A DNA stretch of 64,000 bases from Nostocales cyanobacterium LEGE 12452 (GTDB lineage: Bacteria; Cyanobacteriota; Cyanobacteriia; Cyanobacteriales; Nostocaceae), in NCBI GenBank assembly GCA_015206945.1, contig JADEXV010000003.1, positions 1 through 64,000 of the forward strand, written 5' to 3'. The position numbers and the translations under genes are program-made. Positions 1 through 64,000 of this stretch are shown one piece after another (the first letter of the stretch is position 1; every line of letters begins with the position of its first letter). Under the pieces are notes generated by a model, which was not told where the DNA came from, ran no database searches, and saw nothing but the letters and a program-made list of their open reading frames with translations.

Positions 1-66
1 CCTTAACACCCAAACCCCAACACCCAGCCCCCAGCTGACGAAAGCAAGCGAGTCTTACCTTTAACA

Positions 67-786
67 ATGGCTTCTGGTTTAAAATCTTCCACACTGGAAC
101 TCCTAAAGCGCTTTAACCGAGCGTTTCCCCAGTTTTATGAGCAATTCGTTAGTAGTGAAATTCAACTGCAAAATTTGCGGTTAGCCTATCGTCTCTATAA
201 AACTAGACGCGCTGTTATTGAGCTGAAACCGGAAGGTAGCAAAAGTGCCCTGCATTTTGCTTACCGCAACCAGTCTTTTCTCCTCAGCGATATTTTTGGT
301 GTACTAGCAGCTTATGGGTTGACTATCCACGGTTTAAGTCTATACGGTCAAATCCGTCCGCCAATGTTAGTTTTTATCAAGCTGTTGGTATCTCGTGGTA
401 GTAAAGCCTTGACCGAGAAAACCGCAGAAAATGTTTGTCGCGCCATTCGCGAGGCTTTAGGAGGTCGGTTTGAGGTAGAAGAGATGCTGGCAGTAGAATT
501 TAATCTTGACACTGGCTTAGAGCAGGTACAAACTGAATTCTATGTAGATCCGGTATTTCATCTCCCTGCCTTAGTGATTGAAGCTGATAATCAACCAGGA
601 TTATTCTACAAAGTGATGTATGCTATCTGGCAGGAAGACCTTCTGGTAGTCAATGCGAATTTACTGGTTTGGCGCGGACGTACACGGCTAATTCTCTACT
701 TGTTAGGGCCGAATGAAAGCCTCATTCCTGAATATCTGGGTCACAAAATTGCTGAAGGAGTGCGACAGAGGTTGCTGGGTAAATAA
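67..786 (+). CDS. ACT-like domain protein of unknown function
   Basis: A 239-residue soluble protein with no signal peptide or membrane span. Two stretches look like ACT-type regulatory folds: about residues 68-110 (begins LLSDIFGVLAAYGL) and about 165-215 (begins ALVIEADNQPGLFYKVMYAI, a typical ACT opening in which a ligand-binding D/N-x-P-G-L turn is followed by a helix). ACT modules usually bind amino acids and regulate enzymes or act in GlnD-like sensors; no catalytic domain is visible here, so any role is inference. The upstream 66 bp are C-rich and contain no gene. The next gene on the same strand starts 130 bp downstream, beyond a heptamer repeat, so it is probably a separate transcript. 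Confidence 0.7.
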   Translation: MASGLKSSTLELLKRFNRAFPQFYEQFVSSEIQLQNLRLAYRLYKTRRAVIELKPEGSKSALHFAYRNQSFLLSDIFGVLAAYGLTIHGLSLYGQIRPPMLVFIKLLVSRGSKALTEKTAENVCRAIREALGGRFEVEEMLAVEFNLDTGLEQVQTEFYVDPVFHLPALVIEADNQPGLFYKVMYAIWQEDLLVVNANLLVWRGRTRLILYLLGPNESLIPEYLGHKIAEGVRQRLLGK

Positions 787-790
787 AAAA

Positions 791-866
791 AGTGAGAAGT
801 TATAAGTTATGAGCTATGAGTTATGAGTTAAAAATTCCTCACTCCTAACTTCTAACTCTTTCCACT
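791..866. repeat. Short tandem heptamer repeats (AGTTATG type)
   Basis: Imperfect 7-bp units (AGTTATA, AGTTATG, AGCTATG, AGTTATG) are followed by their approximate complement (CTCCTAACTTCTAACTC), so the block can fold into a long hairpin. It lies directly after the stop codon of the ACT-like gene and could act as a transcript end. This is the STRR class known from Nostocales intergenic DNA. Confidence 0.7.
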
Positions 867-915
867 TTAGTATTTAGTATTTAGTCGCACCCGTCCTTAA
901 GGGTACGATACAAGT

Positions 916-1833
916 ATGGCAACTATCGAAATCTTGGGCGTTCCACACGCATACGAGCTAACGGCTCCCACTTCCTGCCCCCATGCTTTAGTATTTATCC
1001 ACGGTTGGCTCAATAGCCGTGGATATTGGCAACCTGTGATTTCCCGCCTATCAGATGATTTGCAGTGCCTGTCCTATGATTTGCGGGGTTTTGGTGAATC
1101 CCAATCCCAGGTAAAAACCGATTTTAGTCGATCGCAAACGTCTTTGAGTCTGACACCCATCTCCAGTAGTACGGCTGACTCATCTTTCGATTCTCTTTAT
1201 ACTCCTGCTGCGTATACTCAGGATTTAGCAGCTCTCCTGAAACAGCTAAATATTACGAGTGCTTGGCTAATTGGTCACTCATTAGGCGGGACGATCGCTC
1301 TTTGGGGAGCAGATCAAATGCCTGAGTGTGTTAAGGGAGTTATCTGTATCAACGCTGGCGGTGGTATTTACCTCAAAGAAGCCTTTGAGCAGTTTCGCTC
1401 GGCGGGTCAGAAATTTTTGCAACTTCGTCCGCGCTGGCTGTCTCAAGTGCCTTTGATTGATTTGCTGTTTACCAGAGCTAGTGTAGTTCGTCCTTTAGAG
1501 CGCTATTGGGCACGTCAGCGAGTAATAGATTTCGTTGTGGCTGACCCAGAAGCGGCTCTGGGAACTTTGTTAGACTCCACGACTGAAGAAGAAATTAATC
1601 GTTTACCTGAGCTAGTATCCCAACTTAAGCAGCCAGTTTATTTTTTGGCTGGTGCGGAAGACAAGGTTATGGAACCCAAGTATGTGCGCCATTTAGCCAG
1701 CTTTCACAGACTTTTTCAGTATTGTGGTGACAATGTTCTGGAAATTCCTAATTGCGGACACCTGGCTATGTTGGAACAGCCGGATGCAGTGGCAGATCAC
1801 ATCCGGGCGATAGTCAATAGTTATAGGGTATAG
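916..1833 (+). CDS. Alpha/beta hydrolase
   Basis: A 305-residue alpha/beta-hydrolase fold protein. The oxyanion-hole motif HGW (FIHGWLNSRGYW, about residues 28-39) follows strand 3, the nucleophile elbow is GHSLGG (about residues 119-124), a late acidic residue lies in GAEDKVMEP, and the catalytic His is in PNCGHLAMLEQP near the C terminus. This is a complete Ser-Asp-His triad. Between residues 70 and 100 there is a Ser/Thr-rich insert that is not part of the core fold. The substrate cannot be deduced; the family includes esterases, epoxide hydrolases and haloperoxidase-like enzymes. No signal peptide is seen, so it is probably cytoplasmic. Confidence 0.85.
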   Translation: MATIEILGVPHAYELTAPTSCPHALVFIHGWLNSRGYWQPVISRLSDDLQCLSYDLRGFGESQSQVKTDFSRSQTSLSLTPISSSTADSSFDSLYTPAAYTQDLAALLKQLNITSAWLIGHSLGGTIALWGADQMPECVKGVICINAGGGIYLKEAFEQFRSAGQKFLQLRPRWLSQVPLIDLLFTRASVVRPLERYWARQRVIDFVVADPEAALGTLLDSTTEEEINRLPELVSQLKQPVYFLAGAEDKVMEPKYVRHLASFHRLFQYCGDNVLEIPNCGHLAMLEQPDAVADHIRAIVNSYRV

Positions 1834-1840
1834 GGCAAAA

Positions 1841-1875
1841 CAGTTCCGAGTTCCGAGTTCCGAGTGCTGAGTAAA
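1841..1875. repeat. Heptamer repeats (GAGTTCC / GAGTGCT)
   Basis: Tandem units GAGTTCC GAGTTCC GAGTGCT GAGT run immediately after the hydrolase stop codon, with an inverted partner (ACTCAGCACC) shortly downstream near 1890. STRR-class intergenic repeat. Confidence 0.7.
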
Positions 1876-1952
1876 GAAGTGAGATTCCCCACTCAGCACC
1901 GACTAAACCTTAGCTATCCGCTAAAAGCACTCCTGAAGGGCGTTGGGCATTG

Positions 1953-2001
1953 GTGATTACAAATGACAAATGACCAATGACCAATGACAAATGATAATGA
2001 C
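1953..2001. repeat. Heptamer repeats (AATGACC / AATGACA)
   Basis: Units of the type ACAAATG ACAAATG ACCAATG ACCAATG ACAAATG run up to the stop codon of tsaD (minus strand). The same unit recurs in this window inside the glutamate synthase gene, after rpsJ and after clpS. Confidence 0.75.
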
Positions 2002-3050
2002 TACTCAATAGGTTGATACAACTTCATTACCTGAGTAAGCCCTAACCTAGACTCAACGCCTAGTGTCAGGGGAGACGTATGACCACGGGATAGATGGTCA
2101 GCAGCGGCACAGCCAATCATGGCAGCGTTATCTGTACAGAATTTTAGAGGTGGGAAGAGGACGCGTAGGTTATGTTTAACGGCGGCGGCTTGGAGGTTTT
2201 TTCTCAACCCGCTATTAGCTGCTACACCGCCACCAATGGCAATTGTATCTAGACCATAGTCAAGGGCACAGGCGATCGCTCTTTTGGTTAGCGATCGCGC
2301 TACCGCATCCTGAAAGCTAGCTGCTACATCTGCCACTGGTACTTGTCCACTATCTTTCTCTAACTGCTGCACTAAACGTAATACAGCCGTTTTTAACCCA
2401 CTAAAACTCGCATCATAACGATGAAACCCTCCACCGGGTAGAGAAACTCTTCCTTCCGGTAAAGCAAAGGCTTGAGGATTTCCCTCTTGTGCCAACTTGT
2501 CAATTACTGGCCCACCCGGATAACCCAACTTTAACAATCGCGCCACTTTATCAAAGGCTTCACCCGCAGCATCATCACGGGTTTGTCCCAAAGTTTCGTA
2601 GATACCACAATCTTTGACATAAATCAAGCTTGTATGTCCGCCTGAAACCAGTAAGCTAAGAAAAGGGGGATTTAAAGTTGATTCGCTCAAGTAAGTTGCG
2701 TAAATGTGACCTTCGAGGTGATGAACTCCCAAAAATGGCTTTTTGTGTACCATTGCCAAGGTTTTGGCAGCAGTTAACCCCACCAATAGCGCTCCTACAA
2801 GTCCAGGGGCACAGGTGGCAGCAATTGCGTCAATTTGTCCCCAATCTAGTTGGGCTTGCTCTAAGGCTTGTGCGATCGCAACATTTATCGTTTCCAGGTG
2901 CTGGCGAGAGGCGACTTCTGGCACTACTCCGCCATACTGCTGATGGACTGGAATTTGTGAGGCTACAATACTGCTGCAAACTTTACGATTGTTAACAATT
3001 GCGACGGCTGTTTCATCACAACTGGTTTCTATTGCTAAAACGGTTGTCAT
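2001..3050 (-). CDS. tsaD: tRNA N6-adenosine threonylcarbamoyltransferase TsaD
   Basis: A 349-residue member of the TsaD/Kae1/Gcp family. TsaD transfers the threonylcarbamoyl group from threonylcarbamoyl-AMP to A37 of tRNAs reading ANN codons, in a complex with TsaB and TsaE. Visible features are the N-terminal ASKHA motif [13 protein letters not shown] (residues 5-17), the metal-ligand motif HHLEGH (110-115), the glycine-rich [10 protein letters not shown], and the C-terminal [11 protein letters not shown] and [10 protein letters not shown] signatures. Length is normal for a bacterial TsaD. It is cytoplasmic and essential in most bacteria. No tsaB or tsaE is seen nearby, so the genes are dispersed. 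The start is preceded by a heptamer-repeat block rather than a clear promoter. Confidence 0.97.
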
Positions 3051-3054
3051 TGGG

Positions 3055-3112
3055 AGTGCTGAGTGCTGAGTGCTGAGTGCTGAGTCCTGAGTCCTGAGTC
3101 CTGAGTCCTGAA
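3055..3112. repeat. Two-phase heptamer array (GTGCTGA x4, GTCCTGA x4)
   Basis: Four copies of GTGCTGA run directly into four copies of GTCCTGA, a clean internal variant switch. Inverted counterparts (ACTCAGCACTCAGCACT) occur about 70 bp downstream near 3177-3193, so the whole tsaD-psaF intergenic region could form a large stem. STRR-class repeat. Confidence 0.85.
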
Positions 3113-3351
3113 TAGTGGAGAGAAAATCTTGCTTCTTTACTACCCTACAACAACAATTCTTATACTCAGCACTCGGAACTCAGCACTCAGCACTAATTTT
3201 GGTTGAGAAGCTTTAACTTTTATTTACTTAAACTTTACTCGGTTCCCACCCAAGAGTATGATGACTTCCTAGTTATGCAAAAAAACAACTGTACAAGCCG
3301 CTTCGTTTTGTACAAAAAACTTCTTGTTTTGTAATAAAAGGAAACAACTCT

Positions 3352-3846
3352 ATGCGACGATTGTTTGCTTTGATGTTAGCGATTAGTCTTTGGTTCAACT
3401 TTGCCCCCCCAGCACAAGCTTTAGGGGCTAATTTGACACCGTGCAAAGACAATCCCGCTTTTCAACAGCTAGCTGCTAATGCCCGTAATACCACCGCTGA
3501 TCCCGAATCTGGGAGAAAGCGGTTTGAGCGTTATTCTCAGGCGCTGTGCGGTCCTGAAGGATATCCTCACTTGATTGTTGATGGTCGTCTAGATCGTGCT
3601 GGTGACTTTCTGATCCCCAGCATTTTGTTTCTATATATTGCTGGTTGGATTGGCTGGGTAGGTCGTGCCTATCTGCAAGCGGTCAAAAAAGACCCCAACA
3701 CTGAACTAAAAGAAATCCAAATCGATCTTGGTTTGGCACTACCCATAATAGCGTCAGGTTTTACTTGGCCAGTAGCAGCAGTCCAAGAACTTCTGTCTGG
3801 AAAATTAGCAGCCAAAGATACAGAAATCCCCATTTCTCCACGCTAA
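3352..3846 (+). CDS. psaF: Photosystem I reaction centre subunit III PsaF
   Basis: A 164-residue precursor of PsaF. The signal peptide occupies about residues 1-23 ([20 protein letters not shown], then AQA for cleavage), which matches the known lumenal N terminus of PsaF that faces plastocyanin or cytochrome c6. The mature part carries the conserved [10 protein letters not shown] and [15 protein letters not shown] segments with two Cys, and the membrane helix around [21 protein letters not shown] strong Shine-Dalgarno (AAAGGAAAC) precedes the ATG. psaJ follows 39 bp downstream, the standard cyanobacterial psaFJ operon. The upstream region holds repeated TTTAC half-sites, but with the wrong spacing for a confident RpaB box. 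Confidence 0.98.
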
Positions 3847-3885
3847 ATCAGCTTAACTAATTCATTCGTTTTGGAGACTAAATTC

Positions 3886-4035
3886 ATGGCAGACAAAGGC
3901 GACCAATCAGCTTATTTGATTAAATTCATTACCACTGCACCTGTAGCAGCTACCATCTGGCTGACCATCACAGCAGGTATCTTGATTGAATTCAACCGCT
4001 TTTTCCCCGACCTACTTTTCCACCCGCTGCCATAA
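3886..4035 (+). CDS. psaJ: Photosystem I subunit IX PsaJ
   Basis: A 49-residue protein. It starts [19 protein letters not shown] and continues with a single hydrophobic helix ([20 protein letters not shown]) and the family ending [10 protein letters not shown]. PsaJ is a one-helix PSI subunit next to PsaF that helps orient PsaF for electron-donor docking. A GGAG Shine-Dalgarno lies 11 bases before the ATG. The gene directly follows psaF and is closed by a hairpin terminator 16 bp after the stop codon, so psaF-psaJ is a two-gene transcript. Confidence 0.96.
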
Positions 4036-4051
4036 GTGTCAAATGGAATTT

Positions 4052-4080
4052 AAGACAGTTGAATCAATGTCTTATTTTTT
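4052..4080 (+). terminator. Rho-independent terminator of psaFJ
   Basis: Stem AAGACA/TGTCTT (4052-4057 with 4068-4073), extended inside by TTGA/TCAA, followed by ATTTTTT. It is placed 16 bp after the psaJ stop codon. Confidence 0.75.
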
Positions 4081-4158
4081 GCTTAATATTGTGTAGTTGA
4101 TGTATTCAGCTTAGTTAAGCAGAATTATCACTAAAATAGCCAGCAAAAATAGTTTTTT

Positions 4159-4193
4159 GAAACTCGTGATACTGTTTACAGTTCGCGAGTTTC
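4159..4193. promoter_or_regulatory. Inverted repeat upstream of psaL
   Basis: An 8-bp perfect stem GAAACTCG/CGAGTTTC encloses a 19-base interval that itself contains the near-palindrome ACTGTTTACAGT. It is about 120 bp before the psaL start and is not followed by a T-run, so it does not look like a terminator. It may be part of the psaL control region; no known operator consensus was recognised. Confidence 0.45.
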
Positions 4194-4312
4194 ACAGTTT
4201 TAAAATAAGCTAAATTAATTTTTCTAAACTTCCTAAACAAAATGCTTCTTTAGCCACAATTATTATTAATATAAAAATGCCACCATTTTAATTTTAGAGG
4301 CGAACATAAAAT

Positions 4313-4834
4313 ATGGCACAAGCAGTAGATGCATCAAAGAATCTTCCCAGCGATCCTAGAAATCGGGAAGTTGTTTTTCCCGCATTTGGCGATCCACAGA
4401 TAGGCAACCTAGAAACCCCGGTTAATTCTTCTCCCTTGGTCAAGGGGTTTATTAATAATTTGCCTGCTTATCGCCCAGGTCTGGCTCCTGCTAGACGCGG
4501 TTTAGAAGTTGGTATGGCTCATGGTTACTGGCTATTTGGCCCCTTTGCCAAATTAGGTCCACTGCGGGACACCGATAATGCTAACTTAGCTGGGTTACTG
4601 TCAGCCATTGGCTTGGTTGTAGTTCTCACAGGCGCTCTATCGCTGTATGCAAATAGCAATCCACCCAAAGCACTTCCTAGTGTTACCGTACCCAAGCCTC
4701 CAGCAGATGCTTTTAACTCTAAAGAAAGCTGGAACAACTTTGGCAGTTCTTTCTTGATTGGTGGTATTGGTGGTGCAGTAGTTGCTTACTTTTTGACTAG
4801 TAATTTGGCACTAATTCAAGGTCTATTTGGTTAA
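4313..4834 (+). CDS. psaL: Photosystem I reaction centre subunit XI PsaL
   Basis: A 173-residue PsaL. PsaL sits at the PSI trimer (or tetramer) interface and binds chlorophyll and carotenoid. The conserved N-terminal segment FGDPQIGNLETPVNSS, the PAYRPGLAPARRGLEVGMAH region with the chlorophyll-ligand surroundings, and two C-terminal membrane helices (about 92-113 and 145-165) are all present. Length is at the long end of the cyanobacterial range because of a polar N-terminal extension and a linker PPKALPSVTVPKPPADAF between helices. The start is preceded by GAGGCGAAC. It lies 277 bp after psaJ behind a terminator and is therefore transcribed separately. Confidence 0.97.
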   Translation: MAQAVDASKNLPSDPRNREVVFPAFGDPQIGNLETPVNSSPLVKGFINNLPAYRPGLAPARRGLEVGMAHGYWLFGPFAKLGPLRDTDNANLAGLLSAIGLVVVLTGALSLYANSNPPKALPSVTVPKPPADAFNSKESWNNFGSSFLIGGIGGAVVAYFLTSNLALIQGLFG

Positions 4835-4837
4835 TTA

Positions 4838-4898
4838 CTAGGAGTTAGGAGTTAGGAGTTAGGAGTTTAAATTCATAACTTCTAACTCTTAACTCCTA
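4838..4898. repeat. AGGAGTT heptamer array with inverted partner, between psaL and gmk
   Basis: Four AGGAGTT units face TTCTAACTCTTAACTCCTA about 20 bases on, giving a long imperfect hairpin between two convergent genes. It could serve as a bidirectional transcript end. STRR class. Confidence 0.7.
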
Positions 4899-4900
4899 AT

Positions 4901-5524
4901 TTATTTAAACAAAACAGCTTCAATATCATTTAAAGCAGTTTCAAAATCGTCATTAACGATTCTAAGATCAAATTCATCTGCGGCTTGAATTTCTTCTTGG
5001 GCACGGAGCAGACGACGGGCGATCGCTTCTTCAGAATCTTGGGCACGAGAGCGTATTCGTTTCTCTAATTCATCAAAGGAAGGCGGTAAAATAAAAATGC
5101 TGAGGGCACTGGGGAAGGAAGCACGAATTTGTCTTGCTCCTTCTAGTTCAATTTCCAGCACCACCAACTTACCAGCATGAATTTGGTTAAGTACAGCTTC
5201 ACGGGGGGTGCCGTAATAGTTACCAGCAAATTCTGCCCATTCTAAAAATTCACCTTCAGCAACTAATTGCTCAAACTTACTGCGGCTGATAAAGTAATAA
5301 CTTTTGCCATCGATTTCCCCTGGACGGGGAGAACGAGTTGTGACGGATACGGAATAATAGAGTTCTGGATGACGCTCTAGGAGCGATCGCATTAAAGTGC
5401 CTTTACCGACCCCACTGGGGCCAGTTAAAACAATTAACCTGCCTAAATGTAAGCATTCTTCGGTAGTTGCACTACTCTGGATGGGTAAAACTGGCATCAT
5501 CCCTTCAACCTGTGAATCAATCAA
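4901..5524 (-). CDS. gmk: Guanylate kinase
   Basis: A 207-residue guanylate kinase, which phosphorylates GMP to GDP with ATP. The P-loop GPSGVGKGT lies at residues 35-43, the GMP-binding strand [20 protein letters not shown] follows, and the lid/adenine part carries [14 protein letters not shown]. The first about 28 residues precede the enzyme fold and may be partly untranslated; a downstream Met (residue 9 or 10) is an alternative start. remA lies 141 bp upstream on the same strand, the same remA-gmk order seen in Firmicutes and cyanobacteria. Confidence 0.95.
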
Positions 5525-5665
5525 TACATATTATTCATTAGTCTTGTGTTCCTGGTCTAGTCCACTAGTAACTAAAGAATTTGTAGCAGGAGTGACAGAA
5601 AATTTGTCTAATTCACATGGTACTACCGATACGGTGCAAAGAGGAGTGGGAAAAACCCACTGCTG

Positions 5666-5932
5666 TCAATTATCTACAGTTTGATGTTCGCGAGAAATCA
5701 CAAAGCGATTCGCTACCGTTTCCGGCTGAATTGCTGACAGAATTACGTGGCTGGAATCGGTGATAATTACAGCCCTAGTCCGACGACCGTAAGTTGCATC
5801 AATCAGTTGACCTCTGTCCCGTGCATCGGTAATAATCCGCTTAATCGGGGCAGACTCTGGACTGACAATGGCAACTACTCGGTTGGCAGACACGATGTTA
5901 CCAAAGCCGATGTTGATTAACTGAATGTCCAT
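5666..5932 (-). CDS. remA: RemA-like DNA-binding regulator (DUF370)
   Basis: An 88-residue protein with the compact DUF370/RemA fold: [20 protein letters not shown] at the N terminus and the basic, Arg-rich loop [20 protein letters not shown]. In Bacillus RemA is an oligomeric DNA-binding activator of matrix genes. In cyanobacteria the family is conserved next to gmk, but its targets are not known to me, so a matrix role here is only extrapolated. The length is typical. The start is the ATG at 5930-5932. Confidence 0.88.
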
Positions 5933-6559
5933 AAAAAAAAACTGACGCTAAACGCGGTTTGATAAAGCTTGAAATAAACTTCTTTCCATGTTATCGCCAA
6001 AAAACGGGAGTTACAACGCTTAAATTCAAGCCAATCTGTGTTTTTAAATAGTGTCTGCTTCTTTTAGCTATTTATTAGCTATTTTTCCTAAAAATATTCC
6101 TAAAGATACAGGCAAAATCATACTGATACAAGCTAATTAGGTGATGTATCTTCATCAAAGGAATTAGTAGCTAAAGGCGAATTCAAAATTAATAATGAAA
6201 CTTGCGGACTTGCTAACAAAATTCAAAATGAATACATTGCAAGGATTTTACTGATTTTAATTGGGTGGTTGATTTACGCTATGCTAGAAAAAGTTAGCTT
6301 ATCTTTAACCAGGGGCTATGCCACGCAAGAGCATTTCAAAGGAAGTAAATAAATTTCGATCTGGTGTTTTTGTTCATTACCCAATATTTCAATCTCCTCA
6401 ATCAAATAATCCCAATCAAAATGCTCTAAATCTGGTTCTTGCAATTATTTCAATGTAGTTTATAACCACAAGTTATAATCCTATTTATAGAAAATTTGAG
6501 TGAGTATTTTTAGACATTACTTAATATTCTTCTAATTGGCGAAGATTAGGAATTAGGTT
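5933..6559. other. 627-bp gap with one decayed gene fragment
   Basis: AT-rich spacer between remA and the pyrF-linked hypothetical gene. The only coding trace is a DUF29-like fragment on the minus strand (listed separately). No promoter, RNA gene or repeat was recognised in the rest. Confidence 0.6.
6316..6444 (-). pseudogene. DUF29 family fragment
   Basis: On the minus strand an open stretch of 42 codons reads FDWDYLIEEIEILG and then NEQKHQIEIYLL, which matches the conserved core of DUF29 proteins (pattern LDWENLIEEIESLGRSEK...). A stop codon lies directly before it and another ends it at 6316-6318. DUF29 proteins are usually about 140-150 residues, so both ends are missing and this is a remnant. 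Family assignment is by memory of the motif. Confidence 0.55.
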
Positions 6560-7240
6560 TTATTGACGTAAACTTCCAGCTTCACAATCGCGCAACCATG
6601 CTTTAATTCCTTGGGCAACTGTACCGTTACTACTATTGCGTGGTGGAGATAGTGGCTGCTGTTGTGAATGGGAACCAGCTTGAGAAAACATCATCACTAG
6701 TTGCCAACCACTTTGAGTTTTAGTCAATAATAACCAGTGAAATTGTTGTAATTCTACAACTTTCTTACCTATGTACTGCCGCTCCAAGGTAGTAAAAAAA
6801 ACTTGCTCAATTCCTGATGCAGCACTTTTAGACGCATCTGCACTATATTCTTCAAGGTTAAGGGGCAGAGGAGTAAACTCAGGTTTTCCTGCCACAAGCA
6901 TATAGCTGTAAACCTCACTGCTTCTACTGAGGCGGCGGGCACGTTGACTAGCGCGATTGGTATAACTAGGTAATTTTTGCAGTAGCTGTATAGTTAATGT
7001 TTCTAAATTTTGCTCAGAACACAAAGACCTTTCGCCACTGTTGACATTTTCCCTTTCTGCTAGCACCGAGGGTTTAGGGGTGGGGTTTATCGAGTAGGCT
7101 GGGTAAATAAAGCTATTTGATACTACAACCCAGAAGCCACAAGCTAAAAGCCAACTATAATTTTTCTGACTGAGCGAAGAGGCAAGATTGTTCTCCCCTA
7201 CACCCTGCACTCTGAGTGCCTCACTAACTCTTAGCTTCAT
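6560..7240 (-). CDS. Exported hypothetical protein
   Basis: A 226-residue protein. Residues 28-50 form one hydrophobic segment ([20 protein letters not shown]) followed by AYS, consistent with a long signal peptide or a single membrane anchor, so the bulk is probably periplasmic or lumenal. The mature part ends with [13 protein letters not shown] and contains no motif I know. Its ATG overlaps the pyrF stop codon by four bases (ATGA), which implies translational coupling in a tyrS-pyrF-hypothetical operon. Function unknown. Confidence 0.7.
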
Positions 7241-7968
7241 GCCACCGTGGTTAACTCCTCAGAAATCCTCTTCCAGGCTAACTCAGGCTCAGTAGCAGCA
7301 GTGATGGGACGACCAATCACGAGATAATCTGCACCGGCTTTAATGGCTTGGGCTGGAGTGAGCGATCGCTTTTGATCGCCTTTATCTGCCCAAGTTGGTC
7401 TAACTCCCGGACAAACTAGCAAAAAGTCATTTCCACAAGTTTGTCGTAGCTGTGCCACCTCTTGAGGCGAACAAACTACCCCATCTAAACCAGATTCCTG
7501 AGCCAGCAAAGCCATTTCTAGAGCATATTCTGGCAATTCTAGGGGGATTTTTAAATCAAATGCCAACTGCCGAGCAGAAATGCTCGTTAGTAGAGTAATC
7601 GCAATTAACTTTGGTGGTTGTACACCTGCTTTTGCAGCCCCTTCCTGGGCCGCCTCAGTTGCGGCTTTCAGGGCATCTCTACCAGCAGTAGCATGAATTG
7701 TCAGTAAATCCACTCCATATCTAGCTGCACTCCGGCAAGCACCAGCAACGGTATTAGGGATATCATCAAACTTTAAATCCAAAAAAATGCGCTTTTGCCG
7801 AGACTTTAACTCTTCCAGAATTTTCGGGCCAGTGCTGGTAAACAACTCTAAACCGACTTTCCAGAAACTAACTTGCGGTAGCCGATCTATAAGAGCGATC
7901 GCACTTTGTTCATCCGGGACATCCAAAGCCACAATAACTCGTTGTTCTACCTGTTCCCTATTCCCCAT
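7237..7968 (-). CDS. pyrF: Orotidine 5'-phosphate decarboxylase
   Basis: A 243-residue OMP decarboxylase, the last step of UMP synthesis. The catalytic Lys-Asp array is seen in [13 protein letters not shown], the phosphate-binding C-terminal motif in [16 protein letters not shown], and the N-terminal strand is [13 protein letters not shown]. Length fits the bacterial type I enzyme. It lies 14 bp after tyrS and overlaps the next gene by four bases. The start region is a heptamer repeat (GGGGAAT units), so its Shine-Dalgarno and first codons come from repeat sequence. Confidence 0.96.
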
Positions 7969-7982
7969 TCCCCACTCCCCAT
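7950..7982. repeat. GGGGAAT heptamers at the pyrF start
   Basis: On the minus strand the units GGGGAGT GGGGAAT GGGGAAT AGGGAAC stretch from the tyrS stop codon into pyrF. They supply the purine-rich ribosome-binding sequence, the ATG and the first codons (MGNREQ). Confidence 0.65.
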
Positions 7983-9173
7983 TTAAGGTACTAAGCGCAC
8001 AAACTTATTTTTCCCGACTTGTAAAACTTTACCTTGTAATTCACCAGGAGCACCGAAAGTGGTATCAGCATCAGTGATGCGATCGCCATCTAAACGCACG
8101 CCACCCTCTTGAATTTTCCGCTTTCCTTCGCCTGTACTTTTGCACAAGCCAGTGACATTGAGAATATACGCTAACTTAGTAGGGAACTGCTGCACGCCAG
8201 CTAGAGAGAATTCTGGAACTGCACCTTCCTTACCGCCGCTTTGGGCTGCTTCTTTCGCCTCTTGGGCTGCTTGTTCGCCGTGGTATTGTTTGACAACTTC
8301 CCATGCTAAAAGTGTTTGGCGATCGCGAGGATTTTCTGGCAGTTTATCCAAAGGTAAATCCGTCAACAGTTCAAAATACTGTTCTAGGAGATTATCGGGA
8401 ACTCCTTGCAACTTTTGATACTTTTGTCCTGGGTGTTCTGACAATCCGATATAATTACCTAAAGACTTAGACATTTTTTGCACGCCATCCGTGCCAATCA
8501 AAATTGGCAGCAGCATACCAAATTGGGGTTTTTGACCAAAATGGCGCTGCAAATCTCTGCCTACAGCAATATTAAATTTCTGATCGGTGCCACCTAATTC
8601 CACATCTGCCTCAACTGCAACCGAATCAAAACCTTGCATTAACGGGTACAGGAACTCATGGATAAAAATCGGATTCTCTTTTTTATAGCGATCGGCAAAT
8701 CCTTCTTTCGCTAACATCTGCCCCACCGTCATCGTGGAGAGTAACTCCAAAATTTTCTCTAAGTTGAGCTTAGAGAGCCATTCGGAGTTATAGCGCACCT
8801 CTAACCTTCCTGGTGTGTCAAAATCCAAGATAGGACGTACTTGATCTAAATAAGTCTGAGCATTTTGAGCTACATCTGCTTCTGTAAGCTGACGACGCAC
8901 TTCAGATTTACCAGTTGGATCGCCAATACGCGCTGTGAAATCACCAATAATTAAAACTGCTGTATGACCTGCATCTTGAAATCCTCGCAGTTTTCGTACT
9001 GGTATGCTATGACCTAGATGAATATCAGTACCAGTAGGGTCAATCCCCAATTTGACCCTCAAGGGTTGGTTCGTAGTTAGTAAGAGCCTTTCTAAACTTT
9101 CGCTGTTAACATCAACTGATTGTGGGAATACTTCTACTACACCACGACGCAACCAAGCAAAATCTGGCGTCAT
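7983..9173 (-). CDS. tyrS: Tyrosyl-tRNA synthetase
   Basis: A class I aminoacyl-tRNA synthetase charging tRNA-Tyr. I chose the ATG at 9171-9173 ([12 protein letters not shown]), giving 396 residues; an upstream in-frame extension of 44 residues to 9305 is low-complexity and unlike the family. The HIGH-like motif is in [13 protein letters not shown], the KMSKS motif is exact in [12 protein letters not shown], and an S4-like RNA-binding domain forms the C terminus ([21 protein letters not shown]). This is the TyrRS form with KMSKS found in many bacteria. It heads an operon with pyrF and a hypothetical gene. Confidence 0.96.
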
Positions 9174-9346
9174 GCTAAGAGATTCATTATTACCTATGTT
9201 TTGCACACTAGAAGTTAAGTTGGTTATATTCACTGGCAATTTATCCACTTTCTCATCTGCCAAACTACTATAATTGCAAAAAACTAACCGCCTTGCTTCA
9301 CCCAATCAATTACAGTTAAATTTACAAGTGAGGAAGTGAAATAGCC

Positions 9347-11272
9347 GTGTCGTCGTCTAGGACTTTTGAAGATAAACAGCCACAGCGTCGGGCTTCATCA
9401 GGTTTTGAGTTTTTGAAAGGAGTCGGTCAGGTAACTGGCGGTACTCTCCTCTCAATCACCATGCTGGCAAGTTCCATTGTAGCCGGAGGACTGGTTGGTT
9501 TAGCCATCAGTTTCCGTAATTTGCCAGATGTAAGACAGCTACGTAACTTCTTTCCCTCAGAAACGACTTACATTTATGACGTTAAGGGCAAACTCTTAAC
9601 CAGTATTCACGGGGAAGCCAATCGGGAAGTCGTACCCCTAGATAGAATTTCGCCGAATTTAAAACGGGCAGTATTAGCAAGTGAAGATGACCACTTCTAC
9701 GATCACCACGGTATTAATCCCACTAGTGTTGGCCGGGCCGTAGTAGCTAACGCAGCAGCAGGTGGAGTCAAAGAGGGTGGCTCTACTGTCACCATGCAAT
9801 TGGTAAAAAACCTATTTTTGTCTCGCAAGCGTGCTTTTACCCGAAAGTTAGCAGAGGGGGTGCTAGCAATCCGGTTAGAGCAAATTCTTACTAAAGACCA
9901 AATATTAGAAATGTACCTCAATCAAGTTTATTGGGGTCATAACAATTATGGTGTACAAACGGCAGCCCGCAGTTACTTTAATAAATCATCAGAATATTTA
10001 AGCTTGGGTGAGTCAGCAATGATGGCGGGTTTGATCCAAGCACCAGAAGAATTCAGCCCCTTTGTGAGCATGAAGCTGGCAAAACAGAAACAAAAAGAAG
10101 TGCTGGGACGGATGCTGGAATTGAACTGGATCAACCAGTCAGAGTACGACAATGCCCTCAAACAAGAAATCAAACTTGGTAGAATCAAATCCTTTCAAGG
10201 TAGTGCTTTACCTTATATAACCAATACAGTAGCTCAGGAGTTGGCTAAGAAGTTTGGGCGTGAGACATTACTCAAAGGTGGGATGCGCGTCCAAACTACA
10301 GTTGATGCCAACTTCCAAATAATGGCAGAGGAAACTGTCGTTAAGTGGCATAAATCATTGCTTGGGCAGGGATTATCTAAGAATCAAATCGCCTTGGTAG
10401 CAATTGATCCGCGCACACATTTTATTAAAGCACTGGTGGGTGGTGTAGATCCTAAGATCAGTGAATTTAATCGTGCAACTCAATCTCAACGTCAGCCCGG
10501 CTCTTCCTTTAAACCGTTTGTCTACTATGCTGCTTTTGCTACTGGTAAATATGGGCCAGACTCAACGGTGGTAGATTCTCCAGTCAGCTATCAAGATGGT
10601 AATGGTCGGTACTTCCCCAGAAATTATGATGGGGGTTTTAGCGGTCCTATGCCAATTCGCACGGCTTTAGCCCAGTCGCGCAACATTCCCGTGATTAAGA
10701 TTGGTAAGGCTGTTGGCATGAATCGAGTGATCGAAACTTGCCGTACTTTGGGGATCATGAGTCCCATGGAACCTGTTACCTCTCTGCCTCTGGGTGCAAT
10801 TGGTGTCACTCCCCTAGAAATGGCTAGTGCTTATGCTACCTTTGCTAATTATGGCTGGCAATCTCCACCCACTGTAATAGCCCGTGTCACAGATAGTAGT
10901 GGTAACGTGTTACTAGATAATACCCCGAAACCCCAGCTAGTTTTAGACCCTTGGGCATCGGCAGCCATTATCGATGTGATGCGAACAGTAGTTACTAATG
11001 GTACAGGTAAAGGTGCTGCCATAGGTCGTCAAAGCGCTGGGAAGACGGGTACAACTTCCTCAGAAAAGGATATCTGGTATGTTGGCACTGTGCCACAGCT
11101 AACCACTGCGGTTTGGGTAGGTAGGGACGACAACAGACAACTAGCTAGCCGTGCTACAGGCGGTGGTATGGTTGCTCCCATTTGGAAAGATTTTATGGAA
11201 AAGGCACTTAAGAACGTACCCGTAGAAAACTTCAAGTCACCTTCCCAGTTTTCTCGTCCCAAGTCACAATAA
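9347..11272 (+). CDS. Class A penicillin-binding protein (PBP1A type)
   Basis: A 641-residue bifunctional peptidoglycan synthase. Residues about 31-56 form the N-terminal membrane anchor. The GT51 glycosyltransferase domain starts with SEDDHFYDHHG (catalytic Glu113) and includes GGSTVTMQLVKNLFL and LEMYLNQVYWGHNNYG. The transpeptidase domain has SSFK (catalytic Ser386), the SRN motif in LAQSRNIPVIK, and KTG in SAGKTGTTSSEKD. All catalytic motifs are intact. GTG is the start codon; the gene is divergent from tyrS. It acts at the periplasmic face of the plasma membrane. Cyanobacteria carry several such paralogues, so no specific gene symbol is given. Confidence 0.95.
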   Translation: MSSSRTFEDKQPQRRASSGFEFLKGVGQVTGGTLLSITMLASSIVAGGLVGLAISFRNLPDVRQLRNFFPSETTYIYDVKGKLLTSIHGEANREVVPLDRISPNLKRAVLASEDDHFYDHHGINPTSVGRAVVANAAAGGVKEGGSTVTMQLVKNLFLSRKRAFTRKLAEGVLAIRLEQILTKDQILEMYLNQVYWGHNNYGVQTAARSYFNKSSEYLSLGESAMMAGLIQAPEEFSPFVSMKLAKQKQKEVLGRMLELNWINQSEYDNALKQEIKLGRIKSFQGSALPYITNTVAQELAKKFGRETLLKGGMRVQTTVDANFQIMAEETVVKWHKSLLGQGLSKNQIALVAIDPRTHFIKALVGGVDPKISEFNRATQSQRQPGSSFKPFVYYAAFATGKYGPDSTVVDSPVSYQDGNGRYFPRNYDGGFSGPMPIRTALAQSRNIPVIKIGKAVGMNRVIETCRTLGIMSPMEPVTSLPLGAIGVTPLEMASAYATFANYGWQSPPTVIARVTDSSGNVLLDNTPKPQLVLDPWASAAIIDVMRTVVTNGTGKGAAIGRQSAGKTGTTSSEKDIWYVGTVPQLTTAVWVGRDDNRQLASRATGGGMVAPIWKDFMEKALKNVPVENFKSPSQFSRPKSQ

Positions 11273-11380
11273 TCTAATTTTAGATTTTGAATTTTGGATT
11301 GCCAATGAATCCAAAATCTGTATTGGAAAGTTGGAGCGCCGACTTCTGGCGATCTGACTTTCCACAAAATCTAAAATTGA

Positions 11381-11704
11381 CTAGGGCTGTTTTTCTAGCT
11401 CGGCTTTCATCCGTTCTAAAGTGAGGTGCATTTGGTCAAACATTTGTTGCGGGGTGACACCGAACTGACCTAATTGCGTTTTCAATTGTTCTACTGTCAT
11501 TTGTGCCATGAAATCTTCTGATAGCTCGAAGCGCTTCATAAAGATGCGATACCGATCCATCATGGTTTCCATTTGCTCAATAAACAGCTTTTTGCCATCG
11601 CGGTCAAATTTGCCGTAGCTGTTGCCAAGCTTGATCAGCGCTTGATAATCCTCAAACAGCTGTTTTGCTTCTTGCTGAACTATTTCAGAATCGAAGAATC
11701 CCAT
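11381..11704 (-). CDS. DUF1825 family protein
   Basis: A 107-residue, highly charged, mostly helical protein restricted to cyanobacteria (and plastid relatives). It begins MGFFDSEIVQQEAKQLFEDY and contains FDRDGKKLFIEQMETMMDRY. No membrane span, no catalytic motif. The function is unknown. It is convergent with the penicillin-binding protein gene; the intervening 108 bp contain an inverted repeat made of TAGATTTT/AAAATCTA words that may end both transcripts. Confidence 0.85.
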   Translation of the reverse strand: MGFFDSEIVQQEAKQLFEDYQALIKLGNSYGKFDRDGKKLFIEQMETMMDRYRIFMKRFELSEDFMAQMTVEQLKTQLGQFGVTPQQMFDQMHLTLERMKAELEKQP

Positions 11705-11830
11705 ATTGCTTATATTAAACTGAGCGCCCAGACTCAGTAGCTTAATAGTTTTACTTCTATTTATTATTTTAGTCTAGGGGAGTAATCTAGTCACGAAGCT
11801 TCGGTTTTGGTACGGTTTGTTACCGAAATT

Positions 11831-12331
11831 TCAACACTTGACTTGAGAAGGTTTCCCCTTGTTAAATCGACTTAATAAAGCGGCGATACTCAGAGCTTTA
11901 GCTATTGATTTAGGATTAGTCTTTTCGCCCGGTTCAATTTTCAGTCTGGTAGCGTATTTCTGAGCTAGTGAATCTTGCGGGTTAAGTTTTAATGCTTGAC
12001 GGATGTAAACCCTGGCCATCCCGATAAATTTCTGTTTTAGATGTACTAAACCTAATAAGGCATAATATTCGCTGTTATTTGGCTCTAACTTGATGGCATC
12101 GCGCAGTTCTTGCACGGCTAAGGGCCAATTGGCTAGCTTGACGTACTCAATAGCCCGCTGGTAGTGACGTTGAGCGTAGTTTGTCAAAACTGGTTCGACA
12201 TTAGTTTTTTCATTTAATGTCAATTCCACTGGCTTGACTTCTACTTCAGGGATGATGCGAACAGCTTTTTGCGCTAGAAACAAGTCAGGTTTATGCAACT
12301 GTAAGTAAACTAAATTCAGTATGCTAATTTG
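11831..12331 (-). pseudogene. C-terminal (TPR) part of an interrupted DnaJ/TPR gene
   Basis: The region encodes tetratricopeptide repeats, for example YQRAIEYVKLANWPLAVQEL and then AIKLEPNNSEYYALLGLVHL, and ends GKPSQVKC. Its natural 5' part lies beyond the IS1-family element: the codons QQI before the element join in frame to SILNLVYLQLHKPD after it when the element and one target copy are removed. The reading frame as it stands continues 114 bp into the IS (to 12445), so a chimeric TPR protein could in principle be made from an IS-borne start, but I regard this as a broken gene. Confidence 0.85.
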
Positions 12332-13088
12332 GGCGTTGCTGAATAGGTAATGATTTAAGCAGGGAGGGGAACTGTCCGATACTTCAAATAATGCAGCAGC
12401 AAGCGGAGCGAACACTTCAACATCTCGATGGATTTGGAGTAGCACAAGGTTTTCCGGTGCAACCGTGCTAGGTAATGTCGCAGACGGGTGTTCTCCCCCT
12501 CAACCCGAGTCATGTAAGTCTTGCTGACAATCTGATCACCTTCGGCGATGAACATAGGATAAACCTTCCATCCATCCGTGACGTAGAAGAAACAGTGCCA
12601 GCACTTCACGATAGACCATAACAACTGGAAGGTTTCGCTGCTGCGATCGCCGATGACCCAAGCCAAAATTCCTGCTTGCTTATGATTGACCGCAGTCCAA
12701 ATCCAAAGTTTATTGCGCTTGTTACCTACAAAGGTTTGTAGTTCATCCAAGTCAGTTATTTCTGGGATTTCTTCAGCTTCCGGGGCATCTCTAAGGGGAT
12801 GTCCAGCATCTCGAATCCAGTGCATGACGGTAGTGTGGTGGATCTCGGTAACTCGTTCGATGCCGCGCAGCCCCATGCCATTGAGATACATTTTGATACA
12901 CAGTTGCTTGATGTCATCTGAGTAACGCCAGGGACGGTATGATTCAAGGAATTGCCGACCACAATCCTTGCACTTATAGCACTGTCTTCCTCGACGGTGT
13001 CCGTTTTTAGCAGTTTGAGTGGAGTGACATTGAGGACATTTCATACCTTTATTATGCCAAATATTACCATTACTCTTTCAGCAACGCC
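12332..13088 (-). mobile_element. IS1-family insertion sequence (757 bp)
   Basis: The ends are imperfect inverted repeats: GGCGTTGCTGAATAGGTAATG on the left against GGCGTTGCTGAAAGAGTAATG on the right, three mismatches in 21. Flanking 8-bp direct repeats CTAATTTG (12324-12331 and 13089-13096) are the target duplication, and 8-9 bp is the size made by IS1-type elements. One transposase frame fills the element. The length is close to the classical IS1 (about 770 bp). The inserted copy looks intact and recent, since the target duplication is perfect. Confidence 0.93.
12355..13044 (-). CDS. IS1-family transposase, single frame
   Basis: A 229-residue transposase. The N terminus has the InsA-like zinc ribbon (CPQC, then CYKCKDC, residues 3-28) and a helix-turn-helix (GLRGIERVTEIHHTTVMHWI). 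The InsB-like catalytic part has candidate DDE residues in DLDELQTFVG, FYVTDGWKVYP and VEGENTRLRHYL. In classical IS1 the two halves are joined by a -1 frameshift; here they are one continuous frame. Start and stop are inside the inverted repeats. Likely functional. Confidence 0.93.
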   Translation of the reverse strand: MKCPQCHSTQTAKNGHRRGRQCYKCKDCGRQFLESYRPWRYSDDIKQLCIKMYLNGMGLRGIERVTEIHHTTVMHWIRDAGHPLRDAPEAEEIPEITDLDELQTFVGNKRNKLWIWTAVNHKQAGILAWVIGDRSSETFQLLWSIVKCWHCFFYVTDGWKVYPMFIAEGDQIVSKTYMTRVEGENTRLRHYLARLHRKTLCYSKSIEMLKCSLRLLLHYLKYRTVPLPA

Positions 13089-13528
13089 CTAATTTGTTGT
13101 GTAATTTGATAGAACTGATGGAGCGATTTGTATTGAGCTTCTGCATAGGAGGCGATCGCTTCTTCGTAAAACAATTCTGCTTGGGGTGCAGACATTTCTA
13201 TAATTTCCTTACCTATGGCACTTTGCCCACACAAAGCTTGCTGCTTTAATACTCTTGCGTCCGATCGCAGCATGGCTATAGCAATCAAACGCTTGTGTCG
13301 ATTTTTGAGTTGTTCGTAAGCTGGATTGATTAAATGGCTAAATATTGCCGTTGCTAATTCTTGGTCTGGATTGCAGCTTTTAGCATAGCGATCGGGATGT
13401 AGCAGTTTCGCTAAAGTGTGATAGCGTTTAAAAATCTGGCGATCGTCAGCACTCACAGAAATTCCTAGCACAGCGTAAGGATCACAAAGCTGTTTAAACC
13501 ATTCTGGCGGTAGGAAGGTCTGTGACAT
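13070..13528 (-). pseudogene. N-terminal (J-domain) part of the interrupted DnaJ/TPR gene
   Basis: Encodes a J domain with the diagnostic HPD motif (HTLAKLLHPDRYAKS), the surface that stimulates DnaK ATPase. I prefer the ATG at 13526-13528 (MSQTFLPPEWF) over an upstream TTG. Codons continue normally to about 13089; the last residues (RALLKE, stop at 13070) are encoded by the end of the IS element. Fusing across the insertion gives a J-domain followed by TPR repeats, an architecture common among cyanobacterial DnaJ-like proteins. The truncated J-domain protein could still be produced. Confidence 0.85.
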
Positions 13529-13613
13529 TGCAGTAATCTGATCCTTTAAAAACTTAAAATTAACATCAAAGCTCAATGCACAGTCATGTGAAACTTACTC
13601 AAATTTCTTCAAA

Positions 13614-13640
13614 TCGGGGATTGGGGATTGGGAATTAGTT
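13614..13640. repeat. GGGGATT heptamers
   Basis: GGGGATT GGGGATT GGGAATT units lie between the J-domain fragment and the TM2 gene. STRR class. Confidence 0.6.
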
Positions 13641-13713
13641 AGGGATGAATTGTTTCTGTGCCTTTTGGCTGTCTTATTGTAAAAACTATGGTATTCGTAT
13701 ACTTATTAGAAAT

Positions 13714-14088
13714 ATGTTGACTAAGCGCAAAAGTCGAAGTGTTGCCGCTGTTTTAGCTTTTTCTGGCACGCTGACAATTTCAGGATTACATAAATTCTAC
13801 CTGGGACAGCCTCTGTGGGGTGTTTTGTATGTGTTGCTTTCCTGGACACCTATCCCCAAGGTAGCTAGTGCGATTGAAGGAGTTTGGTATTTAGCCCAAG
13901 ACGAAGAAGCTTTTGATCGCAATTTTAATTTAGGCAAATCAGCAGCGAGGAACTCACAAAAGGCGATTAATCAGGTAGGAGCGATCGCTGACGCAATGCG
14001 GGAATTAGATGCTCTGCGCCAGGATGGACTAATTTCAGAGTATGAATTTGAACAAAAGCGCCGCCAATTGTTAGACCAGATTTCTTGA
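13714..14088 (+). CDS. TM2 domain protein with C-terminal SHOCT-like motif
   Basis: Starting at the ATG at 13714 the protein has 124 residues (the frame is open 69 bp further upstream, but that part is not conserved-looking). Residues about 9-55 form two membrane helices with the TM2 signature GLHKFYLGQPLWGVLYVLL. The C terminus, LDALRQDGLISEYEFEQKRR, resembles the SHOCT motif (short C-terminal oligomerisation segment). TM2 proteins are small membrane proteins of unclear role. The next gene (HhH protein) starts 15 bp downstream, so the two probably form an operon. Confidence 0.8.
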   Translation: MLTKRKSRSVAAVLAFSGTLTISGLHKFYLGQPLWGVLYVLLSWTPIPKVASAIEGVWYLAQDEEAFDRNFNLGKSAARNSQKAINQVGAIADAMRELDALRQDGLISEYEFEQKRRQLLDQIS

Positions 14089-14102
14089 GGTAAGCGACAA
14101 TC

Positions 14103-14636
14103 ATGAATAACTGGCTACCTTTAAATTCCAGACTGCAAAAACTCCGCACCAAGCTCCTCAACGATCCCTACTATCGCCTACAATCTGGGGAAGAAATTCA
14201 GATCGCGGCTCAATTAGGTATTCGCATTGATGCTAATCAAGCCACTGTAGATGATTGGTTACGCCTACCAGGTTTATCAATTCACCAAGCGCGATCGCTT
14301 GTGGAACTTTCACATTCGGGTGTGAAATTTTACTGTATTGAAGATATCGCTGCGGCTTTGGGTATACCAGCGCCTCGTCTAGAGCCATTAAAGCCTCTGC
14401 TGAATTTTATTTACTATGACCACGAAGCTTTAGAAAATCCTACCCATTTACTCAACCCGAACACAGCAACCGTTGAAAAACTAGCACAAATTCCATTTAT
14501 AGATTTGTCTTTGGCGGAAGCAGTGGTGCAAAACCGACAATCAGCCGGGCCTTACCGTAACCTGGCTGATTTCCAACGGCGGTTAGAGTTAACTGGTGAT
14601 GCGATCGCCCAGATAATGTATTATTTGAGATTTTAA
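14103..14636 (+). CDS. Helix-hairpin-helix protein (ComEA-like repeats)
   Basis: A 177-residue soluble protein with at least two helix-hairpin-helix units: around residues 53-85 (LRLPGLSIHQARSLVELS) and around 115-165 (NTATVEKLAQIPFIDLSLAE, then QSAGPYRNLADFQRRL). Such units bind DNA non-specifically and resemble those in the DNA-uptake protein ComEA, but no signal peptide or membrane anchor is present, so a competence role is not supported. It probably shares a transcript with the preceding TM2 gene. Confidence 0.78.
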   Translation: MNNWLPLNSRLQKLRTKLLNDPYYRLQSGEEIQIAAQLGIRIDANQATVDDWLRLPGLSIHQARSLVELSHSGVKFYCIEDIAAALGIPAPRLEPLKPLLNFIYYDHEALENPTHLLNPNTATVEKLAQIPFIDLSLAEAVVQNRQSAGPYRNLADFQRRLELTGDAIAQIMYYLRF

Positions 14637-14715
14637 ATTAAAAGTTAGAAGTCTTAAAATAACTTCTAACTCTGGCAATTTTCGATTGAAAGAAAAATCC
14701 AAAATCTAAAACTGA

Positions 14716-15288
14716 TTAAATGAACCCAATGCGATCGAGAGGCCAAAAGCGAAACGTTGCCCGACCGATGACATTTTTTCTGGGTAAAAAGCCCCAATAG
14801 CGAGAATCATTACTATCGTTGCGATTATCTCCCATAACGAAAAATTCGTCTTCTGGGACTTTTACTGGTTGGTATGGCTGATTTGGAGGTTCCGCGATGT
14901 AGTCTTCTGCCAAGGGTTGACCGTTAAGGTAAACTTTACCAGAAGCAACACTAATTACCTCACCAGGCTGGCCAATAACTCGCTTGATAAACGCTTGGTC
15001 TTTGGGATATCCTCGACGTTGTAGTTCTGCGGGTGGCTGAAAAACAATAATATCCCCAGTTATGGGAGGGTGAAAATGGTAGGAGATTTTTTCAACTACC
15101 AAGCGATCGCCAGTATGTAAGGTGGGTAACATCGAGTCAGAAGGTATATAGCGCGGTTCGGCGATAAAAGTCCTGATTAAGAATGCCAAACACAGTGCGA
15201 TCGCAATTAAGATCAGATTTTCTCGCCAACTACGCCATACTTTTAACGACGCACGCTCTTCTTTTGCATCACTTTCGTGAGGAATCAT
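14716..15288 (-). CDS. lepB: Signal peptidase I
   Basis: A 190-residue type I signal peptidase (S26). One N-terminal membrane helix (about 24-42) anchors the enzyme; the catalytic Ser52 lies in PSDSMLPTLHTGD and the general base Lys102 in QAFIKRVIGQPGE. Box E is present as GDNRNDSNDSRYWGFLP. It cleaves signal peptides from proteins exported across the plasma or thylakoid membrane. Nostocales usually have more than one copy, so paralogues elsewhere are likely. ATG start; the long upstream gap carries no gene. Confidence 0.96.
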   Translation of the reverse strand: MIPHESDAKEERASLKVWRSWRENLILIAIALCLAFLIRTFIAEPRYIPSDSMLPTLHTGDRLVVEKISYHFHPPITGDIIVFQPPAELQRRGYPKDQAFIKRVIGQPGEVISVASGKVYLNGQPLAEDYIAEPPNQPYQPVKVPEDEFFVMGDNRNDSNDSRYWGFLPRKNVIGRATFRFWPLDRIGFI

Positions 15289-16870
15289 AAAAGTTTCTAG
15301 CCAGTTTCAGAAGTGAGACAAATACCTTGATTATTTTGACTCAAAAGGTATATCAATAGGAAAGCAGGGTTGAAGCTCAATCTATACAGACATCAGATAA
15401 TACACTTATCCATTTACCAAAGATAAGCAAAAGTGCTGTAAATAAACTATGACTTGTCTAAGGTAATATAAGCAAATAATTAAGATTGCTAAATAAATAA
15501 TTAAAATAAAAATTCTAATTGCTGTAATTATAAGGCAAGTTATGAGAGGATTGTCAGTTTTGTTTCTTCCTGGCAAACAAGCTAGTTAAAGACTTCTAGA
15601 GCAATACAACTAGTAGGTTTTTTCTTGAAACGGCAAAATACTCTACCCCATGTTTGACAGTATCTACCTCACTTTACTGAAAAAAGGCAGAGGGCAGTTT
15701 TGCTGGAGGTTAAGTTGCAAGAAAATATATTTTAGACTCTAGCTTTAAGTGATATTACATAGAATTATTCAAATTTAAATGTACTATTTGATGCAAAAAT
15801 ATAGTTAAAATAAGCATTTTTAGTAAAAAATACGACTTTCAAAGATTAAATATAGACCTTATTGCTTCAAGGGATAGATGCCATACTATTGTAATTTTAA
15901 TCACTTGCCTATATACCCGAAATTAATTTCCGTAATTACACGGTGACAGTGCATATTAAACTGTACTATTAATTAAGATATAAACATACTTAATTATTGA
16001 GAAAAACATTCACAGACAGAAAGCTACTAGCAATTTCGGCTAAAGTATCAGCATCCGAAAGAGAAGTAAGCTGCTGATAGAATTATTTTTGTTGAATGAG
16101 TCAAAGGTGACTAGATTTAAAGAATAAATGCCCCTTGGCAATGAGAAACTATATTGAATCAATTTTCGTCTGATCTATTTCAGAGAAAATCCCAGGTAAC
16201 ATTCTGTCAGTTTAAAATTTAACTTTTTCTTAAAAAGGAAATAATGGTAACAGGCAGTAAAATATATCCTATCAAGAATAGAACTAATAGTTTCCCAGAC
16301 TTTTTTTAAAGATACCCCACCCTTGTAAGTAGTTTTGTATGTTAATCAAAGAATTGACTTAAGTGGTAAATTATACAGATTTGCTGTCACAAAGTCTGGC
16401 TAAAAACTTCAGTCTGCTAAAAGTGTAAATTGTAGGTATGAAACTGAGTTCATCTTATTTGAAAAGCTATAAAACTTGAAGGATAATGCTGCCTTAGCGG
16501 TGAACTGAAAAATAGCAACTAATTCAGAACTCCTATTTAAGAGGATTTTGGGGTGTGGTTAATTATCTGATTCTATTCCTCTCCTTCTTAGAGCTAGCAG
16601 TAAGAATGTGGAAGCGTAGAGCTTACCTTTTCTGACTGGGTTGAAATTAAACAGTACCAAGTATTGTATATTCAACGCTGTGCAAATCTAGAGCATATAG
16701 ATTTTAGTTAAAGCAATATAGTCTGTCTTATCAATTCTGAATTCCGGTTAGTACCAATTTCAATTTTCATGATTACCAGAAAGTAACTGGTATCTAAATA
16801 TCTAATAAAAATGTGCTACAACGTACCGTCATAGGCGTGGTGATGGTTCGATCTTTGAAGGAGCTTTGAG
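15289..16870. other. 1.58-kb AT-rich region without a recognisable gene
   Basis: I read both strands and found no open frame with family features, no tRNA-like element, no tandem repeat and no insertion-sequence ends. It separates lepB (transcribed leftwards) from the deacetylase gene (rightwards), so both promoters must lie inside it. The deacetylase has a good ribosome-binding site (AAGGAG, 16857-16862). The rest may hold regulatory DNA, non-coding RNA or decayed sequence. Confidence 0.6.
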
Positions 16871-17779
16871 GTGGAAAACAATAAGTCGTTTCTGTGGCCA
16901 GAAGGAATATTAATTGCGCTACTTGCTTTAGGTGGTGTTTTTAGTCTTGCTTTTATGATGCTTCTAAGACCAAATGCTTCGGATGCTCAAAGTAGACCAA
17001 GTATAAATATCAAGGATGTATCTGCAAACGTAGGAATTCAGCAGCGCATTGAGAAATTAAAGGCAGCGATGCTTACAAGTTGGCAGCAAGAAGCACAAAC
17101 AAAGGGTCTAGCCTACCCCATACCATCACGTTTTCAAGGGCAAACTATTAAGGCTGCAAAACTTACTCAGGGTGAAAAAGTGATTGCTCTCACCTTTGAT
17201 GATGGCCCTTGGCCTCAGACTACAGAGCAAGTGCTAAATATTCTGAAATCAAATAATATCAAAGGGACGTTTTTTGTAGTCGGGCAGAACCTAAAAAATT
17301 ATCCAGAGTTAGGAAAGCAGATTGTAGCTCAAGGTCACGTCATTGCCAACCATACTTGGCATCACTGGTATCACTTCTTTAATCAACAAGCAGCTGCTTT
17401 TGAAATTGAGCGCACAACAGACTTAATTTATCAAGTTACAGGTGTTAAAACAAATCTGTTCCGACCGCCTGGTGGCAACCTACACAATGGATTATCTGCT
17501 TATGCTAAAGGGCAAAAGTATGCTGTGGTGATGTGGTCGGCTGACTCTACAGATTACAAGTTACCAGCTGTACCAAAGTTGATTGATAACGTGATTAAAG
17601 ATTCTAAACCTGGTGGTATTGTGCTAATGCATGATGGTGGTGGTAATCGTTCCAGAACTGTGCAAGCTTTACCAGAAATTATTAACAATCTTAAAAAGCA
17701 AGGCTATCGCTTTGTGACTATTCCAGAACTTTTAGAAATGGAAGATACAGATCAAAAGTTGCTTGCTAACAAAAAGTAA
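16871..17779 (+). CDS. Polysaccharide deacetylase (NodB domain)
   Basis: A 302-residue CE4 family enzyme. A single N-terminal membrane segment (about residues 12-33) anchors it, with the catalytic domain outside the cytoplasm. Motif 1 is TFDDGPWPQT (catalytic base and metal Asp), motif 2 NHTWHH (metal His ligands), motif 3 RPPGGNLHNG, and later motifs MWSADSTDY and VLMHDGGG are present. It would remove N-acetyl groups from peptidoglycan or an extracellular polysaccharide; the substrate is not decidable. GTG start, supported by AAGGAG seven bases upstream. Confidence 0.93.
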   Translation: MENNKSFLWPEGILIALLALGGVFSLAFMMLLRPNASDAQSRPSINIKDVSANVGIQQRIEKLKAAMLTSWQQEAQTKGLAYPIPSRFQGQTIKAAKLTQGEKVIALTFDDGPWPQTTEQVLNILKSNNIKGTFFVVGQNLKNYPELGKQIVAQGHVIANHTWHHWYHFFNQQAAAFEIERTTDLIYQVTGVKTNLFRPPGGNLHNGLSAYAKGQKYAVVMWSADSTDYKLPAVPKLIDNVIKDSKPGGIVLMHDGGGNRSRTVQALPEIINNLKKQGYRFVTIPELLEMEDTDQKLLANKK

Positions 17780-17892
17780 TAATCAATTATGGGTAATTAG
17801 TGAATAGTAATTGGCTAAAAACTAAAATTATGTTTTTTGGTTAAAATGTATTATCTGTGATTACAGTTTAGACAAATTACTGCTGTGAAACT

Positions 17893-17918
17893 AAAAAAAA
17901 ATCAACTTAAAAGTTGAT
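17893..17918 (-). terminator. Terminator of the methyltransferase gene
   Basis: Stem ATCAACTT/AAGTTGAT with a 2-base loop. On the minus strand it is followed by a run of eight or nine T. It lies 29 bp past the methyltransferase stop codon. Confidence 0.8.
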
Positions 17919-17946
17919 GAATAATCTTGGTTATTCAGATGAAGGT

Positions 17947-18690
17947 TTAACCCAGCGATGGAGAGGCAATAACTGTCCAAGTTGCCATATATGTTCCAGC
18001 ATACTTGTTGGAATAGTCAGTAGTACTATCGGGTACGAACCAGTCAGGAGTCGTCTTCTGCTGTCTAACCTGTTTGTCCAAGCCAATTTGCAGAGAAATA
18101 TTCTCGTAAACAATTTTTGCCTTTACAGCTTTCAGCAGTTTTTCTAGCAAGTTTTGTAACCATTCTGCCCGAACATACAAATTATGAGATGGATGTTCAC
18201 CATAAGCAAAAGGTATAATAAGCACCAAATATCCTTTATCGCTTATTAGTTTGTCCAAGCAGAATTGAACGAGTTCTTGATCGTTGTTTTGTTGTAGTGT
18301 TTCCTTGTCTACATTATGAAATAGTAAGCCAGCTAGTACGACGGCATCAAATTTTTGATTGTCAGAAGCTAATTCTGGCAGTGCTACCGATAAATCTTTA
18401 GCAGTAAACTTCTGTTTGGGGTATAGTTTTGAACAGTATTGAATCGCACCTTCACTGTGGTCTATGCCAAGGTAGTCACATCGCTCAGGTAGATATTTGT
18501 TCAAAGCCCCATTGCCACATCCCAAATCTAACAAAGAGAATGAACGTTGCTTAAAAGCTTGATCGAGATACCAAACTGATGGTGTGTATCGGGTAGCATT
18601 TTCAGGAGATTCAAAGTATGAATAATAATCATCCTGGAAACGTTCTTCTTCAGAAGTTTTGCGATCGGGAGCTTGCTCTTCTATAAGCAT
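17947..18690 (-). CDS. Class I SAM-dependent methyltransferase
   Basis: About 247 residues from the ATG at 18688-18690 (the frame continues four codons upstream to a TTG). The SAM-binding motif I is LLDLGCGNGALNKYLP, followed by the acidic end of strand 2 in YLGIDHSEGAIQYC and motif post-I FDAVVLAGLLFHNV. The N-terminal part has the acidic/aromatic stretch FQDDYYSYFESPENATRY. The substrate is unknown. The gene ends in a strong terminator and is convergent with the deacetylase gene. Confidence 0.85.
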   Translation of the reverse strand: MLIEEQAPDRKTSEEERFQDDYYSYFESPENATRYTPSVWYLDQAFKQRSFSLLDLGCGNGALNKYLPERCDYLGIDHSEGAIQYCSKLYPKQKFTAKDLSVALPELASDNQKFDAVVLAGLLFHNVDKETLQQNNDQELVQFCLDKLISDKGYLVLIIPFAYGEHPSHNLYVRAEWLQNLLEKLLKAVKAKIVYENISLQIGLDKQVRQQKTTPDWFVPDSTTDYSNKYAGTYMATWTVIASPSLG

Positions 18691-18789
18691 TTTGATAGAC
18701 AAGTCCTACTTGTCTGAAAACTTTTCTATGGCAGTTTACCAGTATTTAGATAATACCTTCCATACGCAATTAGGTAGATTTCAGGACAG

Positions 18790-18909
18790 TGCTGATCTCG
18801 ACTTTACTACTTGGACTTTCACAAGATTTGATTGCTCAGTCACTTTGGTGTTCTTAGTCTAAAGTCGATCTGTGAATATTCCCCCTAAAAAAGGGGGAAT
18901 ATTTTTTTC
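18790..18909 (+). ncRNA. Candidate small RNA with intrinsic terminator
   Basis: Between the methyltransferase start and the glutamate synthase end lies a structured plus-strand stretch: stem CGACTTTA/TAAAGTCG (18799-18806 with 18860-18867, extended by GAT/ATC), followed at once by a perfect 11-bp stem AATATTCCCCC/GGGGGAATATT (18875-18903) and a T-run. No plus-strand gene precedes the terminator, so it may end an unannotated transcript. The 5' end and promoter are not determined, and no known RNA family was recognised. Confidence 0.35.
18875..18909 (+). terminator. Strong hairpin terminator, plus-strand polarity
   Basis: Perfect 11-bp stem AATATTCCCCC/GGGGGAATATT, loop TAAAAAA, tail of eight T. 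The T-run is on the plus strand only, whereas both neighbouring genes are on the minus strand; read from the glutamate synthase side it has no T tail. Confidence 0.8.
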
Positions 18910-19048
18910 TCTCTACGCTCTTTTTAAGAGGTAAATTCAGGCGACTGCTTTGTGCATCTAAAGGGATGGGTTTTCGCAGAGTACCTGTTTGTGCAACTTC
19001 TCCTGCGGGAGAATAGCTTTAGGGAGAGTATGAGAGCGGTTACAGTTA

Positions 19049-22000
19049 CTAATGACTGCTTACTAAACTGAACTCAGTTGTTTTGTTTTCAGGATTAGCT
19101 TCTGGACTATCAGCTTCAGAAGGCGGAACCAACTGCCAGAATTTCGGCAAAAATTCTTGCCAGTTTTGTAGAATTTTCTTCGCCTTTGGTGAACCAGTGC
19201 GTTCTGCATGAGTTTGGATTAACTCTTGCAGTTGCTTTGCACCTACTTCGGTAATCACCCGCTGGATTTTGACAATTTCTGGGTTGACTAACTCACGGAA
19301 CGAGTCGTCTTCATCCAAGAAGTATGCTAGTCCTCCAGTCATTCCAGCTGCTACGTTACGTCCTACTTTACCGAGAACGACAATCACACCACCAGTCATG
19401 TATTCACAGCAATGATCCCCAGCGCCTTCAATCACTGCTATGCCTTTGGAGTTTCTCACAGCAAAGCGCTCTCCTGCTTGTCCGTTGGCAAATAATATGC
19501 CGCCAGTAGCACCATACAGACAAGTATTGCCAACTATCACGTTTTGTGATGCGTTATAAGTAGCATCAGTTGGAGGTTTGATGATGATTTCACCACCATG
19601 CATCCCTTTACCTACGTAGTCGTTTGCTTCTCCTTCTAGGCTCAAAATTATGCCTGGGAGGTTGAAAGCACCAAAGCTTTGCCCAACACTACCTGTAAAG
19701 TTGAGATTAATTTGTCCTTCAAAGCCACTGTCACCATATTGAGAAGCGATCGCACCCGCTAATCTTGTGCCCACTGTTCTGTCAGTATTGATAATTGGGT
19801 AAGTCTTGGTGACAGTAGACTGATCCCTAATGGCAGCCAGAATGTCGGGATCGGCAAGGAATTTGTCATCCAAAACCGCGCCGTTGCTGTGAACTTCTTG
19901 ATGCACCAACCAGCTACGATTGTCTTTGCTATTTGGTAGCTGAAGTAAGCAGTCAAGATTTAGCGATCGCGTTTTAGCGAGATTTACCTCTGGGCGCAGT
20001 TTTAATAAATCTGCACGTCCAACGATTTCTGACAAAGAACGGTAGCCAAGCCGGGCTAACAAACTCCGCACTTCTTCGGCAATGAAGTAGAAGAAGTTGA
20101 CAACTTGTTCCGGTATTCCCGTAAACCGCTTGCGGAGTTCTTCTTTCTGAGAGGCGACTCCGACGGGGCAATTATTTGTGTGGCAGATCCGCGCCATGAT
20201 ACAGCCTTCAGCAATCATGGCAATGGAACCGAAACCAAATTCTTCGCCGCCCATCAATGCACCTATTACCACATCCCAACCACTCTTGAGTCCGCCATCT
20301 ACGCGTAAAATCACGCGATCGCGCAAGCCATTTTCCATCAAGACGCGATGCACTTCGCTTAAACCCAGTTCCCACGGTGAACCAGCATGTTTAATCGAAC
20401 TGAGTGGCGATGCACCTGTACCACCATCATGTCCAGAAATCTGGATAATATCAGCGTTTGCCTTCGCTACACCAGCGGCGATCGTGCCAATACCAACTTC
20501 TGAAACTAGCTTCACCGATACCTTTGCTTTGGGGTTAATTTGGTGCAGATCAAAAATCAGTTGTGCTAGGTCTTCAATCGAATAAATATCGTGGTGCGGT
20601 GGTGGCGATATCAGCGTCACACCTGGCTTGGAGCGCCTTAACATGGCAATGTATTGGCTCACCTTGGGCCCTGGCAGTTGTCCACCTTCCCCAGGCTTTG
20701 CACCTTGGGCTATTTTGATTTCAATTTGTTTGGCGTTGACTAAATACTCTGGTGTGACACCAAAGCGTCCCGATGCAACTTGCTTAATGGCACTATAAGC
20801 TCGATCGCCATTCCGCAATCCTTTTAAATGAGGTAGGGTTGGCGAGTGACCAAACTCGTCTACATCATCTAGAACTGTGTAGCGCACCGGATCTTCGCCG
20901 CCTTCTCCAGAATTTGATTTACCGCCAATGCGGTTCATGGCGATCGCTAAAGTTTCGTGGGCTTCTCTTGACAAAGCGCCTAAAGACATGCCACCTGTGC
21001 AGAAGCGCTTGACTATTTCATATACCGATTCCACTTCTTCTAGAGGAACTGGGGTGCGATCGCCTTGGAAGTCTAGTAAATCTCGCAAGGCTGTTACCGG
21101 TCTACCTTGGAGGTGCTTTTTGTAAACTTCGTAGTGGTCGTAGTTTTTGCCATCTAGAGCCTTATGCAGCGCCTTAACCATTTCGGGGCTATTCATGTGG
21201 TACTCGCCGCCAGGACGGTACTGCACAAAGCCCAGGTTTTCTAACTTCTTGGTCGTTAGTTCTGGGAAAGCTTTGACGTGGAAGGAAAGCACTTCATCAG
21301 CAAGTTCGGTAATGCTCAAACCACCAATGCGGGAAGTCGTCCCACGGAATCCCAGGTCGATTAAATCTCCACCGATGCCAATAGCTTCAAATATTTGGGC
21401 TGCTTGATAGCTGGAGAGCAGAGAAATTCCCATTTTGGAGAGAATTTTGAGTAAACCTGACTCTACAGCTTTGCGATAGTTTCCTAAAGCTTGTTCTAGG
21501 GTGAGGGTGGGGATTTTTTGCACACCCATTAACTTTTGAGTTTTGGGATCAGACCACCAATCACGCACCGTATCTAAAGCCATGTATGGGCAAACTGCGC
21601 CAGCACCATAGCCAATCAGACAAGCAAAGTGATGGGTACTCCAGCATTGAGCAGTATTCACAATCAGGGATGTTTTCATTCGCAGCCCCTCACGAATTAG
21701 ATGGTGATGCACCGCACCCACTGCTAATAGGGGAGGAATATAGGTATATTCTGTGTTGAGACTGTCATTGACCCGATCGCGATCGCTTAATATTAAAATC
21801 TTTGCACCTGCCCGAACTGATTCAGCTGCTTGTGCTTGCAAAGATTGCACTGCGGCTTTCAATCCTTCTGGGCCGCTAGCTATCGCAAATAGAGTTGACA
21901 ACTCAGCCGTGGCAAATCCTGACAGCTTAATTGCCTCTAATTCACTATCAGTTAACACTGGTGATTCGAGTTTCAATCTCCGAGCATATTCTGGCTTGGG

Positions 22001-23749
22001 TTCTAATAAGTTACCCCGTTCACCCAGTTCAACTTTTAGAGACATTACTAACTTTTCTCGCAGGGGATCGATCGCCGGGTTCGTCACCTGAGCAAAGCGC
22101 TGTTTGAAATAGTCATAAAGCAGGTGGGGCTTTTGTGACAGCACCGCTAAAGGAATATCATCACCCATGCAGAAAGTCGGTTCAGAACCTGCGATCGCCA
22201 TTGGATGAATCACCATTTCTACATCTTCTGTGGTGTAGCCAAAGGCAGTTTGACGCTGAAGTAAGGTTTGCTTGTCAATAGTCAATTGTCCTGAGTCATT
22301 TGTCATTTGTCCTTTGCCATTGCCATTGCCATTTGCTAATGACGGATGACCAATGACCAATGACTTTAATTCTTGACGATGCTGTTGCAGCCATTCTCCA
22401 TAAGGATGCTGCTTGGCGATGCGCCCCTTTATATCCCAATTCTTCAGCACTTCATGATTTTCTAAATCCACGGCAATCATTTGCCCTGGCCCAAGTCTAC
22501 CTTTCTCGACGATATCGGCTTCTGGGAAATCCACCACACCAGCTTCCGAAGCTACAACAATGTAATCATCTTTGGTGATCGTGTAGCGAGCTGGTCTTAA
22601 ACCATTACGATCTAGAGTTGCACCAACTTTTTTGCCATCGCTGAATACTAAAAGTGCTGGCCCGTCCCAAGCTTCTTGCAAACCACTGTAATATTCGTAG
22701 AAATCAACAATTTCTGGAGATTCACGTAAAGAAGGCTGATTTTGGTAAGCCTCTGGAACCATAATCATTAAAGCTTCCAAGGGGCTGCGTCCAGAGCAAA
22801 CCAGCAATTCCACTACATTGTCTAGGGTAGCTGAGTCGCTGTTATCAATATGAACTAATGGCTTGAGTTCCTGGATGCGATCGCCCCATACAGGATGATT
22901 CAGGCTAGCTTCTCGTGCCATCATCCAGTTGATGTTACCCAATAAGGTATTGATTTCGCCGTTGTGACCCAAAAGCCGCATCGGTTGGGCTAGGGGCCAC
23001 TTGGGCATAGTATTGGTGCTAAAGCGGCGGTGATAAACAGCAAAGGCGCTTTTGTAAGCTGGATTTTTTAAATCGTCATAAAAGCTGCCCAAGACAGCAG
23101 AACGCACCATACCTTTGTAGACAATTGTGCGACTTGACAACGAGCAGATATAAAATTCTTCTGAGATGTTAGTTGCAGCTTTACTAATTCGGCGGCGGGT
23201 AATATACAACTGCCGTTCTAATTCATCACCGCTTTTGTCAACAGAAGCTAACAAAACTTGTTCAATCTGGGGCTGATTTTCTCTTGCTTGTACCCCCAGC
23301 AAATCAGATTGCACTGGCACTACTCGCCAACCCAATACAATTAATTTCTCTTCAGCAGCTACTTGCTCAACAGTCACCCTCGCTTGTTGTGCAGCTTGCT
23401 GGTCTTGTGGTAGAAAGATCATCCCAACAGCTATATTATTGATGGATGGAAATTCCTTCCCCCTTTGGGCAAAGTCTTGTTGGAACAACTCCCAAGGTAT
23501 TGCTGTCAATACTCCAGCACCATCACCTGAGTCGCGATCGGCGCTACAACCTCCACGGTGTTCTAAGCAGGCTAAAGCAGCTAAGGCTTTTTCGACAATT
23601 TCGTGGCTGATATGATTTTGGCGATGAGCAATAAAACCTACACCACAGGCATCTCGTTCCTCTACTAACCACTTTTGCCCCTGATAGGTATCTCTTGAGT
23701 TGATATCCGCTGTGATTTGTTGGCTTTGATTCATCGGTTTATTATTCAT
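19049..23749 (-). CDS. gltB: Ferredoxin-type glutamate synthase (GOGAT)
   Basis: A 1,566-residue glutamate synthase large chain from the ATG at 23747-23749, preceded by a purine-rich site. It makes two glutamates from glutamine and 2-oxoglutarate. After a 34-residue propeptide the catalytic Cys35 starts the glutaminase domain ([11 protein letters not shown]). The FMN/synthase domain contains [19 protein letters not shown] and the 3Fe-4S cysteines in [17 protein letters not shown]; the C-terminal beta-helix has GGEIIIKPP and [11 protein letters not shown]. No small NADPH subunit gene adjoins it, which suggests the ferredoxin enzyme (glsF/gltS in cyanobacteria). Residues about 462-492 are encoded by an in-frame heptamer-repeat block, an odd insert between the glutaminase and central domains. 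Confidence 0.95.
22274..22364. repeat. Heptamer repeats inside the glutamate synthase gene
   Basis: The block contains TGACCAA, GTCATTT, GTCAATA and a CCATTG triplet-like run, the same words as the intergenic repeats elsewhere in the window. It is 91 bp but is read in frame, producing a Gly/Asn/Gln/Thr-rich linker ([17 protein letters not shown]). Confidence 0.8.
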
Positions 23750-24753
23750 ACCCTGTTCCTGAAGTATTGAGTTACCAATTTTGCCACTACATTGTGGGAA
23801 AAAATTTCTAAATTCAGCGATGGAAAAATATATAAGCACCGAAATTTAGGGAAAAAAAATTTTAACTTCGGTTTTACTTTGTTAGTTAACCCGTGTTAAA
23901 ATATTTGCGTATTTTTTATGTATTTATGCGGTGTTAGACAACTTACCTCCGCCAAGACATCATTTTTGCCCTGACAGTTTCTTTTTTATATTTTGAAGCT
24001 AAGTATTTTTTCAATTTCTTTTTCCAGATGCACGCTAGCTACTCATGGAGCCTATTTCGGCTCACCTGAAACAAAACTAAAACTGAACGCTGCACTATTT
24101 TTTAAAGCCAAAGCCCAGATAATTCGTAATTGATCGTGACGATCAAGAACTCACTCTAACCAGTCGCGTTGCGTTTCTTAGAGAAGCTATGCTAAAGGCT
24201 TTACGCTACGCTACCTTAATTCGTGGTTGCAATCAATGAGGGGTTGTACCCTCCATTGTCTTGTTAACCATTGAATTAAAAATTGAGTCTGATCTGGTGT
24301 ACCCCTTTAATTACGAATTACGAATTAGTAATTATTTGGTTATCCCGATCCAGCAATAAAATCAGCGTATTACAATATATACCCATTTGACAATTCCCAA
24401 CTATTTTTGTTGTTGCCTAGAATTTTGCCGCTTACCACTTGCCGCATGTATTACTATTAACTAGACATTACTGAAGTAATAACAGTAGCAACCTTCAGCT
24501 AGGATTAAATATCTTAATCCAATTTTGATAACCAAAACTACCGTATATAGTGTGGTTAGAATTAGTGAGAGTTAAAAAGCTTGATTGCAGTGGCTTTAGC
24601 GTCTAAATAAATTAATGTATGTCTAAAAGAGATAACTAGCCAATATATAGATTACCATATTTATTCAAAAATAAAGTCATGTTTCCTTTATATTTCCAAA
24701 TAATTGGTTAGTTTAAACCTTGGGTAATAGTTTTCCAAAGTACCTAGTAAATT
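23750..24753. other. 1.0-kb intergenic region between divergent genes
   Basis: Holds the control regions of glutamate synthase (leftwards) and the phosphodiester-glycosidase-like gene (rightwards). No GTA-N8-TAC NtcA site was found. Near 24165-24215 there is a stretch rich in GCTACGCTA-like words (CTTAGAGAAGCTATGC, GGCTTTACGCTACGCTACC) that resembles dispersed Nostoc repeats. No gene recognised. Confidence 0.55.
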
Positions 24754-26811
24754 ATGGTAAAAATGCCGAATTGTTGCCAATCAGAGATTAGCGATGGCTA
24801 CGCCAAGGGCGATCGCAAGTTTTTTCGGGCTACTGTGTCATCAATACTTTTGACAACACTGTGCTTAACTACCACCTATGCTACCAACGCCCAGGAGTCC
24901 CCAAAAACCACCAAATCAACATCCAGGTTAATATCACAGTCACCCGCACCTCCTTTACCAGGTGTGGCATCCTCTGGTAATCAAATTTCCCTCAATGGTC
25001 GTACTTTACCAGGAACTTGGTTACAGCGACCTGGAAAATCTGGACAGGTGACAACTCATCTCAGTGATGGGGCATTTAGGCAATTAATTGGAGTAAATTT
25101 CTTAAACAGTAGTAATTCAGCGAAGCAACCAATACAGTGGTTTTCGTCGGTGACAAAGCCACAGGTGTTAGCCACTAAGCTATTAGGAGCATATCGCTAT
25201 CTGGATATCACTAATTTTGCTCAAACATCTGGCTGGCAAATTCAAGCTAATGGCAACATTTTGGTGATTGCTACCCCAAAAACACAAATAACAAATATTG
25301 TTCAGAGCCAGGAACCTCCAGAAGCGAGTACCCCTTTGCAACAGTCTCGGATTCTTGTCGATTTAGATCGTCCCACTCCCTGGCAAGTTGCACAAGGGTC
25401 AGCGATCGCCAAACCGCAAACTCCGTCTTCCGATCCAGATACGCCAACTCCCAAATCCACTGTACCGCCAAATAGACAGTGGACAATTACCCTGGATGGA
25501 ATAGCCGACCCCGTTTTGATAGAACGCTATACCCCCCAGGCACCAGCAGCACCACCAACATTGCTGCCAAACCTACTCAAACAATTATCACCAGCTACAC
25601 CAACACAACCAATACCAGGACCACCAGCCCCTGAACCACTGATTCAAAAAGTGGAGGTGGTGAAAAACCAAACGATTATTAGTCTGAGCGTTCCCTTTGG
25701 TCTATCGCCTCAAGTTAGTACTGTAGATAACCCCAATCGCCTGATTATTAATATTCGACCCGATCCTCTAGAAGAACGAGATATTACTTGGGCCCCAGGA
25801 TTGCGCTGGCGACAGCATTATCTCAACTTAGGCACAGAGCGTTTTCCTGTAGTCTGGTTAGAAGTTAATCCTCGAAAATTTGGACTAACCTTGAAACCCA
25901 TGTGGGCTAGTCCTGATGGACTTGTGGGTATTGCTCCCTTAATTCAAACAGCACAACGTTACTTAGCAGTAGCTGGAATTAATGGTGGTTATTTTAACCG
26001 TAATAATAAATTGCCACTGGGTGCGATTCGTCGAGATAGCCAATGGTTATCAGGCCCCATTCTGAATAGAGGTGCGATCGCTTGGAATAATTCAGGCCAA
26101 TTTTACTTCGGTCGTCTCACCTTGGAAGAAACTTTAATTACAGCAAATGACCAGCGCTTACCAATTCTGTTTCTCAACAGTGGTTACGTCCAGAGTGGCA
26201 TTGCTCGTTATACCTCAGCTTGGGGATCAACTTACACACCGTTGACAGATAACGAAATTATCTTAGTGGTAGAAAAAGACCAAATTACTAATCAGTTACC
26301 AGGCGGCAAAGTTGGTGCGACAGCGGTTCCCATTCCCCAGGATGGCTACCTGCTAACTTTACGCGCTAACGCTACTACTGCTGCTTCCCAGCTACCTATT
26401 GGAAGCGCAGTAAGTCTTTACAGCACCACTACTCCAGCTGATTTTAGTCGTTATCCCCACATTATCGGTGCTGGGCCGCTATTACTCCAAAATCGTCAAA
26501 TTGTCCTTGATGCCAAAGGTGAAAAATTCAGCAATGCCTTTATTGCCGAAAAGGCTATTCGTAGCGGTATTTGCACAACGCCAACAGGCACACTGATGAT
26601 TACTGCCACACATAATCGTGTTGGCGGTTATGGGCCTAATTTGACAGAACATGCTCAATTGATGCAACAGATGGGCTGTGTGGATGCTTTAAATTTGGAT
26701 GGCGGTAGTTCTACCAGCCTTTATTTAGGAGGGCAACTACTCGATCGATCGCCCAGTACCGCTGCTCGTGTTCACAACGGAATTGGTATTTTCCTGCAAC
26801 CACGAAAATGA
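24754..26811 (+). CDS. Exported phosphodiester glycosidase-like protein (NAGPA/DUF2233 domain)
   Basis: A 685-residue protein. A hydrophobic segment at about residues 27-43 (SSILLTTLCLTTTYATNAQ) reads as a signal peptide after a polar leader. A Pro-rich middle part and an AMIN-like stretch (KNQTIISLSVPFGLSPQVS) precede the C-terminal NAGPA/phosphodiester glycosidase domain, with GINGGYFNRNNKLPLGAIRR, AFIAEKAIRSGIC and the terminal DALNLDGGSSTSLYLGG signature. The family cleaves sugar-phosphodiester links or acts on exopolysaccharide; in cyanobacteria the substrate is unknown. Some upstream residues may not be translated, but this does not affect the call. Confidence 0.85.
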   Translation: MVKMPNCCQSEISDGYAKGDRKFFRATVSSILLTTLCLTTTYATNAQESPKTTKSTSRLISQSPAPPLPGVASSGNQISLNGRTLPGTWLQRPGKSGQVTTHLSDGAFRQLIGVNFLNSSNSAKQPIQWFSSVTKPQVLATKLLGAYRYLDITNFAQTSGWQIQANGNILVIATPKTQITNIVQSQEPPEASTPLQQSRILVDLDRPTPWQVAQGSAIAKPQTPSSDPDTPTPKSTVPPNRQWTITLDGIADPVLIERYTPQAPAAPPTLLPNLLKQLSPATPTQPIPGPPAPEPLIQKVEVVKNQTIISLSVPFGLSPQVSTVDNPNRLIINIRPDPLEERDITWAPGLRWRQHYLNLGTERFPVVWLEVNPRKFGLTLKPMWASPDGLVGIAPLIQTAQRYLAVAGINGGYFNRNNKLPLGAIRRDSQWLSGPILNRGAIAWNNSGQFYFGRLTLEETLITANDQRLPILFLNSGYVQSGIARYTSAWGSTYTPLTDNEIILVVEKDQITNQLPGGKVGATAVPIPQDGYLLTLRANATTAASQLPIGSAVSLYSTTTPADFSRYPHIIGAGPLLLQNRQIVLDAKGEKFSNAFIAEKAIRSGICTTPTGTLMITATHNRVGGYGPNLTEHAQLMQQMGCVDALNLDGGSSTSLYLGGQLLDRSPSTAARVHNGIGIFLQPRK

Positions 26812-27064
26812 GGGAATAAGGAAAAAGTCAATCCCCAATCCCAGTCACTTTTTAAAGTTTAGAACAAGCTGTCATTTTGCTTGATGAAGACTTGGTGTAG
26901 ACATCAGAATTTTAGTAGTGATGGTTTACACCATAAGGTTTGATTTTGCTATGTTTATCAAAGTGCGAGAAAATTGCTGATTTTCAAGGTTGCAAGATAG
27001 CGCCAGATTTTTTATCAATAATTAAGAGTACCAACGGTTTGTTATGTCTTCAAATGAGGTAACT

Positions 27065-27484
27065 ATGGCTCGATATCAAGAAACTACACAGACTGAAACT
27101 CTACACCTCCCTCCAAACATAACTTCCAGGGGCGTTGCTGCAACTGAATTACGTCCTTGGGGTGCTTTTACAGTTTTAGAAGAAGGGCGCGGATACAAAA
27201 TTAAGCGCATCGAAGTTAAGCCTGGACACCGCCTCAGTCTACAAATGCACCATCATCGCAGCGAACATTGGATCGTCGTCTCTGGTACAGCTAGAGTAGT
27301 TTGTGGTGAGAAAGAAGTACTACTAAGCAATAATGAGTCAACATACGTACCCCAATGTACGTCTCATCGTTTAGAGAATCCTGGCGTGATCCCCTTGGTA
27401 TTGATTGAAGTCCAAAATGGCGAATACTTGGGAGAAGATGATATTATCCGCTACCAAGATGACTATGCCCGTACCAAAGATTAA
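27065..27484 (+). CDS. Mannose-6-phosphate isomerase, type II-like cupin
   Basis: A 139-residue single-domain cupin from the ATG at 27065, which has GAGG seven bases upstream (the frame is open seven codons further). It matches the C-terminal isomerase domain of ManC/AlgA-type proteins: RPWGAFTVLEEGRGYKIKRI, the metal-binding LSLQMHHHRSEHWIVVSGTA, and STYVPQCTSHRLENPG. A stand-alone cupin of this kind would interconvert mannose-6-phosphate and fructose-6-phosphate for GDP-mannose and polysaccharide synthesis. No guanylyltransferase domain is attached or adjacent. Confidence 0.85.
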   Translation: MARYQETTQTETLHLPPNITSRGVAATELRPWGAFTVLEEGRGYKIKRIEVKPGHRLSLQMHHHRSEHWIVVSGTARVVCGEKEVLLSNNESTYVPQCTSHRLENPGVIPLVLIEVQNGEYLGEDDIIRYQDDYARTKD

Positions 27485-27573
27485 AACCAAAAGAACGCTA
27501 TTAAAGCTTTAATCCCAAAGCTAAATACATTTTTGTGTAAACCGTCTTTGTAAACGAACTACTCCACCCCAGA

Positions 27574-27600
27574 AGTCCCTACCTTTACTAGGTAGGGACT
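27574..27600. repeat. Perfect 10-bp hairpin
   Basis: Stem AGTCCCTACC/GGTAGGGACT with a 7-base loop, 90 bp after the cupin gene. No T-run follows, so it may be a transcript-stabilising or weak termination hairpin. Confidence 0.5.
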
Positions 27601-27734
27601 GAAGCATGTTAGTGTTATAAATGTAGTAATAGCGATCGCGCTCATGCCTTGGGTAATTTGGAATTTTGCACAAGCAAGGGTCAACCTATCTGTAAAATGG
27701 AAGATGGGGTATTCAATTGCAAAAAACGAGTTCC

Positions 27735-28058
27735 ATGATTCATCTGAGTCAAGCAGCCGTAAGTGAGATTGGGCGAATAAAGTCCAAGCAGCCAAATGTC
27801 TTGTTTCGATTGGCAGTAAAACCAGGTGGTTGTTCCGGGTTCTTTTATAATATGTCCTTCGATGAAGCAATAAAAGTTGACGACCAGGTTTTCGACTTGG
27901 ATGAGATTCAAGTAGTCATAGATGCCGCAAGCTTAAATTACCTCAACGGTTTGAGAGTTGATTATTCAGAAGACTTAATGGGTGGTGGTTTTCGGTTCCA
28001 CAATCCCCAGGCGATCGCTACCTGTGGCTGTGGCAATTCCTTCTCATTGAGTCCTTAG
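27735..28058 (+). CDS. HesB/IscA family iron-sulfur cluster assembly protein
   Basis: A 107-residue A-type Fe-S carrier from the ATG at 27735 (MIHLSQAAVSEIGR); an upstream TTG would add six residues. The three conserved Cys are present: one in VKPGGCSGFFYNM and two in the C-terminal ATCGCGNSFSL. The fold-defining DEIQVVIDAASLNYLNGLRVDY is intact. A-type proteins receive and deliver Fe-S clusters; this one is a general housekeeping type and not clearly the nif-linked HesB. It precedes the ribosomal operon, which has its own promoter. Confidence 0.9.
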   Translation: MIHLSQAAVSEIGRIKSKQPNVLFRLAVKPGGCSGFFYNMSFDEAIKVDDQVFDLDEIQVVIDAASLNYLNGLRVDYSEDLMGGGFRFHNPQAIATCGCGNSFSLSP

Positions 28059-28112
28059 TGATTGAACAATTAGTCAAAAAACAGATGTTTGATCGCTAAG
28101 GAAAAATAACAA

Positions 28113-28142
28113 TTGACATAAAGCCGTAAAAAAAGATATAAT
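28113..28142 (+). promoter_or_regulatory. Consensus sigma-70-type promoter of rpsL
   Basis: TTGACA (28113-28118), 18-base spacer, TATAAT (28137-28142); both hexamers match the consensus exactly. It is 50 bp before the rpsL start and probably drives the translation operon. Confidence 0.8.
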
Positions 28143-28191
28143 CAGGATTTGTTAAAACTTAGACCATAAGCAGCTTTACGCGCTGTAACTC

Positions 28192-28575
28192 ATGCCAACA
28201 ATACAGCAGCTAATACGAAATGAGCGCGAACAAGCGCGTCAGAAAACCAAGTCTCCTGCTCTGAAACAATGCCCCCAACGTCGGGGAGTTTGTACCAGAG
28301 TATACACGACCACACCAAAAAAGCCTAACTCAGCCCTACGTAAAGTAGCAAGAGTCAGACTTACTTCTGGATTTGAAGTCACAGCTTACATTCCAGGCAT
28401 TGGTCACAACTTACAAGAACACTCAGTTGTGATGATTCGTGGCGGTCGGGTTAAGGATCTACCAGGCGTGAGATACCACATTATCCGTGGCACCCTAGAT
28501 ACAGCCGGAGTCAAAGACCGCAAGCAAGGCCGTTCCAAGTATGGAACCAAGCGTCCTAAAGAAGCGAAAAAATAG
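28192..28575 (+). CDS. rpsL: Ribosomal protein S12
   Basis: A 127-residue S12. It begins [20 protein letters not shown] and contains the decoding-site loop [20 protein letters not shown] and [21 protein letters not shown], ending [15 protein letters not shown]12 lines the decoding centre of the 30S subunit. Codon 43-equivalent Lys (KKPNSA) is the wild-type, streptomycin-sensitive form. First gene of rpsL-rpsG-fusA-tuf-rpsJ. Confidence 0.99.
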
Positions 28576-29153
28576 GATTAGGCGATTAATCGCATCCAAC
28601 ACGATTAATCGTCTACCTTAAAAACGCCCAAGGGCAAAAGAAGGAGCGCCGTCTTTGTTCTAATAGTAGTGATGAAGGCTGCTAAAGTCTGTTTCAAAAA
28701 ATCAAGCAAGCTACATCTACACTAAGCGAGCAAGTGTAGAAGTTCTGAGGAGGAAAATGCTGTAATCTACAGCTAATTTCTCATCTGAACATTAAAGTTT
28801 ATAATCTTGTCGCCTTGAGTATTTCGTTGCAGGTAGTTAAGTCAAACAATTCTTGATTTTAGACTTCGGCTACGCTCAGTCGAACGATTTGCGGTTTTGG
28901 ATTGGTCGAACCCACAAGGGAATTAGGCTTACAGACTTTTGATTTGTTCAGATCCTTGCGATCGGAATATATACCAAAAACTTTTAATCCAAAATCAAAA
29001 ATCAAAAAATCAATAATTGGCAGTAAATTAAGTCAGCCTTGCTGCAACGGTCGAAAAAAATAGAGGAAGTCTGAGGGTTGGGTTCTACCGCTTTTAGTTT
29101 CCGGTGTCTGATAGCATATAATTTCGTTGCCAATTCCGAATTAAAGGTGAAGT
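28576..29153. other. Unusually long rpsL-rpsG spacer with palindromes and a second promoter
   Basis: The 578-bp spacer starts with two near-identical 12-bp palindromes, GCGATTAATCGC (28582-28593) and ACGATTAATCGT (28601-28612), which can pair into one hairpin just after rpsL. It also contains CTTCGGCTACGCTCAGTCGAAC and ATCAAAAATCAAAAAATCAA dispersed-repeat words. A TATAAT hexamer (29117-29122) 32 bp before the rpsG start suggests an internal promoter with a weak -35. No gene recognised. Confidence 0.6.
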
Positions 29154-29624
29154 ATGTCTCGTCGTGGTGTTATTCAAAGGCGCCCAGTTCCGTCTGACTC
29201 CGTATATAACAGTCGCCTTGTGAGCATGATTATCAGGCGGATCATGCGTCATGGCAAAAAATCACTTGCCGCACGCATTGTTTATGATGCATTAAAAACT
29301 ATTGAAGAACGCACTGGTGCTGGTGCCTTGGAAACCTTTGAAAGAGCAGTGCGAAATGCCACGCCTTTAGTAGAAGTAAAAGCTCGGCGAGTTGGTGGAG
29401 CAACCTACCAAGTACCAATGGAAGTGCGTACAGAACGGGGCACTACTTTAGCACTACGTTGGTTAGTGCAATATTCCCGGTCAAGACCAGGCCGGACAAT
29501 GGCCAGCAAATTGGCAAATGAGTTAATGGATGCTGCCAACGAAACTGGCAATGCCATTCGCAAACGCGAAGAAACACATCGGATGGCGGAAGCTAACAAA
29601 GCATTCGCACATTATCGTTACTAA
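29154..29624 (+). CDS. rpsG: Ribosomal protein S7
   Basis: A 156-residue S7. It begins [20 protein letters not shown] and includes [20 protein letters not shown] and [18 protein letters not shown]; the C terminus is [12 protein letters not shown]7 is a primary 16S rRNA binder that organises the head of the 30S subunit and often autoregulates its operon. Start preceded by AAAGGTGAAGT. Confidence 0.99.
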
Positions 29625-29633
29625 GTAAAAAAG

Positions 29634-29664
29634 CGATATATCGCTTTGCCGAAGCGGTATATCG
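29634..29664 (+). promoter_or_regulatory. Hairpin between rpsG and fusA
   Basis: A 13-bp stem CGATATATCGCTT/AAGCGGTATATCG (one G-U pair) with loop TGCCG, 9 bp after rpsG. There is no T-run, so it is more likely a processing, stability or attenuation element inside the operon than a terminator. Confidence 0.55.
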
Positions 29665-29761
29665 TAGATTTACAAAAAAAGACGGTTTTCCGTAAAAGTA
29701 TAGAATCTTAACAAAGAGTAATATACAAGATATCATGAGGCAAAAACTATAGGAGGCACCT

Positions 29762-31840
29762 GTGGCACGCACGATCCCGCTAGAGAAAGTACGCAACATT
29801 GGTATTGCGGCGCATATAGATGCGGGCAAAACAACAACAACAGAGAGAATATTATTTTACTCTGGGATAATTCATAAAATTGGCGAAGTTCATGAAGGAA
29901 CTGCCGTCACAGACTGGATGGAGCAGGAGCGGGAGCGGGGAATTACCATTACTGCCGCTGCTATCAGTACCAGTTGGAAAGATCATCAAATTAACATTAT
30001 CGATACTCCTGGTCACGTAGACTTCACAATTGAAGTTGAGCGTTCCATGCGCGTGTTGGATGGTGTAATCGCAGTATTTTGTTCTGTGGGCGGCGTGCAA
30101 CCGCAGTCTGAGACAGTGTGGCGTCAAGCAGAACGCTACAAAGTTCCTCGGATAGCCTTTATCAACAAGATGGATCGCACCGGAGCGAACTTTTATAAAG
30201 TTCACGAGCAAATCCGCGATCGCCTGCGGGCGAATGCGATCGCCATTCAACTACCAATCGGTAGTGAAAATGACTTCCGAGGTATCGTTGACCTAGTAAG
30301 GCAACGTGCGTATATTTACGCTAATGACCAAGGAACTGATATTCAGGAAACTGATATCCCGGAAGAATTGCAAGCGCAGGTAGACGAATTCCGTACCAAG
30401 CTAATAGAAGCCGCGGCAGAAACCGATGATGCTCTGATGGGTAAGTACTTCGACGGCGAAGAACTTACAGAACAGGAAGTTCGCACTGCCCTGCGTAAAG
30501 GCACAATTGCGGGGACAATTGTACCAGTCCTTTGCGGTTCGGCATTCAAAAACAAAGGCGTACAGTTGATGCTGGATGCCGTTGTAGATTACCTGCCAGC
30601 GCCAAGTGAAGTACCGCCAATTCAAGGCTTACTGCCCAATGGCGATACTGTTGAGCGGCGAGCTGATGACAGCGAACCCCTAGCGGCTCTAGCATTCAAA
30701 ATTATGGCTGACCCTTACGGTCGCCTGACATTTGTTCGCGTTTATTCTGGTGTCCTGAAAAAGGGCAGCTACGTTCTCAACGCTAGTAAGAATAAAAAAG
30801 AACGGATTTCCCGCTTAGTTCTGATGAAGGCAGACGATCGCCAAGATGTCGATGAACTGCGAGCGGGTGATTTGGGAGCAGCTTTGGGATTGAAAGACAC
30901 CTTGACAGGTGACACGCTCTGTGATGATGGCTCGCCAGTAATTCTGGAATCCCTATTCATTCCTGAGCCCGTGATCTCGGTGGCGGTTGAACCCAAAACC
31001 AAAAACGACATGGACAAACTGTCCAAAGCTCTGCAATCTCTCTCAGAAGAAGACCCCACCTTCCGTGTCCGCGTCGATCCGGAAACAAACCAAACCGTAA
31101 TCGCAGGGATGGGAGAGCTACACCTAGAAATTCTAGTAGACCGGATGTTACGAGAATTCAAGGTGGAAGCGAATGTAGGTGCGCCGCAAGTAGCTTACCG
31201 AGAAACAATTCGGAAAGCTGTGAACAAAGTTGAGGGCAAATTCATCCGCCAAAGTGGTGGTAAAGGTCAATACGGTCACGTTGTGATCAATTTGGAACCT
31301 GGAGACCCCGGTACTGGCTTTGAGTTCGTCTCCAAAATTGCCGGCGGTTCAGTACCTAAAGAGTACGTTGGCCCCGCAGAACAAGGAATGAAAGAAAGCT
31401 GCGAATCTGGTGTTCTAGCTGGATATCCGTTGATTGACGTTAAAGCAACGCTAATTGATGGGTCATACCACGATGTGGACTCTTCGGAAATGGCTTTTAA
31501 AATCGCTGGCTCAATGGCGATGAAAGAGGCTGTGCTGAAAGCTTCACCCGTCCTCTTAGAGCCTATGATGAAAGTTGAGGTTGAAGTTCCTGAAGACTAT
31601 ATCGGGAACGTCATTGGCGACCTCATTGCTCGCCGAGGGCAAATTGAAAGTCAAAGCACCGAACAGGGACTTGCTAAGGTCGCATCCAAAGTTCCACTGG
31701 CGACCATGTTTGGCTACGCCACTGATATCCGGTCAAAGACGCAAGGTCGGGGTATCTTCACGATGGAGTTCAGCCACTACGAAGAGGTGCCTCGCAGCGT
31801 AGCTGAAACTATCATTGCAAAAAGCAAAGGGAACGCTTAG
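29762..31840 (+). CDS. fusA: Translation elongation factor G
   Basis: A 692-residue EF-G, the GTPase that drives ribosomal translocation. GTP-binding motifs are [15 protein letters not shown] (G1, about residues 17-31), RGITITAAA (G2), DTPGHVDF (G3) and NKMDRTG (G4). Domains II to V follow, including [18 protein letters not shown] in domain IV and [18 protein letters not shown] in domain V. GTG or ATG choice: the codon is GTG with AGGAGG upstream (29751-29756). The length matches the family. Confidence 0.99.
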
Positions 31841-31863
31841 TTAAAATAAGGAAATGAGCATTC

Positions 31864-33093
31864 ATGGCACGCGCAAAGTTTGAAAGGAATAAACCCCACA
31901 TTAATATCGGTACAGTTGGCCACGTTGACCACGGTAAAACTACCTTGACAGCAGCCATCACCCTGACATTGGCAGCTCTTGGTCAAGCTGTAGCTAAGGG
32001 CTACGACCAAATTGATAATGCCCCAGAAGAAAAGGCACGGGGTATTACCATCAATACTGCTCACGTAGAGTATGAAACCGAAAGTCGGCACTATGCTCAC
32101 GTAGACTGTCCAGGACACGCTGACTATGTGAAGAACATGATCACCGGTGCTGCCCAAATGGACGGAGGTATCCTCGTAGTTGCTGCTACCGATGGCCCTA
32201 TGCCCCAAACCCGCGAACACATCCTGTTGGCAAAACAGGTAGGCGTTCCCAGTCTGGTTGTCTTCTTGAATAAAGAAGATTTGATGGATGACCCAGAACT
32301 CTTGGAACTAGTAGAACTAGAACTGAGAGAACTGTTAAGCAGCTATGATTTCCCTGGCGATGATATCCCCATTATCAAAGGCTCTGGTCTGCAAGCTCTG
32401 GAAGCAATGACCAAGAATCCCAAGACCAAACGCGGTGAAAATCCGTGGGTAGACAAAATCTATGAACTGATGGATGCTGTAGATTCTTACATCCCCACTC
32501 CTGAGCGGGATGTTGATAAACCCTTCCTAATGGCTGTAGAAGACGTGTTCTCAATTACAGGTCGTGGTACTGTTGCCACCGGTCGGATTGAGCGGGGTGT
32601 AGTCAAAGTTGGCGATAACGTTGAACTAGTGGGTATCAGAGATACTCGCGCTACAACCGTAACTGGTATTGAGATGTTCAAGAAGAGTCTCGACCAAGGT
32701 ATGGCTGGGGATAACGCTGGTGTACTACTTCGGGGTATCCAGAAGGCTGATATTGAACGGGGTATGGTTATCGCCAAACCTGGTTCGATTAAACCTCACA
32801 ATGAATTTGAAGGTGAGGTTTATGTCTTAACAGAAAAAGAAGGTGGTCGTAAGACTCCATTTTTCGCTGGCTACCGTCCCCAGTTCTACGTGCGGACAAC
32901 TGATGTAACTGGTACCATCAAAGCCTACACTTCCGATGAAGGCAAAGAAGTAGAAATGGTGATGCCAGGCGATCGCATCAAGATGACAGTAGAATTGATC
33001 AACGCGATCGCGATTGAACAAGGAATGCGCTTCGCTATCCGCGAAGGTGGTCGCACCATCGGTGCTGGTGTCGTTTCCAAAATTATCAAGTAG
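31864..33093 (+). CDS. tuf: Translation elongation factor Tu
   Basis: A 409-residue EF-Tu that delivers aminoacyl-tRNA to the ribosome. Motifs: [11 protein letters not shown] (G1), [12 protein letters not shown] (G3), [10 protein letters not shown] (G4 region; NKxD read as NKED), and the switch [14 protein letters not shown]. The roughly ten-residue insert before domain 2 ([12 protein letters not shown]) is the known cyanobacterial/plastid length variant. Located 23 bp after fusA. An adjoining hairpin downstream separates it from rpsJ. Confidence 0.99.
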
Positions 33094-33111
33094 CACCTTT
33101 TTGCTCATAAC

Positions 33112-33153
33112 AAAGGAGCAGAGATGGTATTTATTTTGCCTCTCTGCTCCTTT
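33112..33153 (+). terminator. Perfect 13-bp hairpin after tuf
   Basis: Stem AAAGGAGCAGAGA/TCTCTGCTCCTTT with a 16-base loop, 18 bp after the tuf stop codon. No long T-run follows, so it may terminate only partially or stabilise the upstream message; rpsJ follows 120 bp later on the same strand. Confidence 0.6.
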
Positions 33154-33180
33154 CTCTTCCCCCTATAAATAAGGCAATAG

Positions 33181-33241
33181 GTTACAGGGGACAGGTAATA
33201 GTTTTCTGTAACCGATAACTTGTAACCTTTAACCTGTAAAT
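33181..33241. repeat. GTTACAGG/TAACCTGTAA repeats before rpsJ
   Basis: Degenerate 7-bp units (GTTACAG, GTAACCG, GTAACCT, AACCTGT) with inverted copies lie between tuf and rpsJ. STRR-like. Confidence 0.5.
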
Positions 33242-33276
33242 ACTCCCCTAATTACGCAGAACCTGGAAAATTAAAG

Positions 33277-33594
33277 ATGGCAACTCTACAGCAGCAGAAG
33301 ATTAGAATTCGCTTACAAGCCTTTGACAGGCGTTTATTAGATACATCTTGCGAGAAAATTGTAGACACGGCTAACCGCACCAACGCTACAGCTATAGGCC
33401 CAATTCCTTTACCAACAAAACGCCGGATCTATTGTGTGCTGCGATCGCCTCACGTAGATAAAGATTCACGGGAGCACTTTGAAACCCGTACTCATCGCCG
33501 GATTATTGACATTTACCAGCCCTCTTCTAAGACTATTGATGCCCTGATGAAATTGGATCTACCATCGGGTGTAGATATTGAAGTCAAACTTTAA
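33277..33594 (+). CDS. rpsJ: Ribosomal protein S10
   Basis: A 105-residue S10. It contains the conserved [20 protein letters not shown], the loop [20 protein letters not shown], and [21 protein letters not shown]10 is a 30S head protein that also serves in NusB-dependent antitermination. In many bacteria it heads the S10 operon; here, as in other cyanobacteria, it follows tuf and is closed by a terminator. Confidence 0.99.
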
Positions 33595-33596
33595 TT

Positions 33597-33661
33597 TAGT
33601 CATTAGTCATTGGTCATTTGTCTTTTACTAATGACAAAGGACAAAGGACAAAAGACAAATT
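33597..33661. repeat. GTCATTG heptamers with inverted copy
   Basis: AGTCATT AGTCATT GGTCATT TGTC faces AATGACA AAGGACA AAGGACA AAAGACA, so the block can fold back on itself. It directly follows the rpsJ stop codon. Confidence 0.75.
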
Positions 33662-33683
33662 ACATTAGTATGAATATTTACAC

Positions 33684-33716
33684 AGCCCTGAAGAAATATA
33701 TCTCAGGGCTTTTATT
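33684..33716 (+). terminator. Terminator of the translation operon
   Basis: Stem AGCCCTGA/TCAGGGCT, 11-base loop, then TTTATTTAG; 90 bp after rpsJ. Confidence 0.75.
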
Positions 33717-33805
33717 TAGCTAGGAAACAAATGATAGAATGTAGATAAAGTACGGGAAAAGCAGAGAAAAGAAATTTTAAAGATTAAGTTTATACCAAAG
33801 TAACA

Positions 33806-34453
33806 ATGACATCATCTTCTAAAATTGCAGTTCGCGAACTACCTCTGTTCCCGTTACCCGAAGTAGTTCTGTTTCCTACTAGGCCATTACCTCTGCACAT
33901 CTTTGAATTTCGCTACCGAATCATGATGAACACGATTTTGGAAAGCGATCGCAGGTTCGGTGTTTTGATGTTCGATCCAGTCAAAGGTACAATTGCAAAC
34001 ACTGGTTGCTGTGCCGAAATCATTCATCACCAACGGCTGCCAGACGATCGGATTAAGATGATGACTTTAGGGCAGCAAAGATTTCGTGTTTTAGAGTATG
34101 TTCGTGAAAAGCCATATCGCGTTGGCTTAGTTGAATGGATTGAAGACCAACCACCGACTAAAGATTTGCGACCTTTATCAACTGAAGTAGAACAACTACT
34201 GCGAGATGTGGTGCGTCTGTCAGCCAAATTAACCGAACAAAATATTGAATTGCCAGAAGATTTGCCCGATCTACCAACAGAGTTATCTTATTGGGTAGCC
34301 AGTAACCTTTATGGTGTCGCCGCAGAGCAGCAATTATTGTTAGAAATGCAGGATACTGTAACTCGTCTAGAGCGGGAAGCAGAAATTTTAACTTCTACTC
34401 GGAATCACTTAGCAGCTCGCGCTGTTCTCAAAGATACATTTAGTGAAAAGTGA
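33806..34453 (+). CDS. LON substrate-binding domain protein
   Basis: A 215-residue protein with only the N-terminal domain of Lon proteases. It starts with REL/PLFPLPEVVLFPTRPLPLH, continues with IFEFRYRIMMNTILESDRRF and VGLVEWIEDQ, and ends in a long charged helix. No ATPase or protease domain is attached. Such stand-alone LON-domain proteins are common in cyanobacteria; they may bind unfolded substrates or act as adaptors, but the role is not established. Start at ATG; the operon terminator upstream shows it is transcribed on its own. Confidence 0.88.
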   Translation: MTSSSKIAVRELPLFPLPEVVLFPTRPLPLHIFEFRYRIMMNTILESDRRFGVLMFDPVKGTIANTGCCAEIIHHQRLPDDRIKMMTLGQQRFRVLEYVREKPYRVGLVEWIEDQPPTKDLRPLSTEVEQLLRDVVRLSAKLTEQNIELPEDLPDLPTELSYWVASNLYGVAAEQQLLLEMQDTVTRLEREAEILTSTRNHLAARAVLKDTFSEK

Positions 34454-34484
34454 GGAGTTAGGAGTTAAGAGTGAGGAGTTAGGA
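34446..34484. repeat. AGGAGTT heptamers after the LON-domain gene
   Basis: AGGAGTT AGGAGTT AAGAGTG AGGAGTT AGGA units, with inverted relatives (AACTCTTAAC, AACTTCTAAC) at 34559-34583 just before the pheA stop codon. Together they may form a shared end of convergent transcripts. Confidence 0.65.
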
Positions 34485-34586
34485 AGAAAAAACAAAAATA
34501 AAAGATCGACAACTTATAATTTATATTTACTAGCTGATAACTGGTAAATCCTAAATGATAACTCTTAACAAATAACTTCTAACTTT

Positions 34587-35462
34587 TTAAGTAACGGTGG
34601 CGATCGGTAAAACATTGTAAGCGCCAAGAATTTTTAAAATCTCTGTGTGGGTAGTTAATTCTGCTAAAGCAGATTGCATTTTTGCTTCCTTGGCATCTGC
34701 TTCTAAATCCATGAAAAACAAGTATTCGCCTAGCGATCGCTTCGTCGGACGAGATTCAATCCGGCTGAGGTTAATCCCTAGTTGAGCAAATATTTGCAAA
34801 GGTTTGACCAATGCTCCGGGTGTGTTGGCAGGCATACTAAAAGCCAGCGATGTGTGACTAGTAGGCGCTTTTGTTGCCTCATATCCAGCGTCCACCTCAC
34901 CCTGACTTACTACCCAAAAACGAGTAAAGTTTTCTGGATAGTCGTTGATGTTACTGGCAAGTATCGGCAATTTGTAGAGTTGAGCGGCTCTACTAGAAGC
35001 GATCGCTGCTGTTGTTGTCTCTTGCTCCAATCGCTGTAGTGCTTCAGTTGTAGAATTGCTAGGAATAATCTGTATAGTCGGCAAAAACCGCTCTAACCAT
35101 CCCTGACATTGTGCCAAAGCTTGTGGGTGAGAGTAAACAGTTTTAATACTATCTAAATTAGACGCACAAGAAATTAACATATGGGCAATGGGTAATACCA
35201 AAGCCAACTGAATTCGCAAACTGTCCAACTGCCAAAGTGTATCCAGTGTTGTAGTGACACTCCCTTCAATAGAATTTTCCACTGGCACAACAGCCAACTG
35301 GGCTTGACCATTCGCAACAGCGTGCAGTGATTGAGAAATGCTGGGATAGGGGCATAATCTAGCTTCAATTCCCCTACTTTTGCTCAACCAGTCGACATAA
35401 AAAATAGTTGCTTGTTCTGCATAAGTGCCGGGAGGCCCTAAATGTGCGATCGATAAAGTCAT
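34587..35462 (-). CDS. pheA: Prephenate dehydratase
   Basis: A 291-residue enzyme from the ATG at 35460-35462 (MTLSIAHLGPPGTYAEQAT); an upstream extension of 21 residues is open but unlikely. It converts prephenate to phenylpyruvate for phenylalanine synthesis. The catalytic domain includes GPPGTYAEQ and the TRF motif in NFTRFWVVSQG; a C-terminal ACT domain (SMPANTPGALVKPLQIFAQL, then the ESRP motif ESRPTKRSLGEYLF) provides phenylalanine feedback inhibition. It has no chorismate mutase domain, as usual for cyanobacteria. Confidence 0.95.
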   Translation of the reverse strand: MTLSIAHLGPPGTYAEQATIFYVDWLSKSRGIEARLCPYPSISQSLHAVANGQAQLAVVPVENSIEGSVTTTLDTLWQLDSLRIQLALVLPIAHMLISCASNLDSIKTVYSHPQALAQCQGWLERFLPTIQIIPSNSTTEALQRLEQETTTAAIASSRAAQLYKLPILASNINDYPENFTRFWVVSQGEVDAGYEATKAPTSHTSLAFSMPANTPGALVKPLQIFAQLGINLSRIESRPTKRSLGEYLFFMDLEADAKEAKMQSALAELTTHTEILKILGAYNVLPIATVT

Positions 35463-35927
35463 GCTTTTAGCCTTGAGTTGCGAGTTTAATGCGTAAACAG
35501 AGATTATGATATTTTGGTTTGGCAAATATATCTAACATTTACTCTTACTAAACACTCTTATCCCTAAAATTTACGCACTAAAGGGATAGAAGGAAATATG
35601 TATCCAAGAAAACAAGTTATTAAAATCAGTCTTCTAGCAGATAGATTTGCTAACAGTTTTTTTGCTAAATCCCTCTGAAAATTTAAGAGCAATGATATTG
35701 GTTTATACCCAAACAAAGGAGCATATTATTGATTTTGTGTCAAGAGTTAAATCCTAATCTATATTTCTTGAACTAAAGATAGAATGAGCGTACCAACTTT
35801 TTGCTAATGATGTATAGGTGATAAGCAACAATAGTTTTTATAGTGAGTAAATTTTGTACTTTTCTAATAATCAGAACTAAGTTGTTAAAAAATATTAAAA
35901 TTAAGAAACAGATATTTTTATTAGCTC
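35463..35927. other. 465-bp intergenic region without recognised features
   Basis: AT-rich DNA between divergent pheA and the DUF1997 gene; it must contain both promoters. No repeats, RNA genes or remnant frames were recognised. Confidence 0.5.
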
Positions 35928-36515
35928 ATGGCTACCCGGTTTACTGCCTCTCAATCGGTTGAAATCGCTGTTCCAGAGCAGCCTATTCCCATTCAGCACT
36001 ACTTGCGTCAGCCTCAACGTCTGGTTAAGGCTTTGGTTGACAATAGCCGGATTCAGCAGCTTTCTGAAGAAGTATTTCGCTTGAAAATGCGTCCGTTGAC
36101 TTTTATGTCATTGAGTATTCAACCTACTGTAGACATGAGAGTCTGGGCAGAATCAAATGGAATAATTTATTTGCGATCGCTAAACTGTGAAATTTTAGGT
36201 TTCGAGTATATTAACCAGCGCTTTGCTCTCAATTTAAAAGGCTATTTGTCTCCCAAAGAGTTTAGCACTGGCACTCGCCTGCAAGGAAAAGCTGATTTAG
36301 AAGTAGTGGTGGATTTTCCACCGCCATTTTCCTTTACTCCTAAGCCGATTTTAGAAGCTACTGGCAATGGTTTGCTTAAAAGCGTACTGTTGTCAGTCAA
36401 GCAACGGTTATTAAATCAACTTTTGGCAGATTATCGCTACTGGGTGATATCACAAACCAAAGATAGAGGACTTGACAGTGATAGTACTGAATTACCAATC
36501 CTGAATGCTGAGTAA
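35928..36515 (+). CDS. DUF1997 family protein
   Basis: A 195-residue protein of the DUF1997 family found in cyanobacteria and plants. Typical features are IPIQHYLRQPQRLVKALVDN, the ligand-pocket-like strands LSIQPTVDMRVWAESNGIIY and LRSLNCEILGFEYINQRFAL, and the C-terminal helix NGLLKSVLLSVKQRLLNQLL. The arrangement suggests a START/SRPBCC-like cavity, but this is inference. No signal peptide or membrane span. Function unknown. Confidence 0.8.
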   Translation: MATRFTASQSVEIAVPEQPIPIQHYLRQPQRLVKALVDNSRIQQLSEEVFRLKMRPLTFMSLSIQPTVDMRVWAESNGIIYLRSLNCEILGFEYINQRFALNLKGYLSPKEFSTGTRLQGKADLEVVVDFPPPFSFTPKPILEATGNGLLKSVLLSVKQRLLNQLLADYRYWVISQTKDRGLDSDSTELPILNAE

Positions 36516-36653
36516 TTTTTTAACAAACAGAATTCAGAAGTCAGAAGCCAGAATTCAAAATTGAATTCTGTAATTAGTAGGTAGAAGGTCTGTAGCTTGC
36601 TTCCCACAGGGTTTTCTAGATTAATTCATTCTGAATTCTGTATTCTTCTTCAA

Positions 36654-37310
36654 TCACTCAACACTCAGACCTTTGATTTGGCAAGGACGAAAAGACTGAC
36701 GATGCAGAGGCGAGGGCCCGTATTGTTGCAAAGCCAGCAAATGCCGCTGGCTACCATAACCCTTGTTACACTCCAGGTTGTACATAGGGTATTTTAATGC
36801 TAGACGCATTATCAGATCGTCACGCCAAACCTTAGCAACAATACTAGCAGAGGCAATAGCGAGCGATCGCTCGTCCCCTTTAACTATTGTTTGTTGCGGC
36901 AATAGCAAATCTTTGATTGACTGATTGCCGTCAATTAAGCAGAGTGCAGGCTGTACCTTTAACTTCAGCACAGCCCGCTTCATTGCTAACAACGTCGCTT
37001 GCAAAATATTTATCTTGTCAATTTCAGCAGTAGAAGCAAACCCAATTTTCCAATCTATAGCCAGCGCACAAATTTGCTGCGCTAGCTGAGTTCTCCGAGA
37101 ACTAGACAACTTTTTACTGTCTTTAATTTTAGCTGCTATCAGTATTGGCAAAGCGCGATCTGGTAGTATCACTGCTGCTGCCACCACAGGGCCAAATAGA
37201 GCGCCTCGCCCTACTTCATCCACACCTGCAACCAACACTGGAATCTCTGACAAGGTAGAAAACTCCAGCCAAGTGGATTGTTCCAAAGGCGTTGGCGATT
37301 TTTCTACCAT
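36654..37310 (-). CDS. rnhB: Ribonuclease HII
   Basis: A 218-residue RNase HII, which removes ribonucleotides from DNA and degrades RNA in RNA:DNA hybrids. The family motif VDEVGRGALFGPVVAA is at residues 30-45 (metal ligands Asp31, Glu32), a later Asp in CLIDGNQSI, and the C-terminal YGSQRHLLALQQYGPSPLHR. It starts 8 bp after the rne stop codon, the standard rne-rnhB pair in cyanobacteria. Confidence 0.96.
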   Translation of the reverse strand: MVEKSPTPLEQSTWLEFSTLSEIPVLVAGVDEVGRGALFGPVVAAAVILPDRALPILIAAKIKDSKKLSSSRRTQLAQQICALAIDWKIGFASTAEIDKINILQATLLAMKRAVLKLKVQPALCLIDGNQSIKDLLLPQQTIVKGDERSLAIASASIVAKVWRDDLIMRLALKYPMYNLECNKGYGSQRHLLALQQYGPSPLHRQSFRPCQIKGLSVE

Positions 37311-37318
37311 AAATTAAA

Positions 37319-39460
37319 TTAATTATCCTCGATCGCTGAGGAACGACGGCGGCGGCGACGGCTGGCTGTGGCGCTACTATTAGCTTCACTTTCATCTGCA
37401 ATTTCGTTCGCGGCAGCTTTCGCAGACAAGCGTCCCGAAGGATTCGCAGTTAACTCCAATGGTGGTTCAGTTGTCTCTTCGATCAAAGATTTTTGTTCTG
37501 GCTCAATAACTTTTGGTGTCGGTATTTTGCTTGCAGTTATTTCAGGTGTTGCCTTTTGGGCAATAGTGATTATTTCAGGTGTTGCTTTTTGGACAATAGT
37601 TGATTCTGAGGTTGATTCAATTGGGGTCGTTGGCTGTTGACCAGGCTGAATCACATTAATAATCACAGACTTGGTATTTTTAACCTCTTGCTCTAACTTC
37701 ACCAAGGGAGATATTCCCATCAAGGCAAATATATCCTGTTCTTGGAGGCTCATTTCTACAGTTCTAATCTCCGGTGGTTCTACCACTGGCTTAACTGGTT
37801 CTGCCTTGATAATTTTAGTGCGCTCTACTCTTTCACTCCAGCCTGGTTTACCAAGGGTGGGTGAGGGAATTTCTGGTGCAACTCCTAGTTCTGGCTCTAC
37901 ATCCAGGTCTAAATCTGGCTCGTTAACAAAAGTCAAGGGACTGGGAACAATCCGAGCTTCATCTTTCCCGTTTAACCCATTGACACCAATTCGACTGCGG
38001 CGAGTGCGGGTACGGCGCTTATCATTCAGTTCTTGATAACTAGGATGATTGATCAGATTTAGGTTGCTCAATTCCGAGTCGCCGTCAAATGCTTCCCCAA
38101 ATCCATCGTATGTCTCTCGTGGTTCTGGGATGCGGGCAGATGGCTGACGTGGTTCTCGGTGAGGCAAGGATACAAAACGTTCGCGCTCTGGTGCCTCTGC
38201 CGGTATTGGCAATCGGTTTTCGATTTCTCCAGGCAGACGTACAGTATGTCCTAAACCGCCACAGGTAGGACAAGTTTCACCAAACAATTCATAAATATTT
38301 TGACCCTGACGTTTGCGGGTCAGTTCTACTAAACCCAGTTCGGTAAGTTGGGCAATCTGGGGACGAGCTTTGTCTGCTTTGAGTGCTTTATTAAAGTGTT
38401 CGAGAACTTGTAATTGGTCACGTCGCGATTCCATATCGATAAAATCAACGACGATCACCCCGGCGATATTTCGCAGACGCAACTGGCGAGCGATTTCTGT
38501 TGCTGCTTCGCAGTTTGTCCACAAAACTGTTTCTCTAGCTGTTGCCGATCGCGTGAACGAACCTGAGTTAACATCGATTACGGTTAATGCCTCCGTTGGC
38601 TCGATGATAATGTAACCGCCAGAAGGTAGGTCTACTCTTGGTTTCAGGGCTTCTCGAATGGCAGCAGTGATGCGGAAGTATTCTAAAATTGGGGAGCGAT
38701 CGCGATGATGGTCAATCAACAATCCCTGCGGTGTTTGACCACCACTCCAATTCTGCAAGTACTGTTTGACGCGCTTCAAACCAGTACTAGAATCTACAAC
38801 AATCCGATTGACATCCGCGCCGTACATATCCCGCAATACGCGCTGGATAAAGTCATCGTCTCGGTTGAGCAGTGCTGGAGCACGGGTGGAATGAGCTTCC
38901 TGCTGAATGGCCTCCCATTGCTTTTGCAGCAACTCCAAATCTTCCATAATCGCTTCTTCGGGTTTGCCTTCTGCTTCTGTACGCACAAGCAAACCCATTC
39001 CCGCCGGCTTGACCAAAATCGCCAGCGCTCGCAAGCGGTTGCGCTCACTTTCACTTTTAATCCGTCGAGATAAATTTACGCCCCGACCGTAGGGCATCAG
39101 TACTACGTAGCGTCCAGGTAAGGTGATATTACCCGTGAGCCTGGGACCTTTTGTCCCCGTTGGCTCTTTCATTACTTGCACCAAAACTTTCTGTTGTGGT
39201 GTAAGTAGTTCTGTAATTGCCGCTGCGGTACGCTTGAGCTTCAATGGGCCCAAGTCGGTAACATGAATAAAACCGTTGCGCTCTGGATCACCAATATTGA
39301 CAAAAGCCGCATCTATCCCAGGTAATACGTTTTCTACTACTCCTAAGTAGATATCACCTATTTGATGATGACCCGTAGCAACAACGAGTTCCTGTATTTG
39401 ATCTTCAGAAAAAACCGCAGCAATTTGGTGCTGCTCCGCGATGATAATTTGTTTCGGCAT
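37319..39460 (-). CDS. rne: Ribonuclease E
   Basis: A 713-residue RNase E/G-type endonuclease that starts mRNA decay and processes rRNA/tRNA. An S1 RNA-binding domain is in residues about 35-115 (IGDIYLGVVENVLPGIDAAFVNIG), the catalytic core follows with the metal-ligand Asp in VIDVNSGSF and VVDFIDMESRRDQL, and the Zn-link is CPTCGGLG. The C-terminal third is low-complexity and ends with the Arg-rich SRRRRRRSS stretch, the conserved cyanobacterial tail known to recruit polynucleotide phosphorylase. Start: ATG preceded by GAGGAAATTGA. Confidence 0.97.
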   Translation of the reverse strand: MPKQIIIAEQHQIAAVFSEDQIQELVVATGHHQIGDIYLGVVENVLPGIDAAFVNIGDPERNGFIHVTDLGPLKLKRTAAAITELLTPQQKVLVQVMKEPTGTKGPRLTGNITLPGRYVVLMPYGRGVNLSRRIKSESERNRLRALAILVKPAGMGLLVRTEAEGKPEEAIMEDLELLQKQWEAIQQEAHSTRAPALLNRDDDFIQRVLRDMYGADVNRIVVDSSTGLKRVKQYLQNWSGGQTPQGLLIDHHRDRSPILEYFRITAAIREALKPRVDLPSGGYIIIEPTEALTVIDVNSGSFTRSATARETVLWTNCEAATEIARQLRLRNIAGVIVVDFIDMESRRDQLQVLEHFNKALKADKARPQIAQLTELGLVELTRKRQGQNIYELFGETCPTCGGLGHTVRLPGEIENRLPIPAEAPERERFVSLPHREPRQPSARIPEPRETYDGFGEAFDGDSELSNLNLINHPSYQELNDKRRTRTRRSRIGVNGLNGKDEARIVPSPLTFVNEPDLDLDVEPELGVAPEIPSPTLGKPGWSERVERTKIIKAEPVKPVVEPPEIRTVEMSLQEQDIFALMGISPLVKLEQEVKNTKSVIINVIQPGQQPTTPIESTSESTIVQKATPEIITIAQKATPEITASKIPTPKVIEPEQKSLIEETTEPPLELTANPSGRLSAKAAANEIADESEANSSATASRRRRRRSSAIEDN

Positions 39461-40398
39461 TCAATTTCCTCAAAAATTGGCAGCACTTACAGGTTTGAGG
39501 TTTGTTGTATCAAGTCCGGTTAATTACTTAATAACTCAAAACTAATTGCGTCTCCGCATCAGTTTTAATTACCAGCTGTTTCTCGGTTTGATATTATACT
39601 TTCGCTGCCCTCGCAACCCTCAAAAGGCGCTACTGATAATAAAAATCGCAAATCTGAGCTTCTAAGTTAAATAGCTATTGGCGCTCTTAAGAGCGTTTCT
39701 ACGGCTGATTATTCCAGAACTGCTGCATATCGTTTAAGCAATTAAATCAACCGTCCGTGGTTGATTTGTGATGCAATACCCTCAAATCTTGAGAGTTCTG
39801 AGTTGAAAGTTCTAAATCCTGAGTCAGCATTTTAACTCAGGATGCTTTATTTGAGAGTAACCTACTGAATTCGTTAAGAAAAAGAAACTATTTCTATTTT
39901 CCATTCCCGGATTTATCTTAGGGTTATATTCAGATTCGCCAGTCGCTAACCTGCCTTGAACGGCTCTAGCCTAAGACAAGCAGCGCTTTGCGCGTCTCGT
40001 GAACATCTACAACAAGTCGGCATAACCGACATCAGTTGCTTTAACTCTAAAAAAATAATGCACTAGCTCTTGGCACTACCTGGATTAGACATTCAGCAGT
40101 TGTTTAAAAGCATGGATTTAGAGAAGCTAACCGAGCCTGCTGTTAGTTACTGATTCACAAGGTAGCTATAGAGAGAGTGTGCATTCTTTAATCTGCTTTT
40201 TGTTTGTCTAGGATAAAATCCTAGAAGTTGCACTCTAATATCTTTGCTTTCGCCCCCTGAATACCAGGGTAGTGAACCAGCTAATTCAATGCAGCGCCAG
40301 AAAATTTCTCTTCACCCTATTCTAACGCAACCTTCCTAAAAATCAATTCCTGTGAGCTGCCATCTTAGGACAACTACTAGCAAGTTGCCCTAGATGGA
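39461..40398. other. 938-bp region between rne and the large radical SAM gene
   Basis: Contains the rne leader (right-to-left) and the 3' region of the upstream radical SAM gene. A 9-bp hairpin ATCCTGAGT/ACTCAGGAT (39816-39843), embedded in GAGTTCTGAGTT-like heptamer words, could be a transcript end. No gene recognised. Confidence 0.5.
39593..39598 (-). promoter_or_regulatory. Candidate -10 element of rne
   Basis: TATAAT on the minus strand, about 135 bp before the rne start, implying a leader of roughly 125 bases. RNase E genes are known to have long leaders used for autoregulation. The -35 match (TTGAGG, 19-base spacer) is weak. Confidence 0.4.
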
Positions 40399-43080
40399 TT
40401 ATACCCCTAAAATTAGCCGATTGCGGTGGATGTGCAGGAGTTGAAATTCTACACCAGCCACTGTCTCTAGCATAAACAGGATTTGTTCGGGACGCAACAC
40501 CAAACCGTCTTGGCGATAGCTACCTAGATAACGGATTACAGATGACATAGATTCTGCAACGCAATTGTAGTTTTCTACTAACTCCAGTTCAAATAAGCGA
40601 TCGCGCAGATTTATTAACTGGCTCTTGCCTGATTTAGTTATTTGCTCGTACCAAAGTTCCTCTTTTGCTTTGATTGTATCAATCCAGTTTTGCCATTGTA
40701 TGGGTGTTGTTTCTGCTAATACTGCTACAGTAATTAAATACTCTGCGGACTCTAGCAATTGGGTAGCTGCACTAGCTTTTAAATCTATTTGCTCCACATT
40801 ATATATAGGTATGTCTGTGGGCATTTCACAAGCCAACTTTTCTCGGAAAGTATCAACTTCTACTGGCACAGTTAACTCAAAATCTGCAATTTCACCGCTA
40901 CTAGTAGCCCCTAGAGCCAAAGCAGTTGCTAGAGAAATCCGTGGCATTGGGTGAAACCCACCAGTAAAAGCAATTGGTAAGCCTGCTCGCCGCACAACTC
41001 GGTCAAATAGACGGATTAAATCAAGATGGCTCATCAAAGCCATATTACCCTGCTTACCAAACCAAACTCGCAGTCTTTGCGCCTTTGTTGTGTTGGGAAC
41101 AAACTCGCCTGCGAATTTTGGGATAGCAGGTGAGTCAATCACGATATTATGCCCAAAGTCAGTGCCACAGACGCCACAATGAGAACAACCTTCAAAAGAG
41201 CAGTCGGGTACAATTGCAGCTTCTAGAGCGCGTTGCAAGTCTTCTTGGAGCCACTTTTTGTCAATCCCGGTATCAATATGATCCCAAGGTAGGGGAATAT
41301 CGAGGGAGTGGAAAGTACTAAGTGGGCTATTCTCCTCTGCTTCTTTGCCCTTTTGCGTCTCTAGGTGAAACAAATTCCATTCGCCATTTTCTACTTGGCG
41401 GTATTTCCAATCTAAATCGGCTTGGGCAATCGCAGATCCCCAAGCGCTAAAAGCTCGATCTAAATTTTCATACCAGGAATCCATACCTGCACCCAATTCC
41501 CAGGCACGGCGGACTACTTTGCTCAAATTGCGATCGCCTCGTCCCACAAAATCTTCCATTGCCGAAATGCGGACATCGGTAAAATTTACCTTCACTGCCT
41601 TTATTCGGCGGAATTCTTGCCGCAACAGGTTTTGTTTGCGCTTAAATTCAGCGGTAGAAACTGAGTGCCACTGGAATGGTGTATGGGGCTTGGGCGTAAA
41701 GTTAGAAATAGTCAGGTTAAAGTTTAGAGGTTTTCTGCCCTTGCCTCGACATTCTCGCTGTAGCCAGCTTACCGTTTCAGCAATGCCCATAACGTCAGCA
41801 TCCGTTTCACCCGGCAAGCCAATCATAAAATACAACTTTATTTTATCCCAGCCTTGCTCCCAAGCGGTTTTTACTCCCCGCAACAATTCTTCATTCGTCA
41901 ACCCCTTATTCACAATGTCTCGCATCCGCTGAGTACCAGCTTCTGGAGCAAAAGTCAGTCCACCTTGGCGCGTACCTCCCAGGATGTTGGCAATATTCTC
42001 ATCAAATCTGTCTACCCGTTGGCTTGGTAGAGTCAGAGAAATGTTTTCATTTTTTAAGCGATTTTTGATTTCCATCCCTACTGCTGGTAGGGACAAATAA
42101 TCAGAACAACTCAGAGATAGGAGGGAAAACTCATTGTAACCAGTTGCCCGCATCCCCTGTTCAATTGCTTCTACAACTTTATCGGGTTCTACATCCCGTG
42201 CTGGTCGAGTCAGCATTCCTGGTTGACAGAAGCGACAGCCACGAGTGCAACCACGCCGAATCTCAATGGTCAAGCGATCGTGCACTGTTTCTACGTAGGG
42301 AACCAAACCAATAGAATATGCTGGTATGGGAGTTGCAACCCGTCGCAGAATTCGTTTTGGCACGTCTGGGCGGAGAGGGTGAACTGAGCCATCCTCTGCC
42401 ATGTCGTAAAACTGAGGCACATATACGCCTGGTATCTGTGCCAAATCCAGTAATATATTTTCCCGGCTTAATCTTGCTTGTTTGCCTTCTTCCAACACCA
42501 AACCAATTTCTGGCAGCAGTTCTTCTCCATCTCCAAGGGCGATAAAGTCGAAGAAGTCAGCATAAGGCTCAGGATTTGATGTCGCTGTTTGCCCACCAGC
42601 GAAAATCAACGGAAAGGATGACTGGGTATCGGTAGATTCTCTGACTCCCTGTCCCTCTGCGCCTCTGCTTTGCTGCCTTTCTCGCCATGTCAATGGAATC
42701 CCTGCCAAATCCAACATTTCGAGGATATTAGTCGCACCCAGTTCGTAACTGAGGCTAAAGCCTAAAATGTCGAATTCTGTCAGCGATCGCTTTGACTCTA
42801 CCGCAAACAATGGCGTATTAGTTTCGCGTAGTTTGGCTGCTAGGTCTTTTCCTGGGAGATAGGCGCGATCGCACAATTGACGCGGTTGGGCATTCAAGAT
42901 GTTATAAAGGATGATGTGCCCTAAATTAGAGGCACCGACTTCATATACTTCTGGGTAGGTTAAAACCCAACGTATTGCTGCCGTATCCCAAGGTTTATGT
43001 ACTGCTAACAGCTCGTTACCTAAGTAACGTGCTGGTTTTAAAATATCCGACGTTATTAATTTTTCAACTGCAACAACCAC
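40399..43080 (-). CDS. B12-binding/radical SAM protein with C-terminal DUF2344 domain (TIGR03960-like)
   Basis: An 893-residue protein. The N-terminal part looks like a cobalamin-binding-type Rossmann region (RWVLTYPEVYEVGASNLGHI, FDILGFSLSYELGATNIL). The radical SAM domain has the 4Fe-4S motif CTRGCRFC in RRGCTRGCRFCQPGML and the SAM region EAGTQRMRDIVNKGL. A Cys-rich element CSFEGCSHCGVC follows (about residue 630), then a DUF2344 domain (RVWFGKQGNMALMSHLDLIR and PIAFTGGFHPMPRISLATAL). The fused architecture is widespread; its reaction is not known to me, and a role in RNA modification is only conjecture. Ser/Gly linker at about 140-150 (RGAEGQGVRESTDTQ) looks like repeat-derived sequence. 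Confidence 0.85.
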   Translation of the reverse strand: MVVAVEKLITSDILKPARYLGNELLAVHKPWDTAAIRWVLTYPEVYEVGASNLGHIILYNILNAQPRQLCDRAYLPGKDLAAKLRETNTPLFAVESKRSLTEFDILGFSLSYELGATNILEMLDLAGIPLTWRERQQSRGAEGQGVRESTDTQSSFPLIFAGGQTATSNPEPYADFFDFIALGDGEELLPEIGLVLEEGKQARLSRENILLDLAQIPGVYVPQFYDMAEDGSVHPLRPDVPKRILRRVATPIPAYSIGLVPYVETVHDRLTIEIRRGCTRGCRFCQPGMLTRPARDVEPDKVVEAIEQGMRATGYNEFSLLSLSCSDYLSLPAVGMEIKNRLKNENISLTLPSQRVDRFDENIANILGGTRQGGLTFAPEAGTQRMRDIVNKGLTNEELLRGVKTAWEQGWDKIKLYFMIGLPGETDADVMGIAETVSWLQRECRGKGRKPLNFNLTISNFTPKPHTPFQWHSVSTAEFKRKQNLLRQEFRRIKAVKVNFTDVRISAMEDFVGRGDRNLSKVVRRAWELGAGMDSWYENLDRAFSAWGSAIAQADLDWKYRQVENGEWNLFHLETQKGKEAEENSPLSTFHSLDIPLPWDHIDTGIDKKWLQEDLQRALEAAIVPDCSFEGCSHCGVCGTDFGHNIVIDSPAIPKFAGEFVPNTTKAQRLRVWFGKQGNMALMSHLDLIRLFDRVVRRAGLPIAFTGGFHPMPRISLATALALGATSSGEIADFELTVPVEVDTFREKLACEMPTDIPIYNVEQIDLKASAATQLLESAEYLITVAVLAETTPIQWQNWIDTIKAKEELWYEQITKSGKSQLINLRDRLFELELVENYNCVAESMSSVIRYLGSYRQDGLVLRPEQILFMLETVAGVEFQLLHIHRNRLILGV

Positions 43081-43225
43081 TGTGCTATCTTCTAGCTACC
43101 TTAATTACAGCTACCCAACCCCAACATTAGCATTGAATTAGGTCTTATAACAGATTTTATCGTTGCAACTTACAACTCCTTTACATAAAGTCCGCTTATT
43201 GCCTGAACCTTTGTGCTTTTACATA

Positions 43226-43555
43226 TTATGTTTGGGCCAGTTCGGCTTCAGCATCTAATATTTCAAATACCCTATCAAGTTGCGTCAGTTCAAAAATCAT
43301 TCTAATTTGTGGACCAACAGCGCGAAGTTGGCAACTTCTTCCTAAAGTAAGAGCCAGCTTGTGTGTAGATAACAATGCCATCAATCCCGCGCTGTCTAAA
43401 GATTCTACTGCTGCGAGGTCTACTACCAAGATGGAAATACCATTTTGCGCCAACGCTGTGGTCATATCTCGTTCAAATTCCAAGGCGTTTGCAGCATTTA
43501 AACACCCTTGGGGGCGAATGACTGCAATCTTGGGATAGTTAAGCACTGCCTGCAT
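43226..43555 (-). CDS. STAS domain protein (anti-sigma factor antagonist type)
   Basis: A 109-residue single STAS domain. The phosphorylatable Ser lies in VVDLAAVESLDSAGLMALLS (the DSxG motif), as in SpoIIAA-type antagonists that are switched by a kinase/phosphatase pair. No partner kinase is encoded next to it. It is cytoplasmic. The partner sigma or other switch protein cannot be named from this window. Confidence 0.88.
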   Translation of the reverse strand: MQAVLNYPKIAVIRPQGCLNAANALEFERDMTTALAQNGISILVVDLAAVESLDSAGLMALLSTHKLALTLGRSCQLRAVGPQIRMIFELTQLDRVFEILDAEAELAQT

Positions 43556-44026
43556 AGTTACATCCTATTAAGAATTTTGAAGCGTCAAGCTAAGGATTAT
43601 TTGAACATAAACTCTATTTTGTTGCATCGACCATACGTCTTAGCTCTCTTTGCTGAATCTTTATTGCTTTAGTATGTCTGTTTAAAGATTGTTATAATTC
43701 CAGGTTAAAATGTGTTTATATATACTTTTTTTTTATGTCACTTCAAAAACAATCAACTATAGACGGCCATAGAGCAGACAAATTATCAGTAACTATGCTG
43801 AGAAAGCTTGCTTAGTCTACAACTAAAGCTAATTTAGCCAAGTCTTAACGTTAGGTTAAATCTCCCACTTTAGCGTTGCTGATGGCATACGGCAAAGTCA
43901 TAGTGAATTATCTATCTAACTAATTAAATTGTGATATATATCACTACTAAGTTAGTATTTGGATCACTCTTTATACTGAGGCTGATCTGGGATGATTAGT
44001 GTCATATTACAGTTGGATTATTACTT
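43556..44026. other. 471-bp region between divergent genes
   Basis: AT-rich promoter region of the STAS gene and the 66-residue gene. A TTTTTTTTT tract near 43727 and a GTGATATATATCACTA palindrome near 43930 are visible; neither could be assigned to a known regulator. Confidence 0.45.
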
Positions 44027-44227
44027 ATGAGAACTCAGTACGCTATTCGTAAATTGGTAGAAAAAGCTCTTGACATTAAAAAACTAACTCCTGAGATAGA
44101 GAATGAAATTAACTCAGAACTGACAGAACTGGGTTACATTTCTGATGTTGATTACGAAGCCCTAGAATTATTAATGGCAGAGATGGATGCTGGACGAATC
44201 CAGTTGGTTCCTAGCCTAGGATTTTAG
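44027..44227 (+). CDS. Small conserved hypothetical protein
   Basis: A 66-residue acidic, helical protein (begins MRTQYAIRKLVEKALDIKKL, ends DAGRIQLVPSLGF). There is no membrane span or known motif. The pattern of amphipathic helices and its isolated position are typical of small cyanobacterial conserved proteins. ATG start. Function unknown. Confidence 0.65.
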   Translation: MRTQYAIRKLVEKALDIKKLTPEIENEINSELTELGYISDVDYEALELLMAEMDAGRIQLVPSLGF

Positions 44228-44469
44228 GCGCTCTCTACGTTCGCGCAGCCTGTGGCAGACAGAAGTTGTGTGTAGCTTGCTTTTCTGTAAGGATAAGAGG
44301 ACTCTTTAACGTAATTCGTAATTAAATTAATGTAGCAGGGGGATACAAGGGCGATATGATAGCTAGTTTTTTCTATGAGATTGATTATTTAAATACTTAA
44401 GATGGCGTAAACTGTGCTAGGGAACATCTACATTGTGCATTCGTAGTCAATCTTCATACAGTTCGCTAA

Positions 44470-44737
44470 ATGCTTAAAAAAATTCCTCCCAATCTGTTTG
44501 CTGAATTTGTCCACAAACAGAATGAACTCGTTGCTAAGGGAGTTGATATCATCAATATGGCTACTGGCGAGCTAGATAAACTTATATCCTTCAGGTGATG
44601 CATGAGGCGATTGAGGACGCTGCTAACCACAATTATCCACTTTACGAAGGTACGAAAAAATTTTTGGTGCGAAGGATGTAGCAATCGAATTTCACAGTCT
44701 TCAACGCATGAAAAATGTTGGTATTGGCTACAGTTGA
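44470..44737 (+). pseudogene. Decayed LL-diaminopimelate aminotransferase (dapL-like)
   Basis: Plus-strand translation gives KKIPPNLFAEFVHKQNELVA, then KGVDIINMATGELDK, a stop, and in another frame QVMHEAIEDAANHNYPLYEG, which follow the N terminus of LL-diaminopimelate aminotransferase closely. A third segment VAIEFHSL matches the sequence before its PLP-binding Lys, so about 150 residues between are deleted. At least one frameshift and several stops are present. A working paralogue must exist elsewhere if the pathway uses this enzyme. Confidence 0.75.
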
Positions 44738-44828
44738 GGAAGAGACTGGGAATTAGGGATACAACTCTTGGAGAGGCTGCGCCAACAACCAAGGGTAGTT
44801 AGAATCTAGACTTCGCTCGATTTCCGCG

Positions 44829-44877
44829 CAGCGATGCACTGAACGCAGTCGTTGTGTCGAAACTCAGTGCATCGCTG
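44829..44877. repeat. 14-bp palindromic dispersed repeat
   Basis: Perfect stem CAGCGATGCACTGA/TCAGTGCATCGCTG with a 21-base loop containing CGCAGTCG. The flank GACTTCGCTCGATTTCCGCG is of the same kind as the ACTTCGGCTACGCTCAGTCG words at 28862 and the CCTTCGACTGCGCTCAGGGC words near 58410, suggesting a dispersed element. Confidence 0.55.
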
Positions 44878-44924
44878 GGGACTGGGAAGACAAGGAAGAA
44901 TTATTCAAGAAGTCTCTATGTTGC

Positions 44925-45290
44925 CTAATCCCCGATGCCCAACCCCTCTTGATATGCTTGCCAAAGTTGGTGAATAAACTGATTGAGTTGCTGCTTTGCG
45001 ACTGAATCAGGTTCAGTTTTTGGTTCTTTGGCTAAAAGTTGGCTCAAGAAGGTAATTACTTCTGTGTCTAATGCTGGGCGAAATAAATTGGCAGGCCAAA
45101 GTAAGTCAGATGCATCTCGCAAATCGGTAATTAGAGGTGATTCTTCTATGAAAGTAACGATTAATAAAGGACGCACCCAGCACAACTGGCGAGAAACTAC
45201 AAATTGAATGACTTCTGCATACAGGTTCCTGTCGCCATACTCTAGAGACACAATTTGTCCCGTTTGAAGAAAATCTAAGCTGATGTCCAT
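44925..45290 (-). CDS. Conserved hypothetical protein
   Basis: A 121-residue soluble protein from the ATG at 45288-45290 (MDISLDFLQTGQIVSLEYGD); the frame is open 11 codons further upstream. The core is beta-rich (LYAEVIQFVVSRQLCWVRPL) and the C terminus helical (QQLNQFIHQLWQAYQEG). Probably cyanobacteria-restricted; no function known. The gene is isolated on this strand, with the decayed dapL-like sequence downstream. Confidence 0.65.
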   Translation of the reverse strand: MDISLDFLQTGQIVSLEYGDRNLYAEVIQFVVSRQLCWVRPLLIVTFIEESPLITDLRDASDLLWPANLFRPALDTEVITFLSQLLAKEPKTEPDSVAKQQLNQFIHQLWQAYQEGLGIGD

Positions 45291-45585
45291 CTTGGGCAAG
45301 GGCAAGGATTGTTTTGCTTGCAACTTTTTTAATCTTAAAAGTGAAAATGCGCTACGTTTAAGAAAAGCTTCTGTAAGATTAGGGTAGCACTCTTACGGCA
45401 GCCATGTCTTAGACGTGTGCCTTATCAAGTGGCTACGCAAAACTAATACAACCAATCCCTGCCAGCAAAGGGTTTTCCTAGCATAGTATCTGAGCAGAAA
45501 TACTATAGAATAGGTAAACAACTGTTGAGCGATCGCAAAACAGAGACTTTGTTGTAGTGAAGTAACGAGAAAAGAGCAAAGAGCC

Positions 45586-45867
45586 GTGTCAGTTGAAACT
45601 ATTCAAAAGCCTTCCACAACCCGCAAGCTCGCGCCTCGGTATCGCGTTTTGCTCCATAACGACGACTACAACTCTATGGAGCATGTTGTACAGTCACTAA
45701 TAGCCACTGTACCAAGCCTTACCCAACCCCAAGCCGTGAGCATCATGATGGAAGCCCATACTAACGGGTTAGCTTTAGTCATTACTTGCGCCTTGGAACA
45801 CGCTGAGTTTTATTGCGAAACATTGATAAGTCATGGTTTAAGTAGCACGATTGAACCTGATGAATAG
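45586..45867 (+). CDS. clpS: ATP-dependent Clp protease adaptor ClpS
   Basis: A 93-residue ClpS, which delivers N-degron substrates to ClpA/ClpC. Signature residues are RYRVLLHNDDYNSMEHVVQSL (the HNDDY N-end-rule pocket), the helix QAVSIMMEAHTNGLALVIT, and EHAEFYCETLISHGL. The start is GTG; AAGAGCAAAGAGCC upstream gives a weak Shine-Dalgarno. Its stop codon lies in the first unit of a heptamer array. Cyanobacteria often have two ClpS copies; this is the canonical-looking form. Confidence 0.95.
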   Translation: MSVETIQKPSTTRKLAPRYRVLLHNDDYNSMEHVVQSLIATVPSLTQPQAVSIMMEAHTNGLALVITCALEHAEFYCETLISHGLSSTIEPDE

Positions 45868-45904
45868 TCATTGGTCATTGGTCATTGGTCATTGGTCATT
45901 AGTC
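45866..45904. repeat. GGTCATT heptamer array after clpS
   Basis: AGTCATT, four copies of GGTCATT, then AGTC. The first unit overlaps the clpS stop codon, and the array fills most of the 78-bp gap to the next gene. Confidence 0.88.
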
Positions 45905-45945
45905 GAAGTTTAGAGTATTGGCTGCTGATTAGTGACTTATTTAGT

Positions 45946-46779
45946 ATGAAAAAAAACCTTGTCCGTTTAGCTGAACGCCCTGCCCCTATTAGGCTGGGTG
46001 CTTTTATTTTGAGTTTATTGTTGCTATGGTTGCCATTGGCTACACCAATATACTTACTAGTGCATGATTCAAACTTAGAAAGTATATTGACATTGGTATT
46101 GTTATATGCAATATTTATTTTTCTACTGGGATTATGGGGTAAATATGTCTACCAGCAGCCCCAAATTCTGCGGCATTATGGCTTAGAATTCACGCGGCAA
46201 AACGGTGTGGATTTATTACGTGGCTTGGCTCTGGGAATAATTAATATTCTGATACTTTTTGGGGTACAAAGTTTGTTGGGTTGGTTGGTGTGGCAACAAC
46301 CGAAAGTTTTTTTGCTGAAAGTGATTTTAGAGGGTTTACTTGTTGGCTTAGGTATTGGATTTGCTGAGGAATTGTTATTCCGAGGCTGGTTGCTAGATGA
46401 ATTACAACGGGACTACAGTCCGCGTGTAGCATTATGGACAGATGCAACTGCCTTTGCTGCATTGCACTTTATTAAACCCTTGGAGGCAATTATTCATACA
46501 CTGCCTCAATTTCCGGCTTTAGTACTGCTAGGATTAACGCAAGTATGGGGAAAGCGTTGGCGGAGGGGACGCTTGGGTTTTCCAATTGGGCTACATAGTG
46601 GTTTTGTTTGGGGTTACTACATTATTAATGTAGGTAAATTAGTGAAATATTCTGGTCAGGTTCCTGATTGGGTAACTGGTGTAAATAATAATCCCCTGCA
46701 AGGAGTGATGGGAGTGTTGTTAATGAGTGTACTAGCTTTGGGGATACGAGGGCGAACTGAGCGATCGCGTCATGTATGA
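45946..46779 (+). CDS. CPBP family intramembrane glutamic endopeptidase
   Basis: A 277-residue membrane protein from the ATG at 45946 (MKKNLVRLAERPAPIRLG); the frame continues upstream but only through repeat sequence. It has seven or eight hydrophobic helices. CPBP/Abi motifs: FAEELLFRGWLLDEL (catalytic Glu-Glu and Arg), TAFAALHF (motif 2 His) and PIGLHSGFVWGYYI (motif 3 His). Family members cleave CAAX-like or other membrane substrates, and some give bacteriocin immunity; the substrate here is unknown. The stop overlaps the next ATG by four bases, indicating translational coupling to a pentapeptide lipoprotein. Confidence 0.88.
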   Translation: MKKNLVRLAERPAPIRLGAFILSLLLLWLPLATPIYLLVHDSNLESILTLVLLYAIFIFLLGLWGKYVYQQPQILRHYGLEFTRQNGVDLLRGLALGIINILILFGVQSLLGWLVWQQPKVFLLKVILEGLLVGLGIGFAEELLFRGWLLDELQRDYSPRVALWTDATAFAALHFIKPLEAIIHTLPQFPALVLLGLTQVWGKRWRRGRLGFPIGLHSGFVWGYYIINVGKLVKYSGQVPDWVTGVNNNPLQGVMGVLLMSVLALGIRGRTERSRHV

Positions 46780-47693
46780 AAATAAAAATATTAATCGTAT
46801 CAGCTTTATTACTTACTTTTCTTTCTAGTTGTAAAGATTGTGAGGCTGAAAAAACTTCAAATCCCGCTCATGTGAAGCAGTTACTAACAACTAAAAAATG
46901 CCCCAAGTGTGATTTAGGTGGTGCTGATTTAACAAATACTGATTTAGCTGGAGCAGATTTAAGAGAAGCTGAACTGACTAATGCTAAATTAGATGGTGCA
47001 AATTTACAAGGATCTGATGTACGCCAAGCAGAGATGCGATGGACTGATAAATCTGAAGATGATCATGGAGAATCTGGATTCTCAGAAATCGGTGATATTG
47101 ATTTTAGTTGTAATGTTGATTATAAAGTTTCGTTAGAGAAAGTTAACTTACAATCAGCTAATTTTTCTGATACTAATCTCTCTGGCTTATTTATTTCTGA
47201 TAGTAATCTCCGTGCTGCGAATTTAAGTGGTGCTAACTTAAAAGGCACGTATTTTACGAAAGTAGATTTATCACAAGCAAATCTAAATCAAGCTAATTTA
47301 TCTTACGCGAGCTTCGGCAATGTTAACCTTCACTCGGCAGACTTACAAAATGCTGATTTAAGCCACAGCGAATTAATTGTCAATGTCAACTTAAGAAATG
47401 TAGATTTAACTGGTGCTAGATTAAATGTTGCAAAATTGGATGGAAATGATTTCAGAGGTGCAAACCTCCGTGATGTTGACTTTACTCAAAGTAGCGTAGA
47501 TAGAACAGACTTTCGTCATACTAAAAATCTGACAACCGAGCAGATTAAATTGGCACAAAATTGGGAAGAAGCAGTATACGATGAAGAATTTCGCGCCAAA
47601 TTAGGACTACCTGCTTGCAAAACTAGGTTAGGTAAATATTTGGGATATCCTTTTATTTTTAGTAAAATCAAGAAAGGATGTTTTCAAAATTAA
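46776..47693 (+). CDS. Pentapeptide repeat lipoprotein
   Basis: A 305-residue protein with a lipoprotein signal peptide: hydrophobic ILIVSALLLTFLSSC with Cys19 as the lipidated residue. After a CxxC-bearing segment (KKCPKCDLGG) come pentapeptide repeats of the A(D/N)LXX form in two blocks (about 50-85 and 125-235), such as LTNTDLAGADLREAELTNAK. Such repeats form a right-handed quadrilateral beta-helix. Coupled by a 4-base overlap to the CPBP protease. Location: periplasmic or outer leaflet membrane face. Function unknown. Confidence 0.85.
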   Translation: MKIKILIVSALLLTFLSSCKDCEAEKTSNPAHVKQLLTTKKCPKCDLGGADLTNTDLAGADLREAELTNAKLDGANLQGSDVRQAEMRWTDKSEDDHGESGFSEIGDIDFSCNVDYKVSLEKVNLQSANFSDTNLSGLFISDSNLRAANLSGANLKGTYFTKVDLSQANLNQANLSYASFGNVNLHSADLQNADLSHSELIVNVNLRNVDLTGARLNVAKLDGNDFRGANLRDVDFTQSSVDRTDFRHTKNLTTEQIKLAQNWEEAVYDEEFRAKLGLPACKTRLGKYLGYPFIFSKIKKGCFQN

Positions 47694-47805
47694 TCAGTTG
47701 CCTCGTTCCCAGGAGTACATATTTGTCAGCTACAGCACGCAGCATCAAATATTCTCGCTAGTTTGATAACTTTATTCATTGCAGTTTGTATAAATTAACC
47801 CCTAT

Positions 47806-48444
47806 TTAAAACGCAGCCTCCACAACTGTCCCCACCAAACACGCCTTATTCAAATTAACGCCGCTCAAATTTGTACCTTCTAACTCTGCACAGAGTAAAT
47901 TCGCTCCCGTCAAATTCGCCCCTGCCAAATTCGCCCCTCGCAAGTCAGCTTCTTCCAAGTTTGCTTCACTCAACAATGCCCCTTGCAAATCGGCGCGACT
48001 CAAGTCTGCACCTTTGAGATTTGCTCCAGTCAGGTTTGCACCGCGCAAGTCAGCACCGCGCAAATCAACACCTTGCAAGTTCACATTCATCAAATTGGCA
48101 CCACTCAAGAAAGCACCCACCAATGACACATCGCTGAGTCTGGCTCCCATTAAGTTAGCACCACGCAAATTACTACCTCGCAAGTCAGCGCCTGTTAAAT
48201 CTGCTTGCATCAGGTTGGCTCCCATCAAATTCGCCCGCAAGTCAGTTTCTTGGAGGTTGGCTCCCATCAAATTTGCCCCCTCCAAATGCCCTCCTTCGAG
48301 TTTAGAACCAGCAAAATTAGTGCCGACAAGGGTAGCGCCAGCAAGATTAATCCGGCTTAAATCCAGTCGGGAAAGTTCCTCGTCTTCTAAATTTGCCCCT
48401 GGAAGTTGTTTGAGTTTTCCTAATCTAATGGCTTCAATATTCAT
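47806..48444 (-). CDS. Pentapeptide repeat protein
   Basis: A 212-residue soluble protein made almost entirely of A(D/N)LXX pentapeptides from about residue 15 to 205, forming a quadrilateral beta-helix of roughly ten coils. At about residue 70 one residue is missing (ETDLR directly followed by ANLMG), which slips the register by one. No signal peptide. The ATG overlaps the stop codon of the upstream DICT-domain gene by four bases (ATGA), so the two are translated together. Function unknown; some pentapeptide proteins mimic DNA. Confidence 0.88.
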   Translation of the reverse strand: MNIEAIRLGKLKQLPGANLEDEELSRLDLSRINLAGATLVGTNFAGSKLEGGHLEGANLMGANLQETDLRANLMGANLMQADLTGADLRGSNLRGANLMGARLSDVSLVGAFLSGANLMNVNLQGVDLRGADLRGANLTGANLKGADLSRADLQGALLSEANLEEADLRGANLAGANLTGANLLCAELEGTNLSGVNLNKACLVGTVVEAAF

Positions 48445-49838
48445 GTAAAGTAACTACCAATCTCTTCACTGATCTTGCTGTGGCTATCCCATTGGGAATC
48501 AAGTATCCAGATGCCGGCGCTGAATTTGGGTGTCATCAAAGGTAAGTCGAGTCCCTGTTGTAAACCCATAACTAATAAAGTTAGGGTATCTACAAGTTTA
48601 GGGTCAAAGCGGGTAGATTGTTGCTGTTTGCATTCATCTAAAGCTTGAGTAAATATCTGTTCCCGGCTTTGATTTGACGATTTTCGCTGATTGAGTCGCC
48701 ACTGAAAATCTGCCAATAATGCCAAAATCCTCGACTCTAGGGGAATTTCATCTCCAGCTAAACCTGCTGGTTCCCCTGTGCCATTCCACCACTCGCTTTG
48801 GTGAGTAATAATTTGGGCAACTGCTCGCAGCCTTGGCATGGTTCGCAATACTTGCGCCCCTGGTACTAAGGGACAAGTTAGAGGACAACTGGGAGCATCT
48901 TCTTGGTAGCGTGTGGATATACCACCTGTGAGTACGCTTTCTGCTTTCTGTAATGGATCTATGCGATGTAACAAAGCCGCTAGCCGCAATCTCTTAATCT
49001 GCCATGCGGGAAGATCCAAAAGCTGGGCGATCGCTTCAGCAAGTACGACTACTTCCGCAGCTGCCATTGGATTGTTGACATCTGCCATATCCATCAGTTG
49101 CGCCATTCGCAAAAAAGCTTGGATTTCGTTAGAAACCAAGTTGCGATCCAGCGTTTGTTTCTGAAGCGCTGTGGGGATGGATAAATTATCTTGTCCAGTC
49201 TGGAGGTAATCTACTACACGAGAGACAACTGCACCTAAATTTTGGGATCTGTCCATTGACGGTACAATTTGTTCTTTATCGCCTGTGAGTTTTTCCGCCA
49301 GTTCTGGGTTGTATTTTTTGATGTGAGCGATCGCTATTTCTGCTGTCTCTTGTACTAACTCTGGCTCAAATGTCCACAAGCCATAGAATTTGCGCTCTAA
49401 GTCCGATGTCGGTACCCCAGCACTGCCATAATCAGCGTCTGATAATTCTTGACAAATTACCATTGCTGTGTACTTAGGCGATAAAATAATTAAGTGCCAC
49501 TCTTGCCCCACTGGATCGCCTGCATCTAATCCTACTAAGTCTACATTGGGTAGCTGGCTGGTAGGATGTTCAGCAAAGCCGGATTCAGCGGCAGCCATGA
49601 TGGCAATTTGGCAACTATATTGGGCGATGTCTGCATATCGTTCAGCTTCTTGTAGATACCATTTACCTTGTTGAAAGGCTGCGATCACTAAGGGTGTACC
49701 GTCATCGGTTAAGATATGGTCTTCTAAAGCGTGGCACAGGGCAACTAAGGTATTTTTGTAGTAAACACCGAATCGAATTGGCCTGGTGGTGTGGCGATGA
49801 GCTGCTTCCAGCTGTTGTAGGATTGAACCTTCTAACAT
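48441..49838 (-). CDS. DICT sensory domain protein with HD-like C-terminal part
   Basis: About 465 residues from the ATG at 49836-49838 (MLEGSILQQLEAAHRHTTRP); the frame opens ten codons upstream. The N-terminal half matches the DICT domain (RFGVYYKNTLVALCHALEDH, QGKWYLQEAERYADIAQYS), a light- or redox-signalling-associated domain in cyanobacteria. The C-terminal half is HD/HD-GYP-like but degenerate (LAALLHRIDPLQKAES, with HRID in place of a strict HD, then ITHQSEWWNGTGEPAG). It may therefore be a non-catalytic sensor. Coupled by overlap to the pentapeptide gene. Confidence 0.78.
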   Translation of the reverse strand: MLEGSILQQLEAAHRHTTRPIRFGVYYKNTLVALCHALEDHILTDDGTPLVIAAFQQGKWYLQEAERYADIAQYSCQIAIMAAAESGFAEHPTSQLPNVDLVGLDAGDPVGQEWHLIILSPKYTAMVICQELSDADYGSAGVPTSDLERKFYGLWTFEPELVQETAEIAIAHIKKYNPELAEKLTGDKEQIVPSMDRSQNLGAVVSRVVDYLQTGQDNLSIPTALQKQTLDRNLVSNEIQAFLRMAQLMDMADVNNPMAAAEVVVLAEAIAQLLDLPAWQIKRLRLAALLHRIDPLQKAESVLTGGISTRYQEDAPSCPLTCPLVPGAQVLRTMPRLRAVAQIITHQSEWWNGTGEPAGLAGDEIPLESRILALLADFQWRLNQRKSSNQSREQIFTQALDECKQQQSTRFDPKLVDTLTLLVMGLQQGLDLPLMTPKFSAGIWILDSQWDSHSKISEEIGSYFT

Positions 49839-49925
49839 GGGATTTGGTAAAAATAACCGCAGAGGCACTGAGGAAGATAAAGGGAGAAATTCAGAATTCT
49901 GAATTTCTTCACATTTTAGTGTTTT

Positions 49926-51551
49926 CTAGGATACACCTGCTAACTGTTTTTCTTTCGTCTCTAATGGTGCTGTCAGTGCTGCTTCTAAGTCAGCACAACC
50001 CAGCTTTTCTTCTAAGATTTTCATGACTTCGCGCCCGAAGTCGTTGGGGTTTTGTTGCCAAGCTTGCAAGCAGACTTCGCCGAAGAATGAACCAAGGGGT
50101 TCAGGGTTCCAGAGAAGTTTTTTGGCTGTCCACGGCATCAAGCTCATTGGATCGTATCCTGGTTTTAGGATGCCTTCTTTGAAAGCGTATTCTTCTAAAT
50201 GGGTATGGGGTTGTAGTCCAATAAAGAAGATAGCAGGTTCGACTTTATCTGCACCAAAAATCCGTTCTAGTTCGCGGTGGTAAGCGATAGTTTGACGGAT
50301 CGTTTCGGGACGTTCGTCAATGACGTTAAAGGAGTAGTTGACAGAAACTAAGTCGTTAAAACCAGCGGCTTTTAAGTCACGGCAGTTTTGCAAGACGGTT
50401 CGCAAGTTATACCCCATCCGCATTTTCCGCACAAGTTCTTGAGAACCACTGGTAATCCCGATTTCAAAGTAGTTCATCCCGGTTTTCGCCATCAACTCAC
50501 ACAATTCGGGTGTCAAATTGTCGGCTCTGATGTATGCTGCCCAGTGGATATCTGTCATACCAGAATCGACGATTTTTTGCAATAGTTCTACGGCATCGGC
50601 GATAAATTTTTTCGCGGGGATGAATTGGGCATCAGTAAACCAGAAATTGCGAATGCCGCGATCGTATAATTGACGCATTTCAGCAACGACTTCATCTGCT
50701 GGGTTGATGCGTACTTGTTTGCCTTCGACAACCGTGTAGACGCAATAACAACAGTTGTGAGGACAACCACGCTTAGTTTGTACACCTATATAAAAGTCTT
50801 GCTCTTGCAGGTAAAAGTTAAATTCCGGCCAGATGCTTTCGATATAGTCGTAGTTACAAGCTGTTTTTTCTATTGGGGTGGGTTGTTCGTGAATTAGCCG
50901 TTTCCGTGGTTGAGTTTCTCCGGCAACGTAACAGCGTTCATCTCGAAAATCTTTGCCACTTAAAAGTTTTTCCAGCAGGGTTTCGCCTTCACCTACAGAA
51001 ATAATTGTCCCTTGGGGTAAGCTTTTACCTAATTGCTCGTAAAATACGCTGACTGCACCACCACCTACAACTACACGAGCATCAGAATTATATCTTTGGG
51101 CGCGTTTTAAACCACGTTTGATTAAACCCTGGTTTTGCCACAACTCTACATAGTAAGCGATGAAGATTCGCAAACCGCCCAATCCGCCGCGTAGTTTCAA
51201 TAGAGGATTCTTGGCGTAGTAAAATTCAAAAGCATTTTGCAGCGGGTTGCCACCACGCCCACCAACTGGGGCATAAATTTGAATATCCCGCCAAGAAAAT
51301 ACTAGTAATGTCGGTTTAAATTCATCAATACAGCGATCCAGAGCAGAACTGTAATCTAAAGGTGGGACTGTTCCCAAATCAAAGATGCGCTGTTCAATAT
51401 TAGGGAACTGCTTGTGGACATGATCGCTTAGGTAGACAACCCCAATAGGAAAGATGGGGTTACAAGGAAGGCGAACGTAAAGAATTCGATTTTCCATCAT
51501 CTGTCTATTAACTTCCATCTTGCCAATCTGTGGAGAAAGCGAGAAAAACAT
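49926..51551 (-). CDS. B12-binding-type radical SAM protein
   Basis: A 541-residue protein (the frame also allows starts at 51518, 51500 and 51497; MENRILYVRLPCNP looks like the true N terminus). Residues about 20-230 resemble a cobalamin-binding domain (VYLSDHVHKQFPNIEQRIFD, VVVGGGAVSVFYEQLG). The radical SAM motif CPHNCCYC is in TKRGCPHNCCYCVYT, and substrate/SAM-binding segments include NFWFTDAQFIP and NYFEIGITSGSQELVR. I recall cyanobacterial homologues described as linked to photosystem II high-light acclimation, but I cannot confirm this. The enzyme reaction is unknown. Confidence 0.8.
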   Translation of the reverse strand: MFFSLSPQIGKMEVNRQMMENRILYVRLPCNPIFPIGVVYLSDHVHKQFPNIEQRIFDLGTVPPLDYSSALDRCIDEFKPTLLVFSWRDIQIYAPVGGRGGNPLQNAFEFYYAKNPLLKLRGGLGGLRIFIAYYVELWQNQGLIKRGLKRAQRYNSDARVVVGGGAVSVFYEQLGKSLPQGTIISVGEGETLLEKLLSGKDFRDERCYVAGETQPRKRLIHEQPTPIEKTACNYDYIESIWPEFNFYLQEQDFYIGVQTKRGCPHNCCYCVYTVVEGKQVRINPADEVVAEMRQLYDRGIRNFWFTDAQFIPAKKFIADAVELLQKIVDSGMTDIHWAAYIRADNLTPELCELMAKTGMNYFEIGITSGSQELVRKMRMGYNLRTVLQNCRDLKAAGFNDLVSVNYSFNVIDERPETIRQTIAYHRELERIFGADKVEPAIFFIGLQPHTHLEEYAFKEGILKPGYDPMSLMPWTAKKLLWNPEPLGSFFGEVCLQAWQQNPNDFGREVMKILEEKLGCADLEAALTAPLETKEKQLAGVS

Positions 51552-52106
51552 TCAGTTTTAAAGTGTGTGCTTGTTTTATTTGGTTTTATTTATCACAATC
51601 AGGCTTGACATTTCAGCCGATTATTGATACTCGCTCACCTGCCGTTAACAAGTGCGGAAAACGCTAAAATTGCTGTGCATAAAACATACATGGAATCTAT
51701 AGAGAGCTTTATGAAGACATTTTTCATATAGCTTTACCATAACATCGAGTTTATTCATTAAGCGATGATCCCTGCCGATTAATCCTGGGATAGATGAAAG
51801 AGCAAAACTCACTTCCTCGCTATGCTAAAAGCTAGGGGATCGTTGTTATGTCAATTCCCTAACAATCTGCTTTAAGAGAATTGAAACTTTTATACCAGCA
51901 AAAAACATCAAAAACTTTTATTTATAGTGTATAATTTCGAAAAAGATGTGAATGTTTACAAAATTTTCATAACTGAAAATATATCTTTAGACAGAAATAA
52001 TCTACAAAGACTCAGTTGGTATTCGCAGTTACAACAACTGGGGATCGGTGGGTGCTAGGCTTGGCTAGTGTAATGTAAAATTGTGGCGTAAAGCTCCTCA
52101 GCAGTT
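51552..52106. other. 555-bp intergenic region without recognised features
   Basis: AT-rich promoter DNA between the divergent radical SAM and DUF1830 genes. No repeat, RNA gene or remnant was recognised. Confidence 0.5.
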
Positions 52107-52502
52107 ATGGCTCAAATATTAGATCCTCTACCACCTGAGCAATCAGGAAAAATTCTCTGCTGCTACATTAATGCCACGAGCAAAATACAGGTAGCTCGCA
52201 TCTCCAATATTCCCAACTGGTATTTTGAAAGGGTTGTTTTCCCTGGACAACGTTTAGTCTTTGAAGCTCCGCGAAAAGGTCAAGTGGAGATTCACACAGG
52301 GATGATGGCTAGTGCAATTTTATCCGATAAGATTCCGTGCGATCGCCTGATGCTCGAAGAACCCATTACTAATGAGTTTGATACAGACTCATCAGATGAA
52401 AAAGACCCTTTTAATACCAAACTAATGGTGCAGCAAATTAATACAAAAATCGGAGATACTACAAAACCCTTGCAAATCCTTGGTTTAGCCTCGGTTGATT
52501 AA
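52107..52502 (+). CDS. DUF1830 domain protein
   Basis: A 131-residue protein of the cyanobacterial DUF1830 family. It contains ILCCYINATSKIQVARISNI (the CCYxNxT opening) and WYFERVVFPGQRLVFEAP, a compact beta-rich fold. No signal peptide. The C-terminal 45 residues are polar and Asp/Thr-rich, outside the domain. Function unknown. It ends with its own intrinsic terminator. Confidence 0.8.
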   Translation: MAQILDPLPPEQSGKILCCYINATSKIQVARISNIPNWYFERVVFPGQRLVFEAPRKGQVEIHTGMMASAILSDKIPCDRLMLEEPITNEFDTDSSDEKDPFNTKLMVQQINTKIGDTTKPLQILGLASVD

Positions 52503-52524
52503 AAAAAACAATTTTATCTAAATT

Positions 52525-52556
52525 TAAGGGTTGCTAATTCAGCAGCCCTTTTTGTT
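52525..52556 (+). terminator. Terminator after the DUF1830 gene
   Basis: Stem AAGGGTTGCT/AGCAGCCCTT (one G-U pair), 5-base loop AATTC, then TTTTTGTTT. Confidence 0.82.
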
Positions 52557-52571
52557 TATTATTTATTAGGC

Positions 52572-53102
52572 ATGGGACATTGGGAATTGGTTATTTTCCT
52601 TGTCTCTCTTGTCGCCCTCATCTCATTTACAATCATTCTTATGAATCTGCCTTCATTTCTTTGGTTGTGGAAAATAGCCGCCTGGTCGATGGGGTTGTCC
52701 CTGCTGGCATATCTAATGTTAGCAATCACCGGCGTTTGGATGTTTCGGGCGAGAACTTCGCAACAATTTTCTTTTATTACGCCATTTATGGGCGGAAATA
52801 AAGGGGTGCGATCGCTCCACTATACAATGGGCATCAGCATGGTAAGTTTAGTGCTACTGTTGCTAGCGATCGGTATTGTTGGCACTTTAGGACACTTTGG
52901 TTCTTTAGGTCACTCATCGCACTTAATCGCTGGATTGATAGTGGTAGCATTAGTTTTACTATCTGCTTTTAGTGCTACACAAATTAGTGCCAGACGATCT
53001 TGGGCTAGACCCTTACACATCGGCGTAAATATTATTTTGTTTGTAGGATTTGCCTGGGTATCCCTTACTGGTTGGATTGTAGTGCAGAAGTATTTACCGT
53101 GA
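52572..53102 (+). CDS. DUF4079 family membrane protein
   Basis: A 176-residue integral membrane protein with four predicted helices (about 5-26, 33-55, 90-113 and 118-170 in two parts) and conserved His residues (RSLHYTMGISM, GHSSHLIAGL, PLHIGVNIIL), as in cytochrome b561-like four-helix proteins. DUF4079 is a cyanobacterial family; haem binding by the His residues is only inferred. It follows the DUF1830 terminator by 16 bp. Confidence 0.75.
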   Translation: MGHWELVIFLVSLVALISFTIILMNLPSFLWLWKIAAWSMGLSLLAYLMLAITGVWMFRARTSQQFSFITPFMGGNKGVRSLHYTMGISMVSLVLLLLAIGIVGTLGHFGSLGHSSHLIAGLIVVALVLLSAFSATQISARRSWARPLHIGVNIILFVGFAWVSLTGWIVVQKYLP

Positions 53103-53170
53103 ACTACCACACACCAACCACCAGGAACATAGACCTACTCTACAATGAAGAAAAGCATTGTAATTGAGCC

Positions 53171-53737
53171 GTGACAGCAAACTCAGCCAATATCTCAACT
53201 TCTGTTTTTCGTCTGTCTCCTTTGATTCGGATAACGTTGCTGAGTCTATACATAGCACTCACAGTCCCATTACCTTTTTTATCGCAGGTAACAGCTGCAC
53301 CCGTACCTCCAAACTTATTGTGGATAGGGATTGGCATCGGTTTGGTTGCCTTGTACGCGGTATTGACAGAACAAGTAATAGTAGATGAGGAGGCAATTCA
53401 GGTTACTTACCCCGCCTGGGTGCCTCGCTTTTTTCGCAAAGGCTGGTCTTTACCTTGGTCACAAGTCAAAGAGTTAAAACCCCGCAGTACTGGACAAGGA
53501 GGGCTAGTTTATTACTTTCTCAGCCAGGATGGGAAAGCTTATTTACTACCGATGCGTGTAGCTGGATTTGCCCGTTTGGTGCAAATTGTCCAAGCAAAGA
53601 CGAGCATTGACACCACAGATGTTCGCCCTTTAGCACAGCCGTGGATGTACCTGATTTTATTAGTATTCACACTGCTGTTACTATTAGTCGATGGCTGGGC
53701 GATCGCTACAGCCTTAACTACTGCACAATTAACTTAA
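53171..53737 (+). CDS. Hypothetical membrane protein, PH-like domain
   Basis: A 188-residue protein. Two helices lie near the N terminus (about 15-40 and 48-66) and one at the C terminus (160-180). The central cytoplasmic part is beta-rich (VIVDEEAIQVTYPAWVPRF, then GWSLPWSQVKELKPRSTGQG) and resembles the bacterial PH-like domain of DUF304/YdbT-like membrane proteins, without certainty. GTG start. The following ABC ATPase begins within about 40 bp of the stop codon, so the two may be cotranscribed. Confidence 0.65.
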   Translation: MTANSANISTSVFRLSPLIRITLLSLYIALTVPLPFLSQVTAAPVPPNLLWIGIGIGLVALYAVLTEQVIVDEEAIQVTYPAWVPRFFRKGWSLPWSQVKELKPRSTGQGGLVYYFLSQDGKAYLLPMRVAGFARLVQIVQAKTSIDTTDVRPLAQPWMYLILLVFTLLLLLVDGWAIATALTTAQLT

Positions 53738-53775
53738 AATTGGGCATTGCTTATTTCTCCCCGTCCCCAATTCCC

Positions 53776-54549
53776 TTGAACACAGCAAAAGCCACACTTA
53801 GGCTAGAGCAAGTTAATCTGTTTACAAAGCTGAAAACCCAACTTCCCGGCAATCAGCAGGGATATCCCATATTGCAGGATATTTCCTTTGAGGCATCCCA
53901 AGGCGAATGCATTGCCATTGTAGGCCCAGTAGGCGCTGGTAAAACTTCCTTATTACGCATCATCAACCGCCTAATTGAACCCACGAGTGGTAAACTCTAT
54001 CTTGAAAATCAAGAATATCGCCAAATTCCTGTCATCCAGCTACGGCAGATTCTTGTACTTGTATTGCAAGAATCAAAGCTGTTGGGGATGACAGTTGGGC
54101 AAGCCTTGGCTTATCCTTTAGTTTTGCGTGGTTTACCCAAACAGACAATTCAGCAACGAGTCAATCACTGGACAGACCAACTGCACATTCCCAATGAATG
54201 GTTAGAGCGAACAGAGGTGCAACTTTCTTCGGGACAACGACAACTAATAGCGATCGCTCGTGCCTTAGTTATCCAGCCTAAAATATTATTATTAGATGAG
54301 CCAACCTCTGCCCTCGATCCTGGTACGGCTTCTCATCTAATGCAAGTCTTAACCCAGTTGAGTCAAACTCATCAAACCACGATTCTGATGGTAAATCACC
54401 AACTGGAACTAGCCCAGATGTTTTGCACCCGGTTATTACATTTACAACAAGGTCATTTATTCGCAAATCAAAGAGCCTCAGAGATAGACTGGATTGAATT
54501 ACGGAAAAGCCTGATTCAAGCAGCTGCTCAAGACGATTTTGGATTTTAA
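53776..54549 (+). CDS. ABC transporter ATP-binding protein
   Basis: A 257-residue ATPase. I take the TTG at 53776 (NTAKATLRLEQVNLF) as the start, since the open frame upstream overlaps the preceding membrane gene and has no ATG. Walker A is GPVGAGKTS, the Q-loop is LVLQESKLLG, the signature is LSSGQRQLIAIARAL, Walker B ILLLDEPTSALDP and the H-loop is MVNHQLELA. It resembles the stand-alone YbbL/FetA-type ATPases. No permease gene adjoins it, so its transport partner is unknown. The start codon is uncertain. Confidence 0.85.
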   Translation: MNTAKATLRLEQVNLFTKLKTQLPGNQQGYPILQDISFEASQGECIAIVGPVGAGKTSLLRIINRLIEPTSGKLYLENQEYRQIPVIQLRQILVLVLQESKLLGMTVGQALAYPLVLRGLPKQTIQQRVNHWTDQLHIPNEWLERTEVQLSSGQRQLIAIARALVIQPKILLLDEPTSALDPGTASHLMQVLTQLSQTHQTTILMVNHQLELAQMFCTRLLHLQQGHLFANQRASEIDWIELRKSLIQAAAQDDFGF

Positions 54550-54617
54550 ATTTTGGATGAGACAGGAATCAGGAATCGTTTTCTTACTCCCCCTCACCCT
54601 AATGCTCAGTGCGCCAT

Positions 54618-55391
54618 TCACACTTGACTACTAGTAAGTGTTGAACGTTGATTATTAAATCTCTCTCTAGCTAACTTTGTTGTTTGTGACTGTGAAATAT
54701 TCGTATTCAAAATTTCCATGTTAAAACGGTATCCAACATTGCGGATAGTTTGAATTAAATTGGGCTGCCGAGGATCGAGTTCAACCTTTTTCCGCAGCGA
54801 TAAAACGTGAGTATCAATGGTACGAGGGTTATCAATAGCGTCAGGCCAAGCACGACGCAGCAATTCCGATCTACTTAGAGGTACTCCCCCAGCTTGTGCC
54901 AAAACGTACAGCAAACTAAATTCCTGGGGCGTTAAGTCAATAAACTCCCCTTGAAAGCGGACACGACGCTGAACTAAATCGATTTGCAAAGTGCCATAAT
55001 CCAAATAAGCTGGTGCAGTAGGTGTGCGTTTCCGGCGAATCAGTGCCTCTACCCGTGCCAAAAACTCTTGCATCCCAAAAGGTTTGCTCAGGTAATCATC
55101 TGCACCTGCCTTTAAACCTGCGACTATATCAGCTTCACTATTACGGGCAGATAGCATTAAGATTAGAGGCTGTTGCTGACGATGCAACCAACGACAAAAC
55201 TCAATGCCATCACCATCAGGCAGGTCTGCATCTAAAACTACCAGTGTTGGTTGATGGCTTAAAAATACTTCCCTTGCTTGATAAATGCTGGCAGCTTGAT
55301 GCACGCGGTATTCCAGTTGTTGCAAGTGCCAACCCAACAACGACCTCAGATGGGGATTCCCCTCAATGATTTCTATACAAACCGAACCCAC
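54618..55391 (-). CDS. nrrA: OmpR-type response regulator, NrrA-like
   Basis: A 257-residue response regulator: an N-terminal receiver (residues about 3-115, phospho-acceptor Asp54 in VVLDADLPDGDG, conserved Lys in YLSKPFG) and a winged-helix DNA-binding domain (LTPQEFSLLYVLAQAGG, then TIDTHVLSLRKKVELDP). The usual acidic pair at the end of strand 1 is reduced to Glu10-Gly11 (IIEGNPHLRSLL). From memory it closely matches Anabaena NrrA, the NtcA-controlled regulator of glycogen and heterocyst genes. An exact NtcA-type promoter precedes it. GTG start with AAGGGG ten bases upstream. Confidence 0.8.
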   Translation of the reverse strand: MGSVCIEIIEGNPHLRSLLGWHLQQLEYRVHQAASIYQAREVFLSHQPTLVVLDADLPDGDGIEFCRWLHRQQQPLILMLSARNSEADIVAGLKAGADDYLSKPFGMQEFLARVEALIRRKRTPTAPAYLDYGTLQIDLVQRRVRFQGEFIDLTPQEFSLLYVLAQAGGVPLSRSELLRRAWPDAIDNPRTIDTHVLSLRKKVELDPRQPNLIQTIRNVGYRFNMEILNTNISQSQTTKLARERFNNQRSTLTSSQV

Positions 55392-55423
55392 GGTGGCAAG
55401 ACCCCTTAGCGTCGATGACTTTC

Positions 55424-55465
55424 AAAGTAACAAGCCCGTCTCTAAGGTTTTGTAGCCTTTGTTAC
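55424..55465 (-). promoter_or_regulatory. NtcA-activated promoter of nrrA
   Basis: On the minus strand GTAACAAAGGCTAC (55465-55452) is an exact GTA-N8-TAC NtcA box, followed by 22 bases and TACTTT (55429-55424), which fits the TA-N3-T -10 element. This is the canonical class II NtcA layout. The start codon lies 33 bp downstream of the -10 element. Confidence 0.85.
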
Positions 55466-55981
55466 TTCAATTGCGATTAACTTTACATTTCCTAATAAAA
55501 TGAGTGGCAATATCTTTAATTTATGCCTTGCCAATAGGCGATTAGAAATATTATTAAATTTTTATTAAATTTCTCTAAAGTGTTGTTAGACTTATGAAAA
55601 GTTCTTTTAACTTAACATTTTGCTTTGAGATGGGTGTAATGTGGCAAATATCTATAACCCAACCAGCTAACAACAACAACAGCTTTTCAACCTGATTAAA
55701 CCTGATGGCAAAAGCGAATTTTTTCGCAAAAATTTAGTACTCCCATCCAGGAATATAACATCAATACAATTGGGCTGTGATTGTGAAAATCAAAAAAATA
55801 ACTTAGCAGCTAACTAGAATCGATGTTTTCTGGAATAAGATTAAAGTAGCTTGTAGCTGCTATGAGGGTAATACCCAAAGTAGATGTGTTGACTTTGAGT
55901 TTATGCCAAAGTGAAATTACACTTCACTTTTTAGCGTGAATCATTTACAATTCTCATTCCAAAGAGATTAATACAGCAGTT

Positions 55982-56230
55982 ATGCTCCAAGACACACAAA
56001 CCATCCGCTATTACCAAAGACTCACCGATGCCTTCATCGAGTTATGGAATCGCGGTTATCGCACGGATGACATGCGGATGTATTTGGATGGATATCTAGC
56101 CGCACTGCGACATAGCAACGTCATTGAACCTTTTCTGATTCATCGCCTAGAAGAGGAGGCCAGCCGCTTCTTGTACGATGGTTCAAACTTTGCAGTGCCG
56201 CAACCACAGCCACAGCCCGATTACTACTAA
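55982..56230 (+). CDS. Small conserved cyanobacterial protein
   Basis: An 82-residue helical protein (LTDAFIELWNRGYRTDDMRM, LRHSNVIEPFLIHRLEEEAS) with a Pro/Gln tail PQPQPQPDYY. I believe it belongs to a small cyanobacteria-specific DUF family, without a known function. ATG start; the upstream 590 bp hold its promoter and that of nrrA. A hairpin with GGGGATTG follows about 120 bp after the stop codon. Confidence 0.75.
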   Translation: MLQDTQTIRYYQRLTDAFIELWNRGYRTDDMRMYLDGYLAALRHSNVIEPFLIHRLEEEASRFLYDGSNFAVPQPQPQPDYY

Positions 56231-56353
56231 TTACCATTTGCCTGGTCATTGATAGTAACCGTTAATTACCGCAGATGATTATAGCATATTATCTGTATTG
56301 GTCAACGGGTTGTCGTGGTGTGAAATTTTGGAGATATTGTATTGATTAAACGC

Positions 56354-56398
56354 ATCCCCTCAGCCCTATATTGGTTTTGCCAATTAGACTGAGGGGAT
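56354..56398 (+). terminator. Hairpin after the 82-residue gene
   Basis: Stem ATCCCCTCAG/CTGAGGGGAT with an inner TTGG/CCAA pair, about 125 bp after the stop codon. The T-run after it is weak (TGTTGTCT). Confidence 0.5.
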
Positions 56399-56454
56399 TG
56401 TTGTCTAGCAATAAAATCAAGTCCAACAAAAAGTATTTTTATCAGAAACCGATT

Positions 56455-56500
56455 AAAAAACCCTTGAAAGGGGAGATAAATAGTATCTCTCCTTTCAAGG
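56455..56500 (-). terminator. Strong terminator of bolA-grxD
   Basis: A 17-bp stem with one mismatch, CCTTGAAAGGGGAGATA/TATCTCTCCTTTCAAGG, loop AATAG; on the minus strand it is followed by TTTTTT. It lies 77 bp after the grxD stop codon. Confidence 0.85.
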
Positions 56501-56576
56501 ATATAAAAAACGGTATATTGCCTTGATTGCGAAGTGCAAATTCAGCAGCATACCCTTTAGTTTTGGTAAAGAGAGA

Positions 56577-56900
56577 TTACGAAGCTAATGCTACTTCTAC
56601 CTTTTCTTGCAATTCACCTTTTTGGTACAGTTCAATCAAGATATCAGAACCGCCAAGGAATTCACCATTGATATACACTTGGGGAATTGTCGGCCAGCTA
56701 GAGTATTCTTTAATACCTTGACGAATTTCAGGGTCTGATAGAACGTCAACCGTCTCAAAGGGAACTCCTAAGGTATTGAGGATCTGCACAACGTTGTTGG
56801 AGAAACCACATTGGGGCATTAACTTGTTTCCCTTCATGAAAACTAAAATCTTGTTTTCTTGTAGCAAGCTATCAATTTTGTCTTTGAGTTCTGGTGTCAT
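56577..56900 (-). CDS. grxD: Monothiol glutaredoxin (Grx4/GrxD type)
   Basis: A 107-residue monothiol glutaredoxin from the ATG at 56898-56900 ([20 protein letters not shown]); upstream residues are open but not conserved. The CGFS active site is in [14 protein letters not shown] (Cys31), and [20 protein letters not shown] binds glutathione. Such proteins carry 2Fe-2S clusters with BolA partners. A bolA-type gene lies 88 bp upstream on the same strand, the standard pairing. Confidence 0.95.
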
Positions 56901-56987
56901 GGTATTTATGTTTCCTATGTTGGATTCAACAGTGAGAAGTGAGAAGTAAGGAGTCAAAATTCATAACTCCTAACTTCTGACTCTTAT

Positions 56988-57245
56988 TTACGAAGTTGCT
57001 GTTGCTTGCCAAGCTTCGGGAGTGTATGTTTTCACCGCCAAGGCATGAATTGCTTCAGTTGACATAGCTTGACCCAAAGCACCATAAACTAACTGGTGCT
57101 GTTGCACTAGTCCTTTACCTGCAAAGTGCGATGAAACTACTGTCACCTGATAGTGGTCGCCGCCACCAGTCAAGTCTTGCACCTGAACCTGTGCGTCTGG
57201 CAGTCCCGCCTTGATCATTTCCTCAACCTGTTGCGGACTAATCAT
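56988..57245 (-). CDS. BolA family protein
   Basis: An 85-residue BolA-type protein. It contains [20 protein letters not shown], then [20 protein letters not shown] and [20 protein letters not shown], with the conserved Cys/His region of the BolA fold (His in QQHQLVYG). BolA proteins form 2Fe-2S complexes with CGFS glutaredoxins and take part in iron sensing or Fe-S trafficking. The adjacent grxD supports this. Start ATG. Confidence 0.93.
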
Positions 57246-57471
57246 CGCAATTCCTGAAAAAACTTACTTTTCTATTATTAACAGATATAGAGCAAATGCC
57301 TGTGCCAACTTCAGGCTTTGGCAAGGCTGTAGATAAAGGCACCTTTGAGGTGTATTGCTTGAGAAGGTCAGGTTTTGGTTACGGCAGATAGCTCTATCCT
57401 AGCACTGGGGCGTTCCCAAGCAACTGGTTAGGGAAATATGGGTATGCAAAAAGAGGCAACAAAAATTTAAT

Positions 57472-58080
57472 TTATTTTTTTGGGGATGAAGAGGATGAAT
57501 TACCACCTTCTCTGGGATAGGGAGAATCAACAAAACCCAACTCAAACAACTGTTTATAGGCTTTCTTACCTAAATCCCGTGTCGGGTTTTGACTTTTAAT
57601 TATTTGAACTAACAACGGTACAGCTAGTTCTGGCTGATTTTGTGCCCGATGTACCAATGCTAGCTGAAAGGTGGCTTCATCTCGCTTTTGGGCTGTTAAT
57701 AGAGCTTTTTGACGCTGAGAATCAGAAACTCTGTTGTCAATTCCCGAAAAGCTAGAATTTAACTCTTGATAAAAATTAGATAGCTGATTATAAACTTGAC
57801 GTGCTTCTTGCAGTTTCTTGGCAGCTAAGGTGTAGTTTTGAGCAGAAACAGCTTGTTCTGCATCTTTTACTAAGCGATCGCCACCTGCAATGCTCAAAAG
57901 GCTGTTACTTTGGGTTATGGGGCGGAGGTTATTAGGATCGTTGGGGTCAATGGGTTGTGGTTGGCTGGTAGTGCCTGGTGACTGTGATACCTGAGCATTC
58001 ACAGGTGATAGCAGGCTGAGGACTGCTATAACTGATAAAACAGTACGGTGCATCAAGGTAACAGCGACAGCAGTGTTCAT
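57472..58080 (-). CDS. Exported hypothetical protein with helical repeats
   Basis: A 202-residue protein with an N-terminal signal peptide (hydrophobic TVLSVIAVLSLLSPVNAQ). The mature part is mainly helical and looks TPR-like (EQAVSAQNYTLAAKKLQEAR, DEATFQLALVHRAQNQPELA) and ends in a Gly/Ser-rich tail. It is probably periplasmic or lumenal. An alternative start is the Met at position 10. No function can be named. Confidence 0.72.
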   Translation of the reverse strand: MNTAVAVTLMHRTVLSVIAVLSLLSPVNAQVSQSPGTTSQPQPIDPNDPNNLRPITQSNSLLSIAGGDRLVKDAEQAVSAQNYTLAAKKLQEARQVYNQLSNFYQELNSSFSGIDNRVSDSQRQKALLTAQKRDEATFQLALVHRAQNQPELAVPLLVQIIKSQNPTRDLGKKAYKQLFELGFVDSPYPREGGNSSSSSPKK

Positions 58081-58811
58081 GGGATCAATTAGTGCGACAA
58101 CTATATAAAAGAGCTAGGGAAACTTCGGGTATCTTAACTCTGTTTTGGTCTTGGACAAAGCAAAGTTACTTCCTAAGTATCTCTGATTTAGACTAAAAAT
58201 CAGTTTAATAGAGTTCCCATTACCCCTGTATATCAACTAACTTATATCGCTGTGATGAGTGATACCTACGGGAGAGTGCGTCACCATCTGCTTAACTACC
58301 AGCTTTTCTCCCCAATAATTATCTCAGGTTAACTGGGATATTTGACAGGAGAATTTTCCCAAGGCACTGCTTGAAGTTTTTGCGTAGGCGTAGCCCACAC
58401 CTCGGCTCCCTTCGACTGCGCTCAGGGCAAGCCGCTCGGCACAAGTCAAGGCAAGTCGCTCAGTGACCACCGTAGGCATCGCACAAAACTAGTTCAGAAT
58501 AGCGATGTCTTCAGTCGACGCTTCCCAACTTTTATTTAACTGCCTGACCAAATAGTGAAAATATTTATCATCAAGCAATTCACTAGTTTGCAGGTAATTA
58601 ATTAGCTATTGGCTCAAAAAAATGCCAATTTGGCTGAATATATCATCAATAGAGGGTAATCTATATATGTATACATCCTCAAAGGTTGCAAAATACTACT
58701 AATCTTTTGTGACTTACTCAGAATGAATATAGCAGTTAGTAGTTAGCTTCAAATATTGGATTTTGCAGTTTCTGAATTATGCACGATCAATGATTATGAG
58801 GTTTGACTGTA
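58081..58811. other. 731-bp region with a dispersed repeat
   Basis: No gene recognised. Around 58381-58490 is a dispersed-repeat-like stretch built from CGTAGGCGTAGCCC, CCTTCGACTGCGCTCAGGGC and GTCGCTCAGTGACC, partly self-complementary. The rest is AT-rich. Confidence 0.5.
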
Positions 58812-59567
58812 TCAAGAATTAGTAATTTCTGCAAATGCGTGATTAGTAACTTTTGTTTCTTGATGGCTTAATTGTTGTAGTGCCTTTGCTAAATCAGTTG
58901 TGATGCTTTTTGCATCTTGTTTTATACAGCCATTCATGTAATCCGCGACTTTTATTGGGGAGCCAATGTCAATACTTACATCTGTACCCCAATTGGGATA
59001 AGGTTGGCTGTAGTTAATGCCTATGGGTATAATTTTCACTCCTAGCCCGGAATGACTAGATTGAGCACTCAAAGCAAGACGAGCAATTCCTGGCTTCAAC
59101 TGGTGAACTTGTCCATCACGAAAAATGTTACCTTCTGGAAAGATGACCAGGGTTTTGTGCTGCTGAAGTAGCTCTACTCCATGTCGTAGCGTGCGGATTG
59201 ACGGATGCTTAGAATTTACAGGAAATCCCCCTAAACGTCGAACAAACCAGCCTTGCAAACCTTGGCATTCGTCAATAGTCACCATAAATCGCAAGTCTTG
59301 CTTTCTCAGACAAGCGGTGGCATAGGGTACAAGCAACGCATCCCAACGCGCCCGATGTGTAGGCGCAAGGATCACAGGCCCAGTTGTGGGGATATTTTTT
59401 TGTCCGGTTATTCTAATTTGTCCAAAGAATAATGGTAATAGGCAGTGACGCCCTAATAAATATGCCAGGGGACTTAACCAAGGCGAAACCCTTGAGGTAG
59501 TGCTATCTACCTGAGGATTTACTGGGGTTTGCTGGCAGGTATCGGATGAAGAGTAAAATTCCATCAT
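58812..59567 (-). CDS. 1-acyl-sn-glycerol-3-phosphate acyltransferase family protein
   Basis: A 251-residue PlsC-type acyltransferase. The HX4D catalytic motif is HRARWD (His71, Asp76), followed by the substrate-binding FPEGNIFRDGQV and IIPIGINYSQPYP. A hydrophobic patch near 35-60 may attach it to the membrane. It would acylate lysophosphatidate or a related lysolipid in membrane lipid synthesis; cyanobacteria usually have several paralogues, so no plsC symbol is given. Confidence 0.85.
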   Translation of the reverse strand: MMEFYSSSDTCQQTPVNPQVDSTTSRVSPWLSPLAYLLGRHCLLPLFFGQIRITGQKNIPTTGPVILAPTHRARWDALLVPYATACLRKQDLRFMVTIDECQGLQGWFVRRLGGFPVNSKHPSIRTLRHGVELLQQHKTLVIFPEGNIFRDGQVHQLKPGIARLALSAQSSHSGLGVKIIPIGINYSQPYPNWGTDVSIDIGSPIKVADYMNGCIKQDAKSITTDLAKALQQLSHQETKVTNHAFAEITNS

Positions 59568-59680
59568 GACGGATGCAGCTGATTGACGGGTAAAAATTTA
59601 ACGAAAGGCGTGATTAGTTACACCGTAGATTCTCTTGTGTGACTTGTGTCGTAGTAGATGGACAGTTTTACCTCTGTCCG

Positions 59681-60166
59681 TTAGTTTACCTTACGCCGCC
59701 TAGTAGCAAACCAAGTCTGTAATTGCTGACGACAAGCTGACTCTAGAATGCCTCCGATTACTTGGAGACGGTGATTAGAAGCAGCACTATCGGGGATGTT
59801 AATAACTGTACGAATTGCGCCAGTTTTTGTATCGTCTACTCCATATACCAGTAGTCCTAGTCGTGATTGGACGATCGCACCTGCACACATCGGGCAAGGC
59901 TCGAGAGTTACATAAAGGGTGCATTCATTAAGATGCCAATTTTGTAAAGTTGTTGCAGCTGTCTTGAGAGCAAGAATTTCCGCATGAGCGGTAGGGTCTT
60001 TGTCGCGCTCTTTTCTGTTTTCTCCTTGTGCTAGCAATTTGCCTGTTGAATCAATGATAACAGCACCTACAGGGATTTCACCTGCATCACCTGCTGTTTT
60101 TGCTAATTCTAGGGCATAACTCATCCATTGTTGATGTATAAGATATTCCGTATACTTAGTTAACAT
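59681..60166 (-). CDS. tadA: tRNA adenosine(34) deaminase TadA
   Basis: A 161-residue Zn-dependent deaminase that converts A34 to inosine in tRNA-Arg(ACG). Zinc ligands and catalytic Glu: HAEILAL (His61, Glu63) and PCPMCAGAIVQ (Cys91, Cys94). IPVGAVIIDSTGKLLAQGEN is the substrate-side signature. Length is standard. It is separated from grxC (upstream) by a palindromic element. An in-frame start further downstream (MSYALEL) is possible. Confidence 0.94.
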   Translation of the reverse strand: MLTKYTEYLIHQQWMSYALELAKTAGDAGEIPVGAVIIDSTGKLLAQGENRKERDKDPTAHAEILALKTAATTLQNWHLNECTLYVTLEPCPMCAGAIVQSRLGLLVYGVDDTKTGAIRTVINIPDSAASNHRLQVIGGILESACRQQLQTWFATRRRKVN

Positions 60167-60259
60167 ATTCTTATCAATTCGATATTCCTTGCCCTAAAGG
60201 TGGGCAAACTTGCTCTACAGTTTTCTGGCACATTGTCAAGCTAGTTTTGAGGGTTTAGG

Positions 60260-60320
60260 TTTTGTAGTAAGCACTTTAGTGCTTAGAAAATTAAGGACTA
60301 AAGTCCTTACTACGAAACTA
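60260..60320. repeat. Palindromic interspersed element (double hairpin)
   Basis: Two hairpins, TAAGCAC/GTGCTTA and TAAGGACT/AGTCCTTA, are nested in an outer pair GTAGTAAG/CTTACTAC (60264-60271 with 60306-60313). Such GTAGTAAGGACTTTAGTCCTT-type palindromes are dispersed in Nostocales genomes. Confidence 0.6.
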
Positions 60321-60403
60321 CGAACTTGCTTACCGAGCAATTTAAAATCCAAAATTGCCCAACATAACATCACCAAAGAAAGTGTTGGGGGCTAATTTGA
60401 TTT

Positions 60404-60634
60404 CTAAATAGCGGCTTGGGCTAAAAGGGGATCGAGTTGACTTTGTGTGTCTAGCTGATATAGGTCATCGCAGCCGCCAATGTGCTGGTTATTAATAAAA
60501 ATTTGTGGTACAGTACGGCGACCGTTTGCGCGTTCTGCCATTTTCGCTCTGGCTGCTTCGTCACCGTCGATTTTGTATTCAGTGAAATTTACACCTTTCC
60601 ACCACAGCAGCATTTTGGCTCGAATGCAGTAAGG
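60404..60634 (-). CDS. grxC: Glutaredoxin GrxC, exon 2
   Basis: The 3' exon (76 residues) of a dithiol glutaredoxin, starting PYCIRAKMLLWWKG and continuing FTEYKIDGDEAARAKMAERA and VPQIFINNQHIGGCDDLYQL. It lacks its own start and its first active-site Cys. Joined to exon 1 (63078-63161) by splicing of the group II intron it gives a 104-residue protein with the CPYC redox centre. A database frame starting at the internal Met (60613) would be a non-functional fragment. Confidence 0.9.
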   Translation of the reverse strand, partial: PYCIRAKMLLWWKGVNFTEYKIDGDEAARAKMAERANGRRTVPQIFINNQHIGGCDDLYQLDTQSQLDPLLAQAAI

Positions 60635-60640
60635 ATTAAC

Positions 60641-62449
60641 CTAAGCCGAAGAGTCACCCCTCCGACTCGGCTTCAAAACCGGACGTGATGCTTTCACATC
60701 ATCCGGCTCCTCATTGGAACACCCTTTGTCACAGGTACTTCGACTGCCATCTTTGGCAGTCTTATCATCGTGGCAATGCCGATGTACAGCTTGTTTATTT
60801 TCACGATTATCCTTTCCGCCTTTTGACTTCGGGGTAATGTGGTCAACTTCGATTACATCGCTTGATTGGAAGAATAACCCACAAATGTTGCATTTACCTT
60901 TTTGGCGCTTCAAAAGGTATGCTAGGGATGGCTTGATTTCAGGATGTTTCCCAAGTCTGCTTGCCCAATATGATGTATTACCATCAAATGGACTTGCTGT
61001 ATCCCTAACTTTTGCATGGCGTAAAATTGGTGTTTCGCCGTGATTACGTAGGACGAATGCTCCCGCACCATCCCTGTTGGCGAAAGCCCAACTTCTATTA
61101 CCTACTGTTTTCCAATACTTCCTTTGTATCCAGCGTTTGCCCTTGTTGCCGTGTCTTCTGACAGCCCATCTTCTGAGCCTGAGATAAAGCAGATAGTCGA
61201 GCTTGTCGTAAGTTTCCTTGCTTGCTACCGAAGAGTAGTATTGAGTCCATCCCCTGATAATAGGATTGAGGGTTTTAATTAAGTCCGTCTGATTCCTACT
61301 ATTATTTTTGGAGATAATTTGACTCAATTTCCGGTAGTGGTTTTGGAGACTTTCGTCGCTGGGTTTGATGAGAGTTTTGAACCCAAGGCGATTCCCTTGT
61401 GTGTCTTTGGCTGAATTATGTTTACTTTGGGGGTATTGTCGAATGTAGAACCCAAGAAAATCAAATCCGGGTTTTTCTACTTCCTCCAAAGTGTGAGCCA
61501 TTCGGGTTTTCGTGTCTTTGAGTTCTAAACCTATTTCCTGTAGCCAAGAAACTGCTATTTCCTTGCATCTCATTACGATTTCCTTGTCTTCATGAAGTAT
61601 CACGAAGTCGTCGGCGTATCGTATGAGTACGGCATTATTTCGGCGGATTCTTTTACCTTTTTCGGTAGTTGAAATTCTTGGAAAAGTTTTTTGAATTACT
61701 TCTTCAAGTCCGTGAAGGGCGATATTAGCCAATAGTGGCGAAATAACTCCTCCTTGCGGTGTTCCACTTTTTGTTGGGAATAGCGCTCCTTTATCAATTA
61801 CCCCAGATTTTAGCCAAGCTTTTATTTGATACTGGATTTTACCAGGGGAATTGAGCTTTTCCAGCAGTTTCGAGTGGTTAATGTTATCGAAACAACCTGC
61901 TATATCCGCATCCAGCACCCATTTTGGTTTGTACCGAATGTAATTGAATATGGCAGAGATTGCGTCGTGGGATGACCTACCAGGACGGAAACCGTATGAG
62001 TTTGCCTCAAATTTGGCTTCCCATTCTGGTTCTAAAGCAAGTTTAACTAAGGCTTGGAGCGCCCTGTCATACATAGTTGGGATACCTAGCGGTCGTCTTT
62101 CCGCCTTTCCGGGCTTAGGAATCCAGACCCTTCGGGTAGGTTTTGACTTTCCGTTTATTTCCAATTTGTTGATAAGGGCTAACCGTTGGTGTGGTTTCAG
62201 GGATGATACCCCATCTACTCCGGCGGTTTTTCTGCCTTGGTTATCCTGCGTAACCCTTCTAACTGCTAGGGCTTTAGCTGACCAGGAACTCATCAGAAGC
62301 CTTTGGAGCTTGTGAGTCATTCTGACATCGCCACGCTTGGAAGCTCCATAGATTCGTTTTTGCAACTTGAAAACTTTCCTCTCGACTGTTCGCCAAGGGA
62401 TGTCCTTCCATTCATTCACCAATAATTTAGGTGCGTATGACGTATTCAT
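60641..62449 (-). CDS. Group II intron reverse transcriptase/maturase with HNH endonuclease
   Basis: A 602-residue intron-encoded protein. The reverse transcriptase domain has RPLGIPTMYDRALQALV and the active-site RYADDFVILHED; the maturase domain (X) follows around residues 330-420; and a C-terminal HNH domain has CNICGLFF, EVDHITPKSKGG and HRHCHDDKT. All look intact, so the intron is probably mobile. The last about 25 residues are read through domain V and VI of the intron RNA, ending six bases before the intron's 3' end, and may not be functional protein sequence. The protein acts with the intron RNA in splicing and DNA invasion. Confidence 0.95.
   Translation of the reverse strand: MNTSYAPKLLVNEWKDIPWRTVERKVFKLQKRIYGASKRGDVRMTHKLQRLLMSSWSAKALAVRRVTQDNQGRKTAGVDGVSSLKPHQRLALINKLEINGKSKPTRRVWIPKPGKAERRPLGIPTMYDRALQALVKLALEPEWEAKFEANSYGFRPGRSSHDAISAIFNYIRYKPKWVLDADIAGCFDNINHSKLLEKLNSPGKIQYQIKAWLKSGVIDKGALFPTKSGTPQGGVISPLLANIALHGLEEVIQKTFPRISTTEKGKRIRRNNAVLIRYADDFVILHEDKEIVMRCKEIAVSWLQEIGLELKDTKTRMAHTLEEVEKPGFDFLGFYIRQYPQSKHNSAKDTQGNRLGFKTLIKPSDESLQNHYRKLSQIISKNNSRNQTDLIKTLNPIIRGWTQYYSSVASKETYDKLDYLLYLRLRRWAVRRHGNKGKRWIQRKYWKTVGNRSWAFANRDGAGAFVLRNHGETPILRHAKVRDTASPFDGNTSYWASRLGKHPEIKPSLAYLLKRQKGKCNICGLFFQSSDVIEVDHITPKSKGGKDNRENKQAVHRHCHDDKTAKDGSRSTCDKGCSNEEPDDVKASRPVLKPSRRGDSSA
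60676..60709 (-). other. Domain V of the group II intron
   Basis: A 34-base hairpin read on the minus strand: GAGCCGGATGATGT, GAAA loop, GCATCACGTCCGGTTT. It has the catalytic AGC triad in the 5' stem and the GAAA tetraloop of canonical domain V. Confidence 0.9.
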
Positions 62450-63077
62450 TGCTACTTATAACTCTATGTTGTGTCCCAACGTGAGTCCGTCAGCATATCC
62501 TTGGCATTACCCAAGGCGTTGGCTTCTGACTCAATCTCTTCCGTTGGTCGCCTGATAATTCAGATTTGCGTCTTGGTTGACTGCTCAGAAATCGACCTTT
62601 CTGAGAGCTTCCAACGGATTAACTCGTTCCGAATAACCTTTTGACATATCCTTTAGGATGTCGCTACTCCACCGGGGGTATTTGAGTACCTGCATCAAGC
62701 AAAATGCAACACTTGAGCCTGACCCCACTGACATTTTGTCTACAGCTTATCAGCCACTTTAGCTGTTTCTTCTCTCACGATGGTTAAGACGACTTCGCTG
62801 TTCGCTATCCATTGGATACTACGCTAGACGGTGAACCAGATTGTGGCTCCTAGCTTCCCGCCATTCCTCCCCGCTTCACCTCCGACATACCAAGTCGGTC
62901 AGTGGGGGAGTGCAGTCACCATAGGTACTAATGGGGAGGGAATTTCACCCTCAAGGCTATTCAGTTGTCAATGAGTAGATAGTGCTTAAAGCGTGCGCCA
63001 CAACCCTTATTTGGGTTACTATCTACTACATCGCCCCGTATCCCCCGTTTTCACGGTTTCACAGGAACGAATCGCAC

Positions 63078-63161
63078 ACAAGTTTGCCAGGTGTAAAGTT
63101 CGACGTTGGCTTTGACTCGCTCTGGATGGCGATTTAAGAGGGGATTAAGAAAGTCCAGCAT
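63078..63161 (-). CDS. grxC: Glutaredoxin GrxC, exon 1
   Basis: The 5' exon encodes 28 residues, MLDFLNPLLNRHPERV then KANVELYTWQTC, ending with the first Cys of the CPYC active site. The intron follows directly after this TGT codon. The sequence matches the N terminus of Nostoc dithiol glutaredoxins as I recall them. GrxC reduces disulfides with glutathione. The membrane-protein gene upstream ends 48 bp before this exon, so cotranscription is possible. Confidence 0.88.
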
Positions 63162-63209
63162 ATTGATCTTAAGCAAGGTTTTAACTATATCTCTAGCCTA
63201 GATCATTGC

Positions 63210-63782
63210 TTACCGCATAGGCGCTGGAACCCACTTTTGGAAACCCTCTAAATGATTCCAGTAAGCCAAATATCCAGTCAATGCCCAAATTAAAGCGGCT
63301 ACTATCAGCACTGCTACGCCAATTAGCCGCCAAGTTCGGTTGGTTTTCCAATAGAGAGTTGGCGCTGCAAAAATACCACCTAATCCAGTTAAAATAAAGC
63401 CGATTCCCGATAGAAGCGGTTGCTTTGTCATATTCAAGTTGATGATGCGGATACCGACTACGATCGCAACTGCGCCAGCAAAGAAGCCGTAAATTGCTAT
63501 TGTCAATAAATCCCAACCTTGAGCCAGGGCGATCGCAGCTGCAACAAATAAGATTCCAAATAAGATACTTGTCTCACCGAAGGCAATATTGAAGCTACCC
63601 ATTACTGGCCAGGTGAAGCTCATGTGTAAACCAGTTGTGAGTGCGATCGCGCCCGTAATTCCAAAGCCGGGAATCCACTGTCTTTGATTAGAACTATCTA
63701 TACCACGATACACATAGTCAGCTAGTAGAAATAATCCAGCTACCATGTTGATTAACATGAGTGTGATGTAGTCGATAAACAC
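63210..63782 (-). CDS. DUF981 family membrane protein
   Basis: A 190-residue integral membrane protein with about seven hydrophobic helices, starting MFIDYITLMLINMVAGLFLL and containing FGITGAIALTTGLHMSFTWP and FGETSILFGILFVAAAIALA. It matches the DUF981 family of predicted membrane proteins, whose function is unknown. The ATG at 63780-63782 is the likely start. It precedes grxC on the same strand. Confidence 0.82.
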   Translation of the reverse strand: MFIDYITLMLINMVAGLFLLADYVYRGIDSSNQRQWIPGFGITGAIALTTGLHMSFTWPVMGSFNIAFGETSILFGILFVAAAIALAQGWDLLTIAIYGFFAGAVAIVVGIRIINLNMTKQPLLSGIGFILTGLGGIFAAPTLYWKTNRTWRLIGVAVLIVAALIWALTGYLAYWNHLEGFQKWVPAPMR

Positions 63783-63981
63783 GATTAACCTCTTAATTTG
63801 ACAAGCTTTTACTTTGCGTCTCGTTTTTTAGTTTTTAGTGAATTCACCAGCTTTTTTTCTTTATTATTTTATACCTAAAGATAGATACTGAAGAAAAGCA
63901 ATGTTCTAGATATACACTGCTACACATTTGTGCCGGGTTTTAACTTAGTTACTTGCGAACAAGTTTTATACTGGAGTAATT

Positions 63982-64000
63982 ATGAGTAAAAAATCAGAAT
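63982..64000 (+). CDS. Start of a gene cut by the window end
   Basis: ATGAGTAAAAAATCAGAA (MSKKSE...) begins five bases after a GGAG Shine-Dalgarno (63973-63976), with no gene in the 200 bp before it. Only six codons are visible, so this is a probable but unproven start of a plus-strand gene. Confidence 0.4.

Follow-up and report, generated by a model that had tools for sequence, protein, structure and literature searches.

A complete group II intron at a poorly matched site between the CPYC codons of a cyanobacterial glutaredoxin gene

A glutaredoxin gene of the Nostocales cyanobacterium LEGE 12452 (genome G000) is split within the codons of its CPYC motif by a complete group II intron, which raises the questions of how the element came to lie there and whether the gene can still deliver its product. 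The locus was analysed in a window of 64,000 nucleotides, this term designating the whole stretch of DNA under study, and was compared with genomes of the same genus, family and phylum. Its main features are the following, all on the minus strand:

63078 to 63161, minus strand: glutaredoxin exon 1, 28 codons, ending in ...ACC TGG CAA ACT TGT
60404 to 60634, minus strand: glutaredoxin exon 2, starting with CCT TAC TGC, 76 codons plus stop
60635 to 63077, minus strand: complete group II intron, 2,443 nt, based on Rfam, fold and relatives
60641 to 62449, minus strand: intron-encoded protein (IEP), 602 aa, with reverse transcriptase (RT), maturase (GIIM) and HNH regions
60672 to 60712, minus strand: domain V (Rfam, 56.4 bits, over gathering)
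60635 to 60671, minus strand: domain VI, with a bulged branch-point A at 60642 and overlapped by the IEP stop TAG (60643-60641)

An earlier, sequence-only reading had set the junctions after the TGT ending at 63078 and before the CCT TAC TGC starting at 60634; direct inspection of the sequence shows that they are exact, and that the intron lies between codons in the sense orientation of the glutaredoxin, as that reading had it. The GTGCG start, domains V and VI and intact RT that it had recognised were likewise recovered by Rfam, the D6 fold and Pfam. The intron begins with GTGCGATTCG at 63077 and ends with GGTTAAT at 60635, and its first bases (GTGCGATTCGTT at 63077), common to its relatives, agree with the GUGCG start of group II introns. 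The Rfam model Intron_gpII matched D5-D6 at 60711-60635 with 50.4 bits, over gathering, and the bulged A of the D6 fold at 60642 is found 8 nt before the intron 3' end, the usual distance being 7-8 nt. The fold of the first 628 nt beats 20 of 20 shuffles (z -5.8). The IEP has no internal stop, exceeds the Pfam cut-offs for RVT_N, RVT_1, GIIM and HNH (PF01844) as well as that of TIGR04416 (group II RT/maturase; 340.8 bits, cut-off 300), and its closest solved maturase is 6ME0 (E 8e-109, residues 12-571), which we take to be a Thermosynechococcus elongatus protein. The IEP reading frame extends through D5 and D6 (60712-60641), and its stop TAG, 6 nt before the intron end, is part of a TTAG that includes the branch-point A; a frame running through D5/D6 to TAG was observed in 21 of the 90 introns with an assigned stop, with the TTAG context in all 21. 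No second copy of the intron was found in the G000 assembly, where the next matches reach about 67%. Elsewhere in this genome (L065, 3572-7864, contig C125), one strand encodes a tandem of two distinct group II intron proteins.

Joining 63161-63078 to 60634-60404 restores a 104-aa dithiol glutaredoxin with a CPYC motif, which exceeds TIGR02181 (glutaredoxin 3; 121.9 bits, cut-off 90) and falls below the stricter NF007923 (121.1 against a cut-off of 129). Glutaredoxin 3 of TIGR02181 is presumably the protein named GrxC in E. coli. In Synechocystis, the name grxC is given to a monothiol glutaredoxin (PMC3816324, partial text). In two other species of the genus, an uninterrupted gene encodes exactly this protein. 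In G006, of the same genus, the glutaredoxin is continuous and 99% identical, with an intact empty site and conserved neighbours, namely a DUF981-type gene upstream and a deaminase-like ORF (tadA by eye) downstream. The exons show no decay: in a comparison with 30 intron-free genes of the genus (2 of 32 loci being skipped), a single change was unique to G000, and it is synonymous. These undecayed exons fit a working gene and a recent insertion equally. An exon change linked to the insertion was rejected, as the TGT/TGC and Thr codons vary among intron-free relatives. An assembly artefact was also discarded on the basis of the exact exon continuity, the lack of a second intron copy and the position of the locus inside a 100-kb contig. 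An intact second gene with the same exons, the possibility that the sequence-only reading had itself raised, was sought in the G000 assembly and rejected, the matches being C65 and a 64% paralogue at C546. About 3 kb from the interrupted gene, the window also contains a monothiol-type glutaredoxin (56577-57245, minus strand; QCGFS by eye, Pfam Glutaredoxin), which adjoins a BolA-like ORF (by eye).

The glutaredoxin was matched in all 53 genomes of the genus. In 51 the match ran unbroken across 102 or more of the 104 positions, with 91-100% identity, some of these 51 proteins ending naturally at 101 aa. The intron-split form occurs in G000 only. Thus, the expectation that related genes would be uninterrupted at CPYC was borne out, the exon ends agreeing with those of intron-free homologues. 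Another genome of the genus (G160; L214, reverse strand) has a continuous glutaredoxin with a one-base deletion frameshift, either real or a sequencing error. In the family, a close orthologue was absent from 12 of 145 genomes among the matches listed, two of the 12 being under 90% complete; the weak best matches were 61-69% paralogues in 11 and nothing close in G013. The idea that other genomes of the family sample also carry a split glutaredoxin was therefore rejected, since these 12 genomes have paralogues at most and G160 a frameshift. Among 217 genomes of the family and 386 of the phylum, G000 alone gave an exact match to the end of exon 1 followed by the intron start, in searches that detect only introns with this same start. 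The phylum search added inexact matches at L215-L218. Six of the inexact matches in the family were inspected: L157 is another intron of the same family, L152 is a fragment with the same start, and the other four have no match to the IEP.

Whether the intron belongs at this site can be judged from its guide sequences, the positions of which were found by covariation of the relatives with their own exons against exon-swapped controls. The predicted pairing elements are as follows:

62702 to 62707, minus strand: predicted EBS1 (GCATTT), at a loop position common to relatives
62770 to 62774, minus strand: predicted EBS2 (GAGAA), immediately after the conserved CATCGTNA
62666, minus strand: predicted EBS3 (T), by alignment, the alternative being G at 62667
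63078 to 63083, minus strand: IBS1 (ACTTGT) in exon 1, pairing with EBS1 at 4 of 6 positions
63086 to 63090, minus strand: IBS2 (CTGGC), pairing with EBS2 at 2-3 of 5 positions, by register
60634, minus strand: IBS3 (+1 C), the first base of exon 2

For these relatives, 103 tblastn matches were reduced to 73, the glutaredoxin intron included, which were delimited by their conserved start; the 30 left out were incomplete, had no 5' motif or, in one case, duplicated the glutaredoxin intron. Both ends were delimited in 67 of the 73 (five lacked a 3' end and one had N runs), and, with 29 added loci of which 3 had no 5' motif, the wider set comprised 99 introns. These relatives are not independent, several copies coming from the same Planktothrix genomes. 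Over the exon-swapped controls, two places in domain I stood out clearly, the EBS1 column gaining 1.99 of 6 and the EBS2 column 2.11 of 5, with about 0.4 for the next best columns. The family shows a Watson-Crick pair between EBS3 and +1 in 56 of 67 rows against 28% expected, as is characteristic of IIB CL-type introns.

The guides of the glutaredoxin intron would suit TTCTC..AAATGC|A, and the real exon reads CTGGC..ACTTGT|C. One of the four EBS1-IBS1 pairs is a wobble and the mismatches fall at -4 and -5, while EBS3-IBS3 is T-C by alignment, or G-C if the neighbouring 62667 is EBS3. When each intron's own site was ranked against random window sites, 83 of 99 introns fell in the best 5% and the glutaredoxin intron at 29.5%; under another register rule, these values were 52 of 64 and 71%. 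Because the rank depends on the register rule, the claim is limited to a fit not better than chance: EBS1 and EBS2 have no better match in the flanking exons than at random sites, without the above-chance complementarity that marks a retrohomed insertion, and the same probably holds for EBS3. Nine of the 99 introns rank above 20%, the glutaredoxin intron included; four of the nine, the glutaredoxin intron among them, still lie in sense and four in antisense open frames, against 48 and 9, respectively, of the 73 well-ranked introns with flanks. The other eight poorly ranked introns are four distant ones (33-41% IEP identity), the guides of which were probably misaligned, and four of the same family (L082, L097, L105 and L132). 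The EBS1 stem includes CAAGT, complementary to ACTTG and out of register, a run of a length reached at 15% of random sites. Two weak controls are available: L157 has ACAAGT at the EBS1 loop position and forms 5 of 6 pairs with its own exon, and L152 lies directly 3' of exactly ACTTGT. Together they suggest that a guide truly matched to this IBS1 would resemble ACAAGT, not GCATTT.

The sequence-only reading had considered such an insertion unusual, as bacterial group II introns tend to avoid genes. As a general rule this agrees with reports that they are mostly intergenic (PMC4649490 and PMC6003770, both in partial text), but the relatives of the glutaredoxin intron behave otherwise. The flanks of 88 of the 99 introns could be used (11 had no usable flanks), and the rejoined exons gave an open frame of at least 110 aa in sense for 54 of 88 and in antisense for 13 of 88; at a cut of at least 120 aa, below which the interrupted glutaredoxin (116-aa frame) falls, the figures were 36 and 9 of 67. 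Pfam was run on 20 of 45 long junction peptides and 13 of the 20 matched a family: cytochrome oxidase subunit II (cox2), acetyl-CoA synthetase (acs), the ribonucleotide reductase small chain (twice), RlmL, a HAD hydrolase, glutamate-dehydrogenase-like, FAD-oxidoreductase-like and MmeI-type proteins, and four transposon-type proteins. One of the seven Pfam-negative peptides matched TIGR02505 (B12-dependent ribonucleotide reductase) at 80 bits, which for this 100-aa piece is below the whole-protein cut-off. Based on these sense frames and conserved host genes, insertion into a conserved gene is ordinary for this family. Three relatives (L126, L146 and L148, from Scytonema, Nostoc calcicola and Chlorogloeopsis) occupy the same codon of an apparent B12-dependent ribonucleotide reductase, L126 alone having been scanned. 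In Tychonema (L124; IEP match starting at 5001), an intron lies, by eye, inside the apparent RT frame of another group II intron, in a twintron-like arrangement.

Taken together, these data lead us to favour, as rather probable, a rare insertion by retrotransposition at a non-cognate site, followed by weak splicing that lowers or abolishes the output of one of several glutaredoxins. The intron would have entered the CPYC codons by low-frequency retrotransposition, not by retrohoming. In T. elongatus, poorly matched copies are described as likely retrotranspositions, and efficient splicing is expected of well-matched ones only (PMC2882425, partial text). Here the guides barely fit the exon, which makes efficient splicing doubtful, and weak excision would be expected because splicing depends on the same EBS1-IBS1 pairing. 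Little spliced mRNA would therefore be made, and the allele would yield mostly the truncated 36-aa product. In the RmInt1 intron, EBS1-IBS1 is the pairing critical for excision and IBS2 and IBS3 are dispensable (PMC3123198, partial text), so that splicing of the glutaredoxin intron may be reduced and not surely absent.

The sequence-only reading had made the glutaredoxin fully dependent on splicing, and this stands for the allele, the frame of which ends after 36 aa if the intron stays in. It does not extend to the cell: G000 encodes an intact dithiol paralogue (CPFC; L069:1260-1532), a second member of the same family that likewise exceeds TIGR02181, and in Synechocystis every combination of glutaredoxin mutations is described as viable under standard growth (PMC3816324, partial text). 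Since this second glutaredoxin remains, the host may well tolerate the insertion. The CPFC protein, the gene of which adjoins one resembling a glutathione synthetase (by eye), is closer to Synechocystis GrxA than the interrupted one (137 vs 123 bits), and our guess, by elimination, is that GrxB (slr1562) is the counterpart of the latter. In the same account of Synechocystis, grxB mutants resemble the wild type. Loss of a glutaredoxin can nevertheless be costly there, the grxA and grxC single mutants being stress-sensitive, which speaks against tolerance being free.

The main alternative, which we regard as doubtful yet serious, is that the intron splices well in spite of its weak guide pairing, the maturase compensating, so that the insertion is nearly neutral. 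The intact IEP, D5 and D6, the undecayed exons and the number of relatives hosted by sense open frames (54/88) would suit it, and the insertion shares its sense orientation and its position between codons with relatives presumed to splice. As RmInt1 excision tolerates changes in IBS2 and IBS3, four EBS1 pairs of six and an intact maturase might suffice. However, the guides score at random level on their own site, and the -4 and -5 mismatches fall in the part of IBS1 where changes in RmInt1 cut excision to about 12-13%, a single change at -5 reducing it to 12% (PMC3123198, partial text). An improbable alternative is a mixed culture or polyploidy, with intron-free gene copies beside the occupied ones and splicing unneeded. 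Cyanobacteria are often polyploid, and the assembly consists of 551 contigs. Polyploidy in these organisms is also mentioned in PMC8919778 (partial text); yet no second locus with these exons was found in the assembly, where minor alleles are invisible. Very improbable in our view is a maturase that replaces guide pairing at the non-cognate exon, possibly under certain conditions only, glutaredoxin output then being conditional on splicing; if true, this would be a bacterial group II intron in a conserved gene working almost without EBS-IBS recognition. Finally, splicing as a redox or stress switch, the link that the sequence-only reading had suggested, is barely credible: nothing found supports it beyond the position in the CPYC codons, the target mismatch suggests an accident, efficient splicing is itself in doubt, and presence in one of 53 genus genomes argues against a conserved arrangement.

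Under the favoured reading of a weakly spliced retrotransposed insertion, the locus is a clean natural experiment on how a conserved gene fares once a poorly matched group II intron has entered it; retrotransposed insertions into essential genes are described as detrimental (PMC2882425, partial text). It further adds evidence that the relatives of this intron depart from the rule for bacteria, most of them lying in open frames in sense. Judged by titles and the beginnings of abstracts, a literature search on group II introns, cyanobacteria and glutaredoxin found no paper about such a case. Among the matches listed, no other IEP in 217 family genomes exceeds 62% identity to that of the glutaredoxin intron, and none in the 80 genome-collection loci kept, of 303 matched, exceeds 61%.

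Several known systems provide points of comparison. The TeI introns of T. elongatus share the IIB-type EBS1/2/3 logic and include copies at poorly matched sites described as retrotranspositions (PMC2882425, partial text). Those copies are mostly intergenic, whereas the glutaredoxin intron lies in a conserved coding gene, in sense and between codons, and its IEP is nearest to those of other cyanobacterial introns (61-62% identity, among the matches listed). CL-type introns are reported to have expanded in the Cyanobacteriota, with insertion seemingly unrelated to terminators (PMC8919778, partial text); the likeness of the present intron to this type is based on the EBS3-+1 pairing in its family. 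The group II introns and twintron of Trichodesmium erythraeum likewise interrupt conserved protein genes that need splicing, which was demonstrated in vivo, whereas the glutaredoxin intron is known from sequence alone and its guides misfit (PMC4649490, partial text). An intron within a conserved gene is thus not exceptional, given these precedents and the frequent sense insertions of its own family, and the case represents a known kind of element found at a site that is new and poorly matched.
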